DNA of 64,000 nucleotides. Source: Sulfobacillus thermosulfidooxidans (GTDB lineage: Bacteria > Bacillota > Sulfobacillia > Sulfobacillales > Sulfobacillaceae). The notes under the pieces were generated by a model. The model worked only from the letters and a program-made list of their open reading frames with translations, did no database searches and had not been told where the DNA came from. The DNA is taken from contig NZ_LGRO01000001.1 of assembly GCF_001280565.1 (NCBI RefSeq), positions 2,294,001-2,358,000 of the forward strand, read 5' to 3'. Of the stretch, positions 1-64,000 are shown piece after piece (the first letter of the stretch is position 1; each line of letters starts with the position of its first letter). The translations under genes and the position numbers were made by a program.

Positions 1-1134
1 AATATTTTGTCCGAACCCGTTGCAATCCATGACGACCCGTTATGGCAAGCTCCCGTTCTCCCGCTGAGGACCGGGAGTCCGCCGAGTCAAGAGATTATCG
101 AGGAGTTTCTCTCCCTCTTAGTTAGTCCTTGGCCCAAGGCACTGGTGGTTGGAGATAGGGCCGTGCAAAATCCCGAGGTGTTAGCCGATCTTGCTCGGAT
201 CGCGCATTACGGGCATTGCGATGTATTTAGTGAGCCCTTTGCGACTCAGCTAACCTTCTTACCTTGGGCTGATCCCTGCTATCAGGGACGTCTTCCCCGT
301 GCGGAAGCTGAACTGAGCCAATGCTTGTCGCCGTACCGTCACATTATCGGATTAGGTACCGAAATGTTTCGCGTCTTTACCCGCGGTAAGGAGCACCTGC
401 CATGGTGGGATCAGGCGATAATCACTCAAGTGGACAGCGACGTGCGCTATTTTCATTATGCTCCGGGCACCACGAGTGTTCTCACTTCATTAGACGCGTT
501 CATTTCCGCTGTCCGGAAACATCTTCCTGATAACCTAACGCATGAAGCGCCCGCGGTTTCAGGCGGTTTGGAACGTCCCCAAAATGGGAACGGGGAGAGA
601 AATGACGAGCGAGAACAATTTTGGTCCACTTTAGCATCGTGGATTTCTCCTGACATGATTGTCGTGGATGAAAGTATCTCCGCGCAAAATGCGCTTTTGC
701 GCCATCTTCAGCGCCGAGAGCCGAAAACCTATTATGCCCAGGCCGGAGGTTCACTGGGCTGGGGCATCGGCGCGGCGGTGGGGATGTGTTTTGACCAGGA
801 AAAGCCGGTCATCGCCATTGTGGGCGACGGAAGTGCGCTATTCGGTCTATATGCCTTATGGACTGCAGCTCAATACCAATTACCGGTGCGGATATTAATC
901 TATGATAACCACGGCTACCAAATTCTTAAAGATCAGCTGCCAGACAATCCCAGAGCTCATAGCTTGCTCGATATCCGCGGGCCCACAATTCATTGGCAGC
1001 CGCTTTTGACAGGGTTATCCTGTTCCGTTTTCGAATCTGAACTTCCGGGAAACCCCTGGGAATTCGCACAGATTTGGCAGCAATTTATCAGTCAAACAGG
1101 ACCCAGTGTATGGGTTGTTCATGAAAAAATCTGA
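1..1134 (+). CDS. TPP-dependent decarboxylase, benzoylformate decarboxylase-like (5' end outside window)
   Basis: C-terminal about two thirds of a thiamine-diphosphate enzyme. The frame is open to base 1, and the family's N-terminal PYR domain is missing, so the gene starts upstream; a TTG at 7 could be read as a start but would give a non-functional fragment. Residues 15-170 fit the central TPP-enzyme domain. The C-terminal cofactor domain shows VGDGSALFG near residue 272 and the paired N of YDNHGY about 28 residues later, the classical Mg/TPP motif. The family cleaves 2-oxo acids such as benzoylformate to an aldehyde plus CO2. The stop lies 12-21 bases before the first hydroxylase gene, so it is probably co-transcribed; an aldehyde product would suit the oxidases downstream (inference). 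Another 2-oxo-acid decarboxylase or acetolactate-synthase-like enzyme cannot be excluded. Confidence 0.8.
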   Translation, partial: NILSEPVAIHDDPLWQAPVLPLRTGSPPSQEIIEEFLSLLVSPWPKALVVGDRAVQNPEVLADLARIAHYGHCDVFSEPFATQLTFLPWADPCYQGRLPRAEAELSQCLSPYRHIIGLGTEMFRVFTRGKEHLPWWDQAIITQVDSDVRYFHYAPGTTSVLTSLDAFISAVRKHLPDNLTHEAPAVSGGLERPQNGNGERNDEREQFWSTLASWISPDMIVVDESISAQNALLRHLQRREPKTYYAQAGGSLGWGIGAAVGMCFDQEKPVIAIVGDGSALFGLYALWTAAQYQLPVRILIYDNHGYQILKDQLPDNPRAHSLLDIRGPTIHWQPLLTGLSCSVFESELPGNPWEFAQIWQQFISQTGPSVWVVHEKI

Positions 1135-1155
1135 TGGGTTTTTGAGGTGATTTCT

Positions 1156-2037
1156 TTGTATCCCTATCCTTTTGAATATTTCCGCCCGGAAACACTGGAA
1201 GACGCGTTGGGTTTGGCTCAAGTGGATGGTATGAAGTTTTTGGCAGGTGGACAAAGTTTGATACCTCTTCTGAATTTGCATGTGGCCGAAATAAAAGGAG
1301 TCATTGATCTCAAGCAGGTAGCCCCCCATTTAAAGTTTTTTGAATGGGAACAAGATCAGGTGGTTCTCGGTTCGTTTTTAACTCATGAGGAACTTCAGCA
1401 CTCGAGCCTGTTGGGCCGGCGTTGTCCGTTATTTCTCATGGCTGCATCGCATATTGGCCATCCCCGTATCCGCCAAAGAGGAACCTTAGGCGGCAGCATT
1501 GCCCATGCCGATCCGTTGGCAGAATGGATTTTGGTCATGACCCTTTTAGATGCCCAGGTTATTCTGACGTCTTCCAAAGGACGGCGCAAAATTTCCTTTC
1601 AGCAGTACCTGTTGGGGCCAATGATGACCGCAATGGATCCAGATGAACTGATTGAAGCCGTGGAGATTTCCCTACCCGAGGCGGCAAGTTACGGGTTCGT
1701 TGAAGTGTCTAGACGGCCAGGTGATTATGCCTTGGTCGCGGCCGGAGTGTCTGTGCTGTGGGATCAGGACCGTATTGCCAAGACGTCTATTGCTGTAAGC
1801 GGCGTATCAGACGTACCGCTCACCTTCCCCGCTATAGCCATGACCATGTGTCACGAATACCCATCGCTAGCACTCATCCATGACGTCAAACGGGCCATTG
1901 AAGCTGCGGTAGACCCGCCTTCCGATATCTTGGCGGATGCATCCTACCGCCGGCATCTGGCAGGAACATTGGTCGCAAGAGCATTACGTCAAGCTTTTGA
2001 TGAAGGGGTTAATAGCCGGTGGCTGATAGCGAAATGA
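1156..2037 (+). CDS. Molybdenum hydroxylase, FAD-binding medium subunit (first set)
   Basis: About 293 aa, the normal length for CoxM/XdhB-type subunits that pass electrons from the 2Fe-2S centres to FAD. The two FAD-contact signatures are visible: LAGGQSLIPLL near residue 32 and GTLGGSIAHADPLAE near residue 110. I place the start at TTG 1156 because GAGGTGA sits 4-5 bases upstream; the GTG at 1147 is in frame but has no ribosome binding site. The 3' end lies just before the small-subunit gene (start 2064), so order is FAD, 2Fe-2S, Mo, as in many Mo-hydroxylase operons. The substrate cannot be read from this subunit. Confidence 0.9.
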   Translation: MYPYPFEYFRPETLEDALGLAQVDGMKFLAGGQSLIPLLNLHVAEIKGVIDLKQVAPHLKFFEWEQDQVVLGSFLTHEELQHSSLLGRRCPLFLMAASHIGHPRIRQRGTLGGSIAHADPLAEWILVMTLLDAQVILTSSKGRRKISFQQYLLGPMMTAMDPDELIEAVEISLPEAASYGFVEVSRRPGDYALVAAGVSVLWDQDRIAKTSIAVSGVSDVPLTFPAIAMTMCHEYPSLALIHDVKRAIEAAVDPPSDILADASYRRHLAGTLVARALRQAFDEGVNSRWLIAK

Positions 2038-2063
2038 ATGAGGACGTTCAAGTTGGAGGGGAT

Positions 2064-2537
2064 ATGATGCACGTGCCGTTTCGAGTCAATGATGAGCAAG
2101 TGGTTTGTCATATTGCAGGACATGAAACGTTGCTGGCGGTGCTGCGCGATCAGCTCGGAGTGACGGAAGTCAAATACGGATGTGGAGAAGGTGCATGCGG
2201 GGCGTGCGTGGTGTTGGTGGACGGCAAAGCGATGGCGTCGTGTCTCACTTTGTGTGCCAGCGTGGAAAATGCGGACATTATGACCGTAAAGGCTCCGGAC
2301 CCATCGGGTTTGTGGGCCTTGTTACAAGACCGTTTTGCCGCCCATGAAGCCGCTCAATGCGGATTTTGTTCCCCGGGTTTGTTGGCGAGTTGTTTTGCTT
2401 TAATTCAACGCGGGGAAAAGCTCACCCGCCAACAAATCCGCGAAGCTTTGTCTGGCCATATTTGCCGGTGTACGGGCTACCACCATATTGTCGATGCCGT
2501 CGAGGAGGTGATGGCATTATGGCCAGTTATGTCTTAA
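2064..2537 (+). CDS. Molybdenum hydroxylase, 2Fe-2S small subunit (first set)
   Basis: Small iron-sulfur subunit of about 157 aa. An N-terminal plant-type ferredoxin domain carries YGCGEGACGAC and a later Cys (SCLTLC), and the C-terminal helical domain carries CGFCSPG and CRCTGY, together binding two 2Fe-2S clusters. In this family electrons pass from Moco through both clusters to FAD. The reading frame is open back to GTG 2019, but GGAGGG at 2055-2060 points to the ATG pair at 2064/2067, which also gives the standard N-terminus. The 3' end overlaps the large-subunit gene by 19 bases, indicating translational coupling. Confidence 0.92.
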   Translation: MMHVPFRVNDEQVVCHIAGHETLLAVLRDQLGVTEVKYGCGEGACGACVVLVDGKAMASCLTLCASVENADIMTVKAPDPSGLWALLQDRFAAHEAAQCGFCSPGLLASCFALIQRGEKLTRQQIREALSGHICRCTGYHHIVDAVEEVMALWPVMS

Positions 2538-4816
2538 GCCCAAAGACATCGGTTATTGGCAAAGAGGTCATCCGGGAGGACGTTCGCAAGAAGGTTGCAG
2601 GACAGGTGCTCTACAGTGGGGATTGGGTGATGCCGGGCATGCTCTATGCGAAATTGGTGCGTGCAATGTATCCCCATGCCAAAATCAAGAAAATTGACAG
2701 CCGTGGCGCTTACCAGGTGGCTGGAGTGGTGCGGGTGATTGAAGCTAAAGATGTTCCCGTCAATCAGTTTTATGATGATCCGAGCGGGTTGGGTGAAAAG
2801 ATTGCCCAACACAAAGTGTTTCAGGATGATGAGGTGCGGTATGTGGGCGAACCTATTTGTTTGGTCGTTGCCAAGACCCCGGAAGCGGCGGAAAAAGGGG
2901 CTGAGGCGATTTGGGTCGATTACGACGTCTTACCCTCGGTGCATGATCCATTGGAGGCGCTAAAAGAGGATGCCCCTTTAGTGCATCCCAACGGTAATAC
3001 CGTTGTCGAGTGGAATGTGCATAAAGGCGATGTGGACGCCGTCATAGCCGAACCGGGCTTAGTCCATATTCAGCGAACGTACCGCACTCAGTTCGTTGAT
3101 CATTTGTATTTGGAACCGGAATCCGGCGTAGGATGGGTTGATAACGACGGGATTGTGACATTACGCTGTGCTACGCAAGTCCTAGAGCATTACCGGGATA
3201 TTGCCCGGATGTTAAATCTTCCTGAAAATCGGGTCCGGGTCATTTGTCCCTATGTGGGCGGCGGATTTGGCGGGAAAGAAGACATGACGGTAGAACCGTA
3301 TTTGGCTATTGCAGCGTGGATTACTCAAAAACCCGTCAAAATGGTGTGGTCCCGGCAAGAGTCTCTCTCAGCCCGGCCAAAACGGCATCCCTTTATTATG
3401 ACATATGATGTATGGGCCAAGCCTCATGGCGAACTTGTGGCCATGAAAGTCGATATTATCGGGGATGCGGGAGCTTATGCCATGTTATCTCCGCGGGTCT
3501 TATTTGCCGCGGCGGTCGTGGCGACGGGCCCTTACCGAATTGATCACGTTGATGTCAAATCCCACGCGGTGTATACCCACAACGTGCCAACCAGTGCTTT
3601 TCGCGGGTTTGGTGCGATGCAAATGGCTTTTGGTTATGAACAAATTATGGAGGAGATTGCCCAGGAATTGGGCATCGATGCCGTAGAGTTGAGGCGGCGT
3701 CATTTTATCCGCAAAGGCGACCGGTTGGCAACAGGCGAAATTCAGGATACGGCGGTGTGGCTGAATGAGACCATGGATAACGTGCTAGCCGAGCTTGCAA
3801 AAAATCCGGTTCCGGCGGATTCCTCCAAACGCATTGGACGGGGCATTGCCTGCACGATGCAGCCTTATGGCCGGACCGTCTGGTTTCATGATCAAGCTTC
3901 TTGCTGGCTCAATCTCGAGTCCGATGGCAGCGTGATTCTGCGCATTGGTGTGCCGGATATTGGTGGGGGCCAAGCGGCGTCTTTGTGTCAAATTGCTGCG
4001 GAAATTCTTCACGTGCCATTAGAGGATGTGCGTCCCTATTATGGCGACAGTGCGCTCACGCCATTAGCCGGGGGAACATTTGCAACCCGCCAACTGTATA
4101 TGTCGGGCAATGCGGTAGTCCAAGCCGCTTTAGAGCTTCAAGAAAAAATCGACCATGTGCTGACCATGACATGGGGCGAACAACAATGGCAATGGCAAGA
4201 CGGGATTGCTCATTCGGCTTCAGGACTCAGCATATCCCTTCCGGCAATTTATGAAGCCGCCAGTGCCTTACACTATCCTCTTAGTGTGCACACAACGTTT
4301 CATGCCCAAGTTGGCGAAGGATATGACAACCGCCAGGGCCGGGCGCATAAAACCTTTCCCGATTTTACTTTTGGTTGTCATGGCGCGGTGGTGGAAGTGG
4401 ATGAAGACACCGGTATGGTGAAAGTCTTGCGCTATGTCGCCAGTCATGACGTCGGGGTGGCGATTAACCCCTTGAGTGTGGAGGGACAAATTCACGGCGG
4501 GGTCGTGCAAGGGCTCGGTTATGCCTTGTCGGAAGAGGTGGTCTATCAAGAAGGACAGTGTGTGACCACCTTGTTCAGCCAATATATGGTGCCAACAGCT
4601 GAGGAAATGCCTGACATTACCGCCATTATTCTTGAGTCGCACGAGGGCAAAGGGCCATTTCATGCCAGGGGAATTGGGGAACCAGCGATTTCACCTGTCG
4701 CTCCTGCCATAGCCAATGCGATTGCGGATGCCTTAGGCTCACGTTTACGCGTGCGCTCCTTGCCTATTACGGCGGAGAAAATTTGGCGTGAACTCTCTTC
4801 GACGAGCTCAATGTAA
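2519..4816 (+). CDS. Molybdenum hydroxylase, Moco-binding large subunit (first set)
   Basis: About 765 aa, full length for CoxL/XdhA-type large subunits. Residues roughly 18-130 form the xanthine-dehydrogenase a/b hammerhead domain, followed by the Moco-binding domains. Visible signatures are YVGGGFGGKEDM near residue 240, AFRGFGAMQ near residue 360 and the GIGEPA segment near residue 715 holding the expected catalytic Glu. The active-site loop is not AYRCSFR, so this is not a form I CO dehydrogenase; it fits the xanthine/aldehyde oxidase or hydroxybenzoyl-CoA-reductase type branch. The frame is open to 2357, but GAGGAGGTG 8 bases before ATG 2519 fixes the start. Substrate unknown. Confidence 0.9.
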   Translation: MASYVLSPKTSVIGKEVIREDVRKKVAGQVLYSGDWVMPGMLYAKLVRAMYPHAKIKKIDSRGAYQVAGVVRVIEAKDVPVNQFYDDPSGLGEKIAQHKVFQDDEVRYVGEPICLVVAKTPEAAEKGAEAIWVDYDVLPSVHDPLEALKEDAPLVHPNGNTVVEWNVHKGDVDAVIAEPGLVHIQRTYRTQFVDHLYLEPESGVGWVDNDGIVTLRCATQVLEHYRDIARMLNLPENRVRVICPYVGGGFGGKEDMTVEPYLAIAAWITQKPVKMVWSRQESLSARPKRHPFIMTYDVWAKPHGELVAMKVDIIGDAGAYAMLSPRVLFAAAVVATGPYRIDHVDVKSHAVYTHNVPTSAFRGFGAMQMAFGYEQIMEEIAQELGIDAVELRRRHFIRKGDRLATGEIQDTAVWLNETMDNVLAELAKNPVPADSSKRIGRGIACTMQPYGRTVWFHDQASCWLNLESDGSVILRIGVPDIGGGQAASLCQIAAEILHVPLEDVRPYYGDSALTPLAGGTFATRQLYMSGNAVVQAALELQEKIDHVLTMTWGEQQWQWQDGIAHSASGLSISLPAIYEAASALHYPLSVHTTFHAQVGEGYDNRQGRAHKTFPDFTFGCHGAVVEVDEDTGMVKVLRYVASHDVGVAINPLSVEGQIHGGVVQGLGYALSEEVVYQEGQCVTTLFSQYMVPTAEEMPDITAIILESHEGKGPFHARGIGEPAISPVAPAIANAIADALGSRLRVRSLPITAEKIWRELSSTSSM

Positions 4817-4857
4817 AACACCCCACGACAGGCATTATGCGAAAGAAGGGGGAGAAT

Positions 4858-6804
4858 ATGGCCTGTTCTGATGAGAACCCCAAGGGATATCCCGTGATTG
4901 GACGGGATAAAGAAAGACAATTGATGATGGCCGCGTTAATGGCGAAGCGTCCGGTGTTATTGGTGGGAGCTCCGGGGACGTCCAAAACGACGTTATTGCA
5001 AAAGCTGGTGACAGATGTTAAGCAGTTTGGCGGCGTGTACCAGGTCACGGGCGATGATCAATTATCAATAACGGCCCTAGTGGGGACCTATGATCCCGCC
5101 GGTGTGATGAAAGAAGGCTACAAGCCTGAGTATTTTATCCCGGGTCCCTTAACCCTGGCCATGGAACAAGGCGGCATTTTATACATTGAAGAGCTAAACC
5201 GGACTCAAAGTTCAACGTTAAATGCTTTGCTCACCGTCTTGTCAGATGGTTATTTGGATATTCCCCGGCGTGGGCGCATTCAGGCAGCAGAATCTTTTGG
5301 TGTGGTAGCGGCTAGTAACCCGCTCGATGACGTGGGAACCGAACGTTTGTCACGGGCACTGCTTGACCGCTTTGTCACCATCTATTTGGATTACCAAACG
5401 CGAGACGAAGAACAAGAAATTGTCCGTCAGCATGTGCCCGGTGCCGATACCCCATGGATCGACTATAGCGTGGATGTCATTCGGCGGACCAGACAACATC
5501 AAGATTTGCTCTATGGATCGTCTGTGCGGGGAGCTATTGATTTCCTGAAAATCTTAGAACAGATGTCTTGGGATGGGAATGATATTGTTTGGGATGTCGG
5601 GATTGCTGCCCTATCTAGCAAAGTGGCCGCACGTCCGTCCACAGGGCGCCCGGTGAAAGACATTATTCTTGAGATCATGCAAGCTCTGCCCTTGCCTGAT
5701 TCCCCTCCTTTTCGCCCTGTTCCCCCTCTGCCAAAGCTTCCTGGGGCTGAGAATGCGCCAGACATTCGAGCCATTCAGGGGGGTCACGGGGAAGACAACA
5801 ATGGCAAGATAACGGAAGCGGTTTGTGAGATGCCCCAAGACTTTCCGCCATCTCCGTCCGCTTCTACCCGCATTGACATGGCATGGCAAGCCGGAACAGG
5901 AGGAAGCCGGGGGCGTTCTTCTTTACCTGAATCCCCGCGTTTGCCATCGTCTTTGCACTTTGGACTCACTCAGCACGAGGAGCGAACTCCGGATAAACTC
6001 TTGACGCCATGGATCGATGAAGCCATATTAAAACGCCTGCGATCGTCCCATTATGCGCCGTTATCGCCCACGATTTCAACGTCCTGGGGCCGGCGATATC
6101 AAGGTCATCACGTCGTGCCTTTTCAAAAGAAGCGATTGGGAGAACTGGACGTTGGGGCCACAATGGATAATTTGGCCCGAGATCCGGCGCGTGAATGGAT
6201 TTCGTCGATGATGATGCGTGAATTAAGACCCGGCACCCGTCATTTTGCCTTGCTGGTGGATCATTCGGGATCAATGGCTGGAGAGAAATTGGCCGTGGCC
6301 TTGGCTATTACGAGTGTCTTGGCCTATTTTTCGCATACGCTCAAAATGGCCTACGGTGTTTACGTCTTTGATCAACAGGTGCATGAGATTAAACGGGTGA
6401 AGGATTACCGCACGCTCGATGAGGTCATCGATCATTTAATCCATTTGGAAGAAGGCCGCAGTACCGATTTATCCCTAGCCCTTCAATATGCGGCTCAATT
6501 AACCGATGGGGACCCGGATCTTGAAGTCATTGTCGTCAGCGATTTGATGCCGACCCGGGGAGAAAAGACCTATGGGGCATTACGTCGTAGGATTCAAAGA
6601 ATCCCCCATCTATATCTCTGTCATGTACCGAAACCGACCGATGTCTTCTTTTCCAAAACGATTGGCAATCATCGAGAAACTCTTGATCTCTACGGGCTGT
6701 GGGGATTGTCTTGGGTTGGCATAAAACGGTTCTGTTCGGTGACAAGCCTAGAGGATATCAACAAGTTTTTTGACTTGCTTTCAGGCCGGGATATGTGGCT
6801 TTAG
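4858..6804 (+). CDS. MoxR-type AAA+ ATPase fused to CoxE-like VWA protein
   Basis: About 648 aa with two modules that are normally separate genes (CoxD and CoxE). Residues about 10-270 are a MoxR-type AAA+ ATPase with Walker A GAPGTSKTT and Walker B GGILYIEELNR. A Pro/Ser/Gly-rich linker of about 120 residues follows. Residues about 450-640 form a von Willebrand A domain with the MIDAS sequence LVDHSGSMAG. In CO dehydrogenase operons CoxD/E assist maturation of the Mo active site; the position between two hydroxylases suggests the same role for one or both (inference). ATG 4858 is chosen because AAGAAGGGGGA lies just upstream; ATG 4837 is in frame but lacks such a site. Confidence 0.88.
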   Translation: MACSDENPKGYPVIGRDKERQLMMAALMAKRPVLLVGAPGTSKTTLLQKLVTDVKQFGGVYQVTGDDQLSITALVGTYDPAGVMKEGYKPEYFIPGPLTLAMEQGGILYIEELNRTQSSTLNALLTVLSDGYLDIPRRGRIQAAESFGVVAASNPLDDVGTERLSRALLDRFVTIYLDYQTRDEEQEIVRQHVPGADTPWIDYSVDVIRRTRQHQDLLYGSSVRGAIDFLKILEQMSWDGNDIVWDVGIAALSSKVAARPSTGRPVKDIILEIMQALPLPDSPPFRPVPPLPKLPGAENAPDIRAIQGGHGEDNNGKITEAVCEMPQDFPPSPSASTRIDMAWQAGTGGSRGRSSLPESPRLPSSLHFGLTQHEERTPDKLLTPWIDEAILKRLRSSHYAPLSPTISTSWGRRYQGHHVVPFQKKRLGELDVGATMDNLARDPAREWISSMMMRELRPGTRHFALLVDHSGSMAGEKLAVALAITSVLAYFSHTLKMAYGVYVFDQQVHEIKRVKDYRTLDEVIDHLIHLEEGRSTDLSLALQYAAQLTDGDPDLEVIVVSDLMPTRGEKTYGALRRRIQRIPHLYLCHVPKPTDVFFSKTIGNHRETLDLYGLWGLSWVGIKRFCSVTSLEDINKFFDLLSGRDMWL

Positions 6805-6876
6805 GGGACAGGGACTGATGAGCAAGTCATGGGAAATGGAAATGGCTTTGATGTTCAGGAAAAGGAGGAGATTTCT

Positions 6877-9693
6877 TTGCAAGAAATGACCCTTACAGTA
6901 AATGGCAAGCAACATCATCTGCTAATCCCTGAGATGCGCACACTGCAAGACGTTTTGCGTGAGGATTTAGGAATGACTGGGACGAAGAAAGTTTGTAATG
7001 ACGGTTATTGTGGGGCTTGTACGGTTCTTCTCAATGGGGAAGCGGTGAAAAGCTGTTTGGTTCTGGCGCTTAATGTGAAAGGCGAAGAGGTTGTGACCAT
7101 TGAAGGATTAAGCACCAATCAGAGCTTAGATCCCTTGCAACAAGCTTTTATCGAATATGGCGCCAGCCAGTGCGGAATGTGCACGCCTGGCATGATTATG
7201 TCTGCCAAGGCGTTGTTGTCTCACCAGCCTGAACCCACGGAAGACGAGATCAAAGAGGCCATTAAAGGGAATTTATGCCGTTGTACGGGATATGTCAAAA
7301 TTGTGGAAGCGATTAAGGCCGCGGCCGCGAAGACGTCATCCCCCTTTCGGCATAACGGTTCAGAGATGGCCTTAGAAGAAGCGGGCAGAAGGGTGGTGGG
7401 GCATCCGGTGCTGCGAGTGGATGGACGAGAAAAAGTTAGTGGACAAGCCTCTTATGTTATCGACATGACATTGCCGGGCATGCTCTATGGAGCGATATTG
7501 CGCAGTCCCATCCCCCACGGCCGTATCCTGTCCATCCATACCGAAGCCTGTTTAGCCTTAGATGGCGTGATGGCTGTGATTACGGGAAAAGATATGCCGT
7601 CTAAAGGATTTGGGGCTTTTGTGGCAGACGAAACCGGGCTGGCGGTAGATAAAGTACGTTATGTGGGCGACGGGGTGGCAGCAGTATGTGCCACCGATGA
7701 AGAAACAGCCAGAAAAGCCTTGTCTTTAATCGAAGTGGAATATGAGGAATTGCCTTATGTGACCGATCCTGAAGAAGCTTTAGCCGAAAATGCGCCTTTG
7801 ATTCATGATGTGGAACGCAATATTGTAGCCCATAATCAAGTGATCGGCGGAGATGTTCAGCAAGGTTTTAACGAGGCCGATTTTATTTTTGAAGACCGTT
7901 TTGTCACGTCGAAGCAAGCCCATACCTGTTTAGAACCCCATGTGTGTATTGCCGATTGGAAGTCCTCAGGAAAAATCACATTGTATGATTCGACCCAAAC
8001 GACCTATTTCATGCGTTACCATCTGGCCAATATTTTTGACCTTCCTAGCAGTAAAATTCGGGTGATTGCGCCTTATGTCGGCGGCGGATTTGGCAGTAAA
8101 AGTGAGGTCCATGCGATTCATGTTTGTGCTTTAATCCTGTCCAAAATGACGGGAAAACCCGTCAAAATGGCGCATGACCGGGATGAAGAATTTATCGCCA
8201 GCCGGACCCGCCATAAAGAAATCATTTATCTCAAGACCGGAGTTAAAAAAGATGGGCGCATTACCGCTAGACAAGCCAAGGTGATTGTGGATAACGGGGC
8301 GTATACCAGTTATGGACCGGGCGTGTCCCTAACTCAATCGATGTTAGGCGGGGCCGTTTATAAAATTCCTCATTACCGTTATGACGGGTATGTGGTCTAT
8401 ACCAATACTCCTATTGGCGGCGCTTTCCGGGGATTTGGCAGCCCGCAATTTACCTTTGCCGCTGAAAGCCAGGCTGACATGATTGCTGCGCGTTTAGGGA
8501 TGGACCCGTTAACGTTTCGCCGGATCAATTTAACCCAAGCCGGCGATAGGGCAATTTCAGGACCGGTATTGCGCACCAATGGTGCTCGGGAATCTTTGGA
8601 ACTGGTGGTTCGAGAACTGGGATATGATCCGAAGAATGCTGCGGATAATCAAATCAAGAAACCGCCCTATGTGGGAATCGGTTTTGCGGTTGGTACGCAT
8701 TTTACCAGCGGGAAGTTTCACCCCGAAGCCAATGCCGATTTTTGCGGAGCTACGGTTAAGGTGAATGATGATGGTTCGGTCAACATTTTAGCGGGCGTTG
8801 TGGAAATGGGAACAGGGTGCGCTACGACGTTATCGCAAGTGGCGGCTGAAGAACTGGGCATTGATCTCGATGATATTGAAATTACTTTAAGTGATTCGGA
8901 AATGACACCTCCTGACCTCGGCACTTTCGGATCCCGGGCAACCACCTTGGGAGGGCGTGCCGTGCAAAAAGCCTGCCGCAAGATTAAAACGCAACTGGCG
9001 GAAGAAGCCGCGAGCCGTCTTGGCTGTTCACCCCAGGATGTCATATTTCGCAATAAGAAGGTGTATGCAACTTCTGACGAAGAACACGGCATTGATTTAG
9101 GGGAATTGGTGCACACCATGCTATTTCGCGATGGCGGAGGCACCCACGTGATGGCGAGTGCGCACTTTGATGCGCCTTGTTCTTTACCGGATCCGGAAAC
9201 CGGTGTCGGAGATTTTGCCATGAGTTATTCCTTTGGCACCCATGGAGTCATCCTGCAAGTGGATCCGGATACCGGTAAAATCACGATTTTAAAGGTCGTG
9301 GCTGCAACGGATGCCGGGCGCATTATCAATCGTTTGGGTGCTGAAGGGCAAGTGCAAGGGGGTATTATGCAAGGACTCGGTTACGCCTTGTATGAAGATT
9401 TTAAGGTGGTCGATGGACAACCCCTTTCGACCCGGTTTGGCCAATACAAGATTCCCACGGTCATGACCGTTCCTCCCATTCACACATTATGGGTCGAAAC
9501 TGACGATCCCCATGGTCTTTATGGGTCGAAAGGGCTTGCCGAAATGGGAATGGTCCCCACAGCCCCGGCTGTGGCTAACGCGGTTTATGATGCCATAGGG
9601 GTTCGCATTACCGATTTACCGATAACGCCTGAGAAGATTTTGCGCGCACTCAAATCTCAAAGTGAATTCCAACCAAAGGAGAGCATCTCATGA
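6877..9693 (+). CDS. Fused 2Fe-2S/Moco subunit of a second molybdenum hydroxylase
   Basis: About 938 aa combining the small and large subunits. Residues 1-155 hold both 2Fe-2S domains (VCNDGYCGAC, then CGMCTPG and CRCTGY). After a short linker, residues about 185-295 form the hammerhead domain and the rest binds Moco, with YVGGGFGSKSE, AFRGFGSPQ and GLAEMGMVP (expected catalytic Glu). The chain lacks FAD; a separate FAD gene lies 0.5 kb downstream. The loop is not the CO dehydrogenase type. The frame is open to ATG 6829, but AAAGGAGGAG at 6861-6870 favours TTG 6877. The stop overlaps the next ATG (ATGA), so coxG-like translation is coupled. Substrate unknown. Confidence 0.9.
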   Translation: MQEMTLTVNGKQHHLLIPEMRTLQDVLREDLGMTGTKKVCNDGYCGACTVLLNGEAVKSCLVLALNVKGEEVVTIEGLSTNQSLDPLQQAFIEYGASQCGMCTPGMIMSAKALLSHQPEPTEDEIKEAIKGNLCRCTGYVKIVEAIKAAAAKTSSPFRHNGSEMALEEAGRRVVGHPVLRVDGREKVSGQASYVIDMTLPGMLYGAILRSPIPHGRILSIHTEACLALDGVMAVITGKDMPSKGFGAFVADETGLAVDKVRYVGDGVAAVCATDEETARKALSLIEVEYEELPYVTDPEEALAENAPLIHDVERNIVAHNQVIGGDVQQGFNEADFIFEDRFVTSKQAHTCLEPHVCIADWKSSGKITLYDSTQTTYFMRYHLANIFDLPSSKIRVIAPYVGGGFGSKSEVHAIHVCALILSKMTGKPVKMAHDRDEEFIASRTRHKEIIYLKTGVKKDGRITARQAKVIVDNGAYTSYGPGVSLTQSMLGGAVYKIPHYRYDGYVVYTNTPIGGAFRGFGSPQFTFAAESQADMIAARLGMDPLTFRRINLTQAGDRAISGPVLRTNGARESLELVVRELGYDPKNAADNQIKKPPYVGIGFAVGTHFTSGKFHPEANADFCGATVKVNDDGSVNILAGVVEMGTGCATTLSQVAAEELGIDLDDIEITLSDSEMTPPDLGTFGSRATTLGGRAVQKACRKIKTQLAEEAASRLGCSPQDVIFRNKKVYATSDEEHGIDLGELVHTMLFRDGGGTHVMASAHFDAPCSLPDPETGVGDFAMSYSFGTHGVILQVDPDTGKITILKVVAATDAGRIINRLGAEGQVQGGIMQGLGYALYEDFKVVDGQPLSTRFGQYKIPTVMTVPPIHTLWVETDDPHGLYGSKGLAEMGMVPTAPAVANAVYDAIGVRITDLPITPEKILRALKSQSEFQPKESIS

Positions 9694-10148
9694 ACATTGT
9701 TGATCAAATTTCTGTGCCCTTAGGGATTGATACCTTGTGGGAGATGTTAACCAAAGACTTTGAACAGGTTGCCTATTGTTTGCCCGGACTCAAGGAATTC
9801 ACAGGGGAAGACGACAACCGTTATCGCATGGCCATGATGGTCAAGGTGGGCCCAGTGACTATGAATTTTGTCGGGCAACTGGTGGTAAAGGTCATCGATG
9901 CATCAAACAAAATCTTGAAGATGGAAAGTGCAGCCCGTGATCCGAAGATGGCATCGTCTACCACGATGAACTTGACCATTCAACTTAAAGAAGATAGCAA
10001 TGGGAGTCTCATCATCGTGGATACAGAAGTCGATGTGCGGGGGAAAGTGGCATCTCTTGGTTGGGGCATGATTCAACCCAAAGCCAAGAGTCTGATGAAA
10101 GATTTTGCCAAGAATCTGAAAGGGCTTGTGACAGAACCGTCAACCTAG
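9690..10148 (+). CDS. CoxG-like SRPBCC-family protein
   Basis: 152 aa, the usual length of CoxG-type proteins of the SRPBCC (START-like) fold. The N-terminus matches the family pattern of a small domain in which a Trp-containing helix is followed by a CLPGLKEF turn near residue 30. CoxG proteins accompany Mo-hydroxylase operons and have been linked to membrane anchoring of CO dehydrogenase; a lipid or substrate-binding role here is inference. The ATG overlaps the stop of the fused hydroxylase gene and has AAAGGAGA upstream within that gene. Confidence 0.85.
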   Translation: MNIVDQISVPLGIDTLWEMLTKDFEQVAYCLPGLKEFTGEDDNRYRMAMMVKVGPVTMNFVGQLVVKVIDASNKILKMESAARDPKMASSTTMNLTIQLKEDSNGSLIIVDTEVDVRGKVASLGWGMIQPKAKSLMKDFAKNLKGLVTEPST

Positions 10149-10186
10149 CCAATCTGAGAAAAATCGCCCTAAGGGAGGGATGATAT

Positions 10187-11050
10187 GTGCAATTTATTCA
10201 GCCAGACACTGTGGACGAGGTTTTAGCATGGCAATCACGACTGGGCCCAAACAGCAAATTCATGGCGGGCGGCCAGTCACTTTTGGCTATGATGCGACAA
10301 AAGGTTATTGAGCCTGAGGCGATAATTAGTTTAAAACGCGTTAAGGAATTGCACCGGGTCACGGTGCGCGAGGACGGCTCCTTATTTATTGGCAGTATGC
10401 TGACCCATCATGAGATTGCGACCCATCCAATGATTGGACGCTATGCCCCTTTACTAGCGGACACAGCCAGAAAAGTGGCATCGGTACAAATTCGCAATCT
10501 CGGAACGTGGGGCGGAAATATAGCACACGGGGAACCGGGAGCGGATCCCCCTGCTGCTCTGATGGTGTCAGATGCCCGGGTGGAACTAACCGGAAGCGGG
10601 GGAGCAGTCAGGCTTGTTGCGATCCACGATTTCTTTTTGGATTACCTGACCACGGATATTCAAGAGGGAGAACTCATTACGGGTTTTATCATTCCGCCCA
10701 TGCCTTTTGGTACGTTGAGTGCATATGACAAATATACGTTACGTGATGATGGGGATTTAGCGGTTGTCGGCATGGCTGTGCGGCTTCAAATGACACCCTC
10801 CCATCAGATAACGGATTTACGAATCGCCTTAAGTGGGGTCTCGGTGGTGCCGATTCAAATCCCTGGGATTTCTAAACGCGTGAGCGGCCAAATCTTGAGG
10901 GAACCTGTCATCAGGGATATTGCTGACTATGTGAAAAATGCTTGTGATCCGCTTTCCGATGCTGAGGTTTCCAGTGACTACCGCCAGTGGGTCATTGAAG
11001 CGCTGGTTAAAAAGCAGCTGTTGTCGTTTTCTTTGGCTCAAGGCTTATGA
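10187..11050 (+). CDS. Molybdenum hydroxylase, FAD-binding subunit (second set)
   Basis: 287 aa paralogue of the FAD subunit at 1156-2037. FAD-contact signatures are FMAGGQSLLAMM near residue 25 and GTWGGNIAHGEPGADPP near residue 106; the second departs from the usual GGS-AHADP by having Asn and Gly-Glu, which may shift FAD affinity or partner choice. Start GTG 10187 has AAGGGAGGGA 6 bases upstream. It should pair with the fused 2Fe-2S/Moco chain, so both hydroxylase sets have a full redox chain to FAD. Spacing to the coxG-like gene is 38 bases. Confidence 0.9.
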   Translation: MQFIQPDTVDEVLAWQSRLGPNSKFMAGGQSLLAMMRQKVIEPEAIISLKRVKELHRVTVREDGSLFIGSMLTHHEIATHPMIGRYAPLLADTARKVASVQIRNLGTWGGNIAHGEPGADPPAALMVSDARVELTGSGGAVRLVAIHDFFLDYLTTDIQEGELITGFIIPPMPFGTLSAYDKYTLRDDGDLAVVGMAVRLQMTPSHQITDLRIALSGVSVVPIQIPGISKRVSGQILREPVIRDIADYVKNACDPLSDAEVSSDYRQWVIEALVKKQLLSFSLAQGL

Positions 11051-11111
11051 TGCCTAGCCCGGACAATCCGGACCACGGTTCTATTGTCATTGCGAAAAGG
11101 AGTCTACGCAG

Positions 11112-12206
11112 ATGTCATTAATCGCTCATTCCTCTTCAGGTTCCAGATGGAAAGAAACACAGAAAGTCTTTGAGGCCATTGAAGACTCGTGGCAACACGG
11201 ACACGCAGCGGTTTTGGCCATGATTCTTCGGGTGAAGGGTTCGAGCTACCAAAGACCCGGGGCAAAAATGATGATGGACAAAGCGGGCAAGATGGTCGGT
11301 ACGTTAAGCGGCGGATGCCTGGAAGGTGATTTATGGCAATGGTCTAAAGAGGTGATGACCTCCAAGACTCCGAAGATCGTGGTGTATGATTTGGCCAATG
11401 ATGATCCCTGGGGCCTTGGCATTGGTTGCAAAGGTGTGATTGACGTGCTGTTGTTGCCCATCGACGCCAATGCCTTTTGGCAAGATATTCTTCAGGTGGT
11501 TCACGATCGTCAACCCTTTGCCCTAATCTATGAAAAAACCCGGATGAATCTATCCGCGGTATCAAACGAGCGTGTTTGGGGAGATTTTCTTCCAAAGGAT
11601 ATTGTCGAGCAGGCAAGAGCTTTGCTTCAGGATCCTAAAGTTCTCTCTCTATCTGACCCGCCTTGTGAGTACGTGATTGACCCCTTAGGGGAGGACGCGT
11701 CCTTGGTGATTTGTGGCGCCGGCTATGACGCAGGATGTGTGGCGGAGTTAGCGGACCAGGTGGGTTTTGAGATCACGATGATAGATCCGAAATCGCAGTG
11801 GAACACGAAGGATGTCGGTTCTTTGACGCGGCTTGTGAAGCGTCCTCGAGAATTAATGGGGCAGATGAAAGAAAAGCAATTTTGGTTAATCATGAATCAT
11901 CATCAGGCTCTTGATGAAGAGGCTTTGCATGTGGCTTTGCACTCGAGTCCGCAGTTTGTCGGGGTATTAGGGCCCTATGACCGAACTTGCGAGATGTTAG
12001 TGCATATTGGTCATGTCCTATCTGATGGACCCCTTTATGCGCCGGTGGGGCTCGATTTGGGAGCCGAGACACCAAGGGAAGTGGCGGTGAGCATTGTAAG
12101 CCAACTCATGATAGCGCGCTCGAAGAGTAATGGTTTGCCTTTGTCCGGACGCAAGAAGATTCACGGCGGTGATGATCGTCCCCTTTCCAGACGCTTAGAA
12201 GTGTAA
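11112..12206 (+). CDS. xdhC: XdhC/CoxI-family Mo-hydroxylase maturation protein
   Basis: 364 aa, the full two-domain form. The N-terminal XdhC_CoxI domain (about residues 20-95) has the GSSYQRPGAKM and GTLSGGCLEGDL signatures; the C-terminal Rossmann domain (about 185-340) shows VICGAGYDAGC. XdhC-type proteins bind Moco, promote its sulfuration and deliver it to xanthine-dehydrogenase-family enzymes. Its place at the end of the island fits maturation of both hydroxylases. AAAGGAG lies upstream of ATG 11112. It is probably the last gene of the operon, since the next gene is on the other strand. Confidence 0.9.
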   Translation: MSLIAHSSSGSRWKETQKVFEAIEDSWQHGHAAVLAMILRVKGSSYQRPGAKMMMDKAGKMVGTLSGGCLEGDLWQWSKEVMTSKTPKIVVYDLANDDPWGLGIGCKGVIDVLLLPIDANAFWQDILQVVHDRQPFALIYEKTRMNLSAVSNERVWGDFLPKDIVEQARALLQDPKVLSLSDPPCEYVIDPLGEDASLVICGAGYDAGCVAELADQVGFEITMIDPKSQWNTKDVGSLTRLVKRPRELMGQMKEKQFWLIMNHHQALDEEALHVALHSSPQFVGVLGPYDRTCEMLVHIGHVLSDGPLYAPVGLDLGAETPREVAVSIVSQLMIARSKSNGLPLSGRKKIHGGDDRPLSRRLEV

Positions 12207-12256
12207 CGGGAAAAACATATGGGGAATCAGCACAACTGAAGGGTAGCAACTTTCGT

Positions 12257-12691
12257 CTACGCCTGAGAATTTTGAGCGTGACACTTAATGCAGACACCGC
12301 GGATGACCACATCGATTTGGTCGATGGTGGCAGCGGGAGAATGGCCTTGAATTGTCAAGGAATTAATGCCCGTGATTTCAATATCGGACCATTGATGGCA
12401 CACAGCACAAAAAAAGTGGTGATGCGGTTTAAGACGCAGGCCATATAAGGCCATGCCGTCTTGAGTTGCTAATTCTTCACAGATGCCGGCATTGACCAGC
12501 TCGTTCAAGACTTTATAGGTGGTACCGCGGGCAAGCCCTGGCATTTGTCCAAGAAGGCGGTCACGGATTTGGTCAGCACTCCAATGATAGCCGGGATCAT
12601 TTAAAAAGATTTGCAAAATCCCTTGACGTTGTGGCGTGACCCGTAAACCCCGCTCACGAAGCAACGATTCCGCCGTGATGATTTCTTTCAT
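12257..12691 (-). CDS. Fur-family metalloregulator
   Basis: 144 aa with the Fur layout: N-terminal winged helix including RVTPQRQGIL and a recognition region TTYKVLNELVNAG, then a dimerization domain with a His-rich metal site (HHHFFC) and two CxxC pairs (CAVC and CIKC) for structural Zn. Fur, Zur and PerR subtypes cannot be separated by eye. ATG 12691 is chosen because AAGGTGAGG sits just upstream; GTG 12700 overlaps that site. It converges on the Mo-hydroxylase operon with 50 bases between stops. Whether it controls that operon is not shown by the sequence. Confidence 0.9.
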   Translation of the reverse strand: MKEIITAESLLRERGLRVTPQRQGILQIFLNDPGYHWSADQIRDRLLGQMPGLARGTTYKVLNELVNAGICEELATQDGMALYGLRLKPHHHFFCAVCHQWSDIEITGINSLTIQGHSPAATIDQIDVVIRGVCIKCHAQNSQA

Positions 12692-13395
12692 GGGCCTCAC
12701 CTTCTTTCGTCGTGACTAACATAAGTGGTTAAAGGGGAGTAATGCAGTAAGAAAGCAGCGAAGGTATTAAAGAAGACGCCGATATCAGCCATCTTTAATA
12801 CCCTCATAAAATATCTCCGGTCATTTCCGCCACATTCTCACTTTCCGTAAAAATGTTTAGCACAATTTTATCCCCCTTATGATAGCACACTTTGCCTTTA
12901 TTCATACCATAACGGGCAGGAAGGTGAAGAGCCTGGGCAAGAAATCCTCTATGGATTTCTGATCCTTGTTGGTGTGCATGGGGTAAAAGAACCGTTATCG
13001 GTGGGTATGATCTGATCATCGATGTGGGGTGTTTCCTGGTTCATGATGCAAGTGATATGAGGAAAAATTTATAGATCGTGTTCATAATACCGTCACCTAA
13101 TACCACACAATGCCTTTGGGGGACAGGATCTGACTCCGCAAGATCACGAGACAACGGCAGAATGAGTATAATAAATGCGAAATGCCCTTTCCATTATTAG
13201 TTAAAAATCATGGCGGATTGATTGCGAATCCTCATGACGGCTTGCACGATTTTTAGAGTTAGACCAAAGCGTTCAAGACAAAGGATGCTCCTTTTTCTCG
13301 ACAGAACGAGGATAACAAGGGACAGGGAGCATTAAGCGGATGGATTTTTCGAATAACTCATGGTGCCTGATTTTGATGGACGGGAGAAATGCGCG
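12692..13395. other. Intergenic region with inverted repeat and a doubtful 71-codon ORF
   Basis: About 700 bases between the Fur gene and the ketopantoate-reductase-like gene. It holds an 11-bp perfect inverted repeat (12763-12773/12792-12802), a 13-bp ATGATC-T-GATCAT palindrome at 13007-13019 and a minus-strand 71-codon frame (12804-13019) whose stop abuts the repeat. That frame has no ribosome binding site at its ATG; a 19-codon internal frame starting GTG with AAGGGGGA upstream is the only better-supported start. I do not call either a gene. Confidence 0.4.
12763..12802 (-). terminator. Stem-loop, 11-bp perfect arms, between a weak ORF and the Fur gene
   Basis: GGTATTAAAGA at 12763-12773 pairs perfectly with TCTTTAATACC at 12792-12802 around an 18-base loop. 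No clear U tract follows on either strand, so a rho-independent terminator is only one option; an operator or RNA element in the Fur leader (72 bases before its start) is the other. Confidence 0.4.
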
Positions 13396-14433
13396 ATGAG
13401 AATTGCGGTGATGGGCGCAGGATCTATTGGGACTATTGTCGGCGCATATCTTAGTGCCCAGGGCTTGGATGTCGACCTCATTACGCGGAATCGGGCACAG
13501 GTTGAGGCATTAAATCAATTTGGGGCAAGAATTACTGGGGCTACTGAATGGACCGTTCCTGTCCGGGCATTAACGCCCGATCAGATGAAAGGAACCTACG
13601 ATCTGGTTTTGTTTTTCACCAAACAAGGGCAAAATCATGAGGTATTAAAACATCTTCTAGGGTATTTAGGACCCCAAAGCATCGTGTGCTCATTGCAAAA
13701 TGGTATCCCGGAGGCTGATATTGCAGCTATTGTTGGCCCTGAACGGGTTATCGGCGGCAGTATCGAATTTGGCGCCACCGGCACCCTGCCCGGTGTGTCA
13801 CGGTTAACGACCTCTTTAGAGCATCTAAAGCAATATGCGTTTCAAATTGGCGAATTAAATGGCCAGATCACAGATAGGATTCATGTTGTCCAGTCCATTC
13901 TCGCCCATGTAGGCGGCACCCATATTTCACAAAACCTCGTGGGAACCAAATGGTCCAAATTATGGCTGAATGTGACATTCGGCGGGTTGTCCGCGGCTCT
14001 AGGTGCTACATTTGGAGAGGTTATTGATAATGATGTGGCGCTTCGGAGCGCGGTGTTTCTCTCCAATGAAACCCTCAAGGTGGGGCACGCTTGTTCAGTG
14101 CAGTTTGCGCCACTGTTCCGCTTCGACGTTGAATCATGCGAAATTTATCAGACCAAGGATGTCATCCCGTACATGGAAATGTTACGGCGTGTGATAAGTC
14201 CAGGCCGGGCCGTCAAATCCAGCATATTACAAGATTTGGAGAAGAATCGCCCCACGGAGATTAGTTATATCAATGGTGTGATCACCCGTCTGGGAAAGGA
14301 AAAGGGGATTCCCACGCCCTTTAATCACCTGGTGGTCAAACTCGTCAGGCAGGCCGAAAAAACCCACAGCCTGCCAACTTTCTCGCGAAATCTTCGTTTT
14401 TTTAAAGAATTACTTACGCAAGAATCCTTCTAA
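13396..14433 (+). CDS. Ketopantoate reductase (ApbA/PanE) family oxidoreductase
   Basis: About 345 aa. The N-terminus has the Rossmann NADP motif GAGSIGTIVGAYL; a central KQGQNHE and LQNGIPE stretch and the C-terminal helical domain (around NRPTEISYINGVI, GIPTPFNH) are typical of 2-dehydropantoate 2-reductases. These reduce 2-oxo branched acids with NADPH; many paralogues act on other substrates, so pantothenate synthesis is not certain. ATG 13396 gives the canonical MRIAVMGAGSIG start with CGGGAGA upstream; the frame extends to 13360 without support. No operon partner. Confidence 0.85.
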   Translation: MRIAVMGAGSIGTIVGAYLSAQGLDVDLITRNRAQVEALNQFGARITGATEWTVPVRALTPDQMKGTYDLVLFFTKQGQNHEVLKHLLGYLGPQSIVCSLQNGIPEADIAAIVGPERVIGGSIEFGATGTLPGVSRLTTSLEHLKQYAFQIGELNGQITDRIHVVQSILAHVGGTHISQNLVGTKWSKLWLNVTFGGLSAALGATFGEVIDNDVALRSAVFLSNETLKVGHACSVQFAPLFRFDVESCEIYQTKDVIPYMEMLRRVISPGRAVKSSILQDLEKNRPTEISYINGVITRLGKEKGIPTPFNHLVVKLVRQAEKTHSLPTFSRNLRFFKELLTQESF

Positions 14434-14528
14434 TCAACACTTTCATCCGATTCATTTCCTCTTAAATAGATATGATATCCCGATAAAAATTCGTTTTAAG
14501 GGAGAAATTATTTAATATTGCCATAGAG

Positions 14529-14543
14529 GATCTTGGCAAGATC
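14529..14543. repeat. 15-bp palindrome in convergent intergenic region
   Basis: GATCTTG-G-CAAGATC, perfect 7-bp arms around one base, between the convergent ketopantoate-reductase-like gene and the membrane LuxR gene. Too tight for a hairpin terminator; possible protein-binding site. Confidence 0.4.
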
Positions 14544-14600
14544 ATAGGCGCCGAAATGGTAAGGGTCCTGCACCGACAAACACCAGGGTTGTTGTGCTTG

Positions 14601-16031
14601 TTATTGCGGGACTGAATGAGGACGCGTGGCACGGCTGCCCTGGGTCATTAAGGTGACGAGCTCGAAACGGTTCTTGACGGCAGTTTTGCGATAAATGTTG
14701 CGTAAATGAGTTTTTAATGTGTTGGGAGAAATATATAATCGCTCGGCTATTTGGGGATGGCTTAGTCCGGATAACAGGCAGTGACAAATGCGGAGTTCTT
14801 GTGGAGTAAGATGGACAGACAAAGACTCGGCCCACATTTCAAGGTGCTTTTCTGACAACGAAGACGGCATGTTCATCGTGGAGGTCCCACTTAAGGTCTC
14901 AGGGGCCGGGGATTCCTGAAAGGGTTCGGCCACGGATTTTCTAGTAGAGGGTCTTCCAAAGACAAAATGAATGGTGGTGGGTATGACCATAAACAGGGCA
15001 ATTCCGGAAATTTCTTCGATCGGAAATTGTCCCGAGGAATTGATCCACCAAACCCCAATTTCTCGACCGATCACGGCTAACAAAACTGATACGCTAAGAA
15101 TCAGCGGAATATGTTTTCCCTGCGTGCGCTGAAGCCGGATGAGTTCTGCTGTCCACCAAAAGATGATAAATTCCCTGGCCAACCGGAAAAACGGGAAACT
15201 GAGCCAAATTGCGGACTTGGCTTCAAGGAGCATAATGGCAACCCCAATGAGAGTAATACTGAAATAGAGTAAGAGGGCATTGATAGGTTCTGATACCAGC
15301 GGAAAAATGAATAAGGCTGTCATGATGATGAGGACACTTAGCCCGTAAACATGAGCCTGGCTTGTCCAGATAGAATGGTCCAGAATTTCAGAAAAAGCTT
15401 GAGAAATAATTAAGACGACCCCCACAACTGCAAAAGGCATGACGTAAACGCGTCCTGCGTTTTCTCGCGATGTGCTCGCCATATCAGGAGGAGATGCCAA
15501 CATCACGGGATGATAGAGGGCTGTCATTACCACAGCGGCTATTAGGGGTAGCCACATCATATGGGTTAATTGCCAAAGGGCGGCTTCAGGCAGGCTCAAG
15601 GCACGGCCAAATAGTGCGCCGAATGCCCAGGTGGCAGCCAAGACTCCCATGTGTCCATCAGCGCGCACGAGTAACTGGTCAAACCATTGGCTAATGATGG
15701 GAACCGTCAGTATGCCTAAGAGAGTCTGCCACCATAAATGTTGAGCTTGCCAAAGGCCACCTATAAGAACGAGATTCCATGTTATCAAATATTTGCGGGA
15801 GACGAGAAAACGTGCGATCTGGGACAAGGGACGGTGGCGGTACAGGAATAAGAAAGCAGCGGTGATGGCGAAGGGAATTCCGGTATATAAAGAAGGGGCC
15901 GAAATTTTGGTAAAGGCCGCCACCGTTACGCTGATCCAGGCCGTTAAGGCAAAGGAATAGAGCAAAAAACGGCGGTGGTCTTGCCATACTTTCTTCCAAT
16001 ACATCGCGAGAGAAGCAAAGGGGCTTGGCAC
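14601..16031 (-). CDS. Membrane-embedded LuxR-type transcriptional regulator
   Basis: 476 aa. Roughly residues 20-345 are a series of hydrophobic segments (about 9-10 predicted spans), with no periplasmic sensor or kinase domain visible. A soluble linker follows, then a LuxR/GerE helix-turn-helix at about 400-460 with LTPQELRICHCLLSGLSHPQ and SPNTLKTHLRNIYRKT. This gives a one-component regulator tethered in the membrane. GTG 16031 follows GAAAGGA by 9 bases. It sits downstream, in the same orientation, of the TasA/SipW-like genes but is separated by a strong terminator and has its own leader rich in palindromes, suggesting autoregulation (inference). Confidence 0.82.
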   Translation of the reverse strand: MPSPFASLAMYWKKVWQDHRRFLLYSFALTAWISVTVAAFTKISAPSLYTGIPFAITAAFLFLYRHRPLSQIARFLVSRKYLITWNLVLIGGLWQAQHLWWQTLLGILTVPIISQWFDQLLVRADGHMGVLAATWAFGALFGRALSLPEAALWQLTHMMWLPLIAAVVMTALYHPVMLASPPDMASTSRENAGRVYVMPFAVVGVVLIISQAFSEILDHSIWTSQAHVYGLSVLIIMTALFIFPLVSEPINALLLYFSITLIGVAIMLLEAKSAIWLSFPFFRLAREFIIFWWTAELIRLQRTQGKHIPLILSVSVLLAVIGREIGVWWINSSGQFPIEEISGIALFMVIPTTIHFVFGRPSTRKSVAEPFQESPAPETLSGTSTMNMPSSLSEKHLEMWAESLSVHLTPQELRICHCLLSGLSHPQIAERLYISPNTLKTHLRNIYRKTAVKNRFELVTLMTQGSRATRPHSVPQ

Positions 16032-16101
16032 GATGTACCATCCTTTCTAACCCTGCATTTTCACCTGATGACTTTTTTCTAGGATTGTTCATTTATATTG
16101 C

Positions 16102-16125
16102 CATAATCAGGAATTCCTGGTTATC
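16102..16125. promoter_or_regulatory. Near-perfect palindrome 1 upstream of the membrane LuxR gene
   Basis: CAGGAATTCCTG core is a perfect 12-bp palindrome; with one mismatch it extends to about 20 bp. It is the nearest of three palindromes in the leader of the minus-strand LuxR gene. Confidence 0.45.
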
Positions 16126-16134
16126 CGTCGTGCG

Positions 16135-16152
16135 GCCTATCTTAAGATAGGC
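16135..16152. promoter_or_regulatory. Perfect 18-bp palindrome 2 upstream of the membrane LuxR gene
   Basis: GCCTATCTTAAGATAGGC reads the same on both strands. It shares the CCTAT...ATAGG edges with palindrome 3, 16 bases away, which suggests related binding sites for one dimeric regulator. Confidence 0.6.
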
Positions 16153-16167
16153 TGGCGCTCTTGGCTC

Positions 16168-16195
16168 TTACGACCTATATCGATATAGGTCGTAA
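16168..16195. promoter_or_regulatory. Perfect 28-bp palindrome 3 upstream of the membrane LuxR gene
   Basis: Fully symmetric 28-bp sequence with core CCTATATCGATATAGG and flanks TTACGA/TCGTAA. As DNA it would be an ideal dimer operator; as RNA it would fold into a 14-bp stem with no loop, so a DNA role is more likely. Confidence 0.65.
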
Positions 16196-16200
16196 AAGTG

Positions 16201-16247
16201 AAGAAAACCCCGCCATGTCCCGAGACATGTTAGGACCGGGACATGGG
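16201..16247 (-). terminator. Rho-independent terminator of the TasA/SipW-like gene cluster
   Basis: Read on the minus strand, CCATGTCCCG (16246-16237) pairs with CGGGACATGG (16222-16213) around a 14-base loop and is followed by GGGGTTTTCTT. It lies 61 bases after the stop of the last cluster gene (16308) and insulates the LuxR gene. Confidence 0.8.
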
Positions 16248-16307
16248 GATTTCATATTGATAAGAACCCTGGGAAGTGAGTCTTGTGGCAATCTCATGAC
16301 ATTTAAA

Positions 16308-16748
16308 TCAAGCACTTAACTGGTATTGAATGCGGATGACGAGATGGTGATGGTTGTTTCCTAATGGAATCGTTATCCATTTTTGTTGGTGGCGGTCAAT
16401 GCGTAGTGTATTCCCATAATGCGTGCCATGGATGCTAACCAATTCATTAATGTCCGTCGGATTGATTAACTGCACATGGGCCATTAATGGGGCGGAAGAT
16501 ACACGCAACGTCATCACAATCGTTCCGTTATGAGTGGTCATGGACTTGATCATTTGGGGACTTTTCACGACTAAGTTAATGGTTCCGGGTTCAAAGAACA
16601 AAGGGAAAGACGACCGCCAACTCTGTAACGAGCTTATTATCAAGCTTGTAATCAGAATACTTCCAATTAGAATTTTTAGCATTAAAGGACTTGTGCTGGA
16701 ATGGCGGCGTCTTCTCGTGCCGAAGTGGGTCAGAGAGAAATTTTTCAT
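16308..16748 (-). CDS. Small membrane-anchored protein of the TasA/SipW-like cluster
   Basis: 146 aa, not recognised as a named family. Basic N-terminus (RRRRH), one hydrophobic segment at about residues 22-42, then an exported-type domain of about 100 residues rich in beta-branched residues. GGGAGGTGATG lies 9 bases before ATG 16748. It is the last gene of the minus-strand cluster, followed by a terminator. The topology suggests an extracellular or envelope accessory protein; function unknown. Confidence 0.65.
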   Translation of the reverse strand: MKNFSLTHFGTRRRRHSSTSPLMLKILIGSILITSLIISSLQSWRSSFPLFFEPGTINLVVKSPQMIKSMTTHNGTIVMTLRVSSAPLMAHVQLINPTDINELVSIHGTHYGNTLRIDRHQQKWITIPLGNNHHHLVIRIQYQLSA

Positions 16749-16801
16749 TGTATTTCATCACCTCCCTTTTCATTAGCTGCTCGGCATGACTTCCGATGTT
16801 T

Positions 16802-17662
16802 TTAGGATGATGGGACAGATGCTGAACTACTCGGCATGGTCAGTACCGGGGCAGATGATGAGGACGGCGAGGATGAAGAGCTTGCTGCCTTGGGTGACGT
16901 AAGAGATGAGGATCCCGGTGCCGAAGAAGCCCCAGATTTTGACGGAACCTGGGAATTTGTCGTGGTTGTCGATGGTGAATGCCCTGGGGCTTTTTGGGAT
17001 GGGGCCGGGGCGGGTGACGAAGATGGTGGTAGTGATGAAGACGATGACGCTGAGGAAGACGAGGATGCGCTCGATGACGATGATGAAGATGAAGATGATG
17101 AAGCGGATTGATCAGAAGTCTTGGATGGTAATGGCGGTAAAGGAACTATTAAGGTATCAGCCGTTTGCTCGCTAAATCCTCCTAAATATACGGTGATTAC
17201 GGCTTCATACCGCCCGGGAATGAGGTTTGTTGGCGCATTGAATGACAAGGTATCGGCAGCACCTGGGCCTAAGGTCAAAGGGATACTCCAATGCATCGGT
17301 TCAAACGAGGGAGCAGGCGTCTTTGGGACCGGGACCTTGGAAGAATTTTTGGGCGACTTTCCGGGCGTATTTGTCTTGGGTTGGTGAAAAGCTGTGGATA
17401 ACATGAGGGAGATATCCACCGTGCATCCAAGAATTTGGGTTGTGTGATTGGCTAAGGTTCCGTATTCGATACTGCCATGGCGCGAAATAGTTCCGCTATG
17501 GCCACTCAGCGGTAGAGCTGTGGACATGGATAGGGCCTGAAAATCAAAACTTGGCGTCGAGGCTTGTGCGGTAAATGATGCATAAGTGCTCAAAAGCGGC
17601 AGAGCAACGCAGGTTGCCGCAGCAAGCAGACCCAAAGTGCCTAGTGCCGTTCCCCATTTCAT
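16802..17662 (-). CDS. Secreted protein with Ser/Pro-rich tail
   Basis: About 286 aa. An N-terminal signal-peptide-like stretch (MKWGTALGTLGLLAAATC, then ALPLLSTYASF) is like the TasA/camelysin leader style. Residues about 35-165 form an extracellular domain ending in a GAADTLSF / PGRYEAVITVYLGG beta-sandwich-like part; the last about 110 residues are almost only Ser with Ala, Pro and Lys. No LPXTG motif is present. ATG 17662 overlaps the signal-peptidase stop (ATGA), so it is translationally coupled to it and a likely substrate of that peptidase (inference). The frame is open to 17725, inside the peptidase gene. Confidence 0.75.
   Translation of the reverse strand: MKWGTALGTLGLLAAATCVALPLLSTYASFTAQASTPSFDFQALSMSTALPLSGHSGTISRHGSIEYGTLANHTTQILGCTVDISLMLSTAFHQPKTNTPGKSPKNSSKVPVPKTPAPSFEPMHWSIPLTLGPGAADTLSFNAPTNLIPGRYEAVITVYLGGFSEQTADTLIVPLPPLPSKTSDQSASSSSSSSSSSSASSSSSASSSSSLPPSSSPAPAPSQKAPGHSPSTTTTNSQVPSKSGASSAPGSSSLTSPKAASSSSSPSSSSAPVLTMPSSSASVPSS
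16850..17110. repeat. Low-complexity triplet tract encoding the Ser-rich tail
   Basis: Imperfect GAT/GAA/GAC/GAG triplets on the + strand, equal to TCN/AGC Ser codons on the minus strand, densest at 17030-17105. The open + strand frame here (Asp/Glu-rich) is a mirror of the Ser codons. The tract is prone to slippage. Confidence 0.75.
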
Positions 17663-18237
17663 GATTGGATGTCCTTTCGCGCGGGACGAACAACCTTGGT
17701 CAAGACGACCGAAATCGCTGTCCATCCGGCTAACATCTCAAGAAGCCAGAGCCAGCGGGTCTTAATGAACACAATCACATAGCCTAAGTCCGGAATGGCA
17801 AAATGATAAACCCCAACAATGTTGGTTTCCGGAGTGAGAAAAGCATCGGGATACTTATTGGCTTCCCCTTTGGTTTTGATGAAAACCTTGTCATTTTTGT
17901 GGATGATTCCGGTGATTTGATGCGTTAATAGCACACCTTGTTGAATAGGATTCGCGAAGGTTACGATCTCTCCCGGTTTTAAGGGCATATGGGCAGTAAA
18001 CCTTGTGTCCACGATTAAGGATCCGGTATTAAACGCAGGGGCCATGCTGCCTGAGCGCACAATATAGGTCACGGGCAGAGATGGGACTCCCATGTCCCCG
18101 AGATCGAGAACCAAAAAGAAGGCAAATATCGTCAGAAACACACCGATAAGGGACCACGATGCCCACTTGCGCCACCACGTATTGGCTCGTGATGATTTAT
18201 GATGGCGCCGTGATTTTGATGGTTCAAGAGCTTGCAT
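17659..18237 (-). CDS. sipW: SipW-type signal peptidase I
   Basis: 192 aa with an N-terminal basic stretch, a membrane span at about 28-47 and another near the C-terminus (about 155-182). The catalytic Ser lies in VRSGSMAPAFNTGSLI (about residue 63) and the general base is a His in LLTHQITG rather than Lys, the ER/SipW-type Ser-His arrangement. SipW in Bacillus processes TasA and TapA for biofilm fibres; here TasA-like and Ser-rich exported genes flank it. AAAGGAGG precedes ATG 18237. The last bases overlap the next gene's ATG. Confidence 0.88.
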   Translation of the reverse strand: MQALEPSKSRRHHKSSRANTWWRKWASWSLIGVFLTIFAFFLVLDLGDMGVPSLPVTYIVRSGSMAPAFNTGSLIVDTRFTAHMPLKPGEIVTFANPIQQGVLLTHQITGIIHKNDKVFIKTKGEANKYPDAFLTPETNIVGVYHFAIPDLGYVIVFIKTRWLWLLEMLAGWTAISVVLTKVVRPARKDIQS

Positions 18238-18411
18238 ATTTTTTGCCTCCTTTAAATTTATAAGTTTATCTAAGGTGGCCCAATAAGCTCACGCGTATTA
18301 ATTTGGTGCAATTAACAGTGAAAGAAACTGATATCGGAAGAAAGAGATCTCCCTGATAAAAATGCGAGAAAATGGGACACAGACATTTACATAGGGATGG
18401 GTTCTCCCTCA

Positions 18412-18738
18412 TTACATGGAATGTAACGGTTTATGTGTGAAGCTATATACAAGAAACAGTAAGGCGAGAAGAATCCACGCACTCCACACAATTCCAGTTA
18501 ATGGAGTAATGACGACGTGATTGAAATGTTTTATTTCCCGGTACATCTCATAACCCCAAATAACGGACAAAATCCCAATGAATATCAGAGTTTGTGGGTG
18601 TTTCATGGCCAGTCGGTGTGTGAGAATTAGCCAAATGCCCCAATATCCTGATACGAACCCGAATTTGAGGGCGGAGCGGGACCGCTGCCACCCAAGCCAC
18701 GGTGAGAAAAGAATGCGTTTTTCGTGTTTGGTTGGCAT
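18412..18738 (-). CDS. Small integral membrane protein
   Basis: 108 aa, family not recognised. Three hydrophobic segments at about 25-43, 48-66 and 78-98, with a basic N-terminus. It sits between the TasA-like and SipW-like genes in the same orientation; a G-rich AAGGGGC/AGGGGT stretch precedes ATG 18738. Could be a secretion accessory or a general small membrane protein; context only. Confidence 0.6.
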   Translation of the reverse strand: MPTKHEKRILFSPWLGWQRSRSALKFGFVSGYWGIWLILTHRLAMKHPQTLIFIGILSVIWGYEMYREIKHFNHVVITPLTGIVWSAWILLALLFLVYSFTHKPLHSM

Positions 18739-18800
18739 GACCCCTAGCCCCTTTTTAGCCCTTGTTTCTTCATAAACTAGCCATTACAATATTTTTAGCG

Positions 18801-18848
18801 ATAAAAAATCTCTCGGCCATTCTATTTTCTTCCCAAAAATAGGATGGC
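18801..18848 (-). terminator. Terminator downstream of the TasA-like gene
   Basis: On the minus strand GCCATCCTATTTT pairs with AAAATAGAATGGC (one mismatch) and is followed by CGAGAGATTTTTTAT. It begins 5 bases after the TasA-like stop (18853), so the fibre-protein gene can be expressed in excess over the genes behind it. Confidence 0.7.
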
Positions 18849-18852
18849 TTTT

Positions 18853-19482
18853 TTATGGCTGAGGAGGAGTACCCGGAGCTGGTGGATTTTGAGGCGGTGA
18901 ATTGGGATTAATCAGTTGCTGCCCGGGTTGGAGTGTTGTGTTGTCGGCTTGTATAGCTTTAGCCTGGATGGTAAAAGAACCCTGGGATGCCTGGTAGCCG
19001 TTGCCCGCCATATAAGGAAGCTGAACATTGACCATTACCGTGACCGATTTGCCGGGTGCTAAGACGATGTAATCATTTGAGAGTAGTGAAGTTTGGGGTC
19101 CCGGTCCAGCGAGGGTATATTTGACCGTGGCGGGGGTAGGTGGGCTAAACAATGCCCCAGAAACCACGCTCGAACCGATCGTAAACAGTTCCGTCAGACT
19201 GCCAGTGTTTGTCACTGTCAACGGAGCCGACCAGGTATCACCCGGAGCCATGTTCGTGGGACTGTCAATGTTCAAATCGATGCTATTTGGGCCCGTGGCG
19301 TGCTCACTTTCCATGTATTTTAAGGCTGCCGGGCTAAAGGCGATTTTTACGGTACCTGCCATAAAATTTTGGGGCGAACTCGTCGCGGTCGAACTAAACT
19401 GCGCAAAACTGGAAGCACCCATGGCGGCGAGCATGGCGGCAATCGCGGCCTCCGCCCCAATCAATTTGGTTTTGGCTGTCAT
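18853..19482 (-). CDS. TasA/camelysin-family secreted protein
   Basis: 209 aa. Signal peptide of the TasA/camelysin style at about 1-28 (KLIGAEAAIAAMLAAMG, then SSFAQFSST), followed by a beta-sandwich domain with the family features NFMAGTVKI near residue 40, NMAPGDTWSAPLTVTNTG near 75 and ideally spaced later strands. The C-terminus is Pro/Asn/Gln-rich (PNSPPQNPPAPGTPPQP). TasA proteins polymerise into biofilm fibres; camelysins are cell-surface proteins processed by SipW. The neighbouring SipW-type peptidase supports that role. AAAAGGAG precedes ATG 19482. Confidence 0.85.
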   Translation of the reverse strand: MTAKTKLIGAEAAIAAMLAAMGASSFAQFSSTATSSPQNFMAGTVKIAFSPAALKYMESEHATGPNSIDLNIDSPTNMAPGDTWSAPLTVTNTGSLTELFTIGSSVVSGALFSPPTPATVKYTLAGPGPQTSLLSNDYIVLAPGKSVTVMVNVQLPYMAGNGYQASQGSFTIQAKAIQADNTTLQPGQQLINPNSPPQNPPAPGTPPQP

Positions 19483-19797
19483 GATTACAACTCCTTTTTT
19501 CTGATCTACTCACTAGTTAACAAGGAAGATTACCTGCGAATAATCCCAAATATGATGCAGGAGGATTCGATTCGCACTTTTAGGGTAGAGGAGAAATGGG
19601 GACGGGGCTATCACCGCGGACGGTGAATTTCTAGGCAATACCCGGATTCACCCTGGAGGGTGAGATGAAGAAATCTAGGTCTCTTACGATGTTTTTCCTG
19701 CAGCCACTAAACAGACCGCTCGCGGCTCAGTGTTCGTCTCATAGTGAATATGCTAAAGACTATAATGAAGGACGAAGGACGCACGTCAAAACAAAAT
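19483..19797. other. Leader/promoter region of the TasA-like gene
   Basis: About 315 bases of intergenic DNA with no convincing ORF. It contains a short hairpin TCACCCT-GG-AGGGTGA at 19648-19663. I could not identify a convincing -35/-10 pair. Confidence 0.35.
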
Positions 19798-19835
19798 CAT
19801 CTCTAATCCCCGTGACAATTGTGGGGTTAGAGATG
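19798..19835 (-). terminator. Terminator downstream of the His/Asp-rich secreted protein gene
   Basis: On the minus strand CATCTCTAACCCC pairs with GGGGATTAGAGATG (one bulge) around an 11-base loop and is followed by ATTTTGTTTT. It lies about 37 bases after the stop at 19872. Confidence 0.75.
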
Positions 19836-19871
19836 TAGATAGTCGGTACTTATGATTAAGCAAGTGGCTTC

Positions 19872-20315
19872 TTAATGATCTTTGTTATGGGTCTCTTTTT
19901 TGCCAGCGTCTTTATGGTCTTGATGATCTTTCTGATCTTTATGGTGAGAATCTTTTTCGACATTGAGATGAGCCTCAATTTTACTGGCGATCAAGGCATT
20001 TGTTCCGGGTTTGACTTCCGCAGTAATTCGCAGTTGATGGTTTTGTAAAGCGGTCATTATGGCACTGACTGATCCTTGCGCTTCTAATGAGATGCGTGTG
20101 GAACCGGTTAAATCAATGGTTACCATTTTTCCTGAGGATGTTTTGACGGTAATTTCCGATCCCGTAAAGCTGCCGGATTCAAAGACTCCGTGAATGGTTT
20201 CCATATGCTTAGCATGATCGGGGGCGTCGTGATGCTTTTGCGCAAAAGCGGCTCCAGATAAAGCGAGCACACTGACCATGGCTCCTGCGGTCATGATTCC
20301 CAGTGATTTTTTCAT
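19872..20315 (-). CDS. Secreted His/Asp/Lys-rich protein
   Basis: About 147 aa. Clear signal peptide KKSLGIMTAGAMVSVLALS ending near AFAQ. A small beta-rich domain (about 45-115) reads like the DUF5666-type 'modified by metal/ionic strength' fold: SGSFTGSEITVKTSSGK and ALIASKIEAHLN. The last 30 residues are almost only His, Lys, Asp and Gln, a possible metal-binding tail. ATG 20315 is chosen because a strong AAGGAGGG lies 8 bases upstream; the frame runs on to 20489 without support. It is a single-gene unit with its own terminator. Confidence 0.72.
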   Translation of the reverse strand: MKKSLGIMTAGAMVSVLALSGAAFAQKHHDAPDHAKHMETIHGVFESGSFTGSEITVKTSSGKMVTIDLTGSTRISLEAQGSVSAIMTALQNHQLRITAEVKPGTNALIASKIEAHLNVEKDSHHKDQKDHQDHKDAGKKETHNKDH

Positions 20316-20621
20316 CCATAAACCCTCCTTTAAACCCTCCTTGGTTTTCTCGGACGATATGTCTACCCCTTGGTAACAAATGATTAAATTCGACGGCACG
20401 TGGAGATTTCCTGTTTTTGTTGCCGAGATTTTGCAAGGACTAGATATTAGAGCCGTTTGCAATGAGAATTGGACCAGAAATGATGTCATCGTGGCGTTGA
20501 CCAGTTTTTACGGTATACCATTTCTTAGCACAAGAATTAATTGTCGTATAAAAGGATTTTTGGTCGAATGGGCGAATAACATTTTATAGTATTGGATGTC
20601 GAATTTTGTGGAGGACGTATC
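20316..20621. other. Divergent intergenic region with a duplicated Shine-Dalgarno sequence
   Basis: About 305 bases between the His-rich protein gene and the EAL gene. On the minus strand AAGGAGGGTTTA occurs twice in tandem (about 20319-20342) immediately before the His-rich gene. A weak TTGGTC-17-TTTATA pair precedes the EAL gene at about 20560-20588. Confidence 0.5.
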
Positions 20622-21341
20622 ATGACTTCTTGTGCCCGTGACGCATTAAATCATGCCTTAGTCACACAAAGGGTTCGCTCAGTTTTTCAGCCCATCTGGA
20701 ATGTGGATGGCCAGTGGTTAGGATTCGAGGCTCTCACCCGGTTTTGGAATGGATGTCCTCCCGATCAAGTTTTTTCAGCTGCAACCAACGCGAAAGAACT
20801 CGAGACCTTAGATGCTATTGCGATTACGCAGGCAATTGAGCGTGCCCGCCGTTTACCGGGTAAGTTATTCGTCAATATCAGTGCGTTATCCACAGCGCAA
20901 ATCCCTTTATGGACCCGGTATACCGAAAATGACCGGATTGTGTGGGAAATTACAGAAACGCATCCTCTCACCAAAGACAGCATGGAGGCCATTTCCTGGC
21001 TCAAACAGCATGGACACGTGCTCGCACTGGATGATGCTGGTACACAATTTTCGACCAAACAACGCTTAGACATCTTACGACCGCAAATCGTTAAACTCAG
21101 TTTGACCATTGTGCATGAATGGGCTCATGGTTTGCCGCAGGCTCTTAGACAGTGGATCACATGGGCGAAAATGCATTCCGCATTGATTATTGCCGAAGGG
21201 ATTGAAGCTCGCGAATGGATTCACACCCTTGAAGAGGAGGGGGTGCATGCAGTTCAGGGATTTGCTCTTGGGCGTCCCGAAGAGGCGGCATTCTGGGAAG
21301 CACAAGATTTCACGAAATTAACTTTGCCGCGTTTCTCCTAA
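20622..21341 (+). CDS. EAL-domain c-di-GMP phosphodiesterase-like protein
   Basis: 239 aa, a stand-alone EAL domain. Expected metal- and substrate-binding residues are mostly present: Glu of GFEALTRF, Asn of LFVNISA, Glu of WEITETH, Asp-Asp of ALDDAGTQF, Lys of QIVKLS, Glu of IAEGIEARE and Gln of VQGFALGRP. The usual DDFGTG loop is altered to DDAGTQ, so activity may be reduced. The family hydrolyses c-di-GMP to pGpG. GTGGAGGACG precedes ATG 20622. Its stop is 17 bases from the convergent GGDEF gene, an opposing-enzyme pair. Confidence 0.85.
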   Translation: MTSCARDALNHALVTQRVRSVFQPIWNVDGQWLGFEALTRFWNGCPPDQVFSAATNAKELETLDAIAITQAIERARRLPGKLFVNISALSTAQIPLWTRYTENDRIVWEITETHPLTKDSMEAISWLKQHGHVLALDDAGTQFSTKQRLDILRPQIVKLSLTIVHEWAHGLPQALRQWITWAKMHSALIIAEGIEAREWIHTLEEEGVHAVQGFALGRPEEAAFWEAQDFTKLTLPRFS

Positions 21342-21358
21342 TTCGTTCTTGTTCCGAG

Positions 21359-23371
21359 TTATTGTGTTGTTGGTGACGCAGATTGGTGGATTTGCCACCA
21401 CGGACGGTGTTCTCTTTTATGTTGTTTAGCGATGTAGAGGGCCTCATCGGCATGCGAAATGAGCCGATTGACATCGGGGTGGCCAGCGTCTAATGGATAA
21501 AGTGTTATGCCAAGACTTCCTTCGAGGAGAAAAGGAGACGGGAGTGGCGGGACTTGAACCGCGGAAAGAACGGTCGATTTGAAACGATTGAGACGCTGAT
21601 GGAGTTCCGTATAGGAATGAATATCGGTCAACACCATTAAAAACTCATCGCCACCCCAGCGCGCCACGAGATCGGTGGAACGAAGGCTCTTTTGTAGGCG
21701 TTGTCCCACGACCTGCAATACCGCATCGCCTGCCGCATGTCCCCAGGTATCGTTAATAGTTTTAAAATTATCGAGATCGAGTAGAGCAATCCCGACCCAG
21801 TTGGAGTCCGAAGCCCGTGCTAATAATGTTGGCAACTGGTCATAGACAGCCGAACGGTTGAATAACTGGGTTAACGTGTCATGCTGCGCTAACCATTGAT
21901 GATGTTGTTTTTCTTGTTGGATTTTACGAGTGTTATCCCAAGCATCCAAACTCAGGGTAATCAGGCGGCCAATTTGTACAATAAGCTCTACCACGGTTTC
22001 ATTAAACACATGCGGCTTCGATGTGGTTAAGGACAATACCGCATACCGCTCTTTGCCTCGGTCAATAGGGACGGCAGCTCCTGCTGCCCAGCCTTGGGTC
22101 TGCAAAAAAGCGTGCCATTCATTATTGCCGGGCAATTGATGATGGTGTTGATGGAGTTGGATGCTGCCGTGCTTCCACACCTTAGCAATTAACGGTTCTT
22201 CATCGTCAACACGGACGGGATAATGAGGCAATTGTTCAGTTCCCCAGCCTGCGGCGGCCACTAGTTGAAAGGTTCCTGCGGCGTCGGGACGGGCAATCCA
22301 CGCCGCAAGAAAAAGGCCACTGGCAATGAGGTGATCACAGACGGCTTGCAATAAGGCCAAGTCACTGCGGGGACGAAATAAGGCTTGCACCGCATTGAGT
22401 AACGCGTGATAAAGGCGTTCGGCGGGTAATGTGGGTTCGCCCGGGACGGGCGTATGACGAGTAGAGGTCATCACTAAGTGGATTTTATGGGCAAGTTGTT
22501 GCCAGGTCTCTTTTTGAGGCTGCTGGATAAAATAGCGCGGAATCGGGCTAAAAAAGATGCAAATCGTATAGGTATCGAGTGAATCTGTATGTAATGGCAG
22601 AACAAAAGCCGATTGCCACCAGCGTGGAGAAAGCGGAATATTGCGGGTATGACAAGCCCGGGTTTCTTTGTCACAGGCAATACCCCGGCCAATGGTCCAT
22701 TGGCCTTGGTTACGCAAATCGGTTAACCATTTTCGCAACTCATCGAGCGATAGGTCTTTGATTCCCATAAGATGTTGGGTAGACAGACGGTTTTCAGTTT
22801 CAGACCATGATCCCAGCCAGATTCCCCTGATGGTTTGGGATTGGGTAAACAACGTCAGGACCTCAGGTAGTCCAATGGAGGCCTCATGCCGCTCCAGTAA
22901 TGTGGTAACGTCCATAAGAATTTTCCATTCCTGATCTTGCCATTGCGACAGTACGGCATATTGACGCGACAAATCATCCATGAGCGAGGGCAGTATTTCC
23001 AGTACGCTCTGCATGGTGCTTGGTTGTTTGCTGAGCCACTGGGTTAACCGGGCAGCAGCTTGCGACAGACACCACCGGGGAAATCCCAGACGTTCATAAG
23101 ACAAGGCGAGTTGCCTGGCTCGCATTATTCGGGATTTCCCAGCAGAACCCTGGATCACGGCTCTCACATAATGCATGTGAACTTGCAGAAGATCTGTCTT
23201 TTGAGCCTCACTGGCCCGGTTCCATAAATTTCGGACCTCACGATGTTCTTGCAAATGGCTATAAAGGTCCAAAACAAATTGCCGAATCGGGTCATCCCCG
23301 GATCCAGTAGACGTTCGAGACTTTCGAGTTGCGATAGGTGTTTTGGTTGATAGCGCACGATTAGTTTTCAT
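21359..23371 (-). CDS. GAF-GGDEF diguanylate cyclase
   Basis: About 670 aa. N-terminal helical region about 20-230 includes IRQFVLDLYSHLQ and a RLGFPRWCL turn that loosely recall globin-type or RsbR-type sensor domains (low confidence). A GAF domain occupies about 330-490. The C-terminal cyclase (about 510-660) has the intact signature RWGGDEF and the upstream DLDNFKTINDTWGH, so GTP-to-c-di-GMP activity is expected; no RxxD product-inhibition site was checked. The start is uncertain: ATG 23371 gives the most compact protein; an ATG at 23408 and a longer frame to 23620 exist without ribosome binding sites. Confidence 0.83.
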   Translation of the reverse strand: MKTNRALSTKTPIATRKSRTSTGSGDDPIRQFVLDLYSHLQEHREVRNLWNRASEAQKTDLLQVHMHYVRAVIQGSAGKSRIMRARQLALSYERLGFPRWCLSQAAARLTQWLSKQPSTMQSVLEILPSLMDDLSRQYAVLSQWQDQEWKILMDVTTLLERHEASIGLPEVLTLFTQSQTIRGIWLGSWSETENRLSTQHLMGIKDLSLDELRKWLTDLRNQGQWTIGRGIACDKETRACHTRNIPLSPRWWQSAFVLPLHTDSLDTYTICIFFSPIPRYFIQQPQKETWQQLAHKIHLVMTSTRHTPVPGEPTLPAERLYHALLNAVQALFRPRSDLALLQAVCDHLIASGLFLAAWIARPDAAGTFQLVAAAGWGTEQLPHYPVRVDDEEPLIAKVWKHGSIQLHQHHHQLPGNNEWHAFLQTQGWAAGAAVPIDRGKERYAVLSLTTSKPHVFNETVVELIVQIGRLITLSLDAWDNTRKIQQEKQHHQWLAQHDTLTQLFNRSAVYDQLPTLLARASDSNWVGIALLDLDNFKTINDTWGHAAGDAVLQVVGQRLQKSLRSTDLVARWGGDEFLMVLTDIHSYTELHQRLNRFKSTVLSAVQVPPLPSPFLLEGSLGITLYPLDAGHPDVNRLISHADEALYIAKQHKREHRPWWQIHQSASPTTQ

Positions 23372-23570
23372 AGCGCTTATTATACTGTTTGTCCGCTGAT
23401 TCCTCATATGGGATATGTGGGTTTTGTGATGGAGTTTATCGGCAATTTTGAGTCCGGTGACGAAAGTCACAACAAGTGATGACCTTCGGTTCTCGTGCTG
23501 GTTCCGCCCTTCCGTCATGATTGCATTAAACAATCCGTTAGCGTTGACGATAAGGAGGCTTAGCACACTC

Positions 23571-24470
23571 ATGAACATTATTGAAGTCACCGGTGTGGTC
23601 AAACAATATGAATCTGTCACCGCTTTAAATCATGTTTCCCTATCCATTCCCCCAGGCCAAATCGTGGCCATTTTAGGACCCAATGGCGCAGGCAAAACCA
23701 CTCTGCTAGAAATTTTAGAGGGGTTAATCCCAGCGGATGCTGGCGAGATTTACGTATTAGGTGAAGACGTGCGGAAAAATGCTCGCCAGGTTAAAAACCG
23801 CATTGGAATCAGTTTACAAAATACATCATTTTTTGATCGCCTGTCTGTCGAGGAAACGCTGCGCTTGTTTGGGGCATTTTTTTCTTATCACCGGCCTGTG
23901 GATGCTTTGTTGAAATATGTGGGGTTGTTTGAAAAACGTCATCAACGGGTTTCCCAACTATCCGGTAGGCAAAAGCAGCGTGTGGCCTTGGCGTTAGCAT
24001 TGATTAATAATCCCGAACTGGTCTTTTTAGATGAACCGACGACAGGACTGGATCCGGCTGCGCGCCGCGATATTTGGGCTCTTATAGAGTCTATGCAGCA
24101 AGAAGGACGGACGGTGCTATTAACCACGCATTATATGGAGGAAGCGTCCTATTTAGCCGATACTGTGGTGATTATGGACCATGGCCAGATTTTGGTGCAA
24201 GGAACCGTTGAGCAATTGCTCCGGGATTATTCCCCGGAACAAACCGTGATCTTGGAAGGGGAAGATCTCGATTTTTTATTACAAGCTCCCTGGAACTTTC
24301 ACCACGATCATAATCAATTTGTAGCGCATGTCGTTAACGCTGCGGATCAGTTAGGGACTTTACTCGAGGCGATTCGGCAGCATGGTGGCACCATTCACCG
24401 GCTCAGTATTCATGAAGCAACCCTAGAGGATGTATTCTTGCGGTTGACAGGAAGGAGACTTGCGGTATGA
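23571..24470 (+). CDS. ABC transporter ATP-binding protein
   Basis: 299 aa ATPase of an ABC-2-type exporter. Walker A GPNGAGKTT at about 37-45, Q-loop SLQNTSFF, signature LSGRQKQRVALA (Gly-Arg in place of the usual Gly-Gly), Walker B LVFLDEPTTGLD and switch His in TTHYMEE. The C-terminal 80 residues are the extra domain seen in drug/lipid exporters. TAAGGAGG 9 bases upstream supports ATG 23571; the frame is open to 23448. Overlaps the permease gene by 4 bases (ATGA). Confidence 0.93.
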   Translation: MNIIEVTGVVKQYESVTALNHVSLSIPPGQIVAILGPNGAGKTTLLEILEGLIPADAGEIYVLGEDVRKNARQVKNRIGISLQNTSFFDRLSVEETLRLFGAFFSYHRPVDALLKYVGLFEKRHQRVSQLSGRQKQRVALALALINNPELVFLDEPTTGLDPAARRDIWALIESMQQEGRTVLLTTHYMEEASYLADTVVIMDHGQILVQGTVEQLLRDYSPEQTVILEGEDLDFLLQAPWNFHHDHNQFVAHVVNAADQLGTLLEAIRQHGGTIHRLSIHEATLEDVFLRLTGRRLAV

Positions 24471-25516
24471 AAGCCTACGGGGCATTAGTCCGGGCTAATA
24501 TGCTTATGTTATTAAGAGCGCGGGATGCGCTATTTTGGACGTTTGCATTTCCCATCGTGTTTATGATTTTACTGGGCACGGCCTTCGGGCAAAGTCCCGC
24601 CTTTTCCGCACATGTTGGTGTGACAGGACACGGAATAGCCCAGCAAGCTTTGATTCAGGCTTTACATCATGTGCCGGGCATGAAGGTCAGTATCATGTCT
24701 CAGACAAGCGGCTTAACGGCATTGAAATCTGGGAAAATTGCCCTCTTCGTAGAGATTTCCGGTCGTCATCTTACATTAGTCAGGACTAATGCACCGACAT
24801 CCGAGACGGCTTTATCCATTTTACAAGGGGTTATTACCCGTATGAATCTCGAGGCTTTACACGCGCCTTTAATATTTCAGGCAACAGTTCATCACATCTA
24901 TGTTCAGGGCACATCGTACATCGACTTTTTAGCACCGGGGATTTTAGGTATGACCTTAATGAATACGGGCTTGTTTGCGGGTACTTCTCTCATTACCTAC
25001 CGCAGTCAAGGAATATTGCGGCGTATCCGCGGCACGCCTTTATCCACATCGATCTTTATTGCCGCCCGAATGACAACGCAATTGATTATAGCGATGGCAC
25101 AAGCGTTTTTAATCCTGGGTGTGGCCGAGTTATTGTATCAATTTAAGCCCGTCGGCAATCTTTGGGCGATGATTCCCTTTTTGATTTTGGGCGAATTGGC
25201 GTTTATGAGTGTGGGTTTCTTTATTGCGGGCATTGCCAGTACCATGGAACTGGCTTCGGCATTGACGAATATCGTCAGCTTGCCGATGATGTTCTTAGCG
25301 GGTGTCTTTTATCCCGTAAGCCAGCTGCCCTCCTTTGTCAGGCCATTGGCCAATATCTTGCCGCTGCGATTTCTGACACATGCTTTACGTGGGGTGGTGC
25401 TTTATGGGACGCCTTTGAGCCACTTAGGAAGTGATCTGATGGCACTTGCATTAACGGGATTCATAGGAGGGGCCTTGGCTGTGAAGTTTTTCCGGTGGGA
25501 AACGCCCCATGTTTAG
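24467..25516 (+). CDS. ABC-2 type permease
   Basis: 349 aa. First membrane span at about 20-40, an extracellular loop of about 130 residues, then five spans at about 160-345, the ABC2_membrane_3 / YhgE-like export topology. Partner of the ATPase just upstream. Substrate not readable; coupling to a kinase-regulator pair suggests a drug, lipid or peptide efflux system under two-component control. Confidence 0.9.
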   Translation: MKAYGALVRANMLMLLRARDALFWTFAFPIVFMILLGTAFGQSPAFSAHVGVTGHGIAQQALIQALHHVPGMKVSIMSQTSGLTALKSGKIALFVEISGRHLTLVRTNAPTSETALSILQGVITRMNLEALHAPLIFQATVHHIYVQGTSYIDFLAPGILGMTLMNTGLFAGTSLITYRSQGILRRIRGTPLSTSIFIAARMTTQLIIAMAQAFLILGVAELLYQFKPVGNLWAMIPFLILGELAFMSVGFFIAGIASTMELASALTNIVSLPMMFLAGVFYPVSQLPSFVRPLANILPLRFLTHALRGVVLYGTPLSHLGSDLMALALTGFIGGALAVKFFRWETPHV

Positions 25517-26678
25517 GATGATGGTGAAAGACAATTTGACCTTCTGGCGGGTTATGCGTTTTGCCGTTGTGTTACTCCCGCTGTCTGCCGCGCTGATTAC
25601 GGGTCCTGTGCATTTTTGGCCGGTGGGGGTCGTGACCTTGCTACTCAGTATGGCGATAGCCATCGCGCCTTTTTTAGAAGTGTGGGACCATGAGCCGCTG
25701 ACAAGCTGGTGGTTATTGGCGGAAGTGATTATGGCCTCTTTTGTAGCCTATAAGATATCAGGCGCGGGCGTATTTGCTCCCTTTGTGATAGCCACTGACT
25801 TGGGTTTTAGTGTCTGGTCCAATAAGGTACTGGCTATTGTTGATGGGTATTTGGGAATTGTCGCGACATATTGCGCCGTAGGCTATCCCACGCGCAATGC
25901 TGTCATGTTCGATGTGGTCTTCGGCCTGGTGTTTATTTTCGCGATGTGGGCCAATAGCCAAAGTACACGCCAAACACGCGCATTACAAAAGGCGTACCAA
26001 GCCCTTCAACATGCCCAGGAGCAAGAAAAAGAGCTCATTAAATTACAAGAGCGGGAACGGATTGCGCAAAACTTGCATGATATCTTAGGGCATTCTCTCA
26101 CTCTGATTGTGCTTAAGGCCGAGCTAATCCGGGAACATTTGAAACGCGCCCAATGGACAGCGAGCCGGGAAGAAACAGATTCATTATTAGGGATCGCTCG
26201 CCGATCTCTTGATGAAGTGCGGCAGGTCGTCGAGACGTTGCCAAGCTATACGCCGGTTTTCGACATGGTCAACGAACTAAAGCGGGCGCAGATTCAGACC
26301 ACACTCGATTGGAATCCACCGGTGACAGCGAGTCCCGGGCTGTTGACGGACTGGGATATGATTTTACGGGAAGGGATTACGAATATTTTGCGCCATGCCC
26401 ACGCCAGCACAGTTCGAATCCAATTAAAGGGCGATAACAACGGATGGACTTTGGTTATTGAGGATAATGGGACAGGGTTTATTCAAGCTGAAGGGCACGG
26501 ACTCCAAGGGATAAAAAATCGGGCAGCGAAATGGAATGGTACAGTCGAAATTCAGAGCCGTCCCGGACAGGGCACATCATTGGTGGTCACCGGGCAACTT
26601 GTGGAGGTCTCAAACGATGTGTGCAAACAAATCTGTGATGCGGATTATGATTATCGAAGACCAATCTCTGGTGCGTGA
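25509..26678 (+). CDS. Membrane histidine kinase, NarL/DesK class (HisKA_3)
   Basis: 389 aa. Five or so membrane spans at about 12-150 and a short coiled-coil (QALQHAQEQEKEL). The phospho-acceptor is in ERIAQNLHDILGHS (about residue 192). The HATPase_c domain (about 280-375) has ILREGITNILRHAHAS, IEDNGTGF, GHGLQGIKNRA and GQGTSL. DesK/LiaS-type sensor kinases often stand beside ABC exporters. ATG 25509 overlaps the permease end by 8 bases. The gene also overlaps the following regulator by 62 bases, which is more than usual. Confidence 0.9.
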   Translation: MFRMMVKDNLTFWRVMRFAVVLLPLSAALITGPVHFWPVGVVTLLLSMAIAIAPFLEVWDHEPLTSWWLLAEVIMASFVAYKISGAGVFAPFVIATDLGFSVWSNKVLAIVDGYLGIVATYCAVGYPTRNAVMFDVVFGLVFIFAMWANSQSTRQTRALQKAYQALQHAQEQEKELIKLQERERIAQNLHDILGHSLTLIVLKAELIREHLKRAQWTASREETDSLLGIARRSLDEVRQVVETLPSYTPVFDMVNELKRAQIQTTLDWNPPVTASPGLLTDWDMILREGITNILRHAHASTVRIQLKGDNNGWTLVIEDNGTGFIQAEGHGLQGIKNRAAKWNGTVEIQSRPGQGTSLVVTGQLVEVSNDVCKQICDADYDYRRPISGA

Positions 26679-27243
26679 AGCTCTCGTGGCTTTACTGTCC
26701 ATGCAGCCAGCTATTGAGGTCCTTGGCTATGCAGCATCCGGACAAGAAGGGGTGGAACTGGCCCGAACCATGGGACCAGATGTGGTCCTCTTAGATATTC
26801 AAATGCCTCATGGAGACGGAATTTGGGCGACCCGCGAAATCCGCCGTACCTGTCCGGGCGTGCGCTGTTTATTACTGACGACCTTTGCCAAAGACGAGTA
26901 TTTACGCCAGGGACTGGCGGCCGGCGCTTCCGGTTACGTATTAAAGGATACACCAACCGATGAAGTGGTCCGGGCCATTGAAGCCGTTTTGCAAGGAAAG
27001 ACGTGGATTACGCCCAGTATGCAAGCACGCCTGGCGGACTTATTTCAGGAAGAGACCTTGACCGAAAGGGAGCGAAAGGTATTGCAACTTGCACAAAATG
27101 GGGCGACAAATCGGCAAATTGCTGCCGCTTTATTTTTAGCCGAAGGCTCGGTGAAGAATCTTTGGACCGAAATCTTCAGTAAGCTGTCGGCTAAAAATCG
27201 CGTCGAGGCGATTGCCATTGCCCGGGAAAAAGGCATCATTTAA
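26617..27243 (+). CDS. NarL-family response regulator
   Basis: 208 aa. Receiver domain about 8-125 with complete phosphorylation site: acidic MIIEDQ, phospho-acceptor Asp of VVLLDIQMPHGDG, Thr of LLTTFAKDEY and Lys of GYVLKDTP. The LuxR helix-turn-helix at about 145-200 has LTERERKVLQLAQNG and GSVKNLWTEIFSKL. It is the cognate regulator of the kinase immediately upstream and probably controls the ABC operon. ATG 26617 is 8 bases after GGAGGT; ATG 26638 (MRIMIIED) is the alternative and would shorten the overlap. Confidence 0.92.
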   Translation: MCANKSVMRIMIIEDQSLVREALVALLSMQPAIEVLGYAASGQEGVELARTMGPDVVLLDIQMPHGDGIWATREIRRTCPGVRCLLLTTFAKDEYLRQGLAAGASGYVLKDTPTDEVVRAIEAVLQGKTWITPSMQARLADLFQEETLTERERKVLQLAQNGATNRQIAAALFLAEGSVKNLWTEIFSKLSAKNRVEAIAIAREKGII

Positions 27244-27376
27244 CCGAAATACTTCTTCGATGTACAAAACTTAATTCCGAAAGCTTGTCGGCACTCCCCG
27301 GCAGGTAATGAGGCACGCGTAACATCCGCAGTAGACTCTCACAGACGGATGCGTTTTCGAATGGGTGCAAAGGACC

Positions 27377-28420
27377 TCAAAAGACATAATGACTCAGGAT
27401 CAGACTTAACATGTGCCAAAACTTCTGTGTCTTTTCGTTGATAAAATACCCTGGCCAGAGACTATAGACGAGAAGGGCGGGGGACCCCAAAGCTCCATGG
27501 GAAGGTAGTGTCCATATGCCTAAAGAACGCACGGCGCGAGATGGGAATGCGGAAGAAGTGTCTTGATAAGGCAATAAACCATTAAGGATAAGGGGCTGTC
27601 CTTGGTTGCGTATGCGGTGAATGAGGGCAGTGATGTCCACAATCTCCGAAGGAACCTGAGGAAAGTCACCGGCAAGGACTTGCCCTTTGGGATCGTTGTT
27701 TCGATAATCCATGAGAACAATACCGAGGAGTTGTTCCTTCTGACAGAGATGGCCAAGCCTTTCTCGAATCATTGTAGGGACGTGCAGCGGTTTAAAAGAT
27801 GGATGAGATATTGCGAGGGCATTTTCGACCAGGGTCCAACGAAATGATTCCATTTCCTGATAGGCTTGCCACTGAAGATGTAAACCTTTGATTAACCGGT
27901 CCGTAATCAAGGTCCGGAGCCCTTGATGTTCCCATGACGTATTGGGCAATACGCGCTGCAATGTCTGCCATTCGAACTGAAAGTATTTTAGCATGAGATT
28001 CACCGGCCATCCTTCGAGAAAAAGCCTTTTGCCTCGCTGAAAGCCTACAGCCTGTTCTGGTGACGAGGGAAAGGGGGACGATAGCAGGTGGCGCAAATAA
28101 TCCCGGTGATGGTTTTTTTGTTGTTGGAGATCTTCGGGCGTTAAAGAATGTCGCAGAGTGTCGGTTTCCTTATCGGTGTTCATATAGGCATCACATGTTT
28201 CGGCCGCCTCTTCACAATAGCGTTCTAAAAGATGATGACACCAGATATCCCATAAATTCAAAGCAGTGGGATTGTCGTGGATGTATGCGTTGAGGTCAAA
28301 CGCCTCGTCACTTTTCTTGGTCACTTTGGTGAGTTCGGCTTTCATCCGGTCTAACGCTTCTTCCGCCCGTTCAATTGATTCGAGCAGCAAGGTCTGCAAA
28401 TCTTGAGGATATGTGGTCAT
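27377..28420 (-). CDS. Conserved sensor-like cytosolic protein of unknown function
   Basis: 347 aa, no named family recognised. Residues 1-210 are helical and Trp/His-rich; the segment GFQRGKRLFLEGWPVN recalls the position of the loop in the N-terminal region of the nearby GAF-GGDEF protein. Residues about 215-347 look like a GAF/PAS-type alpha-beta domain (ERLGHLCQKEQLLGIVLMDY, RSLGIWTLPSHG). No catalytic motif. AGGGA precedes ATG 28420. Convergent with the NarL regulator. Likely a signalling partner, but that is inference. Confidence 0.55.
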   Translation of the reverse strand: MTTYPQDLQTLLLESIERAEEALDRMKAELTKVTKKSDEAFDLNAYIHDNPTALNLWDIWCHHLLERYCEEAAETCDAYMNTDKETDTLRHSLTPEDLQQQKNHHRDYLRHLLSSPFPSSPEQAVGFQRGKRLFLEGWPVNLMLKYFQFEWQTLQRVLPNTSWEHQGLRTLITDRLIKGLHLQWQAYQEMESFRWTLVENALAISHPSFKPLHVPTMIRERLGHLCQKEQLLGIVLMDYRNNDPKGQVLAGDFPQVPSEIVDITALIHRIRNQGQPLILNGLLPYQDTSSAFPSRAVRSLGIWTLPSHGALGSPALLVYSLWPGYFINEKTQKFWHMLSLILSHYVF

Positions 28421-29071
28421 GAGACATCCCTATCGTGTGTGACATTGACTAGACAAATCCTTGGAATCATGAGGTTTTTCGCTTTATCCGTGAGTTGTGA
28501 TGCTATCAACAACTTTCTCTCCATAATTTTTGCTTGCAACTTAATCTTCAGGATCATCATCAACATAATCGGGTCGTGTGTCAGGAATATTACACCGTTA
28601 TGACAACGCTTCACGGCATGTTACAACACAGCGCCGCTCTTAAAGAACACAGAAAACCTATGGGCTAAGCCATGAGTGTTGCGATCTTTTGGCCAATACC
28701 CTTTTCCCGAACTTTCTATGAGAATACATACGGTAGACAGCTATGACTTGACTGCAACCACGCTGTGATCCGCGGGAGCTCCCGGCTCCTTATTGCCCGT
28801 GTCCTAAGATATTCCTATTCTTCACGCGATGCCTGTACTCAGCCATGGGTCAAAAGTCATGTGATTTGTGTCGGCGATGGACGATGACACCGCCCTATCG
28901 TATACCCTATAGGTGACAGGATTCGACGATTTCATGAATGGTTAATGCATTTATGAGTCTTATCCTTTTATTAGCGAGTTAGAGTTGTCAAATGCGTGTA
29001 ATTCCCCAGTAGTAAGCAGGAAATCATTCCCTGTTATTTTGATGGAGCAAGAATGTTAGGAGAATGTTGAC
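28421..29071. other. Intergenic region, nothing identified
   Basis: About 650 bases between divergent genes. Frames present are short, overlap on both strands and lack ribosome binding sites. I see no inverted repeat of note or clear promoter. Confidence 0.4.
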
Positions 29072-29806
29072 ATGGCGGGACAACAAAGTATCAACATTTT
29101 GGTTGTGGCCGAAGCCGAACGGGACCGGCTGACGTGGTCTGCCGCATTGGAGCATTTTGGACTGACCGTCATTAATGTCGCGACAGGACATGACGGTATT
29201 CGCGAACTGCGCCAAGGCGGGATTGATGTCGTCATCTTAGAACGCCGCGTTTCTGATTCCCATGGATTAGTGGTATGCCAGGAAATGCGACGACATTCTG
29301 CCACGCCGATTGTCATGATTGCCGATATGTTTGACGAATGGGATGAAGTGGCCGCTTTTAGAATGGGTGCGAGTGATTATCTGACCAAACCCGTGGCTAT
29401 TGGTCGCTTGCTTTCACGGATTTACCGGCTAGCCCGAGAACGCCCTCATACAATCGACCCGGTAGGCGACGCCGAGGAGTTCGTGATTTATCTTGACCAA
29501 CAAATTGTTTCATTTAAAGGACATGAATTGACCCTTTCAGCGCGGGAAACCAAGTTATTGGAAGTGCTATTTAAGGCCCCCAAGATTATTTTGACGCGAG
29601 AAAGCCTCTTAGATCAGGTCTGGGGCTTGGAATCATTAGATTTGGAAGTGCGCACGGTTGACGTGGCGATTGCCCGTTTGCGAAAAAAGCTTCAAGATCA
29701 TTTTTCTATCAACCCAATCGAAACAGTCATCGGTACAGGATATCGGTACCGCTCCGACGTCTTACGGGTACGTTTTGTGACATCCCAGGAGGTGATCTCA
29801 TCATGA
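29072..29806 (+). CDS. OmpR-type regulator with a phosphorylation-dead receiver
   Basis: 244 aa. Receiver fold at about 8-122 but the phospho-acceptor Asp is replaced by Glu57 (VVILERRVSD), the acidic pair is reduced to one Glu (VVAEAE) and the conserved Thr is Ala (VMIADMF); the Lys of DYLTKP is kept. Residues 140-235 are an intact winged helix (LTLSARETKLLEVLF, VRTVDVAIARLRKKL, VIGTGYRY). It is therefore likely to bind DNA without phosphorylation or respond to something else. Its stop overlaps the next ATG (ATGA), so both genes form one operon. A weak TTAGGAG precedes ATG 29072. Confidence 0.88.
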   Translation: MAGQQSINILVVAEAERDRLTWSAALEHFGLTVINVATGHDGIRELRQGGIDVVILERRVSDSHGLVVCQEMRRHSATPIVMIADMFDEWDEVAAFRMGASDYLTKPVAIGRLLSRIYRLARERPHTIDPVGDAEEFVIYLDQQIVSFKGHELTLSARETKLLEVLFKAPKIILTRESLLDQVWGLESLDLEVRTVDVAIARLRKKLQDHFSINPIETVIGTGYRYRSDVLRVRFVTSQEVISS

Positions 29807-31023
29807 ATGACAAATTATGGGACTCGAATCGCTTTCATGCGCGTGCGCGCATATTGCTCCAGCACTTAACTCGACTAAAAAATCTTTGGACATTGGGCCC
29901 CATGACGGAACGCGAAGTCCGGACGTTGTGGTTTTATTTATTTCAGTTGGCGGGAACGGGCGTTGCTCTCGATTATTCCGAGATCGTTCCGGCAGCCCGC
30001 GGATTTTTTGAATGGGTTGAAGAGACAGTCCGGCAAGGATCCATGGGAGGAGAGGAATTTCAACAACGTCTCGATTATGTTCTTGAGGCAACAACCCGTC
30101 AAATGGCAGGAGAAACCCCGAGCGCTTTGGAATCTCCCGGAGATATGGCTTGGGGAGATCGTGTCGTCATTGTCGACAATAAGCCGGCACCTAAGTGGGA
30201 AAAGGCCTTGCGCCAGCACGCCATTTCGGTATTTACGATGCCTTTTTCGCCGACGCAGGTGCTGCGTACAGCACGCATCATCCGCCCTCATATGATTCTT
30301 TTGCAGGTACATGCGGGAAGCCCTCTTCGCGAGCTGGAGTCATTATGTGCCGTTTTGCGTGATGACCGCCGATTAGACGGTATCGCATTATATCTCTATT
30401 TTCGTTCAGAGATGAGTGAACTGCCCATAAATTTGTTGCGGCATGTTGATGGACTCATCACCGCGTTTGAACGCCCCGACTTCGTGACGGCTCAGATTCT
30501 TGGAATATTGGCGCGGGTGAATCAACGACGAGAATCAAGTATTTGGGATCCCTACACGGATCTCTATTCGTTGGCCTACTTGCGAGAACGGTTGGAAGAA
30601 GAAATTATGCGGAACCAACGTCAACAAACCCGGCTAGGGATCATTGCCCTGACGGAGGATCCCCGAAGTGTTAGTGTCATGGATGCGGAACCAGGCCGAA
30701 CCTATTTGAGTATCCGGCGTCTCGCAGAGTATTTGCAGTCTCGGATTCGGCGTTCAGATATTGTGGCGTACGACGGAATGGGCCGATTTTATTTAGTGCT
30801 GTTTGAGGCAAATCGCCGAGTAATATCGGAACGGATTAAGATGATGCAACAACAAATTCGGAACGATGCCGATATGGGTTTCGGATCATTGCTTGCTGGA
30901 ATGGCTATGGCACCGGATCACGGGAATGTTCCCGAGGATTTGTTTATGCATGCCGATCGTACTTTGTGGGATGCCTTAGAGCATGTTCCCCTTTCTTCTT
31001 CGTTATCGACGCTGTCTCCCTAA
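29803..31023 (+). CDS. Degenerate Hpt-receiver-GGDEF protein
   Basis: 406 aa with three modules that normally transmit phosphate, all lacking their key residue. The N-terminal Hpt-like helix bundle (about 20-90) has Phe47 where HxLAG expects His (YLFQLAGTG). The receiver-like domain (about 120-245) has Gln168 where Asp is expected (HMILLQVHAG). The GGDEF-like domain (about 255-395) starts with the usual DPYTDLYSLAYLRERL but reads GMGRF at the signature. It probably works as a scaffold or sensor rather than an enzyme. Co-transcribed with the receiver-dead regulator. AGGAGG precedes ATG 29803. Confidence 0.82.
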   Translation: MNDKLWDSNRFHARARILLQHLTRLKNLWTLGPMTEREVRTLWFYLFQLAGTGVALDYSEIVPAARGFFEWVEETVRQGSMGGEEFQQRLDYVLEATTRQMAGETPSALESPGDMAWGDRVVIVDNKPAPKWEKALRQHAISVFTMPFSPTQVLRTARIIRPHMILLQVHAGSPLRELESLCAVLRDDRRLDGIALYLYFRSEMSELPINLLRHVDGLITAFERPDFVTAQILGILARVNQRRESSIWDPYTDLYSLAYLRERLEEEIMRNQRQQTRLGIIALTEDPRSVSVMDAEPGRTYLSIRRLAEYLQSRIRRSDIVAYDGMGRFYLVLFEANRRVISERIKMMQQQIRNDADMGFGSLLAGMAMAPDHGNVPEDLFMHADRTLWDALEHVPLSSSLSTLSP

Positions 31024-31227
31024 AGTCTTTCCGTCTTTCTCTTTAGTTGATCCGCCAGATCGTTCGGCTATACAGTTTCCTGCAGGCAATGCCGATGAAC
31101 CACTTAACGCATGAGGAAGGTCACAAGGTCAGATTATCGGCTATGGATTGATGCGCACGATGACGATGGAAACTTGAAGAGGTCTTGAAATAACACTCCC
31201 CAGAGCAACAGGATAAGGAGTTCGACA

Positions 31228-32901
31228 ATGATGGAAGATTTTATAATGACGATACTCATGAACATGACCGATGGGGTCTCTTTAGTGGATCTGCAGTCAA
31301 AGCGTCTAATCTTTACTAATCCTGCCCTCTTGATGATGTTAGGTTATCGCTGGGACGAACTGAAGGAATTCACCATCTACGACCTTGTTGTCAGTGACAA
31401 AAACCAAATTGATGCGCATATACAACGTGTCTTGGAGGAACGTCGCCTGGATATTTCTGAGGGAGTGTTCCGCCACAAAATCGGAACGTTCAAGAGGTTG
31501 GAAGTCCATGCCACACCATTTTGGGGAATTGATGCGTTGTTGCTGCTTGTTTTGGTCAGAGAACGGAAGGACCTCTCGGAGCCTCGTCAGCTAGGTCTGC
31601 AACAACCGGACGAGGACGAGGATAAGCGAGATGCCTTGACAGGGTTTATGACTCGCCATGCCTTCCAACAAAAAATTCAAGACGGATTATCTGCTACCGT
31701 CCAGGGGACTTTATTATGGTTGGATATTACCCATTTTATGGATATTAACAAGGACCGCGGCTTTTCGGTAGGTGACATCATCTTGAAAATGTTTGCGGAA
31801 CGGCTTCGACAGAGTGTCCCCGGGGACATCCTTATAGCCCGAATAGCGGACGATGAATTTGCCCTCTGGTCTCCTTATGACCGTGACGCATTAAGTGTCG
31901 CTCACGCGGTCCTCAACGCCGTGACTCGTCCTTATTTCGTTGACAACGATGTCCTGACGTTAACGGTTTCCATGGGCGTTGTCCGTTATCCTGAAGATGG
32001 CGTCAATATCGAGGCCCTATTCCGTCATGCGGTAGCGGCCTTGTGCCAGGCTAAAGAGGTTGTGGGAAGCACGATTTGCTCGTTTGACGCACAATATCAT
32101 GCGGGTCATATGCTCCGGTTGACCTTGCGCAATCAGATACCCAAGGCTTTAGAAAACCACGAATTTCGCCTGTTTTACCAACCCCAAATTGACATTCAGA
32201 CGAAAACACTGGTAGGGATGGAAGCGCTAGCCCGCTGGGACAAGCCCGGCTGGGGAATAATTCCTCCTGGTCAATTCATTCCGGTTATGGAACAAAGTGG
32301 ATTGATAAGCGCTTTTGGTACCTGGGTAATGAAAACTGCCTGTGTTCAAAACAAAATGTGGCAAGATGCGGGATTAAATCCGGTAAAAATCGCTGTGAAC
32401 GTGTCTGCCCAACAGTTTTCAGACAATACATTGATGGCCGCTGTTGAAGAAGCCTTAGCCATCAGTGGATTAAATCCGCAATGGATTGAGCTCGAAATTA
32501 CCGAAGGAACGGCCATGCAAGATATTGACCATACCCGCTCCTTATTGCGAGAACTGAAAAATGTGGGGATCAATGTGGTCTTGGACGATTTCGGGACGGG
32601 ATTTTCTTCGTTGGCTTACCTTAAAAATCTTCCCCTGGATGGCTTAAAAATCGATCTCAGCTTTATTCAACAGCTTCCTGATAGTGCAACGGATGCCGCG
32701 ATTGTGATTGCTATCCTCAAAATGGCCAAGGTTCTTAACTTGTATGTAATTGCCGAAGGAGTAGAGACCGCCGAACAACTCGACTTCTTACGGAATGAAG
32801 GATGTGATGTGGCTCAAGGGTATTTCGTTAGTCCCCCGAAACCTGCTCAGGACTTAGAACCGTTGTGGGAAAATGCCGCGCGGCGAACACAAGTGCAATG
32901 A
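31228..32901 (+). CDS. PAS-GGDEF-EAL protein, probable c-di-GMP phosphodiesterase
   Basis: 557 aa. PAS domain about 10-115 (MTDGVSLVD, IFTNPALLMMLGY), GGDEF domain about 130-285 with the degenerate signature ADDEF, and EAL domain about 300-550. The EAL set is complete: GMEALARW, VNVSAQQ, LEITEG, LDDFGTGFSSLAYLK, LKIDLSFI, IAEGVET and AQGYFVSPP. The expected activity is c-di-GMP hydrolysis, with the degenerate GGDEF possibly a GTP sensor as in known dual-domain phosphodiesterases. AAGGAG precedes ATG 31228. Confidence 0.92.
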   Translation: MMEDFIMTILMNMTDGVSLVDLQSKRLIFTNPALLMMLGYRWDELKEFTIYDLVVSDKNQIDAHIQRVLEERRLDISEGVFRHKIGTFKRLEVHATPFWGIDALLLLVLVRERKDLSEPRQLGLQQPDEDEDKRDALTGFMTRHAFQQKIQDGLSATVQGTLLWLDITHFMDINKDRGFSVGDIILKMFAERLRQSVPGDILIARIADDEFALWSPYDRDALSVAHAVLNAVTRPYFVDNDVLTLTVSMGVVRYPEDGVNIEALFRHAVAALCQAKEVVGSTICSFDAQYHAGHMLRLTLRNQIPKALENHEFRLFYQPQIDIQTKTLVGMEALARWDKPGWGIIPPGQFIPVMEQSGLISAFGTWVMKTACVQNKMWQDAGLNPVKIAVNVSAQQFSDNTLMAAVEEALAISGLNPQWIELEITEGTAMQDIDHTRSLLRELKNVGINVVLDDFGTGFSSLAYLKNLPLDGLKIDLSFIQQLPDSATDAAIVIAILKMAKVLNLYVIAEGVETAEQLDFLRNEGCDVAQGYFVSPPKPAQDLEPLWENAARRTQVQ

Positions 32902-33136
32902 GAGATGACCAACCAAGAAGACTGAATACATAAATTGGAAAGGAGCGCTGAAAATCGATCCGGTGAAGGCTAACACATGTTCAGCGTATGCACCGGAAAA
33001 ATGACCAGAGCGAGAAAAAATTGGAAAAGCGGATACGGCTTTGCTTTCTCATGGGGATCATAGTCACAATGGACAAAAGGCGATTGATGGTTAGAAGGAA
33101 ATTAAAGCAGCACGGATCAATAATGAGGTGGATGAT

Positions 33137-34951
33137 GTGGCAACATGGATTGAGCGCATTCGGGACACGGTGAAAAATCTGTTCCGCGGGGTTCAGACAT
33201 CATTGCATCAAGTAGGTCATCTTGCCGCATTGTTGCCAGGGCGTCATGAAGCATCGGGACGCATTTGGATTGATTCAGGTGGTCAAGTTCATGTGCAAAA
33301 TCCTCATGCTCTCCATGGACTCTATCCCATCATCATTGTTCCCCCCGCCGACAGTGGGATTACGGTTGAAATAAACGGCAATTTGGCTGAAGAGAATGAA
33401 GTTGTGGTGGAAGCGTCTGATCACATTGTGATTGCCACGATTCCAGAGCCGCCTCTTTCCCGTTTCGACATCCATATTGATGACGAGGGCATGATCGCTG
33501 TGTTGACGGTCGAATATCGTATGGGGAAAACCCGCACTATTGAATCCACGGAACCTGCCACCCGCTTGGTGATTCCGGTGAAAACTGAATGGGAGGCGCC
33601 TGATCCTATTACGGTGGAAGAAGTGCTTGAGAAGTTACACCGTTTAGGTGTTCATCCAGACCGGGTGGATCACGAAACTCTCGTAGATTTCGTCACTCGC
33701 CAGGAGTCGGGATCGGTGAGGGTGGCCCATGGGATCCCACCTGTTTCTGGAACCAGTGAATCCTATCAACCCCTTCCCGTGGAAACCAAGATTCGGTATT
33801 ACCAGGGCATTGCGGTAGACCGCCCAGGGTTTGTAGAAATCGGCGAGATAATCGGAATTTTAGTGCCGGGTGAAGCCTCTCATCCCGGAATCACGGTGTG
33901 GGGCACACCGATTCTTCCCACTGCTCCCCCTCCCAATGTCTTTAAGCTTGGGGACGGCGTTGAAATGATGGAACGGGGCATGCATCTGGTGGCGACGCGT
34001 AGTGGGCGGGTTCGGTGGGAACCCGGCCATGTGCAAGTCATCCCGGAAAAAATTTTTACAGGACCTGTGCGAACGACCCTGGCTTACGATGGAGATTTGG
34101 TCATTGAAGGGGACGTTCAAGGAAAAGTAACCGCAGTCGCGTCTGGTCATATCATTATCACGGGATCGGTCATGGACGCGGAAATTGTGGCTAAAGAACA
34201 GATTTGGATTTTTGGAGAAACGCAAGGGGCTGTGATTTATTCCGGGTATCAAGACGTTTCTTATCCCGAAGTCCTTGAGCAGTTGCGGCGATTGAATGAA
34301 GTGCTTTGGATATTGGAACATGGTTATCACCAAGTGTGTGAACGGATGCCAGATAGCCACGTCGTACCAGGCAAAATTTTTGCCTGGCTGGTTCAAACCA
34401 AATTTCCGGAATGGCGTTCATTAGTTCAGTGGTTAGAAAAAATGAAGACACGTTCTCCTTACCGGAAAAATCCCGATCTTCGCCTGTTGGTGGAAGATAT
34501 TTTGCCAGTAATCGGACGAGAGCAACTATTTCACATCGAAGACGTAACTTTGCTCGAGCGCATTCATCAAGGCATTGAGCACTTTATTGATACAGTCAAG
34601 CATGGAGAGCAAGGAAACTTCTTATCTGGAGTGTTTTTGAAAGTTGCCATTCACACCATGATTCGCAGTGCCGGTTCTGTTACCCTGCAAGAGGCCCGGT
34701 TATGCGATATTGAATCGGGCGATTTGGTGGATATCACTGGCCAAATGATTGGAGGGAATGTGACGGCCCAAGAGAGCGTAACGGCACGCACTTTGGGCTC
34801 AGAAGAAAGCATTGACACCTTCGTTTCCGTTATCAATCCCCGTGGTTTTGTGCGCAGTCACCTGATACATCCTCAAACTGTGGTGCAAATTGGAACGTAT
34901 ACGGAAGACTTTACGACTGCGATGACTGATGTTGTGATCGATCAAGGCTAA
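33137..34951 (+). CDS. FapA/DUF342-family protein
   Basis: About 604 aa (start GTG 33137, with GAGGTGGA upstream; GTG 33128 is also possible). The central and C-terminal regions carry the beta-helical FapA core: GDLVIEGDVQGKVTAVASGHIIITGSV, EIVAKEQIWIFGETQG and later DLVDITGQMIGGNVTAQESV, with a coiled-coil insert (about 350-450). The N-terminal region (about 25-210) is different from typical FapA. FapA proteins are linked to flagellar assembly or polar localisation, but no flagellar gene is in view. Its neighbours are c-di-GMP proteins, which suggests surface behaviour control (inference). Confidence 0.82.
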   Translation: MATWIERIRDTVKNLFRGVQTSLHQVGHLAALLPGRHEASGRIWIDSGGQVHVQNPHALHGLYPIIIVPPADSGITVEINGNLAEENEVVVEASDHIVIATIPEPPLSRFDIHIDDEGMIAVLTVEYRMGKTRTIESTEPATRLVIPVKTEWEAPDPITVEEVLEKLHRLGVHPDRVDHETLVDFVTRQESGSVRVAHGIPPVSGTSESYQPLPVETKIRYYQGIAVDRPGFVEIGEIIGILVPGEASHPGITVWGTPILPTAPPPNVFKLGDGVEMMERGMHLVATRSGRVRWEPGHVQVIPEKIFTGPVRTTLAYDGDLVIEGDVQGKVTAVASGHIIITGSVMDAEIVAKEQIWIFGETQGAVIYSGYQDVSYPEVLEQLRRLNEVLWILEHGYHQVCERMPDSHVVPGKIFAWLVQTKFPEWRSLVQWLEKMKTRSPYRKNPDLRLLVEDILPVIGREQLFHIEDVTLLERIHQGIEHFIDTVKHGEQGNFLSGVFLKVAIHTMIRSAGSVTLQEARLCDIESGDLVDITGQMIGGNVTAQESVTARTLGSEESIDTFVSVINPRGFVRSHLIHPQTVVQIGTYTEDFTTAMTDVVIDQG

Positions 34952-34974
34952 TGCAGGCTAATGTAGGCTAATGT
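34945..34974. repeat. Three tandem 10-bp repeats over the FapA stop codon
   Basis: AGGCTAATGC, AGGCTAATGT, AGGCTAATGT follow each other exactly. The TAA stop lies in the first copy, so copy-number change would not alter the protein. Likely a replication-slippage product. Confidence 0.75.
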
Positions 34975-35546
34975 AGTGGTTTGATTCTTTAGGGGATCCG
35001 AATCGTTGATCGGTCCCTAGCTTATCCTTTGCCTGCATTGGGACTACGTGGACAGATATGCCGTTGATAAACCGGCCTATATTTGGGACTGTCTCTTTGT
35101 TATCTTTCGTGGTGTTAAACACTTTCCCGAACGAGGAAGTGAATATTTTCCGCTTCCGAACGCTGAACCATATTAAGCCATTCCCGCAAGGCGGATGCAG
35201 AGGACCCTGAGGCTTAATCGGCACGATAATCGCCACGCGTCATATGCCTGGATTTGTCACGTTAGTGGAGATGGAATTTGGCTACTGTCTGTGGTGTGAG
35301 AAGAGGAAGATGTTCATGAAAATCTTACAATTGAAAGCAAAATCGTTATTAAAAAGCAACGCTACCGTAAATGTTTCAAATGACAATCATGACAAAAACG
35401 CCGTATCTGTTGATGATAGGCGTTTTCACAGAGACCCTAAAGTTTTGCAATCAAGATGAGGGCTTTTGCTTTATAAACCCGAGCATAGCGTTGTCAGGCG
35501 AGGAATTTAGCCTGTCCGGCGATTTTGTGACCACGAATAGCGGTGG
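34975..35546. other. Intergenic region with a terminator-like hairpin
   Basis: About 570 bases. It contains AAAACGCC at 35395-35402 pairing with GGCGTTTT at 35419-35426 (16-base loop), a bidirectional terminator shape between the FapA and OsmC genes. Short + strand frames (35244-35459, 35371-35571) overlap the hairpin and lack ribosome binding sites. Confidence 0.5.
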
Positions 35547-35978
35547 TTATCGAACATGCCAGGACTCATGAATCGGAATGCCCGCTTGCTCGATAAGGCG
35601 GTGAACGGGGCAGCGTCTACCGACTTCCCTGCGAACAAAATCCAATTCGGCTTCGGGAATTCCTGTGATGGCGATATCTAGTGTCACCGTGTGAAAGTAT
35701 GGCGGCACAGGTGCATCCCCGCGTAATCCACGAGGATCAAGTTCGCCGCGCGCATGAAATTCTGAATTCACATCCGTCCATCCCTTTTCGTGCGCAACCA
35801 TTTGGAGAACAACATTCATGCACCCGGTAAGGGAACCTAATAGCAATTCCAGGGGATTCGGTTTTTCGGCTTCGCCGCCCATGCGTTGTTCAACAGACCA
35901 AAATTCTGCGGTATTAGTACGGTGAAAGCCGGTTGCACCCTTTCCATGGGTCTGGATTTCAAATGTCATCGTGGCCAA
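35547..35978 (-). CDS. OsmC-family peroxiredoxin
   Basis: 143 aa, normal OsmC/Ohr length. The two reactive Cys are present in LTGCMNVVL and GRRCPVHRL, with conserved NPLELLLGSL. These enzymes reduce organic hydroperoxides with dithiol donors. The first frame codon TTG 35987 directly touches AGGAG and cannot be used; TTG 35978 is 9 bases from AGGAG, ATG 35969 is 18 away. No operon partner; hairpin 35395-35426 probably ends the transcript. Confidence 0.88.
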   Translation of the reverse strand: MATMTFEIQTHGKGATGFHRTNTAEFWSVEQRMGGEAEKPNPLELLLGSLTGCMNVVLQMVAHEKGWTDVNSEFHARGELDPRGLRGDAPVPPYFHTVTLDIAITGIPEAELDFVRREVGRRCPVHRLIEQAGIPIHESWHVR

Positions 35979-36433
35979 AGCATTCAACTCCTATAATTCA
36001 TATCAACCTAATAGGAATCATTGATTTTTTAACCAGTGATGTCAATATATTTTTTAGAAATGAACGATGACGTCATAAAGTTGTGGAATTAATGGTGCAA
36101 TGGGAGAAAAATATTTTAACTAACACATAGTGTGGTTAAAAGGGAAGAGTTTTATCGTATTAACGAGACGTGAAATTGCCATGGTGCGCATGGCTTATCC
36201 TGAAACTCATATAACCAATCATGAGAATCGTTAAATTAATCCAATATCTTTCTCATTGAAAACAATTTCACTGGTCGCATAAGGAGGATTATGATACGGC
36301 CGTTACGCGGAGAACATCATAGGTAACTCCGTCGATCTGCGATCGAATTGTCACAAAATTTATTGCTATAGGGTATTTTAATTGCGAAACTTCTCGTACG
36401 ATTGATCATGGAACAGGATGGATAAGCGAATGT
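35979..36433. other. Intergenic region, nothing identified
   Basis: About 450 AT-rich bases between two minus-strand genes. No ORF with ribosome binding site, hairpin or repeat stands out. Confidence 0.4.
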
Positions 36434-37360
36434 CTATCGATTGGCATAAAATTGAGCCCACATTTCTGATATTGTAGCTAATGGAGGCAGGCTGATAGAA
36501 GCGCCTTTTTGGCTTGCTGCTAAAGCTCCTGCACAACAGCCGACTTCGCAAGCCTTGTCCCATGATAGTCCGTGTCTAATGCTGTGTGCTAGGGCACCAT
36601 TGAATGCATCTCCGGCAGCTGTCGGATCGAGAGCAGTAATTGTGGGCGCAGGGATTTTTTGGCCAGGAATGTCATGAGTTTGAATAAATACTCCCTCATC
36701 ACCCAGTGTGACAATGAGAGCACGAAAATGGGAATGGTTAACCCAAACTTGCTCGGCCTGTTCTTCGATTGTTGCGCCATCAAGGTGAGATAATACTGCA
36801 AGTTCTTGCACATTGGGCGTCAGGACATCAACCCATTTTAACAACTCATCGGTGATGGCTGTTGCGGGAGCCGGATCGCAAATGACTAACATATGTCGGT
36901 TTTTAGCTATTTGCGCAGCGGTTAAAGATGCCTCGATGGGGATTTCTCCTTGAAGCAGTAAGATCTCAGCGTTTTCCCATAAGTCTTGAGTCAGAAGAAT
37001 ATCTTCAGGTGTCACGAACCTATTAGCGCCGGGAACTTGTAAAATATACTGAGCATTTGGCAAAATCACTGGAACGGCGCATGATGTGATTCCGCTATGC
37101 AATATCCCTTGGGTGTCTAATCCTTTTTGGATCATTTGGTCAATAACCCAATGCCCTAAAATATCTTCACCAACTTTGCCGATAATGATGACGGGCTCGT
37201 CGCATAAAGCCGCTTGGAGTCCTTGGTTAATGGCTTTTCCGCCGAGAGTTAATCCGATAGAATCGACCAATAATGTTTCGCCCAAAACAGGATCTCGAGG
37301 CAGGCTTAAGGGCAAATCTACCACAATACTGCCTATAACAACAATTTTAGGTGTCGACAT
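36434..37360 (-). CDS. PfkB-family carbohydrate kinase
   Basis: 308 aa. The N-terminal GGKAINQGLQAA fits PfkB signature 1 and DPTAAGDAFNGALA fits signature 2, with the catalytic Asp in AGDAF. Ribokinase/fructokinase-type ATP:sugar kinase; with a GH32-like hydrolase next door, fructokinase is the simplest guess (inference). ATG 37360 follows GGGGAG by 5-6 bases. Transcribed divergently from the hydrolase gene. Confidence 0.85.
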   Translation of the reverse strand: MSTPKIVVIGSIVVDLPLSLPRDPVLGETLLVDSIGLTLGGKAINQGLQAALCDEPVIIIGKVGEDILGHWVIDQMIQKGLDTQGILHSGITSCAVPVILPNAQYILQVPGANRFVTPEDILLTQDLWENAEILLLQGEIPIEASLTAAQIAKNRHMLVICDPAPATAITDELLKWVDVLTPNVQELAVLSHLDGATIEEQAEQVWVNHSHFRALIVTLGDEGVFIQTHDIPGQKIPAPTITALDPTAAGDAFNGALAHSIRHGLSWDKACEVGCCAGALAASQKGASISLPPLATISEMWAQFYANR

Positions 37361-37396
37361 GCATACTCCCCACATTTCTTTAGAATTTTCTTGTAT

Positions 37397-37417
37397 CTAC
37401 TAGCTTCGAGCTGGTAG
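37397..37417. promoter_or_regulatory. Imperfect palindrome in the kinase/hydrolase divergent region
   Basis: CTACTAGCT-TCG-AGCTGGTAG, 9-bp arms with one mismatch, at the midpoint of the 100-base divergent interval. It does not share the GTAAACG half-site of the LacI operator at 42.6 kb, so it may bind another regulator. Confidence 0.5.
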
Positions 37418-37462
37418 TCGCGATATGATTAAAACACCTTTGGCAAAAAAGGAATGAATGTC

Positions 37463-38407
37463 ATGTTGTTTGATCCTCACCATCGAATTTGGGATTTTTG
37501 GGCGGTGCACGACAAGCACCAGTACCACCTTTATTTTTTACAAGCACCTCGAGCTGGACACGCATATATCCGTCATGATTTGGCTAGTATTGGCCATGCG
37601 GTTTCTTCGGATCTAATTCATTGGCAACGGCGTCAAGATGCGTTACACAAAGGGCGAGCGGGACAATGGGACGATCTGTCGTTGTGGACAGGGAGCGTGA
37701 TGGGATATCAAGATAAATGGTTTATGTTTTATACGGGACGAGATGCGCGAACCAGAACGCAGAATATTGGGCTAGCCGTTTCCGATAATCTGGATATTTG
37801 GACTCGATTTGGTCAATCGCCCATTCTTTATCCGCATTCTAAGTGGTATATGACTGGCTCTGAAGAGACACCCGAATCTTTTACATGGCGGGATCCTTTT
37901 GTTGTATATGACCCACATTCCCAGCTGTTCTATCTCTTAATTGCGTGTCATGATCGTTCACGTCCTTTAGGCTATCAAGGTGCTATTGGCTACGCTGTGT
38001 CTGAGGATTTATATCACTGGACATTAATGCCGCCTCTGTTAAGCCCAGGTTGGTTTCAGCACTTAGAAGTTCCGACAATTATTTGGTGGGAGGATGCCTG
38101 GTATCTGTTTGTGTCCGTCAAAGCTGAATGGTTCCATCCGTCCAGTCCCTTTGGCCGACCTATTACCGGCACTTTATGTTTTCGTAGCCAAAACATTACT
38201 GGCCCTTTCGTCGTTGTCAAACCACCTATCGTTGTCGAAAAGTGGTATGCATTACGCCCGGTTAACTTGGGAACCCAGTGGGGTTTGTTGGGATGGCGCA
38301 TGGGTGAGGAAGAAGGATATCCCCAACATCCTTTTCCGTATGGTGTAGATAATCCCAAAGGTTTGATTCAGACTGCAAACCATACCTTGCAAATAATTAA
38401 CCTTTAG
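37463..38407 (+). CDS. GH32-like glycoside hydrolase (beta-fructosidase-type)
   Basis: About 314 aa, a single five-bladed propeller without the C-terminal beta-sandwich of full GH32 enzymes. Segments match the family: MLFDPHHRIWDFW (position of the WMNDPNG nucleophile motif, here DPHHR), LWTGSV, TWRDPFV (RDP) and QHLEVP (EC/EVP region with the expected catalytic Glu). GH32 members hydrolyse sucrose or fructans; GH43/GH130-like specificity is possible because the Asn of NDPNG is absent. ATG 37463 has AAAAGGA 9 bases upstream; ATG 37454 overlaps it. No signal peptide, so cytosolic. The 3' end overlaps the convergent permease gene by 11 bases. Confidence 0.75.
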   Translation: MLFDPHHRIWDFWAVHDKHQYHLYFLQAPRAGHAYIRHDLASIGHAVSSDLIHWQRRQDALHKGRAGQWDDLSLWTGSVMGYQDKWFMFYTGRDARTRTQNIGLAVSDNLDIWTRFGQSPILYPHSKWYMTGSEETPESFTWRDPFVVYDPHSQLFYLLIACHDRSRPLGYQGAIGYAVSEDLYHWTLMPPLLSPGWFQHLEVPTIIWWEDAWYLFVSVKAEWFHPSSPFGRPITGTLCFRSQNITGPFVVVKPPIVVEKWYALRPVNLGTQWGLLGWRMGEEEGYPQHPFPYGVDNPKGLIQTANHTLQIINL

Positions 38408-39263
38408 TGCCGGTTGTTGCGATCCCTTCCACAATCGCCCGCTGTCCCAAAATATAGAGGATGAAAACAGGAATACTGATAAACACTGTAGCGGCCATTA
38501 ACAAATTGTAAATAGTGGAAAATTCTCCTTGAAAGGCTACTAATCCCAGTTGCACCGTATACATGGACTTCGTTTCTGTAAACAAGAAAGGTAAATAAAA
38601 GGAATTCCATTCAGCAATAAATGTTAGTAGTGACAGAGTTACAGTAGCAGGCTTCGCAAGCGGCAAATAAACATGCCACAATACTTGCCACGGGGTAGCT
38701 CCATCAAGCATTGCGGCCTCTTGAAAGGATTCTGGGATGGTTAAGAAAAACTGACGATAGAGAAAGATCCCAAAAGCATTGACTGCCGTAGGCACAATCA
38801 AAGCACCGAAGGTATTAATCCAATGAAGATCGGCCATGAGAACAAAAATGGGAAGGGCTATGACTTGAAAAGGCACAATAAGAGTGGCAATAAAGCCAAT
38901 AAAAATGGTTTGCCGCCCGGGAAATTTCATGTGGGCTAAAGCGAATCCAGCCATCGATGAAGTTAGAACTTGCGCAATGGTTACGCTCAAAGCCATTATT
39001 AAGGTGTTGAGGAATTGACGGCCGAAATTTGTGTATTTCCATGCATGCAAATAATTCATCCAGTCAGGATGCAATGGGAACAATGGAATCGAACCCGTGC
39101 TTATGGCGGTGTTAGAACTGAGCGATCCAACAATAATCCAATAGAAAGGGAAACCGAAAACAACTGCTGCGGCGATCATCCACGGAAGATACCGCCATAA
39201 TGCTTGTTTATGGATTTGGGTGTTCTGATGAGGAGCCGTGGAAATTGGATGTAAGCGCATCAT
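38397..39263 (-). CDS. ABC sugar transporter permease (MalG type)
   Basis: 288 aa, six membrane spans, inner-membrane carbohydrate uptake permease. The EAA loop is EAAMLDGATPWQVLWHVYLP, where the ATPase docks. AGGAGG precedes ATG 39263. Follows the MalF-type permease by 31 bases in the same operon. No ATPase gene is in the window, so a shared MsmK-type ATPase elsewhere is likely (inference). Confidence 0.92.
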   Translation of the reverse strand: MMRLHPISTAPHQNTQIHKQALWRYLPWMIAAAVVFGFPFYWIIVGSLSSNTAISTGSIPLFPLHPDWMNYLHAWKYTNFGRQFLNTLIMALSVTIAQVLTSSMAGFALAHMKFPGRQTIFIGFIATLIVPFQVIALPIFVLMADLHWINTFGALIVPTAVNAFGIFLYRQFFLTIPESFQEAAMLDGATPWQVLWHVYLPLAKPATVTLSLLTFIAEWNSFYLPFLFTETKSMYTVQLGLVAFQGEFSTIYNLLMAATVFISIPVFILYILGQRAIVEGIATTGTKG

Positions 39264-39294
39264 GTGCCAAAAACCTCCTAGCGATCACGCAAAT

Positions 39295-40173
39295 TCAGTG
39301 TGGGGTCGCGTCTGTGGTGAAGTAGCGGACCATACCAACCGTTAACAACAACACAATAACTAGCAATAATGTGGACGCGGCAGCGGCTTGTCCCCATGAA
39401 TTGTGGACAAAAGCCAGTCGCCAGATGTAATAAACTAACGTTGTGGTAGCGTGGATGGGACCGCCGCCGGTCATGACATAAATGGCGGAAAAAGCCCGGA
39501 AACTGAATATCAAATTGATTATGATGACGAAAAATGTCGTTTCTCGAAGAAGAGGCCAGGTAATCATACGAAATTGTGTCCAACCATCCTTTAATCCATC
39601 TATTGCACCCGCTTCATAAATTTCTCGCGGAATGGTTTGAAGGCCGGCCAAGTACAAAACCATGTTATATCCTGCCATTTTCCACGTGTACATAGCAATA
39701 ACATAAGGCATAGCATAGGTTGGATTGCTCACTAGGTTACCCGGATGCAGTCCGAGGAAGCCCAACAAGTGATTAAATAAGCCATTAGAACTACCCATCC
39801 ATACCCATGCCAGACCTGCTGAAACGAAAGACACTAGATATGGTGCAAAACTTATGCCCCGTAGCAGTGAACGAAATGGTAGAGGGCGATTAACCAATAA
39901 AGCCAGGCCAAGACCGATGACGATACTGGGAATGACTGTACCAACGACAAAAATCACGGTGTTGCGAATGACTTGTCCAAAAATCGATTCTTGAAAAAGA
40001 TGTGTATATTCGCTAAATCCCGAGAAAGGTTTGATTGTTGATAGTCCATTCCAGTGATGTGTGCTAAGCCAGACAATATAGCCCATCGGGTAATAGAAAA
40101 AGACCAGAGTTAAGATGACAGCAGGCAATAGGAATAACATGGCCCACCACCACAAATGCCGCTGACCAACCAT
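39295..40173 (-). CDS. ABC sugar transporter permease (MalF/UgpA type)
   Basis: 292 aa, six spans. EAA loop YEAGAIDGLKDGWTQFRMIT. AGGGGGA precedes ATG 40173. Partner of the MalG-type permease and the lipoprotein 31 bases upstream. The short N-terminus lacks the long first periplasmic loop of E. coli MalF. Confidence 0.92.
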   Translation of the reverse strand: MVGQRHLWWWAMLFLLPAVILTLVFFYYPMGYIVWLSTHHWNGLSTIKPFSGFSEYTHLFQESIFGQVIRNTVIFVVGTVIPSIVIGLGLALLVNRPLPFRSLLRGISFAPYLVSFVSAGLAWVWMGSSNGLFNHLLGFLGLHPGNLVSNPTYAMPYVIAMYTWKMAGYNMVLYLAGLQTIPREIYEAGAIDGLKDGWTQFRMITWPLLRETTFFVIIINLIFSFRAFSAIYVMTGGGPIHATTTLVYYIWRLAFVHNSWGQAAAASTLLLVIVLLLTVGMVRYFTTDATPH

Positions 40174-40204
40174 GAACGTATCCCCCTACCAAATCGTATC
40201 TGTG

Positions 40205-41485
40205 TTAACCGTTATTATTTAGTGCCTGTTGCGCTGCAATTGCTGCTTGGTGAAGGGCCTGGGAAGCTGACATTTTTCCGTAGAGCGCGTTTTCAATGGC
40301 ATTGCCGATATCAGCAGATATCTGAGAATAAGCGGGAATCGGTGGGCGAGCCTTTCCCACACTCATTTCCTTGGCAAAGACTTGAATAAACGGATTCTTT
40401 TTCAAATACTGTTGATACTGAGTGGATTGTTCAGCGGGAATTGACACGGGTAAATATCCACTGCCGGTATCATATCCGATTTGAAATTGCGGTGACGTGA
40501 CAAATTTGGCAAAGAGAAAAGCAGCCTTGTTTTGTGCAGGGGTCGTATTGAAAATGAACAAACTTTCCCCCCCGATATTGGTGGCAGCAATTTTGTCTTT
40601 GGGTAGAGGGAATGCTCCATAATCAACTTGATGTTGTTGCTGGAGAGCGCTGTAATTCCATGGGCCATTGATCATCATCGCCACTTTTCCGGATTCGAAG
40701 TCACCTAGTTGATATGCTTGATTTAAAGGACCAAATGTGGCGACATGATCCTTCATGAGCGTGACCCAGTAATTGAGTGCTTTCACCCCGGCCGGAGAGT
40801 CAAAGGTTACTTTTGTCCGTGTGCTATTAAGTAGATGCCCGCCTGCTTGCCACAGTAATGTTTCCCATATCCATACAGTCCACTCCTGATTGCCAATCGG
40901 CATTTCAAAGCCGTACGTACCATCGTGTGTCAACTTTTTGGCATCTGTCAGGAATTGTTGCCATGTTGCTGGAGGCGTCTTGATTCCAGCTTGCTTGAAT
41001 AACTTTTTATTGTAGTACACGGCCAAATCATTGGCATCAAAAGGCATTGTCCATACTTTGCCTTTGTAAACGCCTGTCTTAAGAAGTCCCGGAAATATCG
41101 TGGAAGAATTGAATTTCTCACTGTGAAAGTATTTTTGGGCTTCGACAATGGCGTTGGAAGAGGCGAACTGTCCAGTATAAGCTGGGGCAATCCAAAGTAA
41201 ATTAGGCGGGTTGTGCGCAGCAACAGCACTTTCGATCTTGGGAATTTCCGAATCTGCAGCCCCATAGTTTTGCATCGTGATGTGTATGTTTGGATGTTGC
41301 TTTTCAAAGACATGAATTTCTTGTTGAACATAGGCCTGGGTCTGTGGTGACTGAATTCCTTCTTCAAACGTCAATGACACGGGGCCACTCGCGGTAGTGC
41401 TTTGACTGGTTCCGCATCCGGCCAAAGCCAATGTGCCAACTGAGGTAAGACATAAGGCGGAAATCCAGCGCATGGATGCATGCAT
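40205..41485 (-). CDS. Sugar ABC transporter substrate-binding lipoprotein
   Basis: 426 aa. Lipoprotein signal with lipobox LALAGCG (Cys near residue 24). The mature part is a MalE-type solute-binding protein (SBP_bac_1), e.g. NPPNLLWIAPAYTGQF, EWTVWIWETLLWQAGG and MMINGPWNY. Binds an oligosaccharide outside the membrane and delivers it to the two permeases downstream. GGAGGGA precedes ATG 41485. First structural gene after the LacI repressor, 104 bases apart. Confidence 0.92.
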   Translation of the reverse strand: MHASMRWISALCLTSVGTLALAGCGTSQSTTASGPVSLTFEEGIQSPQTQAYVQQEIHVFEKQHPNIHITMQNYGAADSEIPKIESAVAAHNPPNLLWIAPAYTGQFASSNAIVEAQKYFHSEKFNSSTIFPGLLKTGVYKGKVWTMPFDANDLAVYYNKKLFKQAGIKTPPATWQQFLTDAKKLTHDGTYGFEMPIGNQEWTVWIWETLLWQAGGHLLNSTRTKVTFDSPAGVKALNYWVTLMKDHVATFGPLNQAYQLGDFESGKVAMMINGPWNYSALQQQHQVDYGAFPLPKDKIAATNIGGESLFIFNTTPAQNKAAFLFAKFVTSPQFQIGYDTGSGYLPVSIPAEQSTQYQQYLKKNPFIQVFAKEMSVGKARPPIPAYSQISADIGNAIENALYGKMSASQALHQAAIAAQQALNNNG

Positions 41486-41589
41486 AATCTATCCCTCCAA
41501 TTTTTCCTCAATAATCTCTTTCAATCGGGACATACGTCGATGGACGGGCTCGATTTCATCAGAACATTCTGCCTGCAATGTCTTGTCTG

Positions 41590-42603
41590 CTAGTCTTGGA
41601 TGTATCCTTGGGATGTGCCCTCAATGTTTCGCTGCGATGGCAGACGGGGAATAAATGTGCACGACAGCGTGGTACATGAAGGCACATCAATACCAGTAAT
41701 CTGTTTGAGTAACAATTCAGCTGCCGTGCGTCCAATGTCATATGTTGGTTGTGATATCACAGACAGTGGTGGCTGAATGAACGATGTCCATGGTTCATCA
41801 TCTAAGGCTACGAGAGTGAGACTTGCTAACTGGTTAGGATAATTATGCTGCATGGTATAGACAAGGCCCATCGCCATTAAATTATTGCTAATAACCACAA
41901 CCGTGGGCATGTGTGGATGCTGCACTAACCAGTGAGCTGCTTTAACCCCTCCGTCGTAACGGGAATCTCCTTGAAAGATACATCGTTCAGCGTGTTGGGT
42001 CGCTTTGAGAAAGCCTTCTAATCGATTTTTCGTTGTGGACAATCCTTGTCGTCCAGTAATAAAACCAAAACGTTTATGCCCCTGCTTTTTAAAGAACTCG
42101 ACGGCTTCAACCACCGCCTGTTGGCTATCGGTGGTGACGGCAGGTAATGCTAGATGCGTCAATTGTCGGTCAAAAGTGACGACTGGTACCGGTATTTGCG
42201 CATAGAAGGTCGTATCATCGTTTTCGGTCCGAACCGGGGCCAGTAATATGCCGTCAACTCCTTTGGCTACCAAGTTTTGAATCGCTTCTTCTTCATGGTT
42301 GGCATCTTCATCGGAGTGACTAACAATGACGGTGTAATGCGCTTCGCGAGCAACAGTTTCAACGCCACGAAATACTTGCGCAAAGAATGGGTTAGCCATG
42401 TCAGCTGCAATAAATCCAATAGTTCGTAAGGTATTTTTTCGGAGTCCACGACCTAAGGCGGATGGGACAAAGTTCAATTCTTTCATGACCTGTAAAACAT
42501 GATTACGCGTCTTTTCCGCAACCGGACGGGTTCCATTGATGACATGGGATACCGTTGCAGTAGATACACCAGCACGTTTGGCTACGTCACGAATGGTTGC
42601 CAT
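41590..42603 (-). CDS. LacI-family transcriptional repressor
   Basis: 337 aa. N-terminal HTH (ATIRDVAKRAGVSTATVSHV) and hinge (NFVPSALGRGLRK), then a periplasmic-binding-type effector domain with IGFIAADMANPFFAQ and VALDDEPWTSFIQPPLSVI. Probably represses the downstream uptake genes and itself, since a LacI-type operator covers its promoter. ATG 42603 follows GGGGGAAA; the frame is open to 42726. Effector likely a sugar of this pathway. Confidence 0.93.
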   Translation of the reverse strand: MATIRDVAKRAGVSTATVSHVINGTRPVAEKTRNHVLQVMKELNFVPSALGRGLRKNTLRTIGFIAADMANPFFAQVFRGVETVAREAHYTVIVSHSDEDANHEEEAIQNLVAKGVDGILLAPVRTENDDTTFYAQIPVPVVTFDRQLTHLALPAVTTDSQQAVVEAVEFFKKQGHKRFGFITGRQGLSTTKNRLEGFLKATQHAERCIFQGDSRYDGGVKAAHWLVQHPHMPTVVVISNNLMAMGLVYTMQHNYPNQLASLTLVALDDEPWTSFIQPPLSVISQPTYDIGRTAAELLLKQITGIDVPSCTTLSCTFIPRLPSQRNIEGTSQGYIQD

Positions 42604-42621
42604 GAAATTTCCCCCATCACT

Positions 42622-42653
42622 AAGGTAATCGTTTACACGTAAACGATTACCTT
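42622..42653. promoter_or_regulatory. LacI-type operator: palindrome with 15-bp arms
   Basis: AAGGTAATCGTTTAC at 42622-42636 and its exact reverse complement at 42639-42653, separated by AC. The CGTTTAC/GTAAACG core is a typical LacI/GalR-family site. It begins 2 bases after the -10 box of the repressor gene, covering the expected start of transcription. Autoregulation is therefore very likely. Confidence 0.88.
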
Positions 42654-42654
42654 T

Positions 42655-42683
42655 AGAATAGATGTAATATAGTGGTAAGTCAA
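42655..42683 (-). promoter_or_regulatory. SigA-type promoter of the LacI/ABC operon
   Basis: On the minus strand, TTGACT (42683-42678), a 17-base spacer and TATTCT (42660-42655) form a good vegetative promoter. It drives lacI-type repressor, binding lipoprotein and both permeases; the operator lies just downstream. Confidence 0.8.
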
Positions 42684-43426
42684 TAATTTTGCAAAAGATT
42701 ATCAAAATAAAAAGAATATCATACAAACAGTGAAGTATCTAACTATTCGTCAACTTGGACGAAATGTATAGAGTGCATAATTTAAAGTTAACAATGCTCA
42801 TTGTGACGGCTTAAGCATGATTCGGTTTAACACGAAAGTGCGGACTGTTATAGAGCACTGTGGTAGTAAAAGTTATCAAGAATAAATAGTCATACTGCCA
42901 TGATTGACCGATTAGCCTTTCACGGACATTTTGTGCTTTTTGAAGACGAAATATAAGCGGGTGATGGGCCTTTGGGGAGTGGCATCCGAGCCGTTGAGCA
43001 GCACACCGCATCCCCTCGCACACCAGCTATCCGTATCTCCTCAACAGGGTCACGCCGGCATAGGTATATAGCCAAATAAAAAGGGTTCTCCCTCACATTT
43101 GTTGATAGTTTGTAGATCGGGGTCATAGATAATGGGATCTGACTTGACGCGGATTCGGAGGTAACCTGACTGTTAGGGACGCAAAGGGGTCCTTTATAAA
43201 GTGGACCATGTGGTCCTGCCTGGAATCATCGCCATTGGTTATTCTTAATAGAGAACAAAGTGGAGCGTTAACGAGATTAGTATTTTCGCAAGACGCTCTT
43301 GACTGTCTCCAGTGTTGATGAGGATGAAACAATAATTTGTATGGCTCGGTATGAACTTTTTGATAAAAAGCCGAATGAAGATGCCTTAAATGAGGATCAC
43401 TTAAACCCTCATACTGGAGGGACACT
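42684..43426. other. Intergenic region, no supported gene
   Basis: About 740 bases. Three overlapping minus-strand frames (42811-43023, 42920-43126, 43123-43461) code for unrelated short peptides and lack ribosome binding sites. May be decayed coding DNA, but I cannot name a parent. Confidence 0.4.
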
Positions 43427-44194
43427 ATGATGACTATGACCGAAACCAAGAATAATCGCATCCGAGTTGCCTTATTAGTGTCCTGTGAATTGGAGAAGGA
43501 AGGATTATGCCGCGTAATTAACGCTCACAGTGACATGACGAGTTGTTGTCAGTGGGTGGTGCGGGACAGTGATGAGATATTGAATATGTTCCCCCGTGAT
43601 GCTGTTGACGTTGCCGTAATCATGTTGCCATGGACTATTCTTGGCGATTTACTCATGACATTCCATCAAAAGTTTCCGAACACGGCGATGGTGGTAGTCA
43701 GCAAAGAACCGTTCTATGGGAATGGTATAATCAGGATGCTTGATTATGGGGTAGTGGGATTAACCTGTTCCATGCGGGCGTCGGTGATCGTAAGTATGAT
43801 TCGTCTGGCGTATTATCACGTAGGAAGTATTGACATAGAGATGGCCAAAGATATAGTGGCGGAATTGCAAGCAACAGGATATTCCCGAAGAAATGCATTA
43901 TCTCTGCTGGATTACAAAATATGGTCCTTGATAGTACGAGGCTATTCTAATCCCCAAATTGCAAAACATTGCGGAATTTCTCTATCACAGACAAAACATC
44001 GGATTCATCACATTTTTAGATATTTGGGCGTAAATAACCGAGCGAGTGCTATTGCAATGTATGACAGATATAGTAGCTTTAACATCCTATTGGACATGGG
44101 TTTAGAGTCAACCAACAAGTCCCAAGAGACTGAGATGTTATTAGTTGATAAAAAGTGTGAAACCAAGAAGACGCCGCGGGAATCATCCTCCTAA
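43427..44194 (+). CDS. LuxR-type regulator with degenerate receiver
   Basis: 255 aa. Receiver-like region about 12-125 keeps the fold but loses all key residues: the acidic pair is SCE (LLVSCELEKEGL), the phospho-acceptor Asp is Met (VAVIMLPWT) and the Lys is gone (VVGLTCSM). The LuxR HTH at about 155-215 (LLDYKIWSLIVRGYSNPQ, KHRIHHIFRYLGVNNR) looks usable. The C-terminal 40 residues are polar and charged. GGAGGG precedes the two Met codons at 43427/43430. No kinase nearby; phosphorylation-independent. Confidence 0.8.
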   Translation: MMTMTETKNNRIRVALLVSCELEKEGLCRVINAHSDMTSCCQWVVRDSDEILNMFPRDAVDVAVIMLPWTILGDLLMTFHQKFPNTAMVVVSKEPFYGNGIIRMLDYGVVGLTCSMRASVIVSMIRLAYYHVGSIDIEMAKDIVAELQATGYSRRNALSLLDYKIWSLIVRGYSNPQIAKHCGISLSQTKHRIHHIFRYLGVNNRASAIAMYDRYSSFNILLDMGLESTNKSQETEMLLVDKKCETKKTPRESSS

Positions 44195-44864
44195 TGAATA
44201 CCTGACCCCCAAAATACCATGCCACTATAGAAACGACCTACAGATGGTTTAACACCGAAACGCCAGAATGCAATTGCAGCTCGTCGAATCGTATCCAACA
44301 TTCATAACCGCAGCATCGTTATGATGTTTGGGGTTCTTATGTCTATGGGGCAGAATGTTTCTGATTATGCTCCACGTCAGCGATATGAGACCACTGAAAT
44401 TCTAACAGTGTAAGCACAATCTGCCCAATAACGACGTTGTGAGATAAGGGACATCATGGCGACTAAAGACAGAGGGAGAGCATAAGTCAACGCGCTAAAT
44501 TTGGGAGACGTCTAAGACGAGACTACGAGGGCTCGATTTCTTTATTCCATATAAAGGTTAACTGGACAACACGAAACAAATGGCGAGCGAATTCATCGTC
44601 ATTGTGGTAATCATAGGTTTTCTAACATACAAAGACTGATTTTTTTGAAGCATCATAGCTCTGAATTATATAATGGCGTCCGCTACTTGCTCGATGTGGA
44701 TTTAGCGAATTTCGTTCATCACTGATCCATGATGTCACCTTATATCAGGTCATGTGGTCATTGGAGAAGAGCCATTTAGCCCTGTTAGGGGCAATATCTT
44801 GGTTTATATAGTTATGACAGATGATGGAATTTGAATAGAATACTCAGTGCAAAGGGGAAATATT
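44195..44864. other. Intergenic region, nothing identified
   Basis: About 670 AT-rich bases without a supported ORF. No strong hairpin or repeat found by eye. Confidence 0.4.
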
Positions 44865-46016
44865 ATGCCTAGTGATAGAAAGTCGCAACAACCACAGGCT
44901 GAGACTCCCGAATTATTTAATAACATTGCGATGCATTATGACCGTTGGAGTAATCTTTTGTCTGTCGGTGGGATTCGAGCATGGCATCATTTTGCCATCG
45001 AAGACATGCATTTGTCTTCTGGACTCAAAGTATTAGATGTTGGTTGCGGGACAGGAACTACCACACGGCTTATTGCTAAGAAATTGGGAACACAAGGGCA
45101 GGTGGTTGGACTTGATCCTTCTGAGGGCATGTTAACGGTGGCAAAGTCAACGATGATCGATCCGGATGCTGCATCTATTGAATGGATATTGGGATCTGCT
45201 GAACATTTGCCTTTTGAAGATAATACGTTCGATCGTGTTACAGCCCAATTCTCCTTACGTAATATGGTCGATTGGATACGAGGATTGCAGGAGATGATGC
45301 GAGTTTTGAAGTATGGAGGCGAATTGACCATTTTGGAAATGGTGCAACCTCTTACTCAGTTAGGCATTCTGGCGCGGCAAGGTCTTGATGCCGTTACAGC
45401 AACTATATCTCATCCTGCTTTAATCCCTTATCAATGGTTGCGTGTTTCATTGCAGCATGCGCCAACGGTTGAGGAATTACGTAGTGAGATGACACAAAGG
45501 GGTTTCATTCAGGTATCCGCTCGCCAATGGTTGGGAGATTTGGTCGTGATGTTAACCGGAAGCAAAGCGCCAAGACCTTCCGCCCCCAAGACTTCTATAG
45601 TTAGTTCAACCATTGTCTGGGCAATGGATGGCTCGGTCACATCATTACGGGCAGCACGGTGGATTAATGAATTTATTAGGGACGGTACTCTTATTCATCT
45701 TGTTACGGTCATTCCGGAATCTCTCTATCCCGAGCAGATTCAAAAGACTGATCGCCAATTTTGGCATCATCAGCACTCGATGGCAAAGGATCTTCTGACG
45801 CCGGGAAAATTTCAGGTTGAAACTACGATGGTTGAAGGACGGCCTGGGCCTACATTGGTGGAATTTTGTCAAAGAAATCACGTTAATATGATAGTGATTG
45901 GTAATAAACAACGAAAAATTGCCTCCGATTATTGGCAGGAAAGTGTTTCCCGGTATGTTAGCCTGCATTCCACTATTCCGGTTTTAATGGTTCCTACGGA
46001 TTTCGCCACAAGATAG
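44865..46016 (+). CDS. UbiE-like methyltransferase fused to a UspA domain
   Basis: 383 aa. Residues about 15-230 are a class I SAM methyltransferase close to UbiE/MenG (MHYDRWSNLLSVGG, motif I VLDVGCGTGTT, GLDPSEGML, AEHLPFEDNTFDRV, LKYGGELTILEMVQP). UbiE methylates demethylmenaquinone; here it may modify a quinone or another acceptor. After a short Pro/Ser linker, residues about 245-380 form a universal stress protein domain (IVWAMDGSVTSLRAARW ... VNMIVIGNKQRK). The fusion is unusual. AAAGGGG precedes ATG 44865. Confidence 0.85.
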   Translation: MPSDRKSQQPQAETPELFNNIAMHYDRWSNLLSVGGIRAWHHFAIEDMHLSSGLKVLDVGCGTGTTTRLIAKKLGTQGQVVGLDPSEGMLTVAKSTMIDPDAASIEWILGSAEHLPFEDNTFDRVTAQFSLRNMVDWIRGLQEMMRVLKYGGELTILEMVQPLTQLGILARQGLDAVTATISHPALIPYQWLRVSLQHAPTVEELRSEMTQRGFIQVSARQWLGDLVVMLTGSKAPRPSAPKTSIVSSTIVWAMDGSVTSLRAARWINEFIRDGTLIHLVTVIPESLYPEQIQKTDRQFWHHQHSMAKDLLTPGKFQVETTMVEGRPGPTLVEFCQRNHVNMIVIGNKQRKIASDYWQESVSRYVSLHSTIPVLMVPTDFATR

Positions 46017-46159
46017 CCAGAGAAAAATGAAAATTCTGTCATCCACGGATTAGTTGGTCGAGATTAATGAAGGTTCAAGATGCCAGCTCATGTTATCCGT
46101 GGTTTTTTCGGAAGATTTCAGCGAGTTTAATTTGACATCACAACAATGATTGTACAGAG

Positions 46160-46744
46160 ATGAAAGAATTGTTACAAGAGGCCTTACACCGAGAGGACGC
46201 TCTTAAAGAGCTGGTTAGGCAGCTTGGCCTGTGGCATCAAGATGGAACATGGGAAGCTCTCACGCAATGGATGGCGCTTCTAACCGCTATTCAAAGTTCA
46301 GCGACGGGGCCTATGGCTGAGCGCATGGGTACGTTATTGGCTGACATGGGTCCACTGCTGTCACGCATTACGGACGCGGAGACCTTAAAAACCTTGACCT
46401 ATGTCTTTGATCATCAACAAGTATTAATTGCGGCATTTAGTCAACTGGTGATGTGGCAATCTGATGGAACTTGGGAAGCCCTGATGGATGTCGTGAATCT
46501 TATCAAGGCATTTAAAGAATCTATAGGTCCTGGGACAGTTGAACGTATGGCTTCATTAGCTCAAGAAACGGGTCAGAGTTTATTGCGCATGATGGAATCC
46601 GATATAATGCCGTTAACATTGGCAATGATGGACGTGACGGCGGATTCCTGGCGTGAAGCACTGGATGATCCCAAGCATCTGACCCTAGGTGCCATGTTAC
46701 ATCGGATGAAGGATCCCCGAATGTTCAAATTAGCCTCAAGGTGA
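46160..46744 (+). CDS. DUF1641-family protein with internal duplication
   Basis: 194 aa. Two related blocks are visible: LGLWHQDGTWEALTQWM near residue 25 and LVMWQSDGTWEALMDVV near 110, each followed by a helical stretch and a GPMAERMG / GPGTVERMA segment. DUF1641 proteins often accompany sulfide:quinone oxidoreductases and formate-dehydrogenase-type loci, with no defined activity. Short spacing (143 bases) from the UbiE-UspA fusion, same strand. Ribosome binding site weak. Confidence 0.75.
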   Translation: MKELLQEALHREDALKELVRQLGLWHQDGTWEALTQWMALLTAIQSSATGPMAERMGTLLADMGPLLSRITDAETLKTLTYVFDHQQVLIAAFSQLVMWQSDGTWEALMDVVNLIKAFKESIGPGTVERMASLAQETGQSLLRMMESDIMPLTLAMMDVTADSWREALDDPKHLTLGAMLHRMKDPRMFKLASR

Positions 46745-47108
46745 TATTTAACATTCTTGAAAAATTACCGATGCGATACCGGGGACAGGAAAACTGAGGA
46801 CATATAGTATTCTTTCTTTGGCCATACTTTCTAATATGGCAATAGTGTTATGAGCGTAACTTGAACAGAGAGAGAAATTTGCTTGCTAGAAGGTCTGGTA
46901 GGCTGTCTACATTATATGTTTGTATATGTTTGTGGATCAAGAAAGATCCTGCGCTCAATGGTGTATTGGCAGCGCTACCAGACCCTATGATTTATCATAT
47001 AAATTAAATGCCCCAAGAGATTTCGTTCACTTCAATAAATCGTAATTAACACATGATGGATGTCACAGCAAATTTTATAGTGTGTTCTGTTTAGACCTTG
47101 TTCCAATA
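46745..47108. other. Intergenic region between convergent genes, nothing identified
   Basis: About 365 AT-rich bases with a short direct repeat (TATATGTTTG twice around 46912-46930). No ORF or clear terminator. Confidence 0.4.
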
Positions 47109-47855
47109 CTATTGAGCGGCGACATAAAGTGACAGTAACCAAACGGGGCCCACTACGGATAAGATCAGATCAATAAGAAACATCAATATACTACCCACAA
47201 ATCCGAGGATATGGATGACAAAGAAAACAAGTCCCATGGCGAGTACATAGACAATGCCGGTTAGGATAATCCCCAGTAATAAGGTTCCATAATGAGAAGA
47301 GCGAAAACTGGCAGCCAAGCTTTGACTCCATGTCAGCTGATCAACAAATAATCCCCCCGTCATGCGAAGAACCCAGGGCATTGATAGTACGAAGGCCAGG
47401 AGCACGAGAATGACGCCGATGCGGTGTAAAAGCATCACAATTATTCCCGCAAACATCATTAAAGCGAGAAAATACAAGATAACATAAAGAACGAATCCCC
47501 AACCCCGTCCATATAAGCGGCGTCCCATTATCCAAAATGTTTCCCAAGATACACGCTCGCCGCGAACCGCTTGCCCATAAAGTCCGTAAATGGCCGCCGT
47601 TAAAAAAGGTCCCGCAGCTAATAGGATGAGGTCAATAATTAGAAAACTTCCAGCAAATCGTGCCATATTGTAAGACAATCCGCTTGGATTATTCATATAC
47701 ACGGGATGGATTAGGAGCGAGAAAATGCCTCCGGCACCAATGAGGGCCAAAACGAGAAATAAAAGAAGGGAAAACGCAGCGGTCCATACTAATGCGGTCC
47801 AAGTTCCCGCTTGCTGAAGGGCTTGTTGCCAAATAGCAATGGCTTTGCTTAACAT
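47109..47855 (-). CDS. Hypothetical polytopic membrane protein
   Basis: 248 aa with about six hydrophobic segments and a small cytoplasmic loop (YGQAVRGERVSWETFWIMGRR) that recalls DUF4013/YciC-like glycerophosphoryl-diester-phosphodiesterase membrane domains, without a catalytic part. GAGGA precedes ATG 47855. Function unknown. Downstream region is convergent with the DUF1641 gene. Confidence 0.65.
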   Translation of the reverse strand: MLSKAIAIWQQALQQAGTWTALVWTAAFSLLLFLVLALIGAGGIFSLLIHPVYMNNPSGLSYNMARFAGSFLIIDLILLAAGPFLTAAIYGLYGQAVRGERVSWETFWIMGRRLYGRGWGFVLYVILYFLALMMFAGIIVMLLHRIGVILVLLAFVLSMPWVLRMTGGLFVDQLTWSQSLAASFRSSHYGTLLLGIILTGIVYVLAMGLVFFVIHILGFVGSILMFLIDLILSVVGPVWLLSLYVAAQ

Positions 47856-48185
47856 TTTATATTCCTCATTTCATGTATTTAATCTCACTTTATCGCAAAC
47901 TCCTCCCAAATATGATGTAAACAGCGCAAAAATTCGTCACGTGAGGCTGAGTGTTCGTTGAACGTTCTTGGGAGCATTTCCATCACTATCCGCTCACATT
48001 CCCTTCCACAAATGTTTAGAAAGATAATGAAACATATTGAGGTGGGAAAGATTCTCGGGAAAATGATGTTTGATCTGAGTCAGAGGTTACCGTTGTCTGA
48101 AATATTTGAGGCGTATTATCCCCCAGATGCACTTTGCGGCCTGGGGGATGACAGAACAATTACGGTTAGTTGAAGAGAGACCACT
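47856..48185. other. Intergenic region left of the IS element, with a strong hairpin
   Basis: About 330 bases. ATCCCCCAG (48118-48126) pairs with CTGGGGGAT (48141-48149), a 9-bp GC-rich stem with a 14-base loop and no U tract. A short + strand frame (47958-48173) runs through the hairpin and is not convincing. Before IS insertion this DNA adjoined the OFA transporter 3' end, so the hairpin may be its original terminator. Confidence 0.45.
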
Positions 48186-50002
48186 ATAGGGCTCCTCTTC
48201 CGCACGTGATGGGTGAAAGCCGTGGAATTTATCCCGAGGGTCTAGGGGGCACCTGCGTGTAAATCGTATCCGTAAAACCCAATGCGGCCAAAATGGCCGC
48301 CACCGACTGGGTATGAACCGCCGGGACAAAGAGTTGACGGGTCTGGGCATCCAGCGGCACAACAATCAGTCCGCGCAGATGATGTAACACCTCCTGCCCG
48401 GTGGGCCGCGCCAACAGACCGCGAGTCGGCGTGGGAAGGGGCGGGGCCTGCCGGGCCCGACGTTCGATGAGACTGAGCACTAACGCGGCGAGCAAGAGCA
48501 CATAACCTAAGGCTTCCACCCGTTCCGGCTTTTGCACATAGAGCGCATCCACAAAGGCCGGGTCTTTTAAAAAGCGAAAACGGTGTTCGATGACCGTCTG
48601 ACCTTTGTATTCTTCGAGCAATCGGCGGGCATCAAAGGAGGAGGCCGGCAGATTGGTGATTAAGACAAACGTCGCCGCCCGGTCCTGTGCCGCCTGCACG
48701 CGTTGCGCATCGACTGCCCCAATGGTGGGATGGACCCGGTATACTGTGGTGGTAGCCGGTTCGGGGGCATCGTGGCGGGGACGCCCGCGGGTAGTGCGTT
48801 TGGGGACCTGTGTTTCCGCGACAACCGTCGCCTCGACATGATGCCATTGGGCGGTAGCCCGCCAAGCGGCCACGGCCGCTTCGGCATCATGAGCACAGGC
48901 AAACACGGTCTCCGCGAGGCGAGTCGCCGCCTGGGTTAACTGGTTATGGGCCCGTTCGATCTGGCGGGCGATGGTGTGAACTTTCCGCTCAGCCAGATGA
49001 TCGGATCGATAAACCACGAGCCGATAGGATCGGCCCTCAATTTCGCCGGTCTGTTCGGCGGCCGCGTAGGTGGCCGCATCGGCACGCTCCCCGATTTTGC
49101 CGAGGGGAACCCAGGCGTTGGCCGCCAAGGCGGCCGTCTTCGCATCGTGCGCGGCTCGAAATGTCTCCGGACAACGCGAGAGAAAGCGGAGTGAACGGTC
49201 AGCCATTGCCTTTAAGTTAGGACCTGTGATGAGAGCGGAATCGGCCACGTAGACAAGTTGTTGCAGTTGGTGAGGCGAAAAGTAATCGTCTAAGGCCGCA
49301 ATCATCTCGGCATTGAGGGTTTTATCACTCAGATTCCCGTCTTGCACCGTGCCCACCACCGGAATGCCTTCTCGGGTCCCCAACAGCGTCAGGAGAATTT
49401 GACGCAGATCGGGACGATGATCCTTGGAATGGCCATAGGTGGGATGCACTCCGGTCTCGGATCCGGTGTCCGGATACGTGCCATAGACCGAGCGGGTCGT
49501 ACTATCCCAGTGGACAAACACCGGACTATCGGGCGTCCACACGTGGTCGTGCAAGAGCGCTCGCGTTGCAACGGCACTGAAGACGGTGGCGCCACCAGCG
49601 GCGGCGACTTTATCCAGAGCCCGTCCGAGGGCATCATCCGTAAAATCGGCCGCGGTGCGGCCGGATCCAAACAACAAGGGCACATCGGTTAACTGAAATT
49701 GCTCGTGGACGCGATACAGAGGTCGACGAGCGGTGAGCAAATTGACGACGAGCGCGAAAATCCGTTCGCCGGGCGACAGGTGGCAACGCTGCGAATCCCA
49801 CGCAACGGTCTGATTTATGGCCTCGACGAATCCAATTTCTTCACAGAGGGCTCGGATGACCGGTCCAGCCCCCACAACAACGGGTGTCGGCATGGGTGTG
49901 TTCATAAGAGATTACTTCGCCATGCGATACCCAATCTCCTTTGCGATCAGCCCAAAAAAATAATTTTTTTTGTTCCTGCCACGTGCGGAAAGTAAGATAG
50001 GG
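48186..50002 (-). mobile_element. IS1634-family insertion sequence with 6-bp target duplication
   Basis: The element spans about 48192-49996, flanked by direct repeats ATAGGG (48186-48191 and 49997-50002). Its ends share an inverted repeat: CT then TTCCGCACGTG at 48198-48208 on the left and the exact complement at 49980-49990 on the right, each six bases from the outer edge. It carries one transposase gene. The IS DNA is visibly more GC-rich than its surroundings. The intact duplication and complete transposase suggest recent insertion and probable activity. Confidence 0.88.
48229..49905 (-). CDS. IS1634-type DDE transposase
   Basis: 558 aa. N-terminal DUF4277-type domain (about 8-110; ALCEEIGFVEAINQTV, ALVVNLLTARRPLYRV), then a DDE RNase-H-fold core: first Asp in VFVHWDSTTRS, second in LVYVADSALIT, Glu in GQTVIEHRFRFLKDP near residue 450. 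Catalyses cut/paste or copy-type movement of this element. It fills almost the entire IS and appears intact. Overlapping frames on the other strand are codon-bias shadows. Confidence 0.93.
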   Translation of the reverse strand: MNTPMPTPVVVGAGPVIRALCEEIGFVEAINQTVAWDSQRCHLSPGERIFALVVNLLTARRPLYRVHEQFQLTDVPLLFGSGRTAADFTDDALGRALDKVAAAGGATVFSAVATRALLHDHVWTPDSPVFVHWDSTTRSVYGTYPDTGSETGVHPTYGHSKDHRPDLRQILLTLLGTREGIPVVGTVQDGNLSDKTLNAEMIAALDDYFSPHQLQQLVYVADSALITGPNLKAMADRSLRFLSRCPETFRAAHDAKTAALAANAWVPLGKIGERADAATYAAAEQTGEIEGRSYRLVVYRSDHLAERKVHTIARQIERAHNQLTQAATRLAETVFACAHDAEAAVAAWRATAQWHHVEATVVAETQVPKRTTRGRPRHDAPEPATTTVYRVHPTIGAVDAQRVQAAQDRAATFVLITNLPASSFDARRLLEEYKGQTVIEHRFRFLKDPAFVDALYVQKPERVEALGYVLLLAALVLSLIERRARQAPPLPTPTRGLLARPTGQEVLHHLRGLIVVPLDAQTRQLFVPAVHTQSVAAILAALGFTDTIYTQVPPRPSG

Positions 50003-50016
50003 GATTTTCTTCCTGT

Positions 50017-51294
50017 TTATTCAGCCAAAGATTCTTTGGATAAATTTTCTGCTAGGGGCGTCCAACGTTTATGCAGTTGCTTAAGAACCGTAATAGCTAA
50101 AATCGCTGTCAACACGTCCATTAAAGCAACGATAACAAAGACAGGTGTCCAACTACCTGTGGCACTTTCTAGGGATGCGGACAATGGACCGCCTAATAAC
50201 GCGCCCACACCTTGAGCCATGTAGAGTAACCCATAGTTGAGTGTGGCATGCTCACTACCATAAAAATCGGTCAGTGTTGAAGGGAATAATGAGAAGATTT
50301 CTCCCCAGCCAAAGAAGGCTAGGCCGGTTAAAACCACAAATAATGCGGGATTTGTAACAAAGGAGATTAATAGAACGATGGATAGAGCTTCCAATGAGAA
50401 CGCGATAAACATCGTATTCTCTCGACCAATGGAGTCGGATAACCACCCGAAAAATGGTCGGGTAAGACCATTCGTGAATCGGGATAGCGTGAGAGATAGA
50501 GGAAGTGCTGCAACACCCAAAACCAAAGCATGACTGACACCATAATCCTTGGCTATAGGACCCACTTCAGAAACAATCATCAATCCACTTGTAGACATCA
50601 TGGACATCATGATAAACAATAACCAAAATGGTGCCGTTCGCAACATTTCGGAAGGACGATAAGATTTCGTTCGATTTGCAATGGATGTTGCCTTAGGTTG
50701 ATAGGAGGGGGGTTTAACAAGTCCTTGTGCGGCAATCAATCCCACTGCACCTTGGATTATTCCGAACAGGAATAAGGCGTGGGAATAACCGGACGTCTTG
50801 ATCATGTGTGCGATCGGGAAAGTCGTCAAAATAGCACCCGCCCCGTATCCCGCGGCTGCCAGACCGGTAGCGAGTCCACGGCGGTGGGGGAACCAACGAA
50901 CCATTAAACCAATGACACCGACATAAATAATGCCAGAACCAATTCCTCCTAACACACCGTATGTCAAATAAAGTTGAGTAATACTGGAGACGGTAGCAGA
51001 AAAGAACCAACTCGCTCCAATTAAGAGTGAGCCTATGGTCATGAGAAGACGAGGTCCAAAACGTTCGATCAAAAAAGCTTGGAATGGAGAAAACCATGTC
51101 TGAAGCACAACGAAGATCGAAAATGTTACCTGAATTGCGGCGAGACTCCCACCTAGATGTTTTTGAATCGGATCGACAAATAGTGTCCAGACATATTGAG
51201 AACTCGAAATACTCATCATCAAAATAATTCCCAGGACGAGCTGTCTCCATTGTGTGGATTTGGCAGAAAATGATGGGGACGTTATTTGTGTCAT
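50017..51294 (-). CDS. OFA-type MFS transporter (oxalate/formate antiporter-like)
   Basis: 425 aa, twelve hydrophobic segments, long central loop with KPPSYQPKATS. Typical OFA features: WTLFVDPIQKHLGGS near the start, FGPRLLMTIGSLL and GGIGSGIIYVG. Characterised members exchange oxalate and formate; others move various small acids. Its terminal codon is 20 bases from the IS end, so the IS interrupts its 3' untranslated region. AAAGGAGG precedes ATG 51294. The formamidase gene 3 kb away yields formate, which may be this carrier's substrate (inference). Confidence 0.88.
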   Translation of the reverse strand: MTQITSPSFSAKSTQWRQLVLGIILMMSISSSQYVWTLFVDPIQKHLGGSLAAIQVTFSIFVVLQTWFSPFQAFLIERFGPRLLMTIGSLLIGASWFFSATVSSITQLYLTYGVLGGIGSGIIYVGVIGLMVRWFPHRRGLATGLAAAGYGAGAILTTFPIAHMIKTSGYSHALFLFGIIQGAVGLIAAQGLVKPPSYQPKATSIANRTKSYRPSEMLRTAPFWLLFIMMSMMSTSGLMIVSEVGPIAKDYGVSHALVLGVAALPLSLTLSRFTNGLTRPFFGWLSDSIGRENTMFIAFSLEALSIVLLISFVTNPALFVVLTGLAFFGWGEIFSLFPSTLTDFYGSEHATLNYGLLYMAQGVGALLGGPLSASLESATGSWTPVFVIVALMDVLTAILAITVLKQLHKRWTPLAENLSKESLAE

Positions 51295-52555
51295 CTCACA
51301 GTCCTCCTTTGGAAAAAGGCCGATTTATTCACTACAGGATATACCGATGGATAGAAATAGCGGAAAAATATCAAAACAACGTAAGGAATTAACTGAATTT
51401 ATGTTAGAAATTTAGTTTATTGATTATAAATAATAACAAAGCCGCCGTGTTGGCGGTTTATTTGAGCAAACAAACTTGTGACCGGAATCTATATAAAAAT
51501 ACAAACGTGCTATCAGGCCAGTTGTACAGAGCGAAGAGAATATATTAGGAAGATGACAAAAGAAATGATCATCATAATCTTGCCTAACCAATAGAATTTG
51601 CCTGTTTTTGCGCAATGTGAACGTGCGGGGAAATAGTCGCAAGGAGAGAAGTTATTGCTTGAAGTGAATGCCTGGTTGTTTGATCTACAAAGAACTGTTA
51701 GGCAAGTTATGCGGTAAGAGCTACGTTAAACTCATACTACCCCGCTGTGTGAGTTGGTTGAGAGATGTGCATCGGGGTAAAAGGATCTGTCGAGCGAAGA
51801 CTCTATGGTTTACGGTTAGATTATTGTAATCAAAGATCGGCGCCCATTTTTCCCGGTAATAGAGATTAATATAATTTTAAGGGTGAATAGAGTCTCACAC
51901 ATGCTTGATACGGCATGATAAAACAGTTGTTATCCCCCGCGGGATTTATATCTAGTTAATGGTATCGGTTTGGAACTATCGATAATTGTCTTTGCGATGA
52001 GACAATGGATTACAGTGTGTGCCGAAAAACTAGACAAGTTGGGGGACCCTAAAGTATTACACTGCATATACAATGGCGAAACAATACTGGTATTCCGCTA
52101 TCGTCTGACAGACTCACAGAATTTGCATCCAACTAATCCATAGATGGACATACCTGGCCACATTTTGATGGGAAATCTGCGAAACCTTAGAAATCCCCTT
52201 AGTATTCACGGCCTCTAAGTGGACATTGTCCATTGCGGCCTCACCATTGAAAATCATGCTTCCATGCGTATTTTACCCGTCACAAATGTACGGTTTGACT
52301 GTTGGCCAATGGCCAGTAAAAGTGAGCATCAAACCTGTGTTTACTAAACGGTGTGGCGGCTCGACAGCTATCCACGACTTCACCCTTCGTTAGCATATGG
52401 CGGCTAACAGGTCCCGATCACGTGTAACGAGTGGCTAATTATTAGGATAAAGTTAGAGAATATTCACATCTCGTTATTAGTTTCTATGCACCCAAATATC
52501 GGAATAGATAACAATTATTGGTTATTTTGCCAAAGTATTTTACAGAAACTTCCAG
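51295..52555. other. Large intergenic region with an orphan terminator
   Basis: About 1.26 kb with no supported gene. It includes a CCGCC-GTGTT-GGCGG hairpin at 51438-51462 with A and T tracts on both sides, upstream of the minus-strand OFA gene. A minus-strand 72-codon frame (51424-51642) overlaps the hairpin and is not convincing. A TATAAT box at 52556-52561 near the right end precedes the NCS1 permease gene but lacks a good -35. Confidence 0.45.
51438..51462. terminator. Bidirectional rho-independent terminator without an obvious parent gene
   Basis: AAAGCCGCC-GTGTT-GGCGGTTT with T-rich flank TATTT (+) and CTTTGTTATT (-). It lies 144 bases before the OFA start, so on the minus strand it could act as a leader attenuator; on the + strand nothing precedes it. 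Confidence 0.55.
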
Positions 52556-52612
52556 TATAATTTCATATTGATTCAAGGAAATTTCACATTCTTCTCTATA
52601 GGAGGTGCCCAT

Positions 52613-54265
52613 GTGAGTAAGCCATCCAAACGACGATTTAATGCGCTGGTGAATAACCCCGTGATGGAAGATTATGCGTTGCGGTATGCGCCCCAGTCCT
52701 TTCGCCGCTGGAGTGAATTTGCCGTGGCCAGTTCCGCCTTAGGTGGGATTGCCTACTTAGCCGACTTTGCGATTGGCGGCTCTATTACCTTAAGTTATGG
52801 CTTTACCAACGCCTTGACGGCGATTCTGGTTGTGGCGGTAATCATTTTTCTCACGGGGATTCCCATCGCCTATTATGCGGCCCGCGATAACATTGATATG
52901 GATTTGCTCACGCGCGGCGCGGGGTTTGGCTACTATGGATCGACCTTAACCTCGCTGGTGTATGCCTCGTTTACCTTTATTTACTTCTCGTTGGAAGGCT
53001 CGGTCATGTCGCAGGCGATTACGGCCTACTTTGGCATTCCCTTAGCAGTGAGTTATGTGATCGCGTCTTTGCTCATTATTCCCCTAGTCATCTACGGCAT
53101 GACCTTTTTGTCGAAGCTGCAAGTGTGGACCCAACCCGTCTGGTTAGCGCTCTTAATTCTGCCGCTGATTGTCCTCGCCACCAAAGATCCCCACGCCTTT
53201 GTCCACTGGACCCATTTTGCAGGGAGCGCGGGCCGTGCCGGCTTCAATGCCTTGCTCTTCGGGTCTGCCGCCGGGGTCGTGTTGTCCTTGATTGCACAAA
53301 TTGGCGAACAAGTCGATTACCTCCGCTTTATGCCGAATCTGACCGCGCAAAATCGGCGGGCGTGGTGGTGGGCGGTCATTCTGGCCGGGCCGGGGTGGGT
53401 CGTGTTAGGCGCGGCCAAACAAATTGGGGGATCGGTACTCGCGTCGTATATTGCTCCGCAAGTGGGCCCGGTCAAAGCCGATGAACCGATTCAAATGTAT
53501 TTGCATGCGTTGCATTTGTGGATTCCCAATGTCGCCATGGCGTTAACCCTTGGGACCTTTTTCGTCCTCCTTTCGCAAATCAAAATTAATGTCACCAATG
53601 CCTATTCGGGATCCCTGTCGTGGTCCAACTTCTTTTCGCGGATTTTTCATGTCCATCCTGGCCGCGTGGTCTGGCTGGTGCTGAATGTGGGGATTGCCCT
53701 GACCTTGATGGAACTCGGTGTCTTTGGCTTTTTGGGCAGTATTTTAGGGTTTTATTCCAATGTGGCGGTGGCGTGGATTGGTGCCGTCGTGGCGGATTTG
53801 GTGATTAATAAGCCGCTGTTGAAGCTGAGTCCGAGCTATATCGAATTTAAACGGGGCCACTTGTATAATTTTAATCCGGTGGGATTCGGATCCATGGTCA
53901 TCGCCTCCGCCGTGTCGATTGCGGCCTACTTTGGCCTCTTTGGCAAAGTCCTGAGCGCGTTCTCCCCCTTCTTATCGCTCGGGCTCGCCTTCGTCCTGTC
54001 CCCGATTATTGCCCTTCTCACGCACGGCAAATATTACATTGCCCGCACCAGCCCCACGATTCCCGAGAGTCCCGACGGCGTGGCCTGTGCCGTGTGTGAC
54101 TTTCGCTTTGAAGCGCACGATATGGTGGACTGTCCCCATCACGCAGGCACCGTGTGTTCGTTATGTTGCAGTTTGGAAGCCGACTGTCATGACCGCTGCA
54201 AAGTTCCCGGGAGCTATATTCACATCGCCCCCGCTATGCAGGAAAATATGAGCCCTCGCGTCTAA
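52613..54265 (+). CDS. NCS1-family permease with Cys-rich C-terminal tail
   Basis: About 550 aa. Eleven or twelve spans over about 45-470 with NCS1 (cytosine/hydantoin permease) features: NNPVMEDYALRYAPQSFR, GLFGSA-like GFTNALTAIL and LRFMPN after GEQVDYL. After the last span (about 485) comes a ~40-residue Cys/His segment: CAVCDFRF, VDCPHHAG, CSLCCSLEADC, HDRCK, a likely metal-binding knot. The tail is unusual for a plain permease. GTG 52613 follows TAGGAGG; ATG 52611 is out of frame. Notably GC-rich compared with its neighbours. Likely co-expressed with the formamidase 55 bases downstream. Confidence 0.85.
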   Translation: MSKPSKRRFNALVNNPVMEDYALRYAPQSFRRWSEFAVASSALGGIAYLADFAIGGSITLSYGFTNALTAILVVAVIIFLTGIPIAYYAARDNIDMDLLTRGAGFGYYGSTLTSLVYASFTFIYFSLEGSVMSQAITAYFGIPLAVSYVIASLLIIPLVIYGMTFLSKLQVWTQPVWLALLILPLIVLATKDPHAFVHWTHFAGSAGRAGFNALLFGSAAGVVLSLIAQIGEQVDYLRFMPNLTAQNRRAWWWAVILAGPGWVVLGAAKQIGGSVLASYIAPQVGPVKADEPIQMYLHALHLWIPNVAMALTLGTFFVLLSQIKINVTNAYSGSLSWSNFFSRIFHVHPGRVVWLVLNVGIALTLMELGVFGFLGSILGFYSNVAVAWIGAVVADLVINKPLLKLSPSYIEFKRGHLYNFNPVGFGSMVIASAVSIAAYFGLFGKVLSAFSPFLSLGLAFVLSPIIALLTHGKYYIARTSPTIPESPDGVACAVCDFRFEAHDMVDCPHHAGTVCSLCCSLEADCHDRCKVPGSYIHIAPAMQENMSPRV

Positions 54266-54320
54266 ACGACGAAGGATCTCTTTATTTCATGATCTTTATT
54301 TGGAAAGGATTGATGAAACC

Positions 54321-55484
54321 GTGGCGAAAGTCTTATTTCATGTTGATCCGAAGAAATCAATGACTGAACAAGATCTACCCGGTCATAACAGGTGGCATCC
54401 GGATATTCCAGCGGAAATTGGAGTTAAACCCGGTGAAGATTTTCGGGTGGAATGTATGGAATGGACCGATGGACAAATTCACAATACTGACAGTCCTGAG
54501 GATGTGGCCACGGTTGATCTTTCCCGAACCCACATGCTAAGTGGCCCCTTTGCCATCAAAGGTGCTGAACCTGGGGATCTTCTTGTGGTGGACATCCTCG
54601 ACATTGGATCACTTGAAGGCTGGGGATATACGGGTATTTTTGCGAAGGAGAATGGCGGAGGTTTTCTGACAGATATCTTTCCTGAAGCACGCAAGGCGAT
54701 TTGGGATTTCCATGGAATCTATGCAACTTCTAGACATTTACCAGGAGTAAAATTTGCTGGCATCTCCCATCCTGGACTCATTGGATGTGCGCCATCCCAC
54801 GCATTACTTGAAGAGTGGAACAAACGAGAACAAGAACTTGTCGCGACCGATCCTAATCGCGTTCCTCCCTTAGGACTCTTGCCTCTAGCCGAAAATGCAC
54901 TTTTGGGAACACTCAAAGGTGCTCAGCGTGATCGTGTGGCTCGAGAAGCTGCGCGTACGATTCCGCCGCGCGAACACGGAGGGAATGTCGATATTAAAAA
55001 TTTGTCTCGGGGAACTCGCATTTATTTTCCCGTCTATGTCCGTGACGCGTTGTTGTCTGTAGGGGACTTGCACTTTTCGCAAGGCGATGGAGAAATCACG
55101 TTTTGTGGGGCTATCGAAATGTCGGGTTGGATTGATCTCGGTGTAGACATCATCAAGGACGGAATGAATCGATACGGCATTACCAGTCCTCTCTTCCAAC
55201 CCGGACCGGTGGAACCTCATTATTCACAGTATCTAACATTTGAAGGAATTTCTGTTGAAAATGGCCGGAATTATTATTTAGATGCCACCATTGCTTATCG
55301 TCAGGCTGCTTTGCATGCTATCGATTATCTCACCAATTTCGGTTACACGCGTGAACAAGCCTATTTATTGCTCGGTGCAGCCCCTATTGAAGGACGTATT
55401 GGTGGTGTGGTGGATATTCCCAATGCCTGTGTGTCGCTCGGCATTCCCCTTGAAATCTTTGAACAAGATATTCGACCTCGGTAA
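54321..55484 (+). CDS. fmdA: Formamidase/acetamidase
   Basis: About 387 aa, FmdA_AmdA family. Characteristic stretches: PGHNRWHPDIPAEIGVKPG near residue 20, LSGPFAIKGAEPGDLLVVDI, HPGLIGCAPS (position of the active Cys region), REHGGNVDIKNLSRGTRIYF and HFSQGDGEITFCGAIE. Hydrolyses formamide (or acetamide) to formate/acetate and ammonia in the cytoplasm. GTG 54321 is the start that matches the family N-terminus (AKVLFHVDPKK); TTG 54300 is in frame but overlaps the GGAAAGGA site. Terminator follows 47 bases after the stop. Confidence 0.92.
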   Translation: MAKVLFHVDPKKSMTEQDLPGHNRWHPDIPAEIGVKPGEDFRVECMEWTDGQIHNTDSPEDVATVDLSRTHMLSGPFAIKGAEPGDLLVVDILDIGSLEGWGYTGIFAKENGGGFLTDIFPEARKAIWDFHGIYATSRHLPGVKFAGISHPGLIGCAPSHALLEEWNKREQELVATDPNRVPPLGLLPLAENALLGTLKGAQRDRVAREAARTIPPREHGGNVDIKNLSRGTRIYFPVYVRDALLSVGDLHFSQGDGEITFCGAIEMSGWIDLGVDIIKDGMNRYGITSPLFQPGPVEPHYSQYLTFEGISVENGRNYYLDATIAYRQAALHAIDYLTNFGYTREQAYLLLGAAPIEGRIGGVVDIPNACVSLGIPLEIFEQDIRPR

Positions 55485-55531
55485 TAGTAAAAGTTCGACA
55501 AATAACATGTTCACGGCAAAAGCTTCTTAAA

Positions 55532-55575
55532 AGTCGATTTCGGTCTCTATTACGGAGCCGAAATCGACTCTTTGC
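55532..55575 (+). terminator. Rho-independent terminator after the formamidase gene
   Basis: AGTCGATTTCGG (55532-55543) pairs perfectly with CCGAAATCGACT (55558-55569) around a 14-base loop and is followed by CTTTGCTT. It ends the NCS1-fmdA unit and separates it from crcB. Confidence 0.85.
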
Positions 55576-55665
55576 TTGCAAGATGCTCGTGTTGCCGTCA
55601 GAAAACAACTTCTTCGTGCTTACTATAGTCACCTAGAAGATTACCAACAAGAGAAGGGAGCTGCG

Positions 55666-56019
55666 CTGAACGAGGTCATTATTTTTATCGGCGGATTTTT
55701 GGGAGCGGTGGCGCGATTTCAGGTTGGACAATGGGTTGGACAGCGCACGAGCGGGGGCTTTCCGTATGGCACGTTAGTCATTAATACGCTGGGTTGTCTC
55801 TTCATTGGGCTCATTGTGTCCCGGTTTTCCTCAGGAGCCGTCTTTAATTTCTTGGATGTGGGCTTTACTGCCGCCTTTACCACGTTTTCAACCTTTAGCT
55901 ATGAAACCTGGCGGCTTATCGAAGAAAAATTACTGGGTTTGGCGTTTTTGAATGTTTTGTTCAATGTCGGTCTCGGGCTGGCGGGCGTCGAAATCGGTCT
56001 CCTGCTGGGGAGGGTTTAA
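55666..56019 (+). CDS. crcB: Fluoride channel CrcB/Fluc, first copy
   Basis: About 117 aa, four-span Fluc channel. GGFLGAVARF, PYGTLVINTLGCLFIG and the TTFSTFSYET segment (filter Phe/Thr region) are conserved. Exports fluoride as a dual-topology dimer. The frame is open to TTG 55576 but no Met fits the normal N-terminus; a CTG at 55666 with GAAGGGAG 7 bases upstream gives LNEVIIFIGGFLGAV, so an unusual CTG start is possible, with TTG 55576 as the longer alternative. Fluoride riboswitch not detected. Four bases separate it from the second, broken copy. Confidence 0.82.
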   Translation: MNEVIIFIGGFLGAVARFQVGQWVGQRTSGGFPYGTLVINTLGCLFIGLIVSRFSSGAVFNFLDVGFTAAFTTFSTFSYETWRLIEEKLLGLAFLNVLFNVGLGLAGVEIGLLLGRV

Positions 56020-56023
56020 GCCC

Positions 56024-56438
56024 ATGAAAAATTGGATATGGGTAGGCCTAGGCGGTGGTCTCGGCGCCTTAGCGCGGACGGGTCTGGAGCCAATCGGAAC
56101 GTATCATCAACTGCCCGTCAATTTCTTTCTCATTAATGTCTTGGGCAGCTTCTTCATTGGGATCATCATGGCCCTCAGTGCGGAACTGGGTGTCTTAGCC
56201 AATCAATGGCGTTTGTTTTGAGGCGTGGGCGTCTTGGGGGGGATTTACGACGTTTTCGACGTTTATGTTAGGGGTGTATATGTTATGGCAGGGCACGAAA
56301 GGCTTGGCGGTGCTGTATTTGACCGGGACGCTTTTCACCGGCTTGGCGGCTGCGTTTGCGGGCTTGGTGGTGATTCGCGAAGTAGCTCGCATCGCGGTAT
56401 CGCAAACTCAATTAGAAGATACTGAGGATGAGGTATGA
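56024..56438 (+). pseudogene. crcB: crcB second copy, disrupted by a stop and a frameshift
   Basis: Begins MKNWIWVGLGGGLGALART, a normal CrcB N-terminus, with GGGGAGGG upstream. At codon 66 TGA (56219-56221) stands where Trp is expected (RLF-stop-GVGVLGG). Seventeen bases on, a run of seven G (56236-56242) shifts the frame; with six G the next 64 codons read FTTFSTFMLGVYMLWQGTKG and the standard fourth span, ending at TGA 56436-56438. Both lesions together make it non-coding as it stands. Heteromeric Fluc pairs are common in Firmicutes, so the first copy may now act alone. Confidence 0.88.
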
Positions 56439-57293
56439 ACTGGAACGAAAGTGATGTCAGAGTTGGGGCAGAATTCACTAACCTGTTGCTCGCTGTTTTG
56501 GTCGACTTCAACTACGTATTACAACACACTCTCGATAATCTCTGTATCCTATCTGCCTCTTAGCCCCATCCATCTTACATTACGTATAAACTCAGCACTG
56601 GTATATCCGCGATGCTAATATGAATATATCGCCTAACCTTTCCATAACAGGGGGCTATAGACGATCCCTTCATTTCTTCCTCAAAGGTATGCTACCCCTT
56701 ATTGGAATGATTGTTGTTAATATCAGCTCGCTGACGATCTTCTCAAAGTGATGGGACGACTTCGGTTACCAAGTTCCATGTTACAGCGTAAATTCTTAAT
56801 GTGACTACTATGGTGCCTTTGTGTCATTCTCACGAGTTCAGGATCAAGAACCATGAGTCCGGTAGCCGTTCCTTGAATGTCCCGTGTCGATGTTGAGAGA
56901 TCACGGCATAGCAATCTGCAGATTTTTTCACTCAGTAATTTTTTTAAGCGTTCATTCTCATTCACCAGGGTCATGACATCGCGGGGATAGTGCGCGGCTT
57001 TTACCACCTCACGCACCCCAGCAACGCGCCATCGACGGACTATAAGCTGATGGCGACGAGCGACTGGTGTGGCATTTAGCGTGTGTTGAGCTTCTTAGAC
57101 AATCTGTTGTTTGAATTCCGGTGAAAAAGTTTGATGCATTGTACCATTTGTGCCGAAAGATGGTCGCACTGGCGACATGTGCCTTGTCCCACAACCTTAC
57201 CACAAGATACGGCATCGATTTTCTCATCTCATCAAGACAAGTGCGGAATCGGTGTGATCCGATTCCGCCTGGTGATCCCGTAGACTTCTCGGA
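56439..57293. other. Intergenic region holding an IS3 orfA remnant
   Basis: About 855 bases. The right half carries the transposase remnant described separately; the left half (56439-56720) has no ORF of note. Hairpin-free in my reading. Confidence 0.5.
56870..57139 (-). pseudogene. IS3-family transposase OrfA remnant
   Basis: Read on the minus strand from ATG 57139: HQTFSPEFKQQIV then TAA at codon 15, then the frame continues EAQHTLNATPVARRHQL and later VNENERLKKLLSEKI, the leucine-zipper end typical of IS3 OrfA proteins. After about residue 90 the frame diverges. OrfB, and both IS ends, are not visible. A decayed element. Confidence 0.65.
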
Positions 57294-58523
57294 TTAAGAG
57301 ACTGAGGATAAAGGGCTGACTTCCGCTGAATCGGCTAGTCCTTTGCTGAGACTCTGCAAAATCAGCAGGCAAATGGCCGACGCGATAAGTCCGCCGATCA
57401 TAAAGAGAAACCCGCCGGTGAAAGAATGCGTGGCAGTCACGATGATACCCACAACAATCGGTGCAAAAAAGCCTCCGATTTGGCCCCCGAAGTTGACAAA
57501 ACCGGTAAATGTGCCGCGCAGGCTGTCGGGAATGAGGTCCAAAGGGATAGCCCAGATAGGACCAAACCCGCCGAACAGGAAGAAGGCCGCGGCGGATAAG
57601 GCAAAGACGGTGCCGCCGATGGTATGGGCGTTATATGCCATATACAGAAAGATGCCAGAGACTAAATAGCTAATGGCGACGAGGCTTGACTTGTATCGGC
57701 CAATGCGAGTGCCAATCCACCCGATAATGACCAGACCGAAGAATCCCAGGACATAGGGAACGGAGGCATCAAATCCTAATGCTGACAAATCGATGTGGCG
57801 ACTGAGCGAGAGATAGCTGGGCATCCATCCCAAAAATCCCCAAAACGCTACGTTAAAGAACAGATAAGCCAAGAAGACTAACCAAATGCCTGGCTGCTCC
57901 AAAACCGTCTTCCAATTAAGGTGTCGGCCAGACTTCACGCGAACGGGGGTATGAACCACTCCGCCTGGCGGCTTTACAGGAATAAGAAAGTAGATGAGCA
58001 CCGCCATAATGATGCCGGGAATCGTAAACAATAAGAACAAGGCTCGCCAGCCCACGGTGCCTAGCAACCAGGTAGAGACCGGGGCGACAAAAGCGGGGCC
58101 GAGCGCGATGGCTGTCAAGAAGAGTCCGTTAGCCCAACTGCGTTCTTTCGAGGTAAAAAAATCTCCTATAAGTTTAAATTGGGCCCCATTTTCCAGGCCT
58201 TCACCCACTCCAAACAACACCCGAGTTACGATGAGCATGGTCGCTCCAATGGCAAGCCCTGTGAGTCCGGTAAAGACGGACCACCAGACAAGAGCGACTA
58301 CCAACAAGGTTCGGGCGCCAAATCGATCTGCTAACCACCCGCCGGGTATTTGCAAAATTGCATACCCAAACGTAAATGCCGATAACACCACACCAAAAAG
58401 GGCGGGACTCATGTGCAGACCCTTCATCATCATCGGGCCGGCGACCGAAATGTTAATGCGATCCAGGTAAGCGACAAACATCATGAGCCAGATCAGAATG
58501 AGCATGGTCCATTTCTTGTTCAC
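57294..58523 (-). CDS. MFS transporter, anion:cation symporter family
   Basis: About 409 aa, twelve spans. N-terminal MMFVAYLDRINISVAGP and GYAILQIPGGWLADRFGAR match the ACS (sialic acid, glucarate, phthalate-type) family signature. Imports organic anions with H+ or Na+. GTG 58523 follows AAAGGGGG by 6 bases; TTG 58529 overlaps it. A good promoter lies 102 bases upstream and the gene is divergent from an IclR regulator, the usual arrangement for a substrate-inducible carrier. Confidence 0.88.
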   Translation of the reverse strand: MNKKWTMLILIWLMMFVAYLDRINISVAGPMMMKGLHMSPALFGVVLSAFTFGYAILQIPGGWLADRFGARTLLVVALVWWSVFTGLTGLAIGATMLIVTRVLFGVGEGLENGAQFKLIGDFFTSKERSWANGLFLTAIALGPAFVAPVSTWLLGTVGWRALFLLFTIPGIIMAVLIYFLIPVKPPGGVVHTPVRVKSGRHLNWKTVLEQPGIWLVFLAYLFFNVAFWGFLGWMPSYLSLSRHIDLSALGFDASVPYVLGFFGLVIIGWIGTRIGRYKSSLVAISYLVSGIFLYMAYNAHTIGGTVFALSAAAFFLFGGFGPIWAIPLDLIPDSLRGTFTGFVNFGGQIGGFFAPIVVGIIVTATHSFTGGFLFMIGGLIASAICLLILQSLSKGLADSAEVSPLSSVS

Positions 58524-58571
58524 GGGCAACCCCCTTTATGAACTCTCCGTTTATGGCCTTCACTGTGTGTG

Positions 58572-58586
58572 TTCCGTATTGCGGAA
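58572..58586. promoter_or_regulatory. Candidate IclR-type operator
   Basis: TTCCG-TATTG-CGGAA, 5-bp arms, in the MFS/iclR divergent interval and about 30-45 bases after the expected MFS transcript start. IclR-family sites often have this TTCC/GGAA layout. Possibly a roadblock operator. Confidence 0.5.
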
Positions 58587-58624
58587 TATCATGGTACAAA
58601 TTATGGAACGCTTATGCAATTTCG

Positions 58625-58653
58625 GTTATACTCTAAGAATAGGATATCGTCAA
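58625..58653 (-). promoter_or_regulatory. SigA-type promoter of the MFS transporter gene
   Basis: Minus strand TTGACG (58653-58648), exactly 17 bases, TATAAC (58630-58625). Expected start near 58617, upstream of the IclR-type palindrome. Confidence 0.72.
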
Positions 58654-58716
58654 GCAATACCGATTAATGATTATATTCTGAGTTTATCAACGACATAGAG
58701 ATAGGATGAGCAGCCG

Positions 58717-59496
58717 TTGTCAACAACACAGCAGAGTTCGGTTCACGTCATTTTGCGGGTGAGCGCATTATTAGATGTCTTGGCCCAGCAGTCTCCTGCA
58801 AGTTTGGCATACCTTACTGAAGTGACAGGATTGCCCAAAACCACCGTCCATCGCTTGCTGCAAACCTTGGAGCACGAGAGCATCGTGATGAGAAGCCAGC
58901 AGGGATACGCAATTGGACCACGGATTGCAAAATGGCATAGCCCGTTTGATCCCTACCGCTGGCTCAAGTTGCTCGGTCCGCCAATTCTACGTGAGATGGC
59001 GGACAAGAGCCGTGAAACGGCTAGCATTTTTGTCGGTTTGCGGGACAGACGGGTCTGTTGGGTCGTCGTGGATGGTCCGCAAGAAGTACGCCATGTTCCC
59101 ATGCCTGACCAGGTGTTTCCCCTGGGAGTGGGGTCAGCGGGCAAGCTTCTCTTAAGCGCAATGCCACCCGCCGAACGGGAACAGGCCATCGCTGCGACGC
59201 GTGCCCGCTTTCCTCAGGTCGCGATCGCCCCTGTAAGCGAGGATGAACTGAACGCCATCTACCAGTTGGGCTATGCCGTTTCCATTGAGGAGCGGGAACC
59301 TGGGCTGGCGTCCGTGGCGGCTTTAGTGCCCGGCCTGCCCAGGGTCTGCATGAGTCTATCCGGACCAGTGCACCGCTTCGGTCCCCTCGCTCTTGGCGAG
59401 TTCATCAAGATTGCCCAAGATGCCGCGCAGCAAATAGAACAGGCGCTGTCTCTGGCCGTGCAAGGAGGGAATGCACTATGGACGCCGGACCATTGA
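58717..59496 (+). CDS. IclR-family transcriptional regulator
   Basis: 259 aa. N-terminal winged HTH about 5-65 (VHVILRVSALLDVLAQQ, SLAYLTEVTGLPKTTVHRLL) and effector-binding domain about 85-250 (GLRDRRVCWVVVDGP, FPLGVGSAGKLLLSAM, YAVSIEEREPGLASVA), the complete family layout. Such regulators control the neighbouring catabolic or transport genes in response to aromatic or organic acids. TTG 58717 with a weak AGGATGAG upstream. Overlaps the following CoA-transferase remnant by 19 bases. Confidence 0.9.
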   Translation: MSTTQQSSVHVILRVSALLDVLAQQSPASLAYLTEVTGLPKTTVHRLLQTLEHESIVMRSQQGYAIGPRIAKWHSPFDPYRWLKLLGPPILREMADKSRETASIFVGLRDRRVCWVVVDGPQEVRHVPMPDQVFPLGVGSAGKLLLSAMPPAEREQAIAATRARFPQVAIAPVSEDELNAIYQLGYAVSIEEREPGLASVAALVPGLPRVCMSLSGPVHRFGPLALGEFIKIAQDAAQQIEQALSLAVQGGNALWTPDH

Positions 59497-60000
59497 CCGG
59501 AATCACTGTCTTGGAGCTCGGATCCCTGATCGCGGCACCGTTTGCCACTCGCATTATGGACGATTTTGGTGTACGCATCATTAAGGTCGAAGCATAAACG
59601 GGAGATCTCTTACGGCAATGGGGGAGGTTTCACCCCGAAAAGGGAACATCTCATTGGTCTCTTGTCCAGTTACGCAACAAAGAATTGCTTGTCGTTGATT
59701 TAAATCACTGCAGGATGACGACTTAGTGCGTGAGCAGGTCAAAACGATGGATCTCGTGGTAGAAAATTTTCGTCCGGGACGCTTGGCCAAATGGGGAATC
59801 GGGTATGCGGCATTAAAAACCGTGAATCCCAACCTCATTATGGTAAGTTCATCGGGGTATGGACAAACCGGGCCCTATCGTAATCGACAGGAATTCAACA
59901 ATATTGCGGAGTCGATAGGCGGTTTGCGAGCCGTCACAGGCTACGAAGAGGGCGAACCCTTGCGCGTGGGTGTCAGTCTCGGAGACCAGGTCGCGTTGAC
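59478..60000 (+). pseudogene. Formyl-CoA/CaiB-type CoA transferase, decayed
   Basis: Opens at ATG 59478 with GGAGGG 8 bases upstream as LTGITVLELGSLIAAPFATR, standard for CaiB/BaiF family, then TAA at codon 40 (59595). The same frame continues GDLLRQWGRFHPEKGTSHWS until a TAG at about 59725; the match then shifts frame to LVREQVKTMDLVVENFRPGR, GYGQTGPYRNR and EPLRVGVSLGDQVA, after which homology ends. About 170 of 400 residues remain. These enzymes transfer CoA between organic acids and would suit the adjacent anion transporter and IclR gene. Confidence 0.82.
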
Positions 60001-60089
60001 CGAGGACTCGATGACCGAGAACATGGTGGGTGGATCCATTCCTCGCCATTGGGGCCAACAGCGATGCGGTAATTTCACGTTTTGTTATT

Positions 60090-60597
60090 GGTCATATAGA
60101 GTATCTTCACGATCCCGGATAGCAAACCAATGCGGGGCGAGTGGCACGCATTTTTATCCACGGACATCCTGCTCGCTGTCCTTCGTGACCATGATGGAAA
60201 TCTATGCCACGCGCTGGACGATTGAAGTGTTTTTAAAGAAATGTAGCAGCACTTATAACTCAACCAGTGCCTATCACGGGATTACGATGCTCAAATTGCG
60301 CACGTGACCGTGTGCTGTGTTCCCTACACCTTTCTGGCATATTTCCGTCGCGTCGAGTCCTACCAATCCTTCGGAGTACTGTTTGAAGGAATTGTCGCCG
60401 AGTTGACTGAGAAAAACTTGGCGCAACGGCTGTGGGCCTTGTTCGAAGAACTCTTAAATGTCGTCTTGATCACGATCACCGAATCCGGTGCGGTCGACCT
60501 GGCTCAATTCCAACGTTCGCCATATGCTGCTCTGAAAGCGATGGTTGCGGAGTCATTTTTGGGCGATCAATTACAAGCCTTCAAGAAGTCCGCCTAA
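60090..60597 (+). pseudogene. IS4-type DDE transposase, C-terminal remnant
   Basis: Three frames together give a transposase C-terminus: EWHAFLSTDILLAV (about 60142-60185), then MMEIYATRWTIEVFLKKC near 60192-60244 containing the YATRW-E signature, then DYDAQIAHVTVCC and AYFRRVESYQSFGVLFEGIV through FLGDQLQAFKKSA to the stop at 60597. At least two frameshifts. It abuts the broken CoA-transferase gene and may have truncated it. IS family assignment beyond DDE IS4-like is uncertain. Confidence 0.75.
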
Positions 60598-60991
60598 ATC
60601 GCCAAAATGGAATGGCGAAAAAATGGGACCTGTCAAGGGTTTGCGGATAGATTGACATCTAAAAACGGTGTATAAGGAAGATGCGAAAGTCAAGTTGTCA
60701 TGTCGCTGCCACGAGTCAATCATTATCCCCTTATCTTTTTTAGTTCAGTAGTGTTCGGGTGCGAACGATCCCGGCGATCCCACTTTAACAGCAGGCATTA
60801 GGCAGCCGGAGAGTTTATGGCTAGCGATAGGACTTTTGGGATATTTGAAGAATACAGGCGGAAGATTCTTCAATTCATGTATGATGAAAGGGAATAGCAT
60901 TCCCATTTATTCGGAAAAACCGCGTAAGGTAAATATCTCTTCGCTAGCCATATGCATGACGATGACAAATCCATTTGAGAGGAAGAACACG
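60598..60991. other. Intergenic region, nothing identified
   Basis: About 390 bases between the transposase remnant and the methyltransferase gene. TTGACA at 60652 followed by TATAAG has only a 13-base spacer. The methyltransferase frame continues through the right half without a ribosome binding site. Confidence 0.4.
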
Positions 60992-61744
60992 GTGAGTTCC
61001 TCAGACGAATTGGTGCAGAAATATTTTGGCCGCTACCATGAAGCCTACCGCAACAGTGCACCCCATGCCCACGGACACGATTTAACCCATCTCATTGAGA
61101 TGCTCCATTTGACACCAAATAGCCTGGTTCTCGATGCGGCGTGTGGAACAGGACACACGGCTTTAGCATTAGCCAGGCAAGGACATCGCGTGATTGGACT
61201 GGATGTTACCCAGGAAATGCTTGCCGAAGCAGAAAGTTTAGCTCAACAAAATCATTTGGAGATCCAGTGGGTTCAAGGTACTGTTCATCATTTGCCGTGG
61301 GAAGACAATACCTTCGATGCGATCACCTGCCGCCGAGCTGCTCATCACTTTTCCGATCTGGCTCGTTTTTTAGAAGAAGCGCGGCGAGTTCTTAAACCTG
61401 GCACCTTTCTGGCAATTTCCGATATGACGGCGCCATCAGATGCCATTGATTGGCTGAATCAACTGGAACGATATCGTGACGCCTCACATGAAGCCGCCCG
61501 TTCAGCTAACGAATGGGCTCGGCTTATTACCGAAGCAGGTTTTGATTTGATGACGCTTGGTGTCAGTGTGGAAGTCATGACTGCGGAACAATGGCTGGCC
61601 CCAGTACCTGCGGATTCGGAGGAAGGGCAGCAGGCTATGCAGTTTTTGACCTATCATCCTCCCTCCACGATTTTTAGCCATAATCAGTTTCATAAATACC
61701 GGCTCATTATGGCTGTGATGAAACCGCTGCCGTCTTGGGATTGA
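60992..61744 (+). CDS. SAM-dependent methyltransferase
   Basis: About 250 aa, class I methyltransferase. Motif I LVLDAACGTGHTALALA near residue 42, acidic loop VIGLDVTQEML, WVQGTVHHLPWEDNTFDAIT with the post-III VLKPGTFLAISDM. UbiE/Coq5-like Methyltransf_11 type; acceptor unknown. GTG 60992 has GAGAGG 9 bases upstream; the frame is open to 60836 and ATG 60956 is an alternative. No clear partner; the convergent thioesterase gene ends 72 bases on. Confidence 0.82.
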   Translation: MSSSDELVQKYFGRYHEAYRNSAPHAHGHDLTHLIEMLHLTPNSLVLDAACGTGHTALALARQGHRVIGLDVTQEMLAEAESLAQQNHLEIQWVQGTVHHLPWEDNTFDAITCRRAAHHFSDLARFLEEARRVLKPGTFLAISDMTAPSDAIDWLNQLERYRDASHEAARSANEWARLITEAGFDLMTLGVSVEVMTAEQWLAPVPADSEEGQQAMQFLTYHPPSTIFSHNQFHKYRLIMAVMKPLPSWD

Positions 61745-61816
61745 TTCTCATGGAAAAACGGCTGGTAGTTTTTGCGAATGCTGGGGTTCTTGCGTATTGG
61801 CATTTTCCGCCTGTGA

Positions 61817-62314
61817 TTAAATTGGCGGTTTCATTGTTTGAGGTGCCAACACCGCGACTACTTCGCTTTTGGCGCATAATAGGTCGCCTGCATAGACATC
61901 GCTATGCACAATCACTTTACGCTGGCCGACTTCCACAATGTGTCCCCGTACCGTGAGCCGTTGGCCAAGAGGAGTGGGTTTCACAAAGTCGATTTTTAAA
62001 GAGGCGGTGACGCACCGGGGCACGGGCGCTTTATCTCCTAATTCATGTCCATCTCGACGATACAACGCTAAGGCTGCCGAACCCGTGCTATGACAATCCA
62101 CTAAAGATGCCAAGAGCCCTCCATAGACAAACCCAGGAACCGCAATGTGTTGCGGGAGCGGGATATATTCGGTGAGCGTTTCGTCCTTGTTCCACCGGGT
62201 GCGAAAATGATGACCATGGTCATTTAACCGGCCGCATCCATAACACCAGGCAAAATCATCGGGGTAAAAGTCTTGAACGGCGTAAAATGATTTTTGATTG
62301 TTGGCATCTTCCAC
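61817..62314 (-). CDS. PaaI-type hotdog thioesterase
   Basis: 165 aa, single hotdog fold of the PaaI/YbgC group. The helix segment GFVYGGLLASLVDCHS (with catalytic Asp in LVDCHSTG) is conserved. An N-terminal CYGCG pair is an extra feature, perhaps metal binding. Hydrolyses acyl-CoA or aryl-CoA thioesters. GTG 62314 follows GGAGG by 9 bases. No clear operon. Confidence 0.83.
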   Translation of the reverse strand: MEDANNQKSFYAVQDFYPDDFAWCYGCGRLNDHGHHFRTRWNKDETLTEYIPLPQHIAVPGFVYGGLLASLVDCHSTGSAALALYRRDGHELGDKAPVPRCVTASLKIDFVKPTPLGQRLTVRGHIVEVGQRKVIVHSDVYAGDLLCAKSEVVAVLAPQTMKPPI

Positions 62315-62623
62315 TGTTTATGGCCTCCACTGTCTATACTTTGGATCTATGGTACGAGATCAAAGGAACATCTATCAACAAAAAATTGATCATTTGTGAT
62401 AAGCGAGAAAAATTTGTGAACACATTGGGGATAAGGCGCGCGGTGTTGTGTTGAGGTGAGCCTTACGTTTAGGGATGCATGAAACGGAATATCCTCCAAA
62501 TTGGGCCATATCGGAAAGAGAATGACGTGTATCGGGTACGATGGGCATTGGTAGATGACCATCAAAAAAGTTTTCTAAAGCGTCTGTCAAAATAAGATCG
62601 TGATTTCGGTATCATAAGGTTAT
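62315..62623. other. Intergenic region between divergent genes, nothing identified
   Basis: About 310 AT-rich bases with two overlapping minus-strand frames that lack ribosome binding sites. No strong repeat or promoter pair found. Confidence 0.4.
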
Positions 62624-63187
62624 ATGGGTATAGCTCGGACGGAAAGACGGTGTCGTCGTATGAGTATTCCTACACAACCACGGATATTAGGATGGTTTAG
62701 TGCCCTACTTGGTCTTGTTATGGCGGGGATTGTGGCACATCGAATCATTACGCACGCGACTCCAGAACGCGCATTGTTAGCGGATCATGCACCGTTCACG
62801 GGAATCGTCCAATCCTTACCATTCGCCCAAGGACGCTTGATAATCTCGGAGCAACCCCACGGCAATGGGTTTTATGGCTGGTATCTTACTCACAACTTCT
62901 GGGGATGGCATGATGTGACCACGTCGGTCGTCTCTACAGGACTGACACCGAGCGAAGCCCCAATCAATTGGACAATCATCCCCGCTAAGGGGCAGGCGAT
63001 GCTTTGGGGCGTTATCGAGCGCCCCATGAAAACCGTAATTTTTCGCCAAGACCAGCAGACATTTTCCTGTTCCGTCGGTCCGGCAGGTTTATGGCATTTG
63101 CAGCTGCCGCATGACGTGAGCGTGATTGGTAATAACCAGTGGTTTATGAGACTGCGTAATGGGAAAATTGTTCCCATGTATTCATAA
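62624..63187 (+). CDS. Hypothetical membrane-anchored or secreted protein
   Basis: 187 aa from ATG 62624 (175 aa from ATG 62660, MSIPTQPRILG). A hydrophobic segment at about residues 22-40 is a signal/anchor; the rest is an extracytoplasmic domain rich in Trp, His and Pro (GFYGWYLTHNFWGWHDV). Not recognised. Ribosome binding site weak for both starts. Confidence 0.6.
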   Translation: MGIARTERRCRRMSIPTQPRILGWFSALLGLVMAGIVAHRIITHATPERALLADHAPFTGIVQSLPFAQGRLIISEQPHGNGFYGWYLTHNFWGWHDVTTSVVSTGLTPSEAPINWTIIPAKGQAMLWGVIERPMKTVIFRQDQQTFSCSVGPAGLWHLQLPHDVSVIGNNQWFMRLRNGKIVPMYS

Positions 63188-63447
63188 AGACCTTAAGTTT
63201 CCACGATCTTGGGGACGTTACGGTGGGAATAATCATCCTCGAGAAGGCCAACAGCGTAAGAATTTCACGTTCGCCGACGTCATGCTGTGATGAGGCTTAG
63301 AAGACACTTCTTTTTGTTCTATTTACATGTTAACCTGCCAGAATGACTCCGCGGAAAGCGATAGACTTGAAGATAGATGGTTTGATGATGAACGGGAAAA
63401 AGATTTTTTCGGCGGGTTCATGGTTTTGGGATAGAAGGAGTGGCCTT

Positions 63448-63834
63448 ATGGATTTTCACTTACTAGGATCATTGATGGCTGTTTGTATCCGTTTTAGATA
63501 TCCTGATTGGCCCTATCAAAGTCCCGGAGAAGAGGAGATTCGGATGCTGGGTCAGATGTTTCGCGAACTCGCTCCCGTGAGTGACGAAGAATTCGAAGAC
63601 ATTGTGCAGTATTTTGTCCGGCTATCTCAGATCCGACGGCGTTCGCTGTTAGAGCGGTTAGCCATCATTTGGGCGCGCTCGACAGTGGATAATTGGCCGG
63701 CCTCCCGTCCTGTGGAATGGGAGCTCCGGCGCGCCTTGGACATCTTGCGCCAAGCCACCATGGCGACCGATGCGGAAGTCGAGAACGTCGTCGCCTACGT
63801 CATGAGGGGAAACATTGATGATGGGACTCTTTAG
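63448..63834 (+). CDS. Hypothetical small acidic helical protein
   Basis: About 128 aa from ATG 63448, chosen because AGAAGGAG lies 7 bases upstream (the frame is open to 63343). Helical, with two halves that both show a short ED/EE-helix pattern: APVSDEEFEDIVQYFVRL and MATDAEVENVVAYVMRG, an apparent internal repeat. No recognised family. Spacing to next gene about 130 bases. Confidence 0.6.
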   Translation: MDFHLLGSLMAVCIRFRYPDWPYQSPGEEEIRMLGQMFRELAPVSDEEFEDIVQYFVRLSQIRRRSLLERLAIIWARSTVDNWPASRPVEWELRRALDILRQATMATDAEVENVVAYVMRGNIDDGTL

Positions 63835-63962
63835 ATTCGTATCGTTGTCAAACCGTATTCTCTGTCCAGCGAATTGTTTCATGAGGTCTTTTCTCGGGCA
63901 AAAACCATCAAGTCATAAGTGAAGTTGCTGAGATCAGCACAAGACTGAAATGAGGGATAGAT

Positions 63963-64000
63963 ATGCGTTATGGGATTGTTGTAACACTTTTGAGTCTGGC
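63963..64000 (+). CDS. Start of a truncated gene at the right edge
   Basis: ATG 63963 with GAGGGA 8 bases upstream opens MRYGIVVTLLSLA before the window ends, a start of a signal peptide or membrane segment. Nothing more can be said. Confidence 0.4.
   Translation, partial: MRYGIVVTLLSL

Follow-up and report, generated by a model that had tools for sequence, protein, structure and literature searches.

Introduction

The phosphorylation site is missing from about 2% of receivers and from 0.9% of Hpt domains (PMC12632262), and at such base rates a single loss is unremarkable. Glu is the commonest replacement at the phosphoacceptor position (26%), where it may or may not mimic the phosphate (PMC4395418). 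CmrT, an OmpR-type regulator carrying a Glu at this position, has been inferred to be constitutively active (PMC12548384), and a recent review (PMC12632262) calls the mode of action of bacterial pseudo-receivers a mystery. Among proteins with a GGDEF fold, PopA has as its hallmark a dead active site beside which the RxxD motif is kept (PMC12564702, PMC5052742).

Here we describe a gene pair from the biomining bacterium Sulfobacillus thermosulfidooxidans that combines such features. The pair lies in a stretch of 64,000 nucleotides (contig NZ_LGRO01000001.1, positions 2,294,001 to 2,358,000), which is referred to below as the window. What is unusual about the pair is the conserved combination of losses in one gene pair. 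The features to which we refer are the following; all are on the plus strand.

28903-28920, plus strand: near-palindromic upstream element TACCCTATAGGTGACAGG, about 170 bases 5' of gene 1 (identical in G026, where the flanks differ)
29072-29806, plus strand: gene 1, OmpR/PhoB-type response regulator whose receiver is dead, 244 amino acids (Pfam, orthologue clade)
29240-29242, plus strand: codon of Glu57, the phosphoacceptor position (alignment with orthologues and 32 OmpR controls)
29519-29746, plus strand: winged-helix DNA-binding domain of gene 1 (Pfam, residues 150-225)
29803-29806, plus strand: ATGA overlap of the gene 1 stop and the gene 2 start (same in G026, G014 and G001)
29803-31023, plus strand: gene 2, Hpt-like/receiver-like/GGDEF-like protein, 406 amino acids (Pfam, alignment, AlphaFold, fold matches)
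29824-30105, plus strand: four-helix bundle, probable Hpt relic, with the Phe47 codon at 29941-29943 (AlphaFold, fold matches, alignment)
30154-30522, plus strand: receiver-like domain without Asp (alignment, AlphaFold, fold matches)
30538-30984, plus strand: GGDEF-like domain with the signature GMGRF at 30775-30789 (Pfam 5e-10, catalytic columns)
30748-30759, plus strand: RRSD, an RxxD positioned like the allosteric c-di-GMP site (I-site; alignment of five copies)
31228-32901, plus strand: linked gene 3, a protein with PAS, a GGDEF domain reading ADDEF, and an EAL phosphodiesterase domain with its catalytic residues (Pfam EAL 6e-76, alignment)
33128-34951, plus strand: linked gene 4, a FapA/DUF342-like protein (Pfam FapA_N 5e-16; downstream in G026 and G014)

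Results

Distribution of the gene pair

Full-length relatives of gene 2 are present in five of the 42 genomes of the order, namely in G000 (the genome of the window), G026 (80%), and G014, G018 and G001 (27-28%); the remaining matches among these 42 genomes are ordinary GGDEF domains. An orthologue of gene 1 adjoins gene 2 in each of the five genomes, and the two reading frames overlap by four bases in four of them; in G018, gene 2 starts slightly upstream, which results in a longer overlap. When the active-site columns are left out of the tree, the five gene 1 copies group in one clade (100/99), apart from the 32 other OmpR regulators of the same family. The sample consists of five loci only, three of them on contigs of metagenome-assembled genomes. 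No further copy came up when 398 genomes of the phylum were searched with a profile, which recovered only ordinary receiver-GGDEF cyclases with a canonical GG[D/E]EF; likewise, a profile scan of the genome-contig collection returned nothing beyond the three relatives already known, and the wider neighborhoods of FapA genes contained no additional copy of the pair. It is their fixed adjacency that suggests an interaction between the gene 1 and gene 2 proteins, a use that had been envisaged in an earlier note made from the letters of this DNA.

The regulator encoded by gene 1 has lost more than its phosphoacceptor

Pfam recognizes a receiver fold (Response_reg, 2e-15) and a winged helix (Trans_reg_C, 1e-20) in the gene 1 protein. 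We compared the five copies with 32 control OmpR regulators from the same genomes; residues are listed here and below in the order G000, G026, G014, G018, G001. Position 57 reads E, E, E, E and D, so that the phosphoacceptor Asp is absent from the window and three orthologues, and Glu57 occurs in four copies spanning three genera. None of the five copies retains the second metal-binding Asp (E, E, Q, R, G), the switch Thr position reads A, A, S, T and A, and Lys106 is present in every copy but that of G014 (K, K, T, K, K). Among the controls, Asp57 is found in 31 of 32, and the second metal-binding Asp, a T or S at the switch position and the Lys in all 32. By this comparison, the metal-binding pair of the window's regulator is absent in addition to the phosphoacceptor.

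Gene 1 copies from different genera share 54-56% identity in the DNA-binding domain, as opposed to 25-27% in the receiver. The pair of residues 92-112 in the alpha4-beta5-alpha5 dimer face reads E-R, E-R, E-S, E-A and Q-H in the gene 1 family, while the canonical partners Arg/Lys92 and Glu112 are present in 30 and 31 of the 32 controls, respectively. Judged from these residues, the dimer interface may be altered or insulated, and it perhaps keeps gene 1 apart from other OmpR regulators. We also considered a RitR-like redox control through a Cys in the linker and discarded it: the sole Cys of gene 1, Cys69, sits in the receiver and is absent from G014 and G018.

Three degenerate domains in the gene 2 protein

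GGDEF (5e-10) is the sole domain that Pfam recognizes in gene 2; the same search gave no Hpt and no receiver match, and the assignment of these two domains therefore rests on AlphaFold, fold matches and the G001 relative. The AlphaFold model (mean pLDDT 79.5) comprises a four-helix bundle (residues 8-101), an alternating beta/alpha region (120-245) and a GGDEF fold (248-394), and its best fold matches in the PDB are PleD, WspR and DgcR. When modelled alone, the bundle reached a pLDDT of 87.3; HPt and CheA-P1 proteins were its best natural matches, found amid designed bundles with E values of 0.08 or worse. Because none of these matches is significant, the N-terminal domain can be called an Hpt domain only with probability. 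This assignment is aided by the G001 relative, which has a weak Pfam Hpt match (E 0.016) and whose motif HEIQGYGRALGW aligns a His with Phe47 of the window protein (the His in HEIQGYG). In a profile comparison with the Hpt domains of the order, Phe47 was aligned to the phospho-His at scores no better than those of controls; for Hpt and receiver alike, the profile-profile comparison gave the right alignment order, again with scores no better than controls.

The Hpt position reads F, F, L, F and H, the phospho-accepting His thus being missing from the window protein. At the receiver site, Asp is replaced in every copy (Q or H170, N, N, S, R); because of a two-residue insertion, the site in the window protein corresponds to either Gln168 or His170, neither of which is acidic. 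The GGDEF signatures are GMGRF, GMGRF, GAGRF, GAGRW and PAGMA.

Both reading frames and all residues named in the earlier note were found in place (Glu57 in gene 1; Phe47, Gln168 and GMGRF, residues 325-329, in gene 2), and the losses exceed those it listed, as gene 1 is also without its metal-binding pair and its switch Thr. Its statement that every phosphotransfer module is dead agrees with these residue losses but must be corrected in one respect, since a GGDEF domain is a cyclase and not a phosphotransfer module.

Purifying selection and the order of the losses

Between the sister species G000 and G026, dN/dS is 0.045 for gene 1 and 0.10 for gene 2, in which the helical part has 0.14, the receiver-like part 0.08 and the GGDEF-like part 0.076. 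Nearby, a canonical NarL-type regulator gives a similar 0.059, and OsmC 0.11; downstream, gene 3 has a value of 0.13 and the FapA-like gene one of 0.12 over its 5' part.

The earlier note had proposed to look for the same substitutions in relatives, and had taken relatives with canonical residues as a sign of ordinary decay. The picture is mixed: four copies share Glu57, while the most distant one, G001, keeps the regulator Asp57 and the Hpt His but lacks the metal site, the switch Thr, the Asp of the second receiver and the GGDEF signature. The alignment of the relatives rules out a recent loss confined to the strain of the window. Since G001 retains two of the canonical residues with the rest gone, the losses were stepwise; Asp57 and the Hpt His are missing only from the Sulfobacillaceae copies. 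The metal site of gene 1, like the receiver and cyclase residues of gene 2, was presumably lost before the five lineages split, or else in parallel; the polarity is taken from the canonical state, and the tree does not resolve the branching inside the five-copy clade. Most losses are shared across copies and old, and consequently they cannot be counted as the four independent events of which the earlier note spoke.

The GGDEF-like domain keeps an RxxD motif

We compared the catalytic columns of the five gene 2 copies with those of 42 canonical GGDEF domains. In all five copies the residues at the metal (284), Lys289, Asn292, Gly/His296-297, Gly/Asp300-301, Arg323, GGDEF and Lys392 positions are gone, the first Gly of GGDEF, retained in four of the five, being the sole exception. 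With GMGRF as its signature and the metal- and guanine-binding residues lost throughout, activity of gene 2 as a diguanylate cyclase can be ruled out.

Directly before this signature, Arg316 and Asp319 (RxxD) are invariant in the five copies. Arg344 is invariant as well and is a candidate for the partner Arg of the I-site, although its placement is uncertain. The gene 2 protein hence combines two traits of PopA-like effectors, a GGDEF fold with a dead active site and a retained RxxD I-site. The RxxD residues are also present in 86% and 93% of the control cyclases, and because they are so common in ordinary cyclases their retention may be structural. For nucleotide sensing, the other use that had been envisaged for the pair, the retained RxxD offers a concrete lead, and gene 2 may bind c-di-GMP at this site.

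Neighborhood of the pair

Downstream of the pair, the other Sulfobacillaceae copies (G026, G014 and G018) likewise carry an EAL protein gene, and the alignment shows intact EAL catalytic motifs in these copies and in gene 3; in G001, a GGDEF-EAL gene is located about 4 kb from the pair. The GGDEF domain of gene 3 (ADDEF) is without RxxD. Gene 3 begins 204 bases past gene 2, which makes a single transcript uncertain. As to gene 4, the G018 contig stops short of the position of the FapA-like gene. In G026, insertion sequences break the upstream histidine kinase gene and the downstream FapA-like gene (L086:1439-3115, L086:12787-14031), and the pair is intact. Within the order, stand-alone EAL genes or single receiver genes are recurrent neighbors of FapA-like genes (L118, L119, L121, L122, L124, L127, L128).

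The upstream element was rejected as a regulon motif, being a single site in the genome, and no Rfam RNA, the c-di-GMP riboswitch included, was found near or upstream of the pair. Less than 9 kb from the pair (20592-23620) there are also a stand-alone EAL gene and a gene for a GAF-GGDEF protein whose GGDEF motif is intact, making the region rich in c-di-GMP genes. On the minus strand (16308-19482), a signal-peptidase-like gene is grouped with the gene of a Ser-rich protein and with one whose product resembles camelysin/TasA (Pfam Peptidase_M73, E 0.0017, short of the cut-off); together they look like a biofilm-matrix cluster near c-di-GMP genes. A further minus-strand gene (27377-28420), divergently oriented, encodes a protein of 347 amino acids that has no significant family match (52% identity to its G026 counterpart, dN/dS 0.25) and is possibly a sensor.

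Discussion

At the level of sequence, the loss of phosphotransfer and cyclase residues, purifying selection, the fixed pairing, the retention of RxxD and the intact EAL motifs are all apparent. We favor, with a probability of about 45%, the reading that the pair constitutes a phosphorylation-independent regulator gated by a c-di-GMP receptor derived from a degenerate GGDEF domain, with the EAL enzyme as a local sink. The receiver of gene 1 would be fixed by Glu57, in an activated-like state or otherwise, and would not accept phosphate; gene 1 would bind DNA constitutively. The gene 2 product would be a pseudo-relay protein that retains its three folds as interaction surfaces and whose GGDEF-like domain, instead of synthesizing c-di-GMP, would bind it at the retained RxxD. 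Binding would alter the engagement of gene 1 by gene 2 and, in turn, the transcription of target genes, while the EAL phosphodiesterase encoded by gene 3 would clear c-di-GMP locally and so control its level at this site.

The main rival, which we consider a serious though somewhat less probable possibility, is a pure protein-interaction device in which gene 2 binds no nucleotide and acts on gene 1 as a scaffold or anti-activator, the signal being received by the four-helix domain or the receiver-like domain or conveyed by the expression level. All three domains of gene 2 are degenerate yet constrained, pseudo-receivers often work by protein contact or expression level (PMC12632262), and the family-specific Glu92 together with the lost Arg/Lys92-Glu112 pair suggests a changed dimer or partner surface. 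This explanation leaves unaccounted for the invariance of RxxD despite the loss of every catalytic residue, and also the linked EAL gene.

Residual phosphorylation, either of another residue or of a weakly active receiver, appears improbable: Lys106 in four of five copies and the Asp and His of G001 speak for it, but the second metal-binding Asp is gone from all five copies and the switch Thr from most. Slightly less probable still is that the degenerate GGDEF domain binds a different nucleotide, for example GTP or (p)ppGpp. Some other degenerate GGDEF domains, for instance that of Caulobacter PdeA, do bind GTP, and the fold matches to PleD include a structure that contains both c-di-GMP and ppGpp. 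In all five gene 2 copies, however, the active-site residues that would bind guanine and metal (columns 284, 292, 301 and 327-328) are lost. That the pair consists of non-functional remnants is very improbable in spite of its patchy occurrence (5/42 genomes), as intact frames, conserved gene order, dN/dS values of 0.045-0.10, Glu57 common to three genera and a DNA-binding domain 54-56% identical between genera exclude decay for these lineages and uphold the view of the earlier note that a selected state is seen here.

A more far-reaching version of the c-di-GMP reading, which on balance we regard as doubtful, is that a complete pseudo-phosphorelay, with regulator, Hpt and receiver alike dead, was turned step by step into a transcription switch gated by c-di-GMP, its former relay domains persisting solely as docking surfaces that link the receptor to the locked regulator. 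If true, the pair would show a route from a phosphorelay to a second-messenger switch. It also places a pseudo-receiver regulator in an operon with one candidate partner, a testable ligand and relatives at differing stages of loss. Mineral attachment by the host, a biomining bacterium, is of practical interest.

Among described systems, the gene 2 protein is most readily compared with PopA, a Caulobacter member of the PleD family that likewise has receiver and GGDEF domains, a dead active site and a retained RxxD (PMC12564702, PMC5052742). Unlike gene 2, PopA has no Hpt-like domain, is not part of an operon with an OmpR-type regulator and functions in CtrA proteolysis; c-di-GMP binding at RxxD has been demonstrated for PopA and is predicted from the sequence for gene 2. 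In overall fold, residues 118-394 of gene 2 resemble PleD, WspR and DgcR, which in contrast are phosphorylated, active cyclases. Gene 1 joins CmrT, ChxR and HP1043 as an OmpR-type regulator with a replaced phosphoacceptor; CmrT accompanies a normal kinase and regulator, whereas gene 1 has a pseudo-relay partner (PMC12548384, PMC12632262). Finally, the grouping of a transcription factor with GGDEF and EAL proteins, and their proposed cooperation, recalls the local c-di-GMP module PdeR/DgcM/MlrA of E. coli (PMC5052742). In that module, MlrA is a MerR-like protein, DgcM has cyclase activity and the interactions have been demonstrated, while those proposed here would join an OmpR-type regulator to a degenerate GGDEF protein.

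Follow-up and report, generated by a model that had tools for sequence, protein, structure and literature searches.

Is a permease gene that ends in a cysteine-rich module a transporter under the control of that module, or what is left of a sensor? The question arises from a window of 64,000 nucleotides of the Sulfobacillus thermosulfidooxidans genome, the whole stretch of DNA analyzed here, in which a complete open reading frame on the forward strand (GTG start at 52613, stop codon at 54263-54265) encodes a protein of 550 residues. A sequence-only reading had seen in it an NCS1 permease with a Cys/His-rich C-terminal module, had likened the module to tails between transporter-like domains and histidine kinases, and had considered both a metal-regulated transporter and a shortened sensor. 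The features discussed below are collected in Table 1.

Table 1. Features of the permease gene and of the gene that follows it, in window coordinates
Feature	Position	Strand	Basis or remark
Strong ribosome-binding site AGGAGGTG	52600-52607	+	5 bases between site and GTG; sequence
Whole gene: NCS1-fold permease with C-terminal 8-Cys module, 550 aa	52613-54265	+	Sequence, fold model
Permease domain, residues 1-478, LeuT/NCS1 fold	52613-54046	+	CodB match, model range 16-473
Phe52, TM1	52766-52768	+	Glu in kinase-fused relatives
Ser332, TM8	53606-53608	+	Ala in kinase-fused relatives
Variable linker, residues 479-491	54047-54085	+	Mean majority fraction 0.37 vs 0.67 in tail
8-Cys finger-like module, residues 492-530	54086-54202	+	Conservation, prediction of beta-hairpins and helix
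His510 of CPxH, in tail	54140-54142	+	Tyr in kinase forms
fmdA formamidase, next gene	54300-55484	+	NF045496, 661 bits, cut-off 500

The permease fold and its gene neighborhood

Searches with the window protein returned no Pfam family at E ≤ 10, no NCBIfam model and no PDB sequence match. Its AlphaFold2 model, built on an alignment of 48 sequences, is confident (pLDDT 89.7, pTM 0.90), and the top four rows of a VIA comparison with the PDB are all NCS1 proteins (Z 28-36.5). CodB is the best match (Z 36.5, 399 residues aligned, 3.2 Å) and Mhp1 matches with Z of 28.3-32.0; other LeuT-fold proteins rank next, at Z 24, and SLC5-type folds are far below the NCS1 proteins. A family profile of 48 relatives retrieves CodB at E 8.8e-6, one of the 48 aligned members matches PF02133 (E 5.9e-11), and the tail-less relative L267 scores above the NCS1 Pfam cut-off (41.9 vs 23.5 bits). 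Given the VIA ranks, the profile match to CodB and the passing score of L267, the NCS1 assignment is right at the level of the modeled fold, for a divergent branch; the family name given from sequence thus stands by its likeness to CodB and Mhp1 and, for the window protein itself, finds no backing in Pfam. The SLC5 (sodium:solute symporter) family of Pfam matches neither the window protein nor the kinase-fused relatives described below. An hhalign alignment to Escherichia coli CodB, made for the residues of the Na2 sodium site in TM1 and TM8, is weak and gapped in TM8, and it gives Lys324 no firm position relative to the sodium site of CodB.

The formamidase gene fmdA starts 34 bp after the permease stop on the same strand and is the probable operon partner of the permease; no kinase follows, as had been noted from the sequence. 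Around the locus, an Rfam scan of window positions 50000-58000 gave no match, a promoter scan gave five hits against a shuffle mean of 6.7 and so did not exceed the shuffles, and a terminator scan gave seven against 4.9. Divergent from the permease-formamidase pair lies an oxalate/formate antiporter gene (50017-51294, reverse strand; TIGR04259, 451.5 bits, cut-off 335), which could export the formate product or be there by coincidence. An intact-looking IS1634-family transposase gene (48229-49905, reverse strand) lies near the amide genes. Downstream, a CrcB fluoride channel (55576-56019, forward strand; TIGR00494) is overlapped by a frame at 55952-56221 that by eye resembles the start of a second CrcB-like protein.

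The same genome carries three plain copies of the permease, each with the tail: the window gene, a 99% identical copy without a formamidase neighbor (L002, C1:694741-696381) and a 32% identical paralogue (L003 628-3058). The paralogue stands directly 5′ of a gene of the D-glutamate-cyclase family (PF07286) and perhaps takes another amide-like substrate.

A scan of genome contigs confirmed 195 relatives in Firmicutes, Actinobacteria, Proteobacteria, Cyanobacteria and other groups, and the best 80 were kept; alignments of 48 and 30 sequences (A1 and A2) were drawn from the window protein and 90 listed relatives, with three short fragments left out. Among these best 80 of the 195, formamidase, amidase or urease genes were found in the fetched flank of 40 plain loci, and the number rises to 62 if AmiC-like periplasmic-type binding proteins are included, leaving 18 with none. 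The plain form of Acinetobacter ursingii, for example, stands 5′ of a full urease operon, and in the bacilli of loci L019, L025 and L034 an AmiC-like gene adjoins the permease and amidases. In L019, the one of the three scanned with Pfam, the AmiC-like protein is fused to a sigma-54 activator domain (3944-6799, reverse strand), and its sequence would fit another amide sensor. Urea or amide genes were found within ~9 kb of none of five actinobacterial permeases with reduced tails and neither of two tail-less relatives.

The cysteine-rich tail

The last 59 residues hold the module, with cysteines at 492, 495, 507, 515, 518, 519, 525 and 529 (54086-54199) in the order C492-AV-C495-...-C507-PHH-...-C515-SL-C518-C519-...-C525-HDR-C529-K, where CPHH spans residues 507-510. 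The early description of the module proved accurate, and far from being absent from the homologues, all eight cysteines are present in 93 of 94 family ORFs (83 loci, the window included); the exception, at locus L068, is an N-terminal half gene split by a stop. There, one in-frame stop (L068 8796-8798) splits a Streptomyces permease. The spacing C-2-C-11-C-7-C-2-CC-5-C-3-C is unchanged in 157 of 158 motif-matching sequences, a degree of conservation that is beyond chance. When 40 of the 80 family genomes were searched with a profile of the tail, every one of the 40 had it. The frames bearing it were almost all of ~520-820 aa (plain permeases) or 1108-1352 aa (kinase forms); outside these ranges fell a 48-aa remnant and one kinase frame of 790 aa. 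Two lone tails without a permease (L114 3636-3779 and L257) look like remnants and not like new architectures.

In a broader set, all 72 kinases and 97 of the 112 plain permeases have the full complement of eight cysteines, the degenerate tails having been met during the family search, so that their frequency is not an unbiased estimate. Eleven of the 15 incomplete plain permeases retain C492, C495, C515 and C518 and lose C519, C525 and C529, with C507 lost in five and retained in six; one shows the reverse, with the second group of cysteines retained and C495 and C518 lost. Nearly all cysteines are gone from another, and the last two have no tail. As 10 of the 11 half-tail proteins fall, together with the one that has lost nearly all, into a single clade, these losses represent about three events and not 11. 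The pattern suggests two metal sites, a putative one of C492, C495, C515 and C518 and another of C507, C519, C525 and C529. Three half-tail proteins (L120, L135 and L145) adjoin urease or formamidase, and the second half of the tail is therefore dispensable for that association.

Modeled alone, the tail has a pLDDT of 80.8, with beta-hairpins and a helix predicted. Its best PDB matches are zinc fingers of the treble-clef or cross-brace kind (PHD, RING, FYVE, ZZ and LIM), all weak and at chance level (best Foldseek E 0.49, best VIA Z 3.7), and with rows this weak a zinc-finger family absent from those listed may still fit. Pfam and PDB sequence searches with the tail alone gave nothing usable and tied it to no Pfam family, a Prok-RING_1 match of a single member (E 5.3) being at chance level. 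The structural matches being weak, zinc is the metal that we infer and not one that the comparison identifies.

Fusion to histidine kinases

In the second form of the family, the order is permease, a tail of the identical type, two predicted TM segments, HisKA, HATPase and REC, and the tail stands exactly between the permease and the signaling part. The suggested arrangement of such tails between transporter-like domains and histidine kinases is thus real, and the search for the tail in other proteins recovered these fusions. At several loci, a longer, kinase-form member adjoins a plain permease.

Among 299 Pseudomonadota species genomes, 42 had any family match and 38 a full-length or near-full-length member (37 of 298 besides the centre genome). 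These genomes encode 43 full-length or near-full-length proteins; the frame is 894-1261 aa long for 42 of them and 604 aa long for the other. We fetched the regions of 40 of them, leaving out two in G233 (equal to L078) and a partial one in G462. The eight-cysteine tail was present in all 40 and an H-box, by pattern, in 39. Genes for urt, formamidase or amidase, or urease were found within ~9 kb of 39 of the 40 kinases, the remaining region ending at a contig edge, and a LuxR-type regulator was nearby in 36; none of 20 control windows of equal size, taken elsewhere on contigs of the same set, contained any such genes. Two short kinase forms without REC (L200 and L206; 894-899 aa) lie near formamidase genes and are basal in the proteobacterial clade. 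In cyanobacteria, the kinases (L286-L293) are 963-1072 aa long with a different, non-hybrid kinase part, and urea or amide genes were found within ~9 kb of none of the eight, two of the regions being cut by contig ends.

Kinase forms also occur on plasmids. A family match is present in 534 PLSDB records, of which 342 are from Klebsiella, and the Klebsiella matches among those listed and named are mostly kinases; in the records, "ATP-binding protein" is the name used for the kinase, and plain forms appear as "hypothetical protein" or "allantoin permease". In ten regions, chosen by hand and not at random, nine of the annotated kinases stand beside urea or amide genes. The neighbor is urtABCDE in Klebsiella, Burkholderia vietnamiensis, Sinorhizobium meliloti, Rhizobium, Thioclava, Methylobacterium and Chelatococcus, urease in Mitsuaria, and formamidase together with a plain permease in Methylovirgula; the neighborhood of the Azospirillum lipoferum kinase contained no urea or amide genes. 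A regulator is adjacent in all ten, that of Klebsiella being an ORF absent from the PLSDB table.

The fusion has a single origin in the tree of the permease domain. All 71 kinases form one clade (support 0.998) nested within the plain permeases, with two cyanobacterial plain permeases as its sister (0.996), and the proteobacterial kinases are monophyletic within it (0.989); the window protein branches among the plain permeases, outside the kinase clade. One fusion was probably followed by an exchange of the kinase part. Three positions separate the forms. Residue 52 is Glu in 71 of 71 kinases (one fragment lacks the position) and in none of 112 plain permeases, residue 332 is Ala in 72 of 72 kinases and 3 of 112 plain permeases (Ser in 106), and residue 510 is Tyr in 72 of 72 and 3 of 112, respectively (His in 99). 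The window protein has Phe52, Ser332 and His510 and none of the kinase-form residues.

Proposed function and comparison with known systems

We think it probable that the window gene encodes a permease for formamide or urea-type substrates with a cytoplasmic two-metal finger that subsequently came to serve as the junction in a urea/amide receptor kinase. The protein would be a 12-TM-type NCS1-fold permease for the import of urea or short-chain amides; formamide is the most likely cargo here, and FmdA would hydrolyze it to formate and ammonia. The 39-residue cytoplasmic module would bind two zinc ions and, directly after the last TM helix, could follow the inward or outward state of the permease. 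Cytoplasmic ends are a property of the fold of known NCS1 proteins, and the position of the tail after the last helix accordingly places it to report the state of transport. In plain permeases the module may act as a handle for docking or gating. Elsewhere among bacteria, a single fusion by way of a TM hairpin joined permease and module to histidine kinases, giving what would be a receptor that controls the genes for uptake and hydrolysis of urea and amides. The nature of the substrate, the identity of the metal and the relay of conformation through the module are the inferred parts of this scheme.

A wider proposal, to which we give slightly better than even credence, is that the kinase forms make up a class of kinases, so far undescribed, that act as receptors for urea and short-chain amides and derive from one fusion of a working NCS1-type amide permease at the pre-existing two-metal finger, with the window gene representing the plain, pre-fusion state. 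The conversion of transporter to receptor would have involved a few fixed replacements: Glu for Phe or Gln at residue 52 in TM1, Ala for Ser at residue 332 and often also at 336 in TM8, and Tyr for His at residue 510 in the finger. The kinase would still adjoin its plain twin in some acidophiles, and elsewhere it would control urtABCDE-formamidase or urease genes, those on conjugative plasmids of Klebsiella included.

Other readings of the tail and of the permease fit parts of the evidence. That the tail is a docking site for a soluble partner, such as formamidase, a PII-type protein or the kinase twin, and senses nothing, is somewhat unlikely: plain permeases that have no kinase retain the tail and enzymes of the same pathway adjoin the permease, but no single partner gene is common to all loci, and the 18 of 80 loci mentioned above have none of the enzymes or binding proteins searched for. 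The switch suggested by the sequence-only reading, with zinc, iron or the thiol state of the tail gating transport, would agree with eight invariant cysteines at fixed spacing and with the retention of the tail in plain permeases of organisms in whose searched genomes the kinase form is absent. We nevertheless consider it unlikely, as general knowledge of the NCS1 fold would place a tail at its C-terminus in the reducing cytoplasm, the fixed CxxC pairs and the predicted beta-hairpins and helix look structural, and no metal-resistance or redox genes recur, as judged by eye, in the neighborhood clusters.

As for the cargo, the closest solved relatives carry cytosine and hydantoins and some records name an allantoin permease, so that the substrate might be nucleobase-like or hydantoin-like and the amide and urea genes merely encode downstream catabolic steps; against this, the recurring neighbors (formamidase, short-chain amidase, urease and urt) have the smallest amides as their substrates, and we find such a substrate quite unlikely. 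Least credible is the shortened sensor, a kinase-fused ancestor of the window gene that lost its kinase. Kinase forms with the same tail do exist, but since they make up a single clade nested among plain permeases, the window gene is no shortened sensor; the 32% identical paralogue of the same genome is also plain and tailed, and with the kinase-form residues missing from the window protein we rejected this candidate as extremely improbable. The preferred reading remains that of an amide permease whose tail preceded the fusion.

With CodB and Mhp1 the window protein shares the NCS1 fold over about 400-430 residues; it differs from them in falling below detection by PF02133, in its additional eight-cysteine tail and in its amide/urea gene context. 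Searches of the openly licensed PMC literature brought up neither an account of an NCS1-type sensor kinase nor one of the tail, nor any function that would make the latter a known feature of a family of plain transporters. A gene cluster similar to that divergent from the Klebsiella plasmid kinase, urtABCDE with formamidase, is found in the UTS urea ABC cluster of Klebsiella CG307. The report on it names UrtABC/AmiF, and the term "histidine kinase" is absent from its main text (PMC13060141). A figure legend shows a hybrid kinase and a LuxR regulator beside urtABCDE in Ectopseudomonas guguanensis, and the legend and the passages seen contain no mention of a permease-type sensor or a Cys tail (PMC13296017).

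About one in eight of the sampled Pseudomonadota species has the kinase form, which is also present on many Klebsiella plasmids, and a urea or amide signal is a natural guess for the control of urea uptake in such cells. The finding bears on how the movement of a transporter reaches a kinase. Since the plain and kinase forms share the junction, are set apart by a small number of fixed residues and may stand side by side in one locus, the conversion of a transporter to a receptor is open to tests at the level of single residues.

Most of the known transporter-derived sensor kinases are built on SLC5 proteins. In the SLC5/STAC kinases (CbrA, CrbS/MxtR and RpuS), a small module likewise connects a transporter-derived input to a kinase: in CbrA the transporter domain is linked to the kinase through a STAC module (PMC7918813, PMC13022988), and RpuS/R activates a neighboring symporter operon (PMC9100948), as far as the parts of these reports seen describe. 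The proteins studied here have an NCS1-type permease in place of SLC5, a Cys-rich finger and a TM hairpin in place of STAC, and a urea/amide gene context. By analogy, the kinase form would work like the SLC5/STAC group without being a member of it, because the transporter family differs and the linker bears no sign of sameness.
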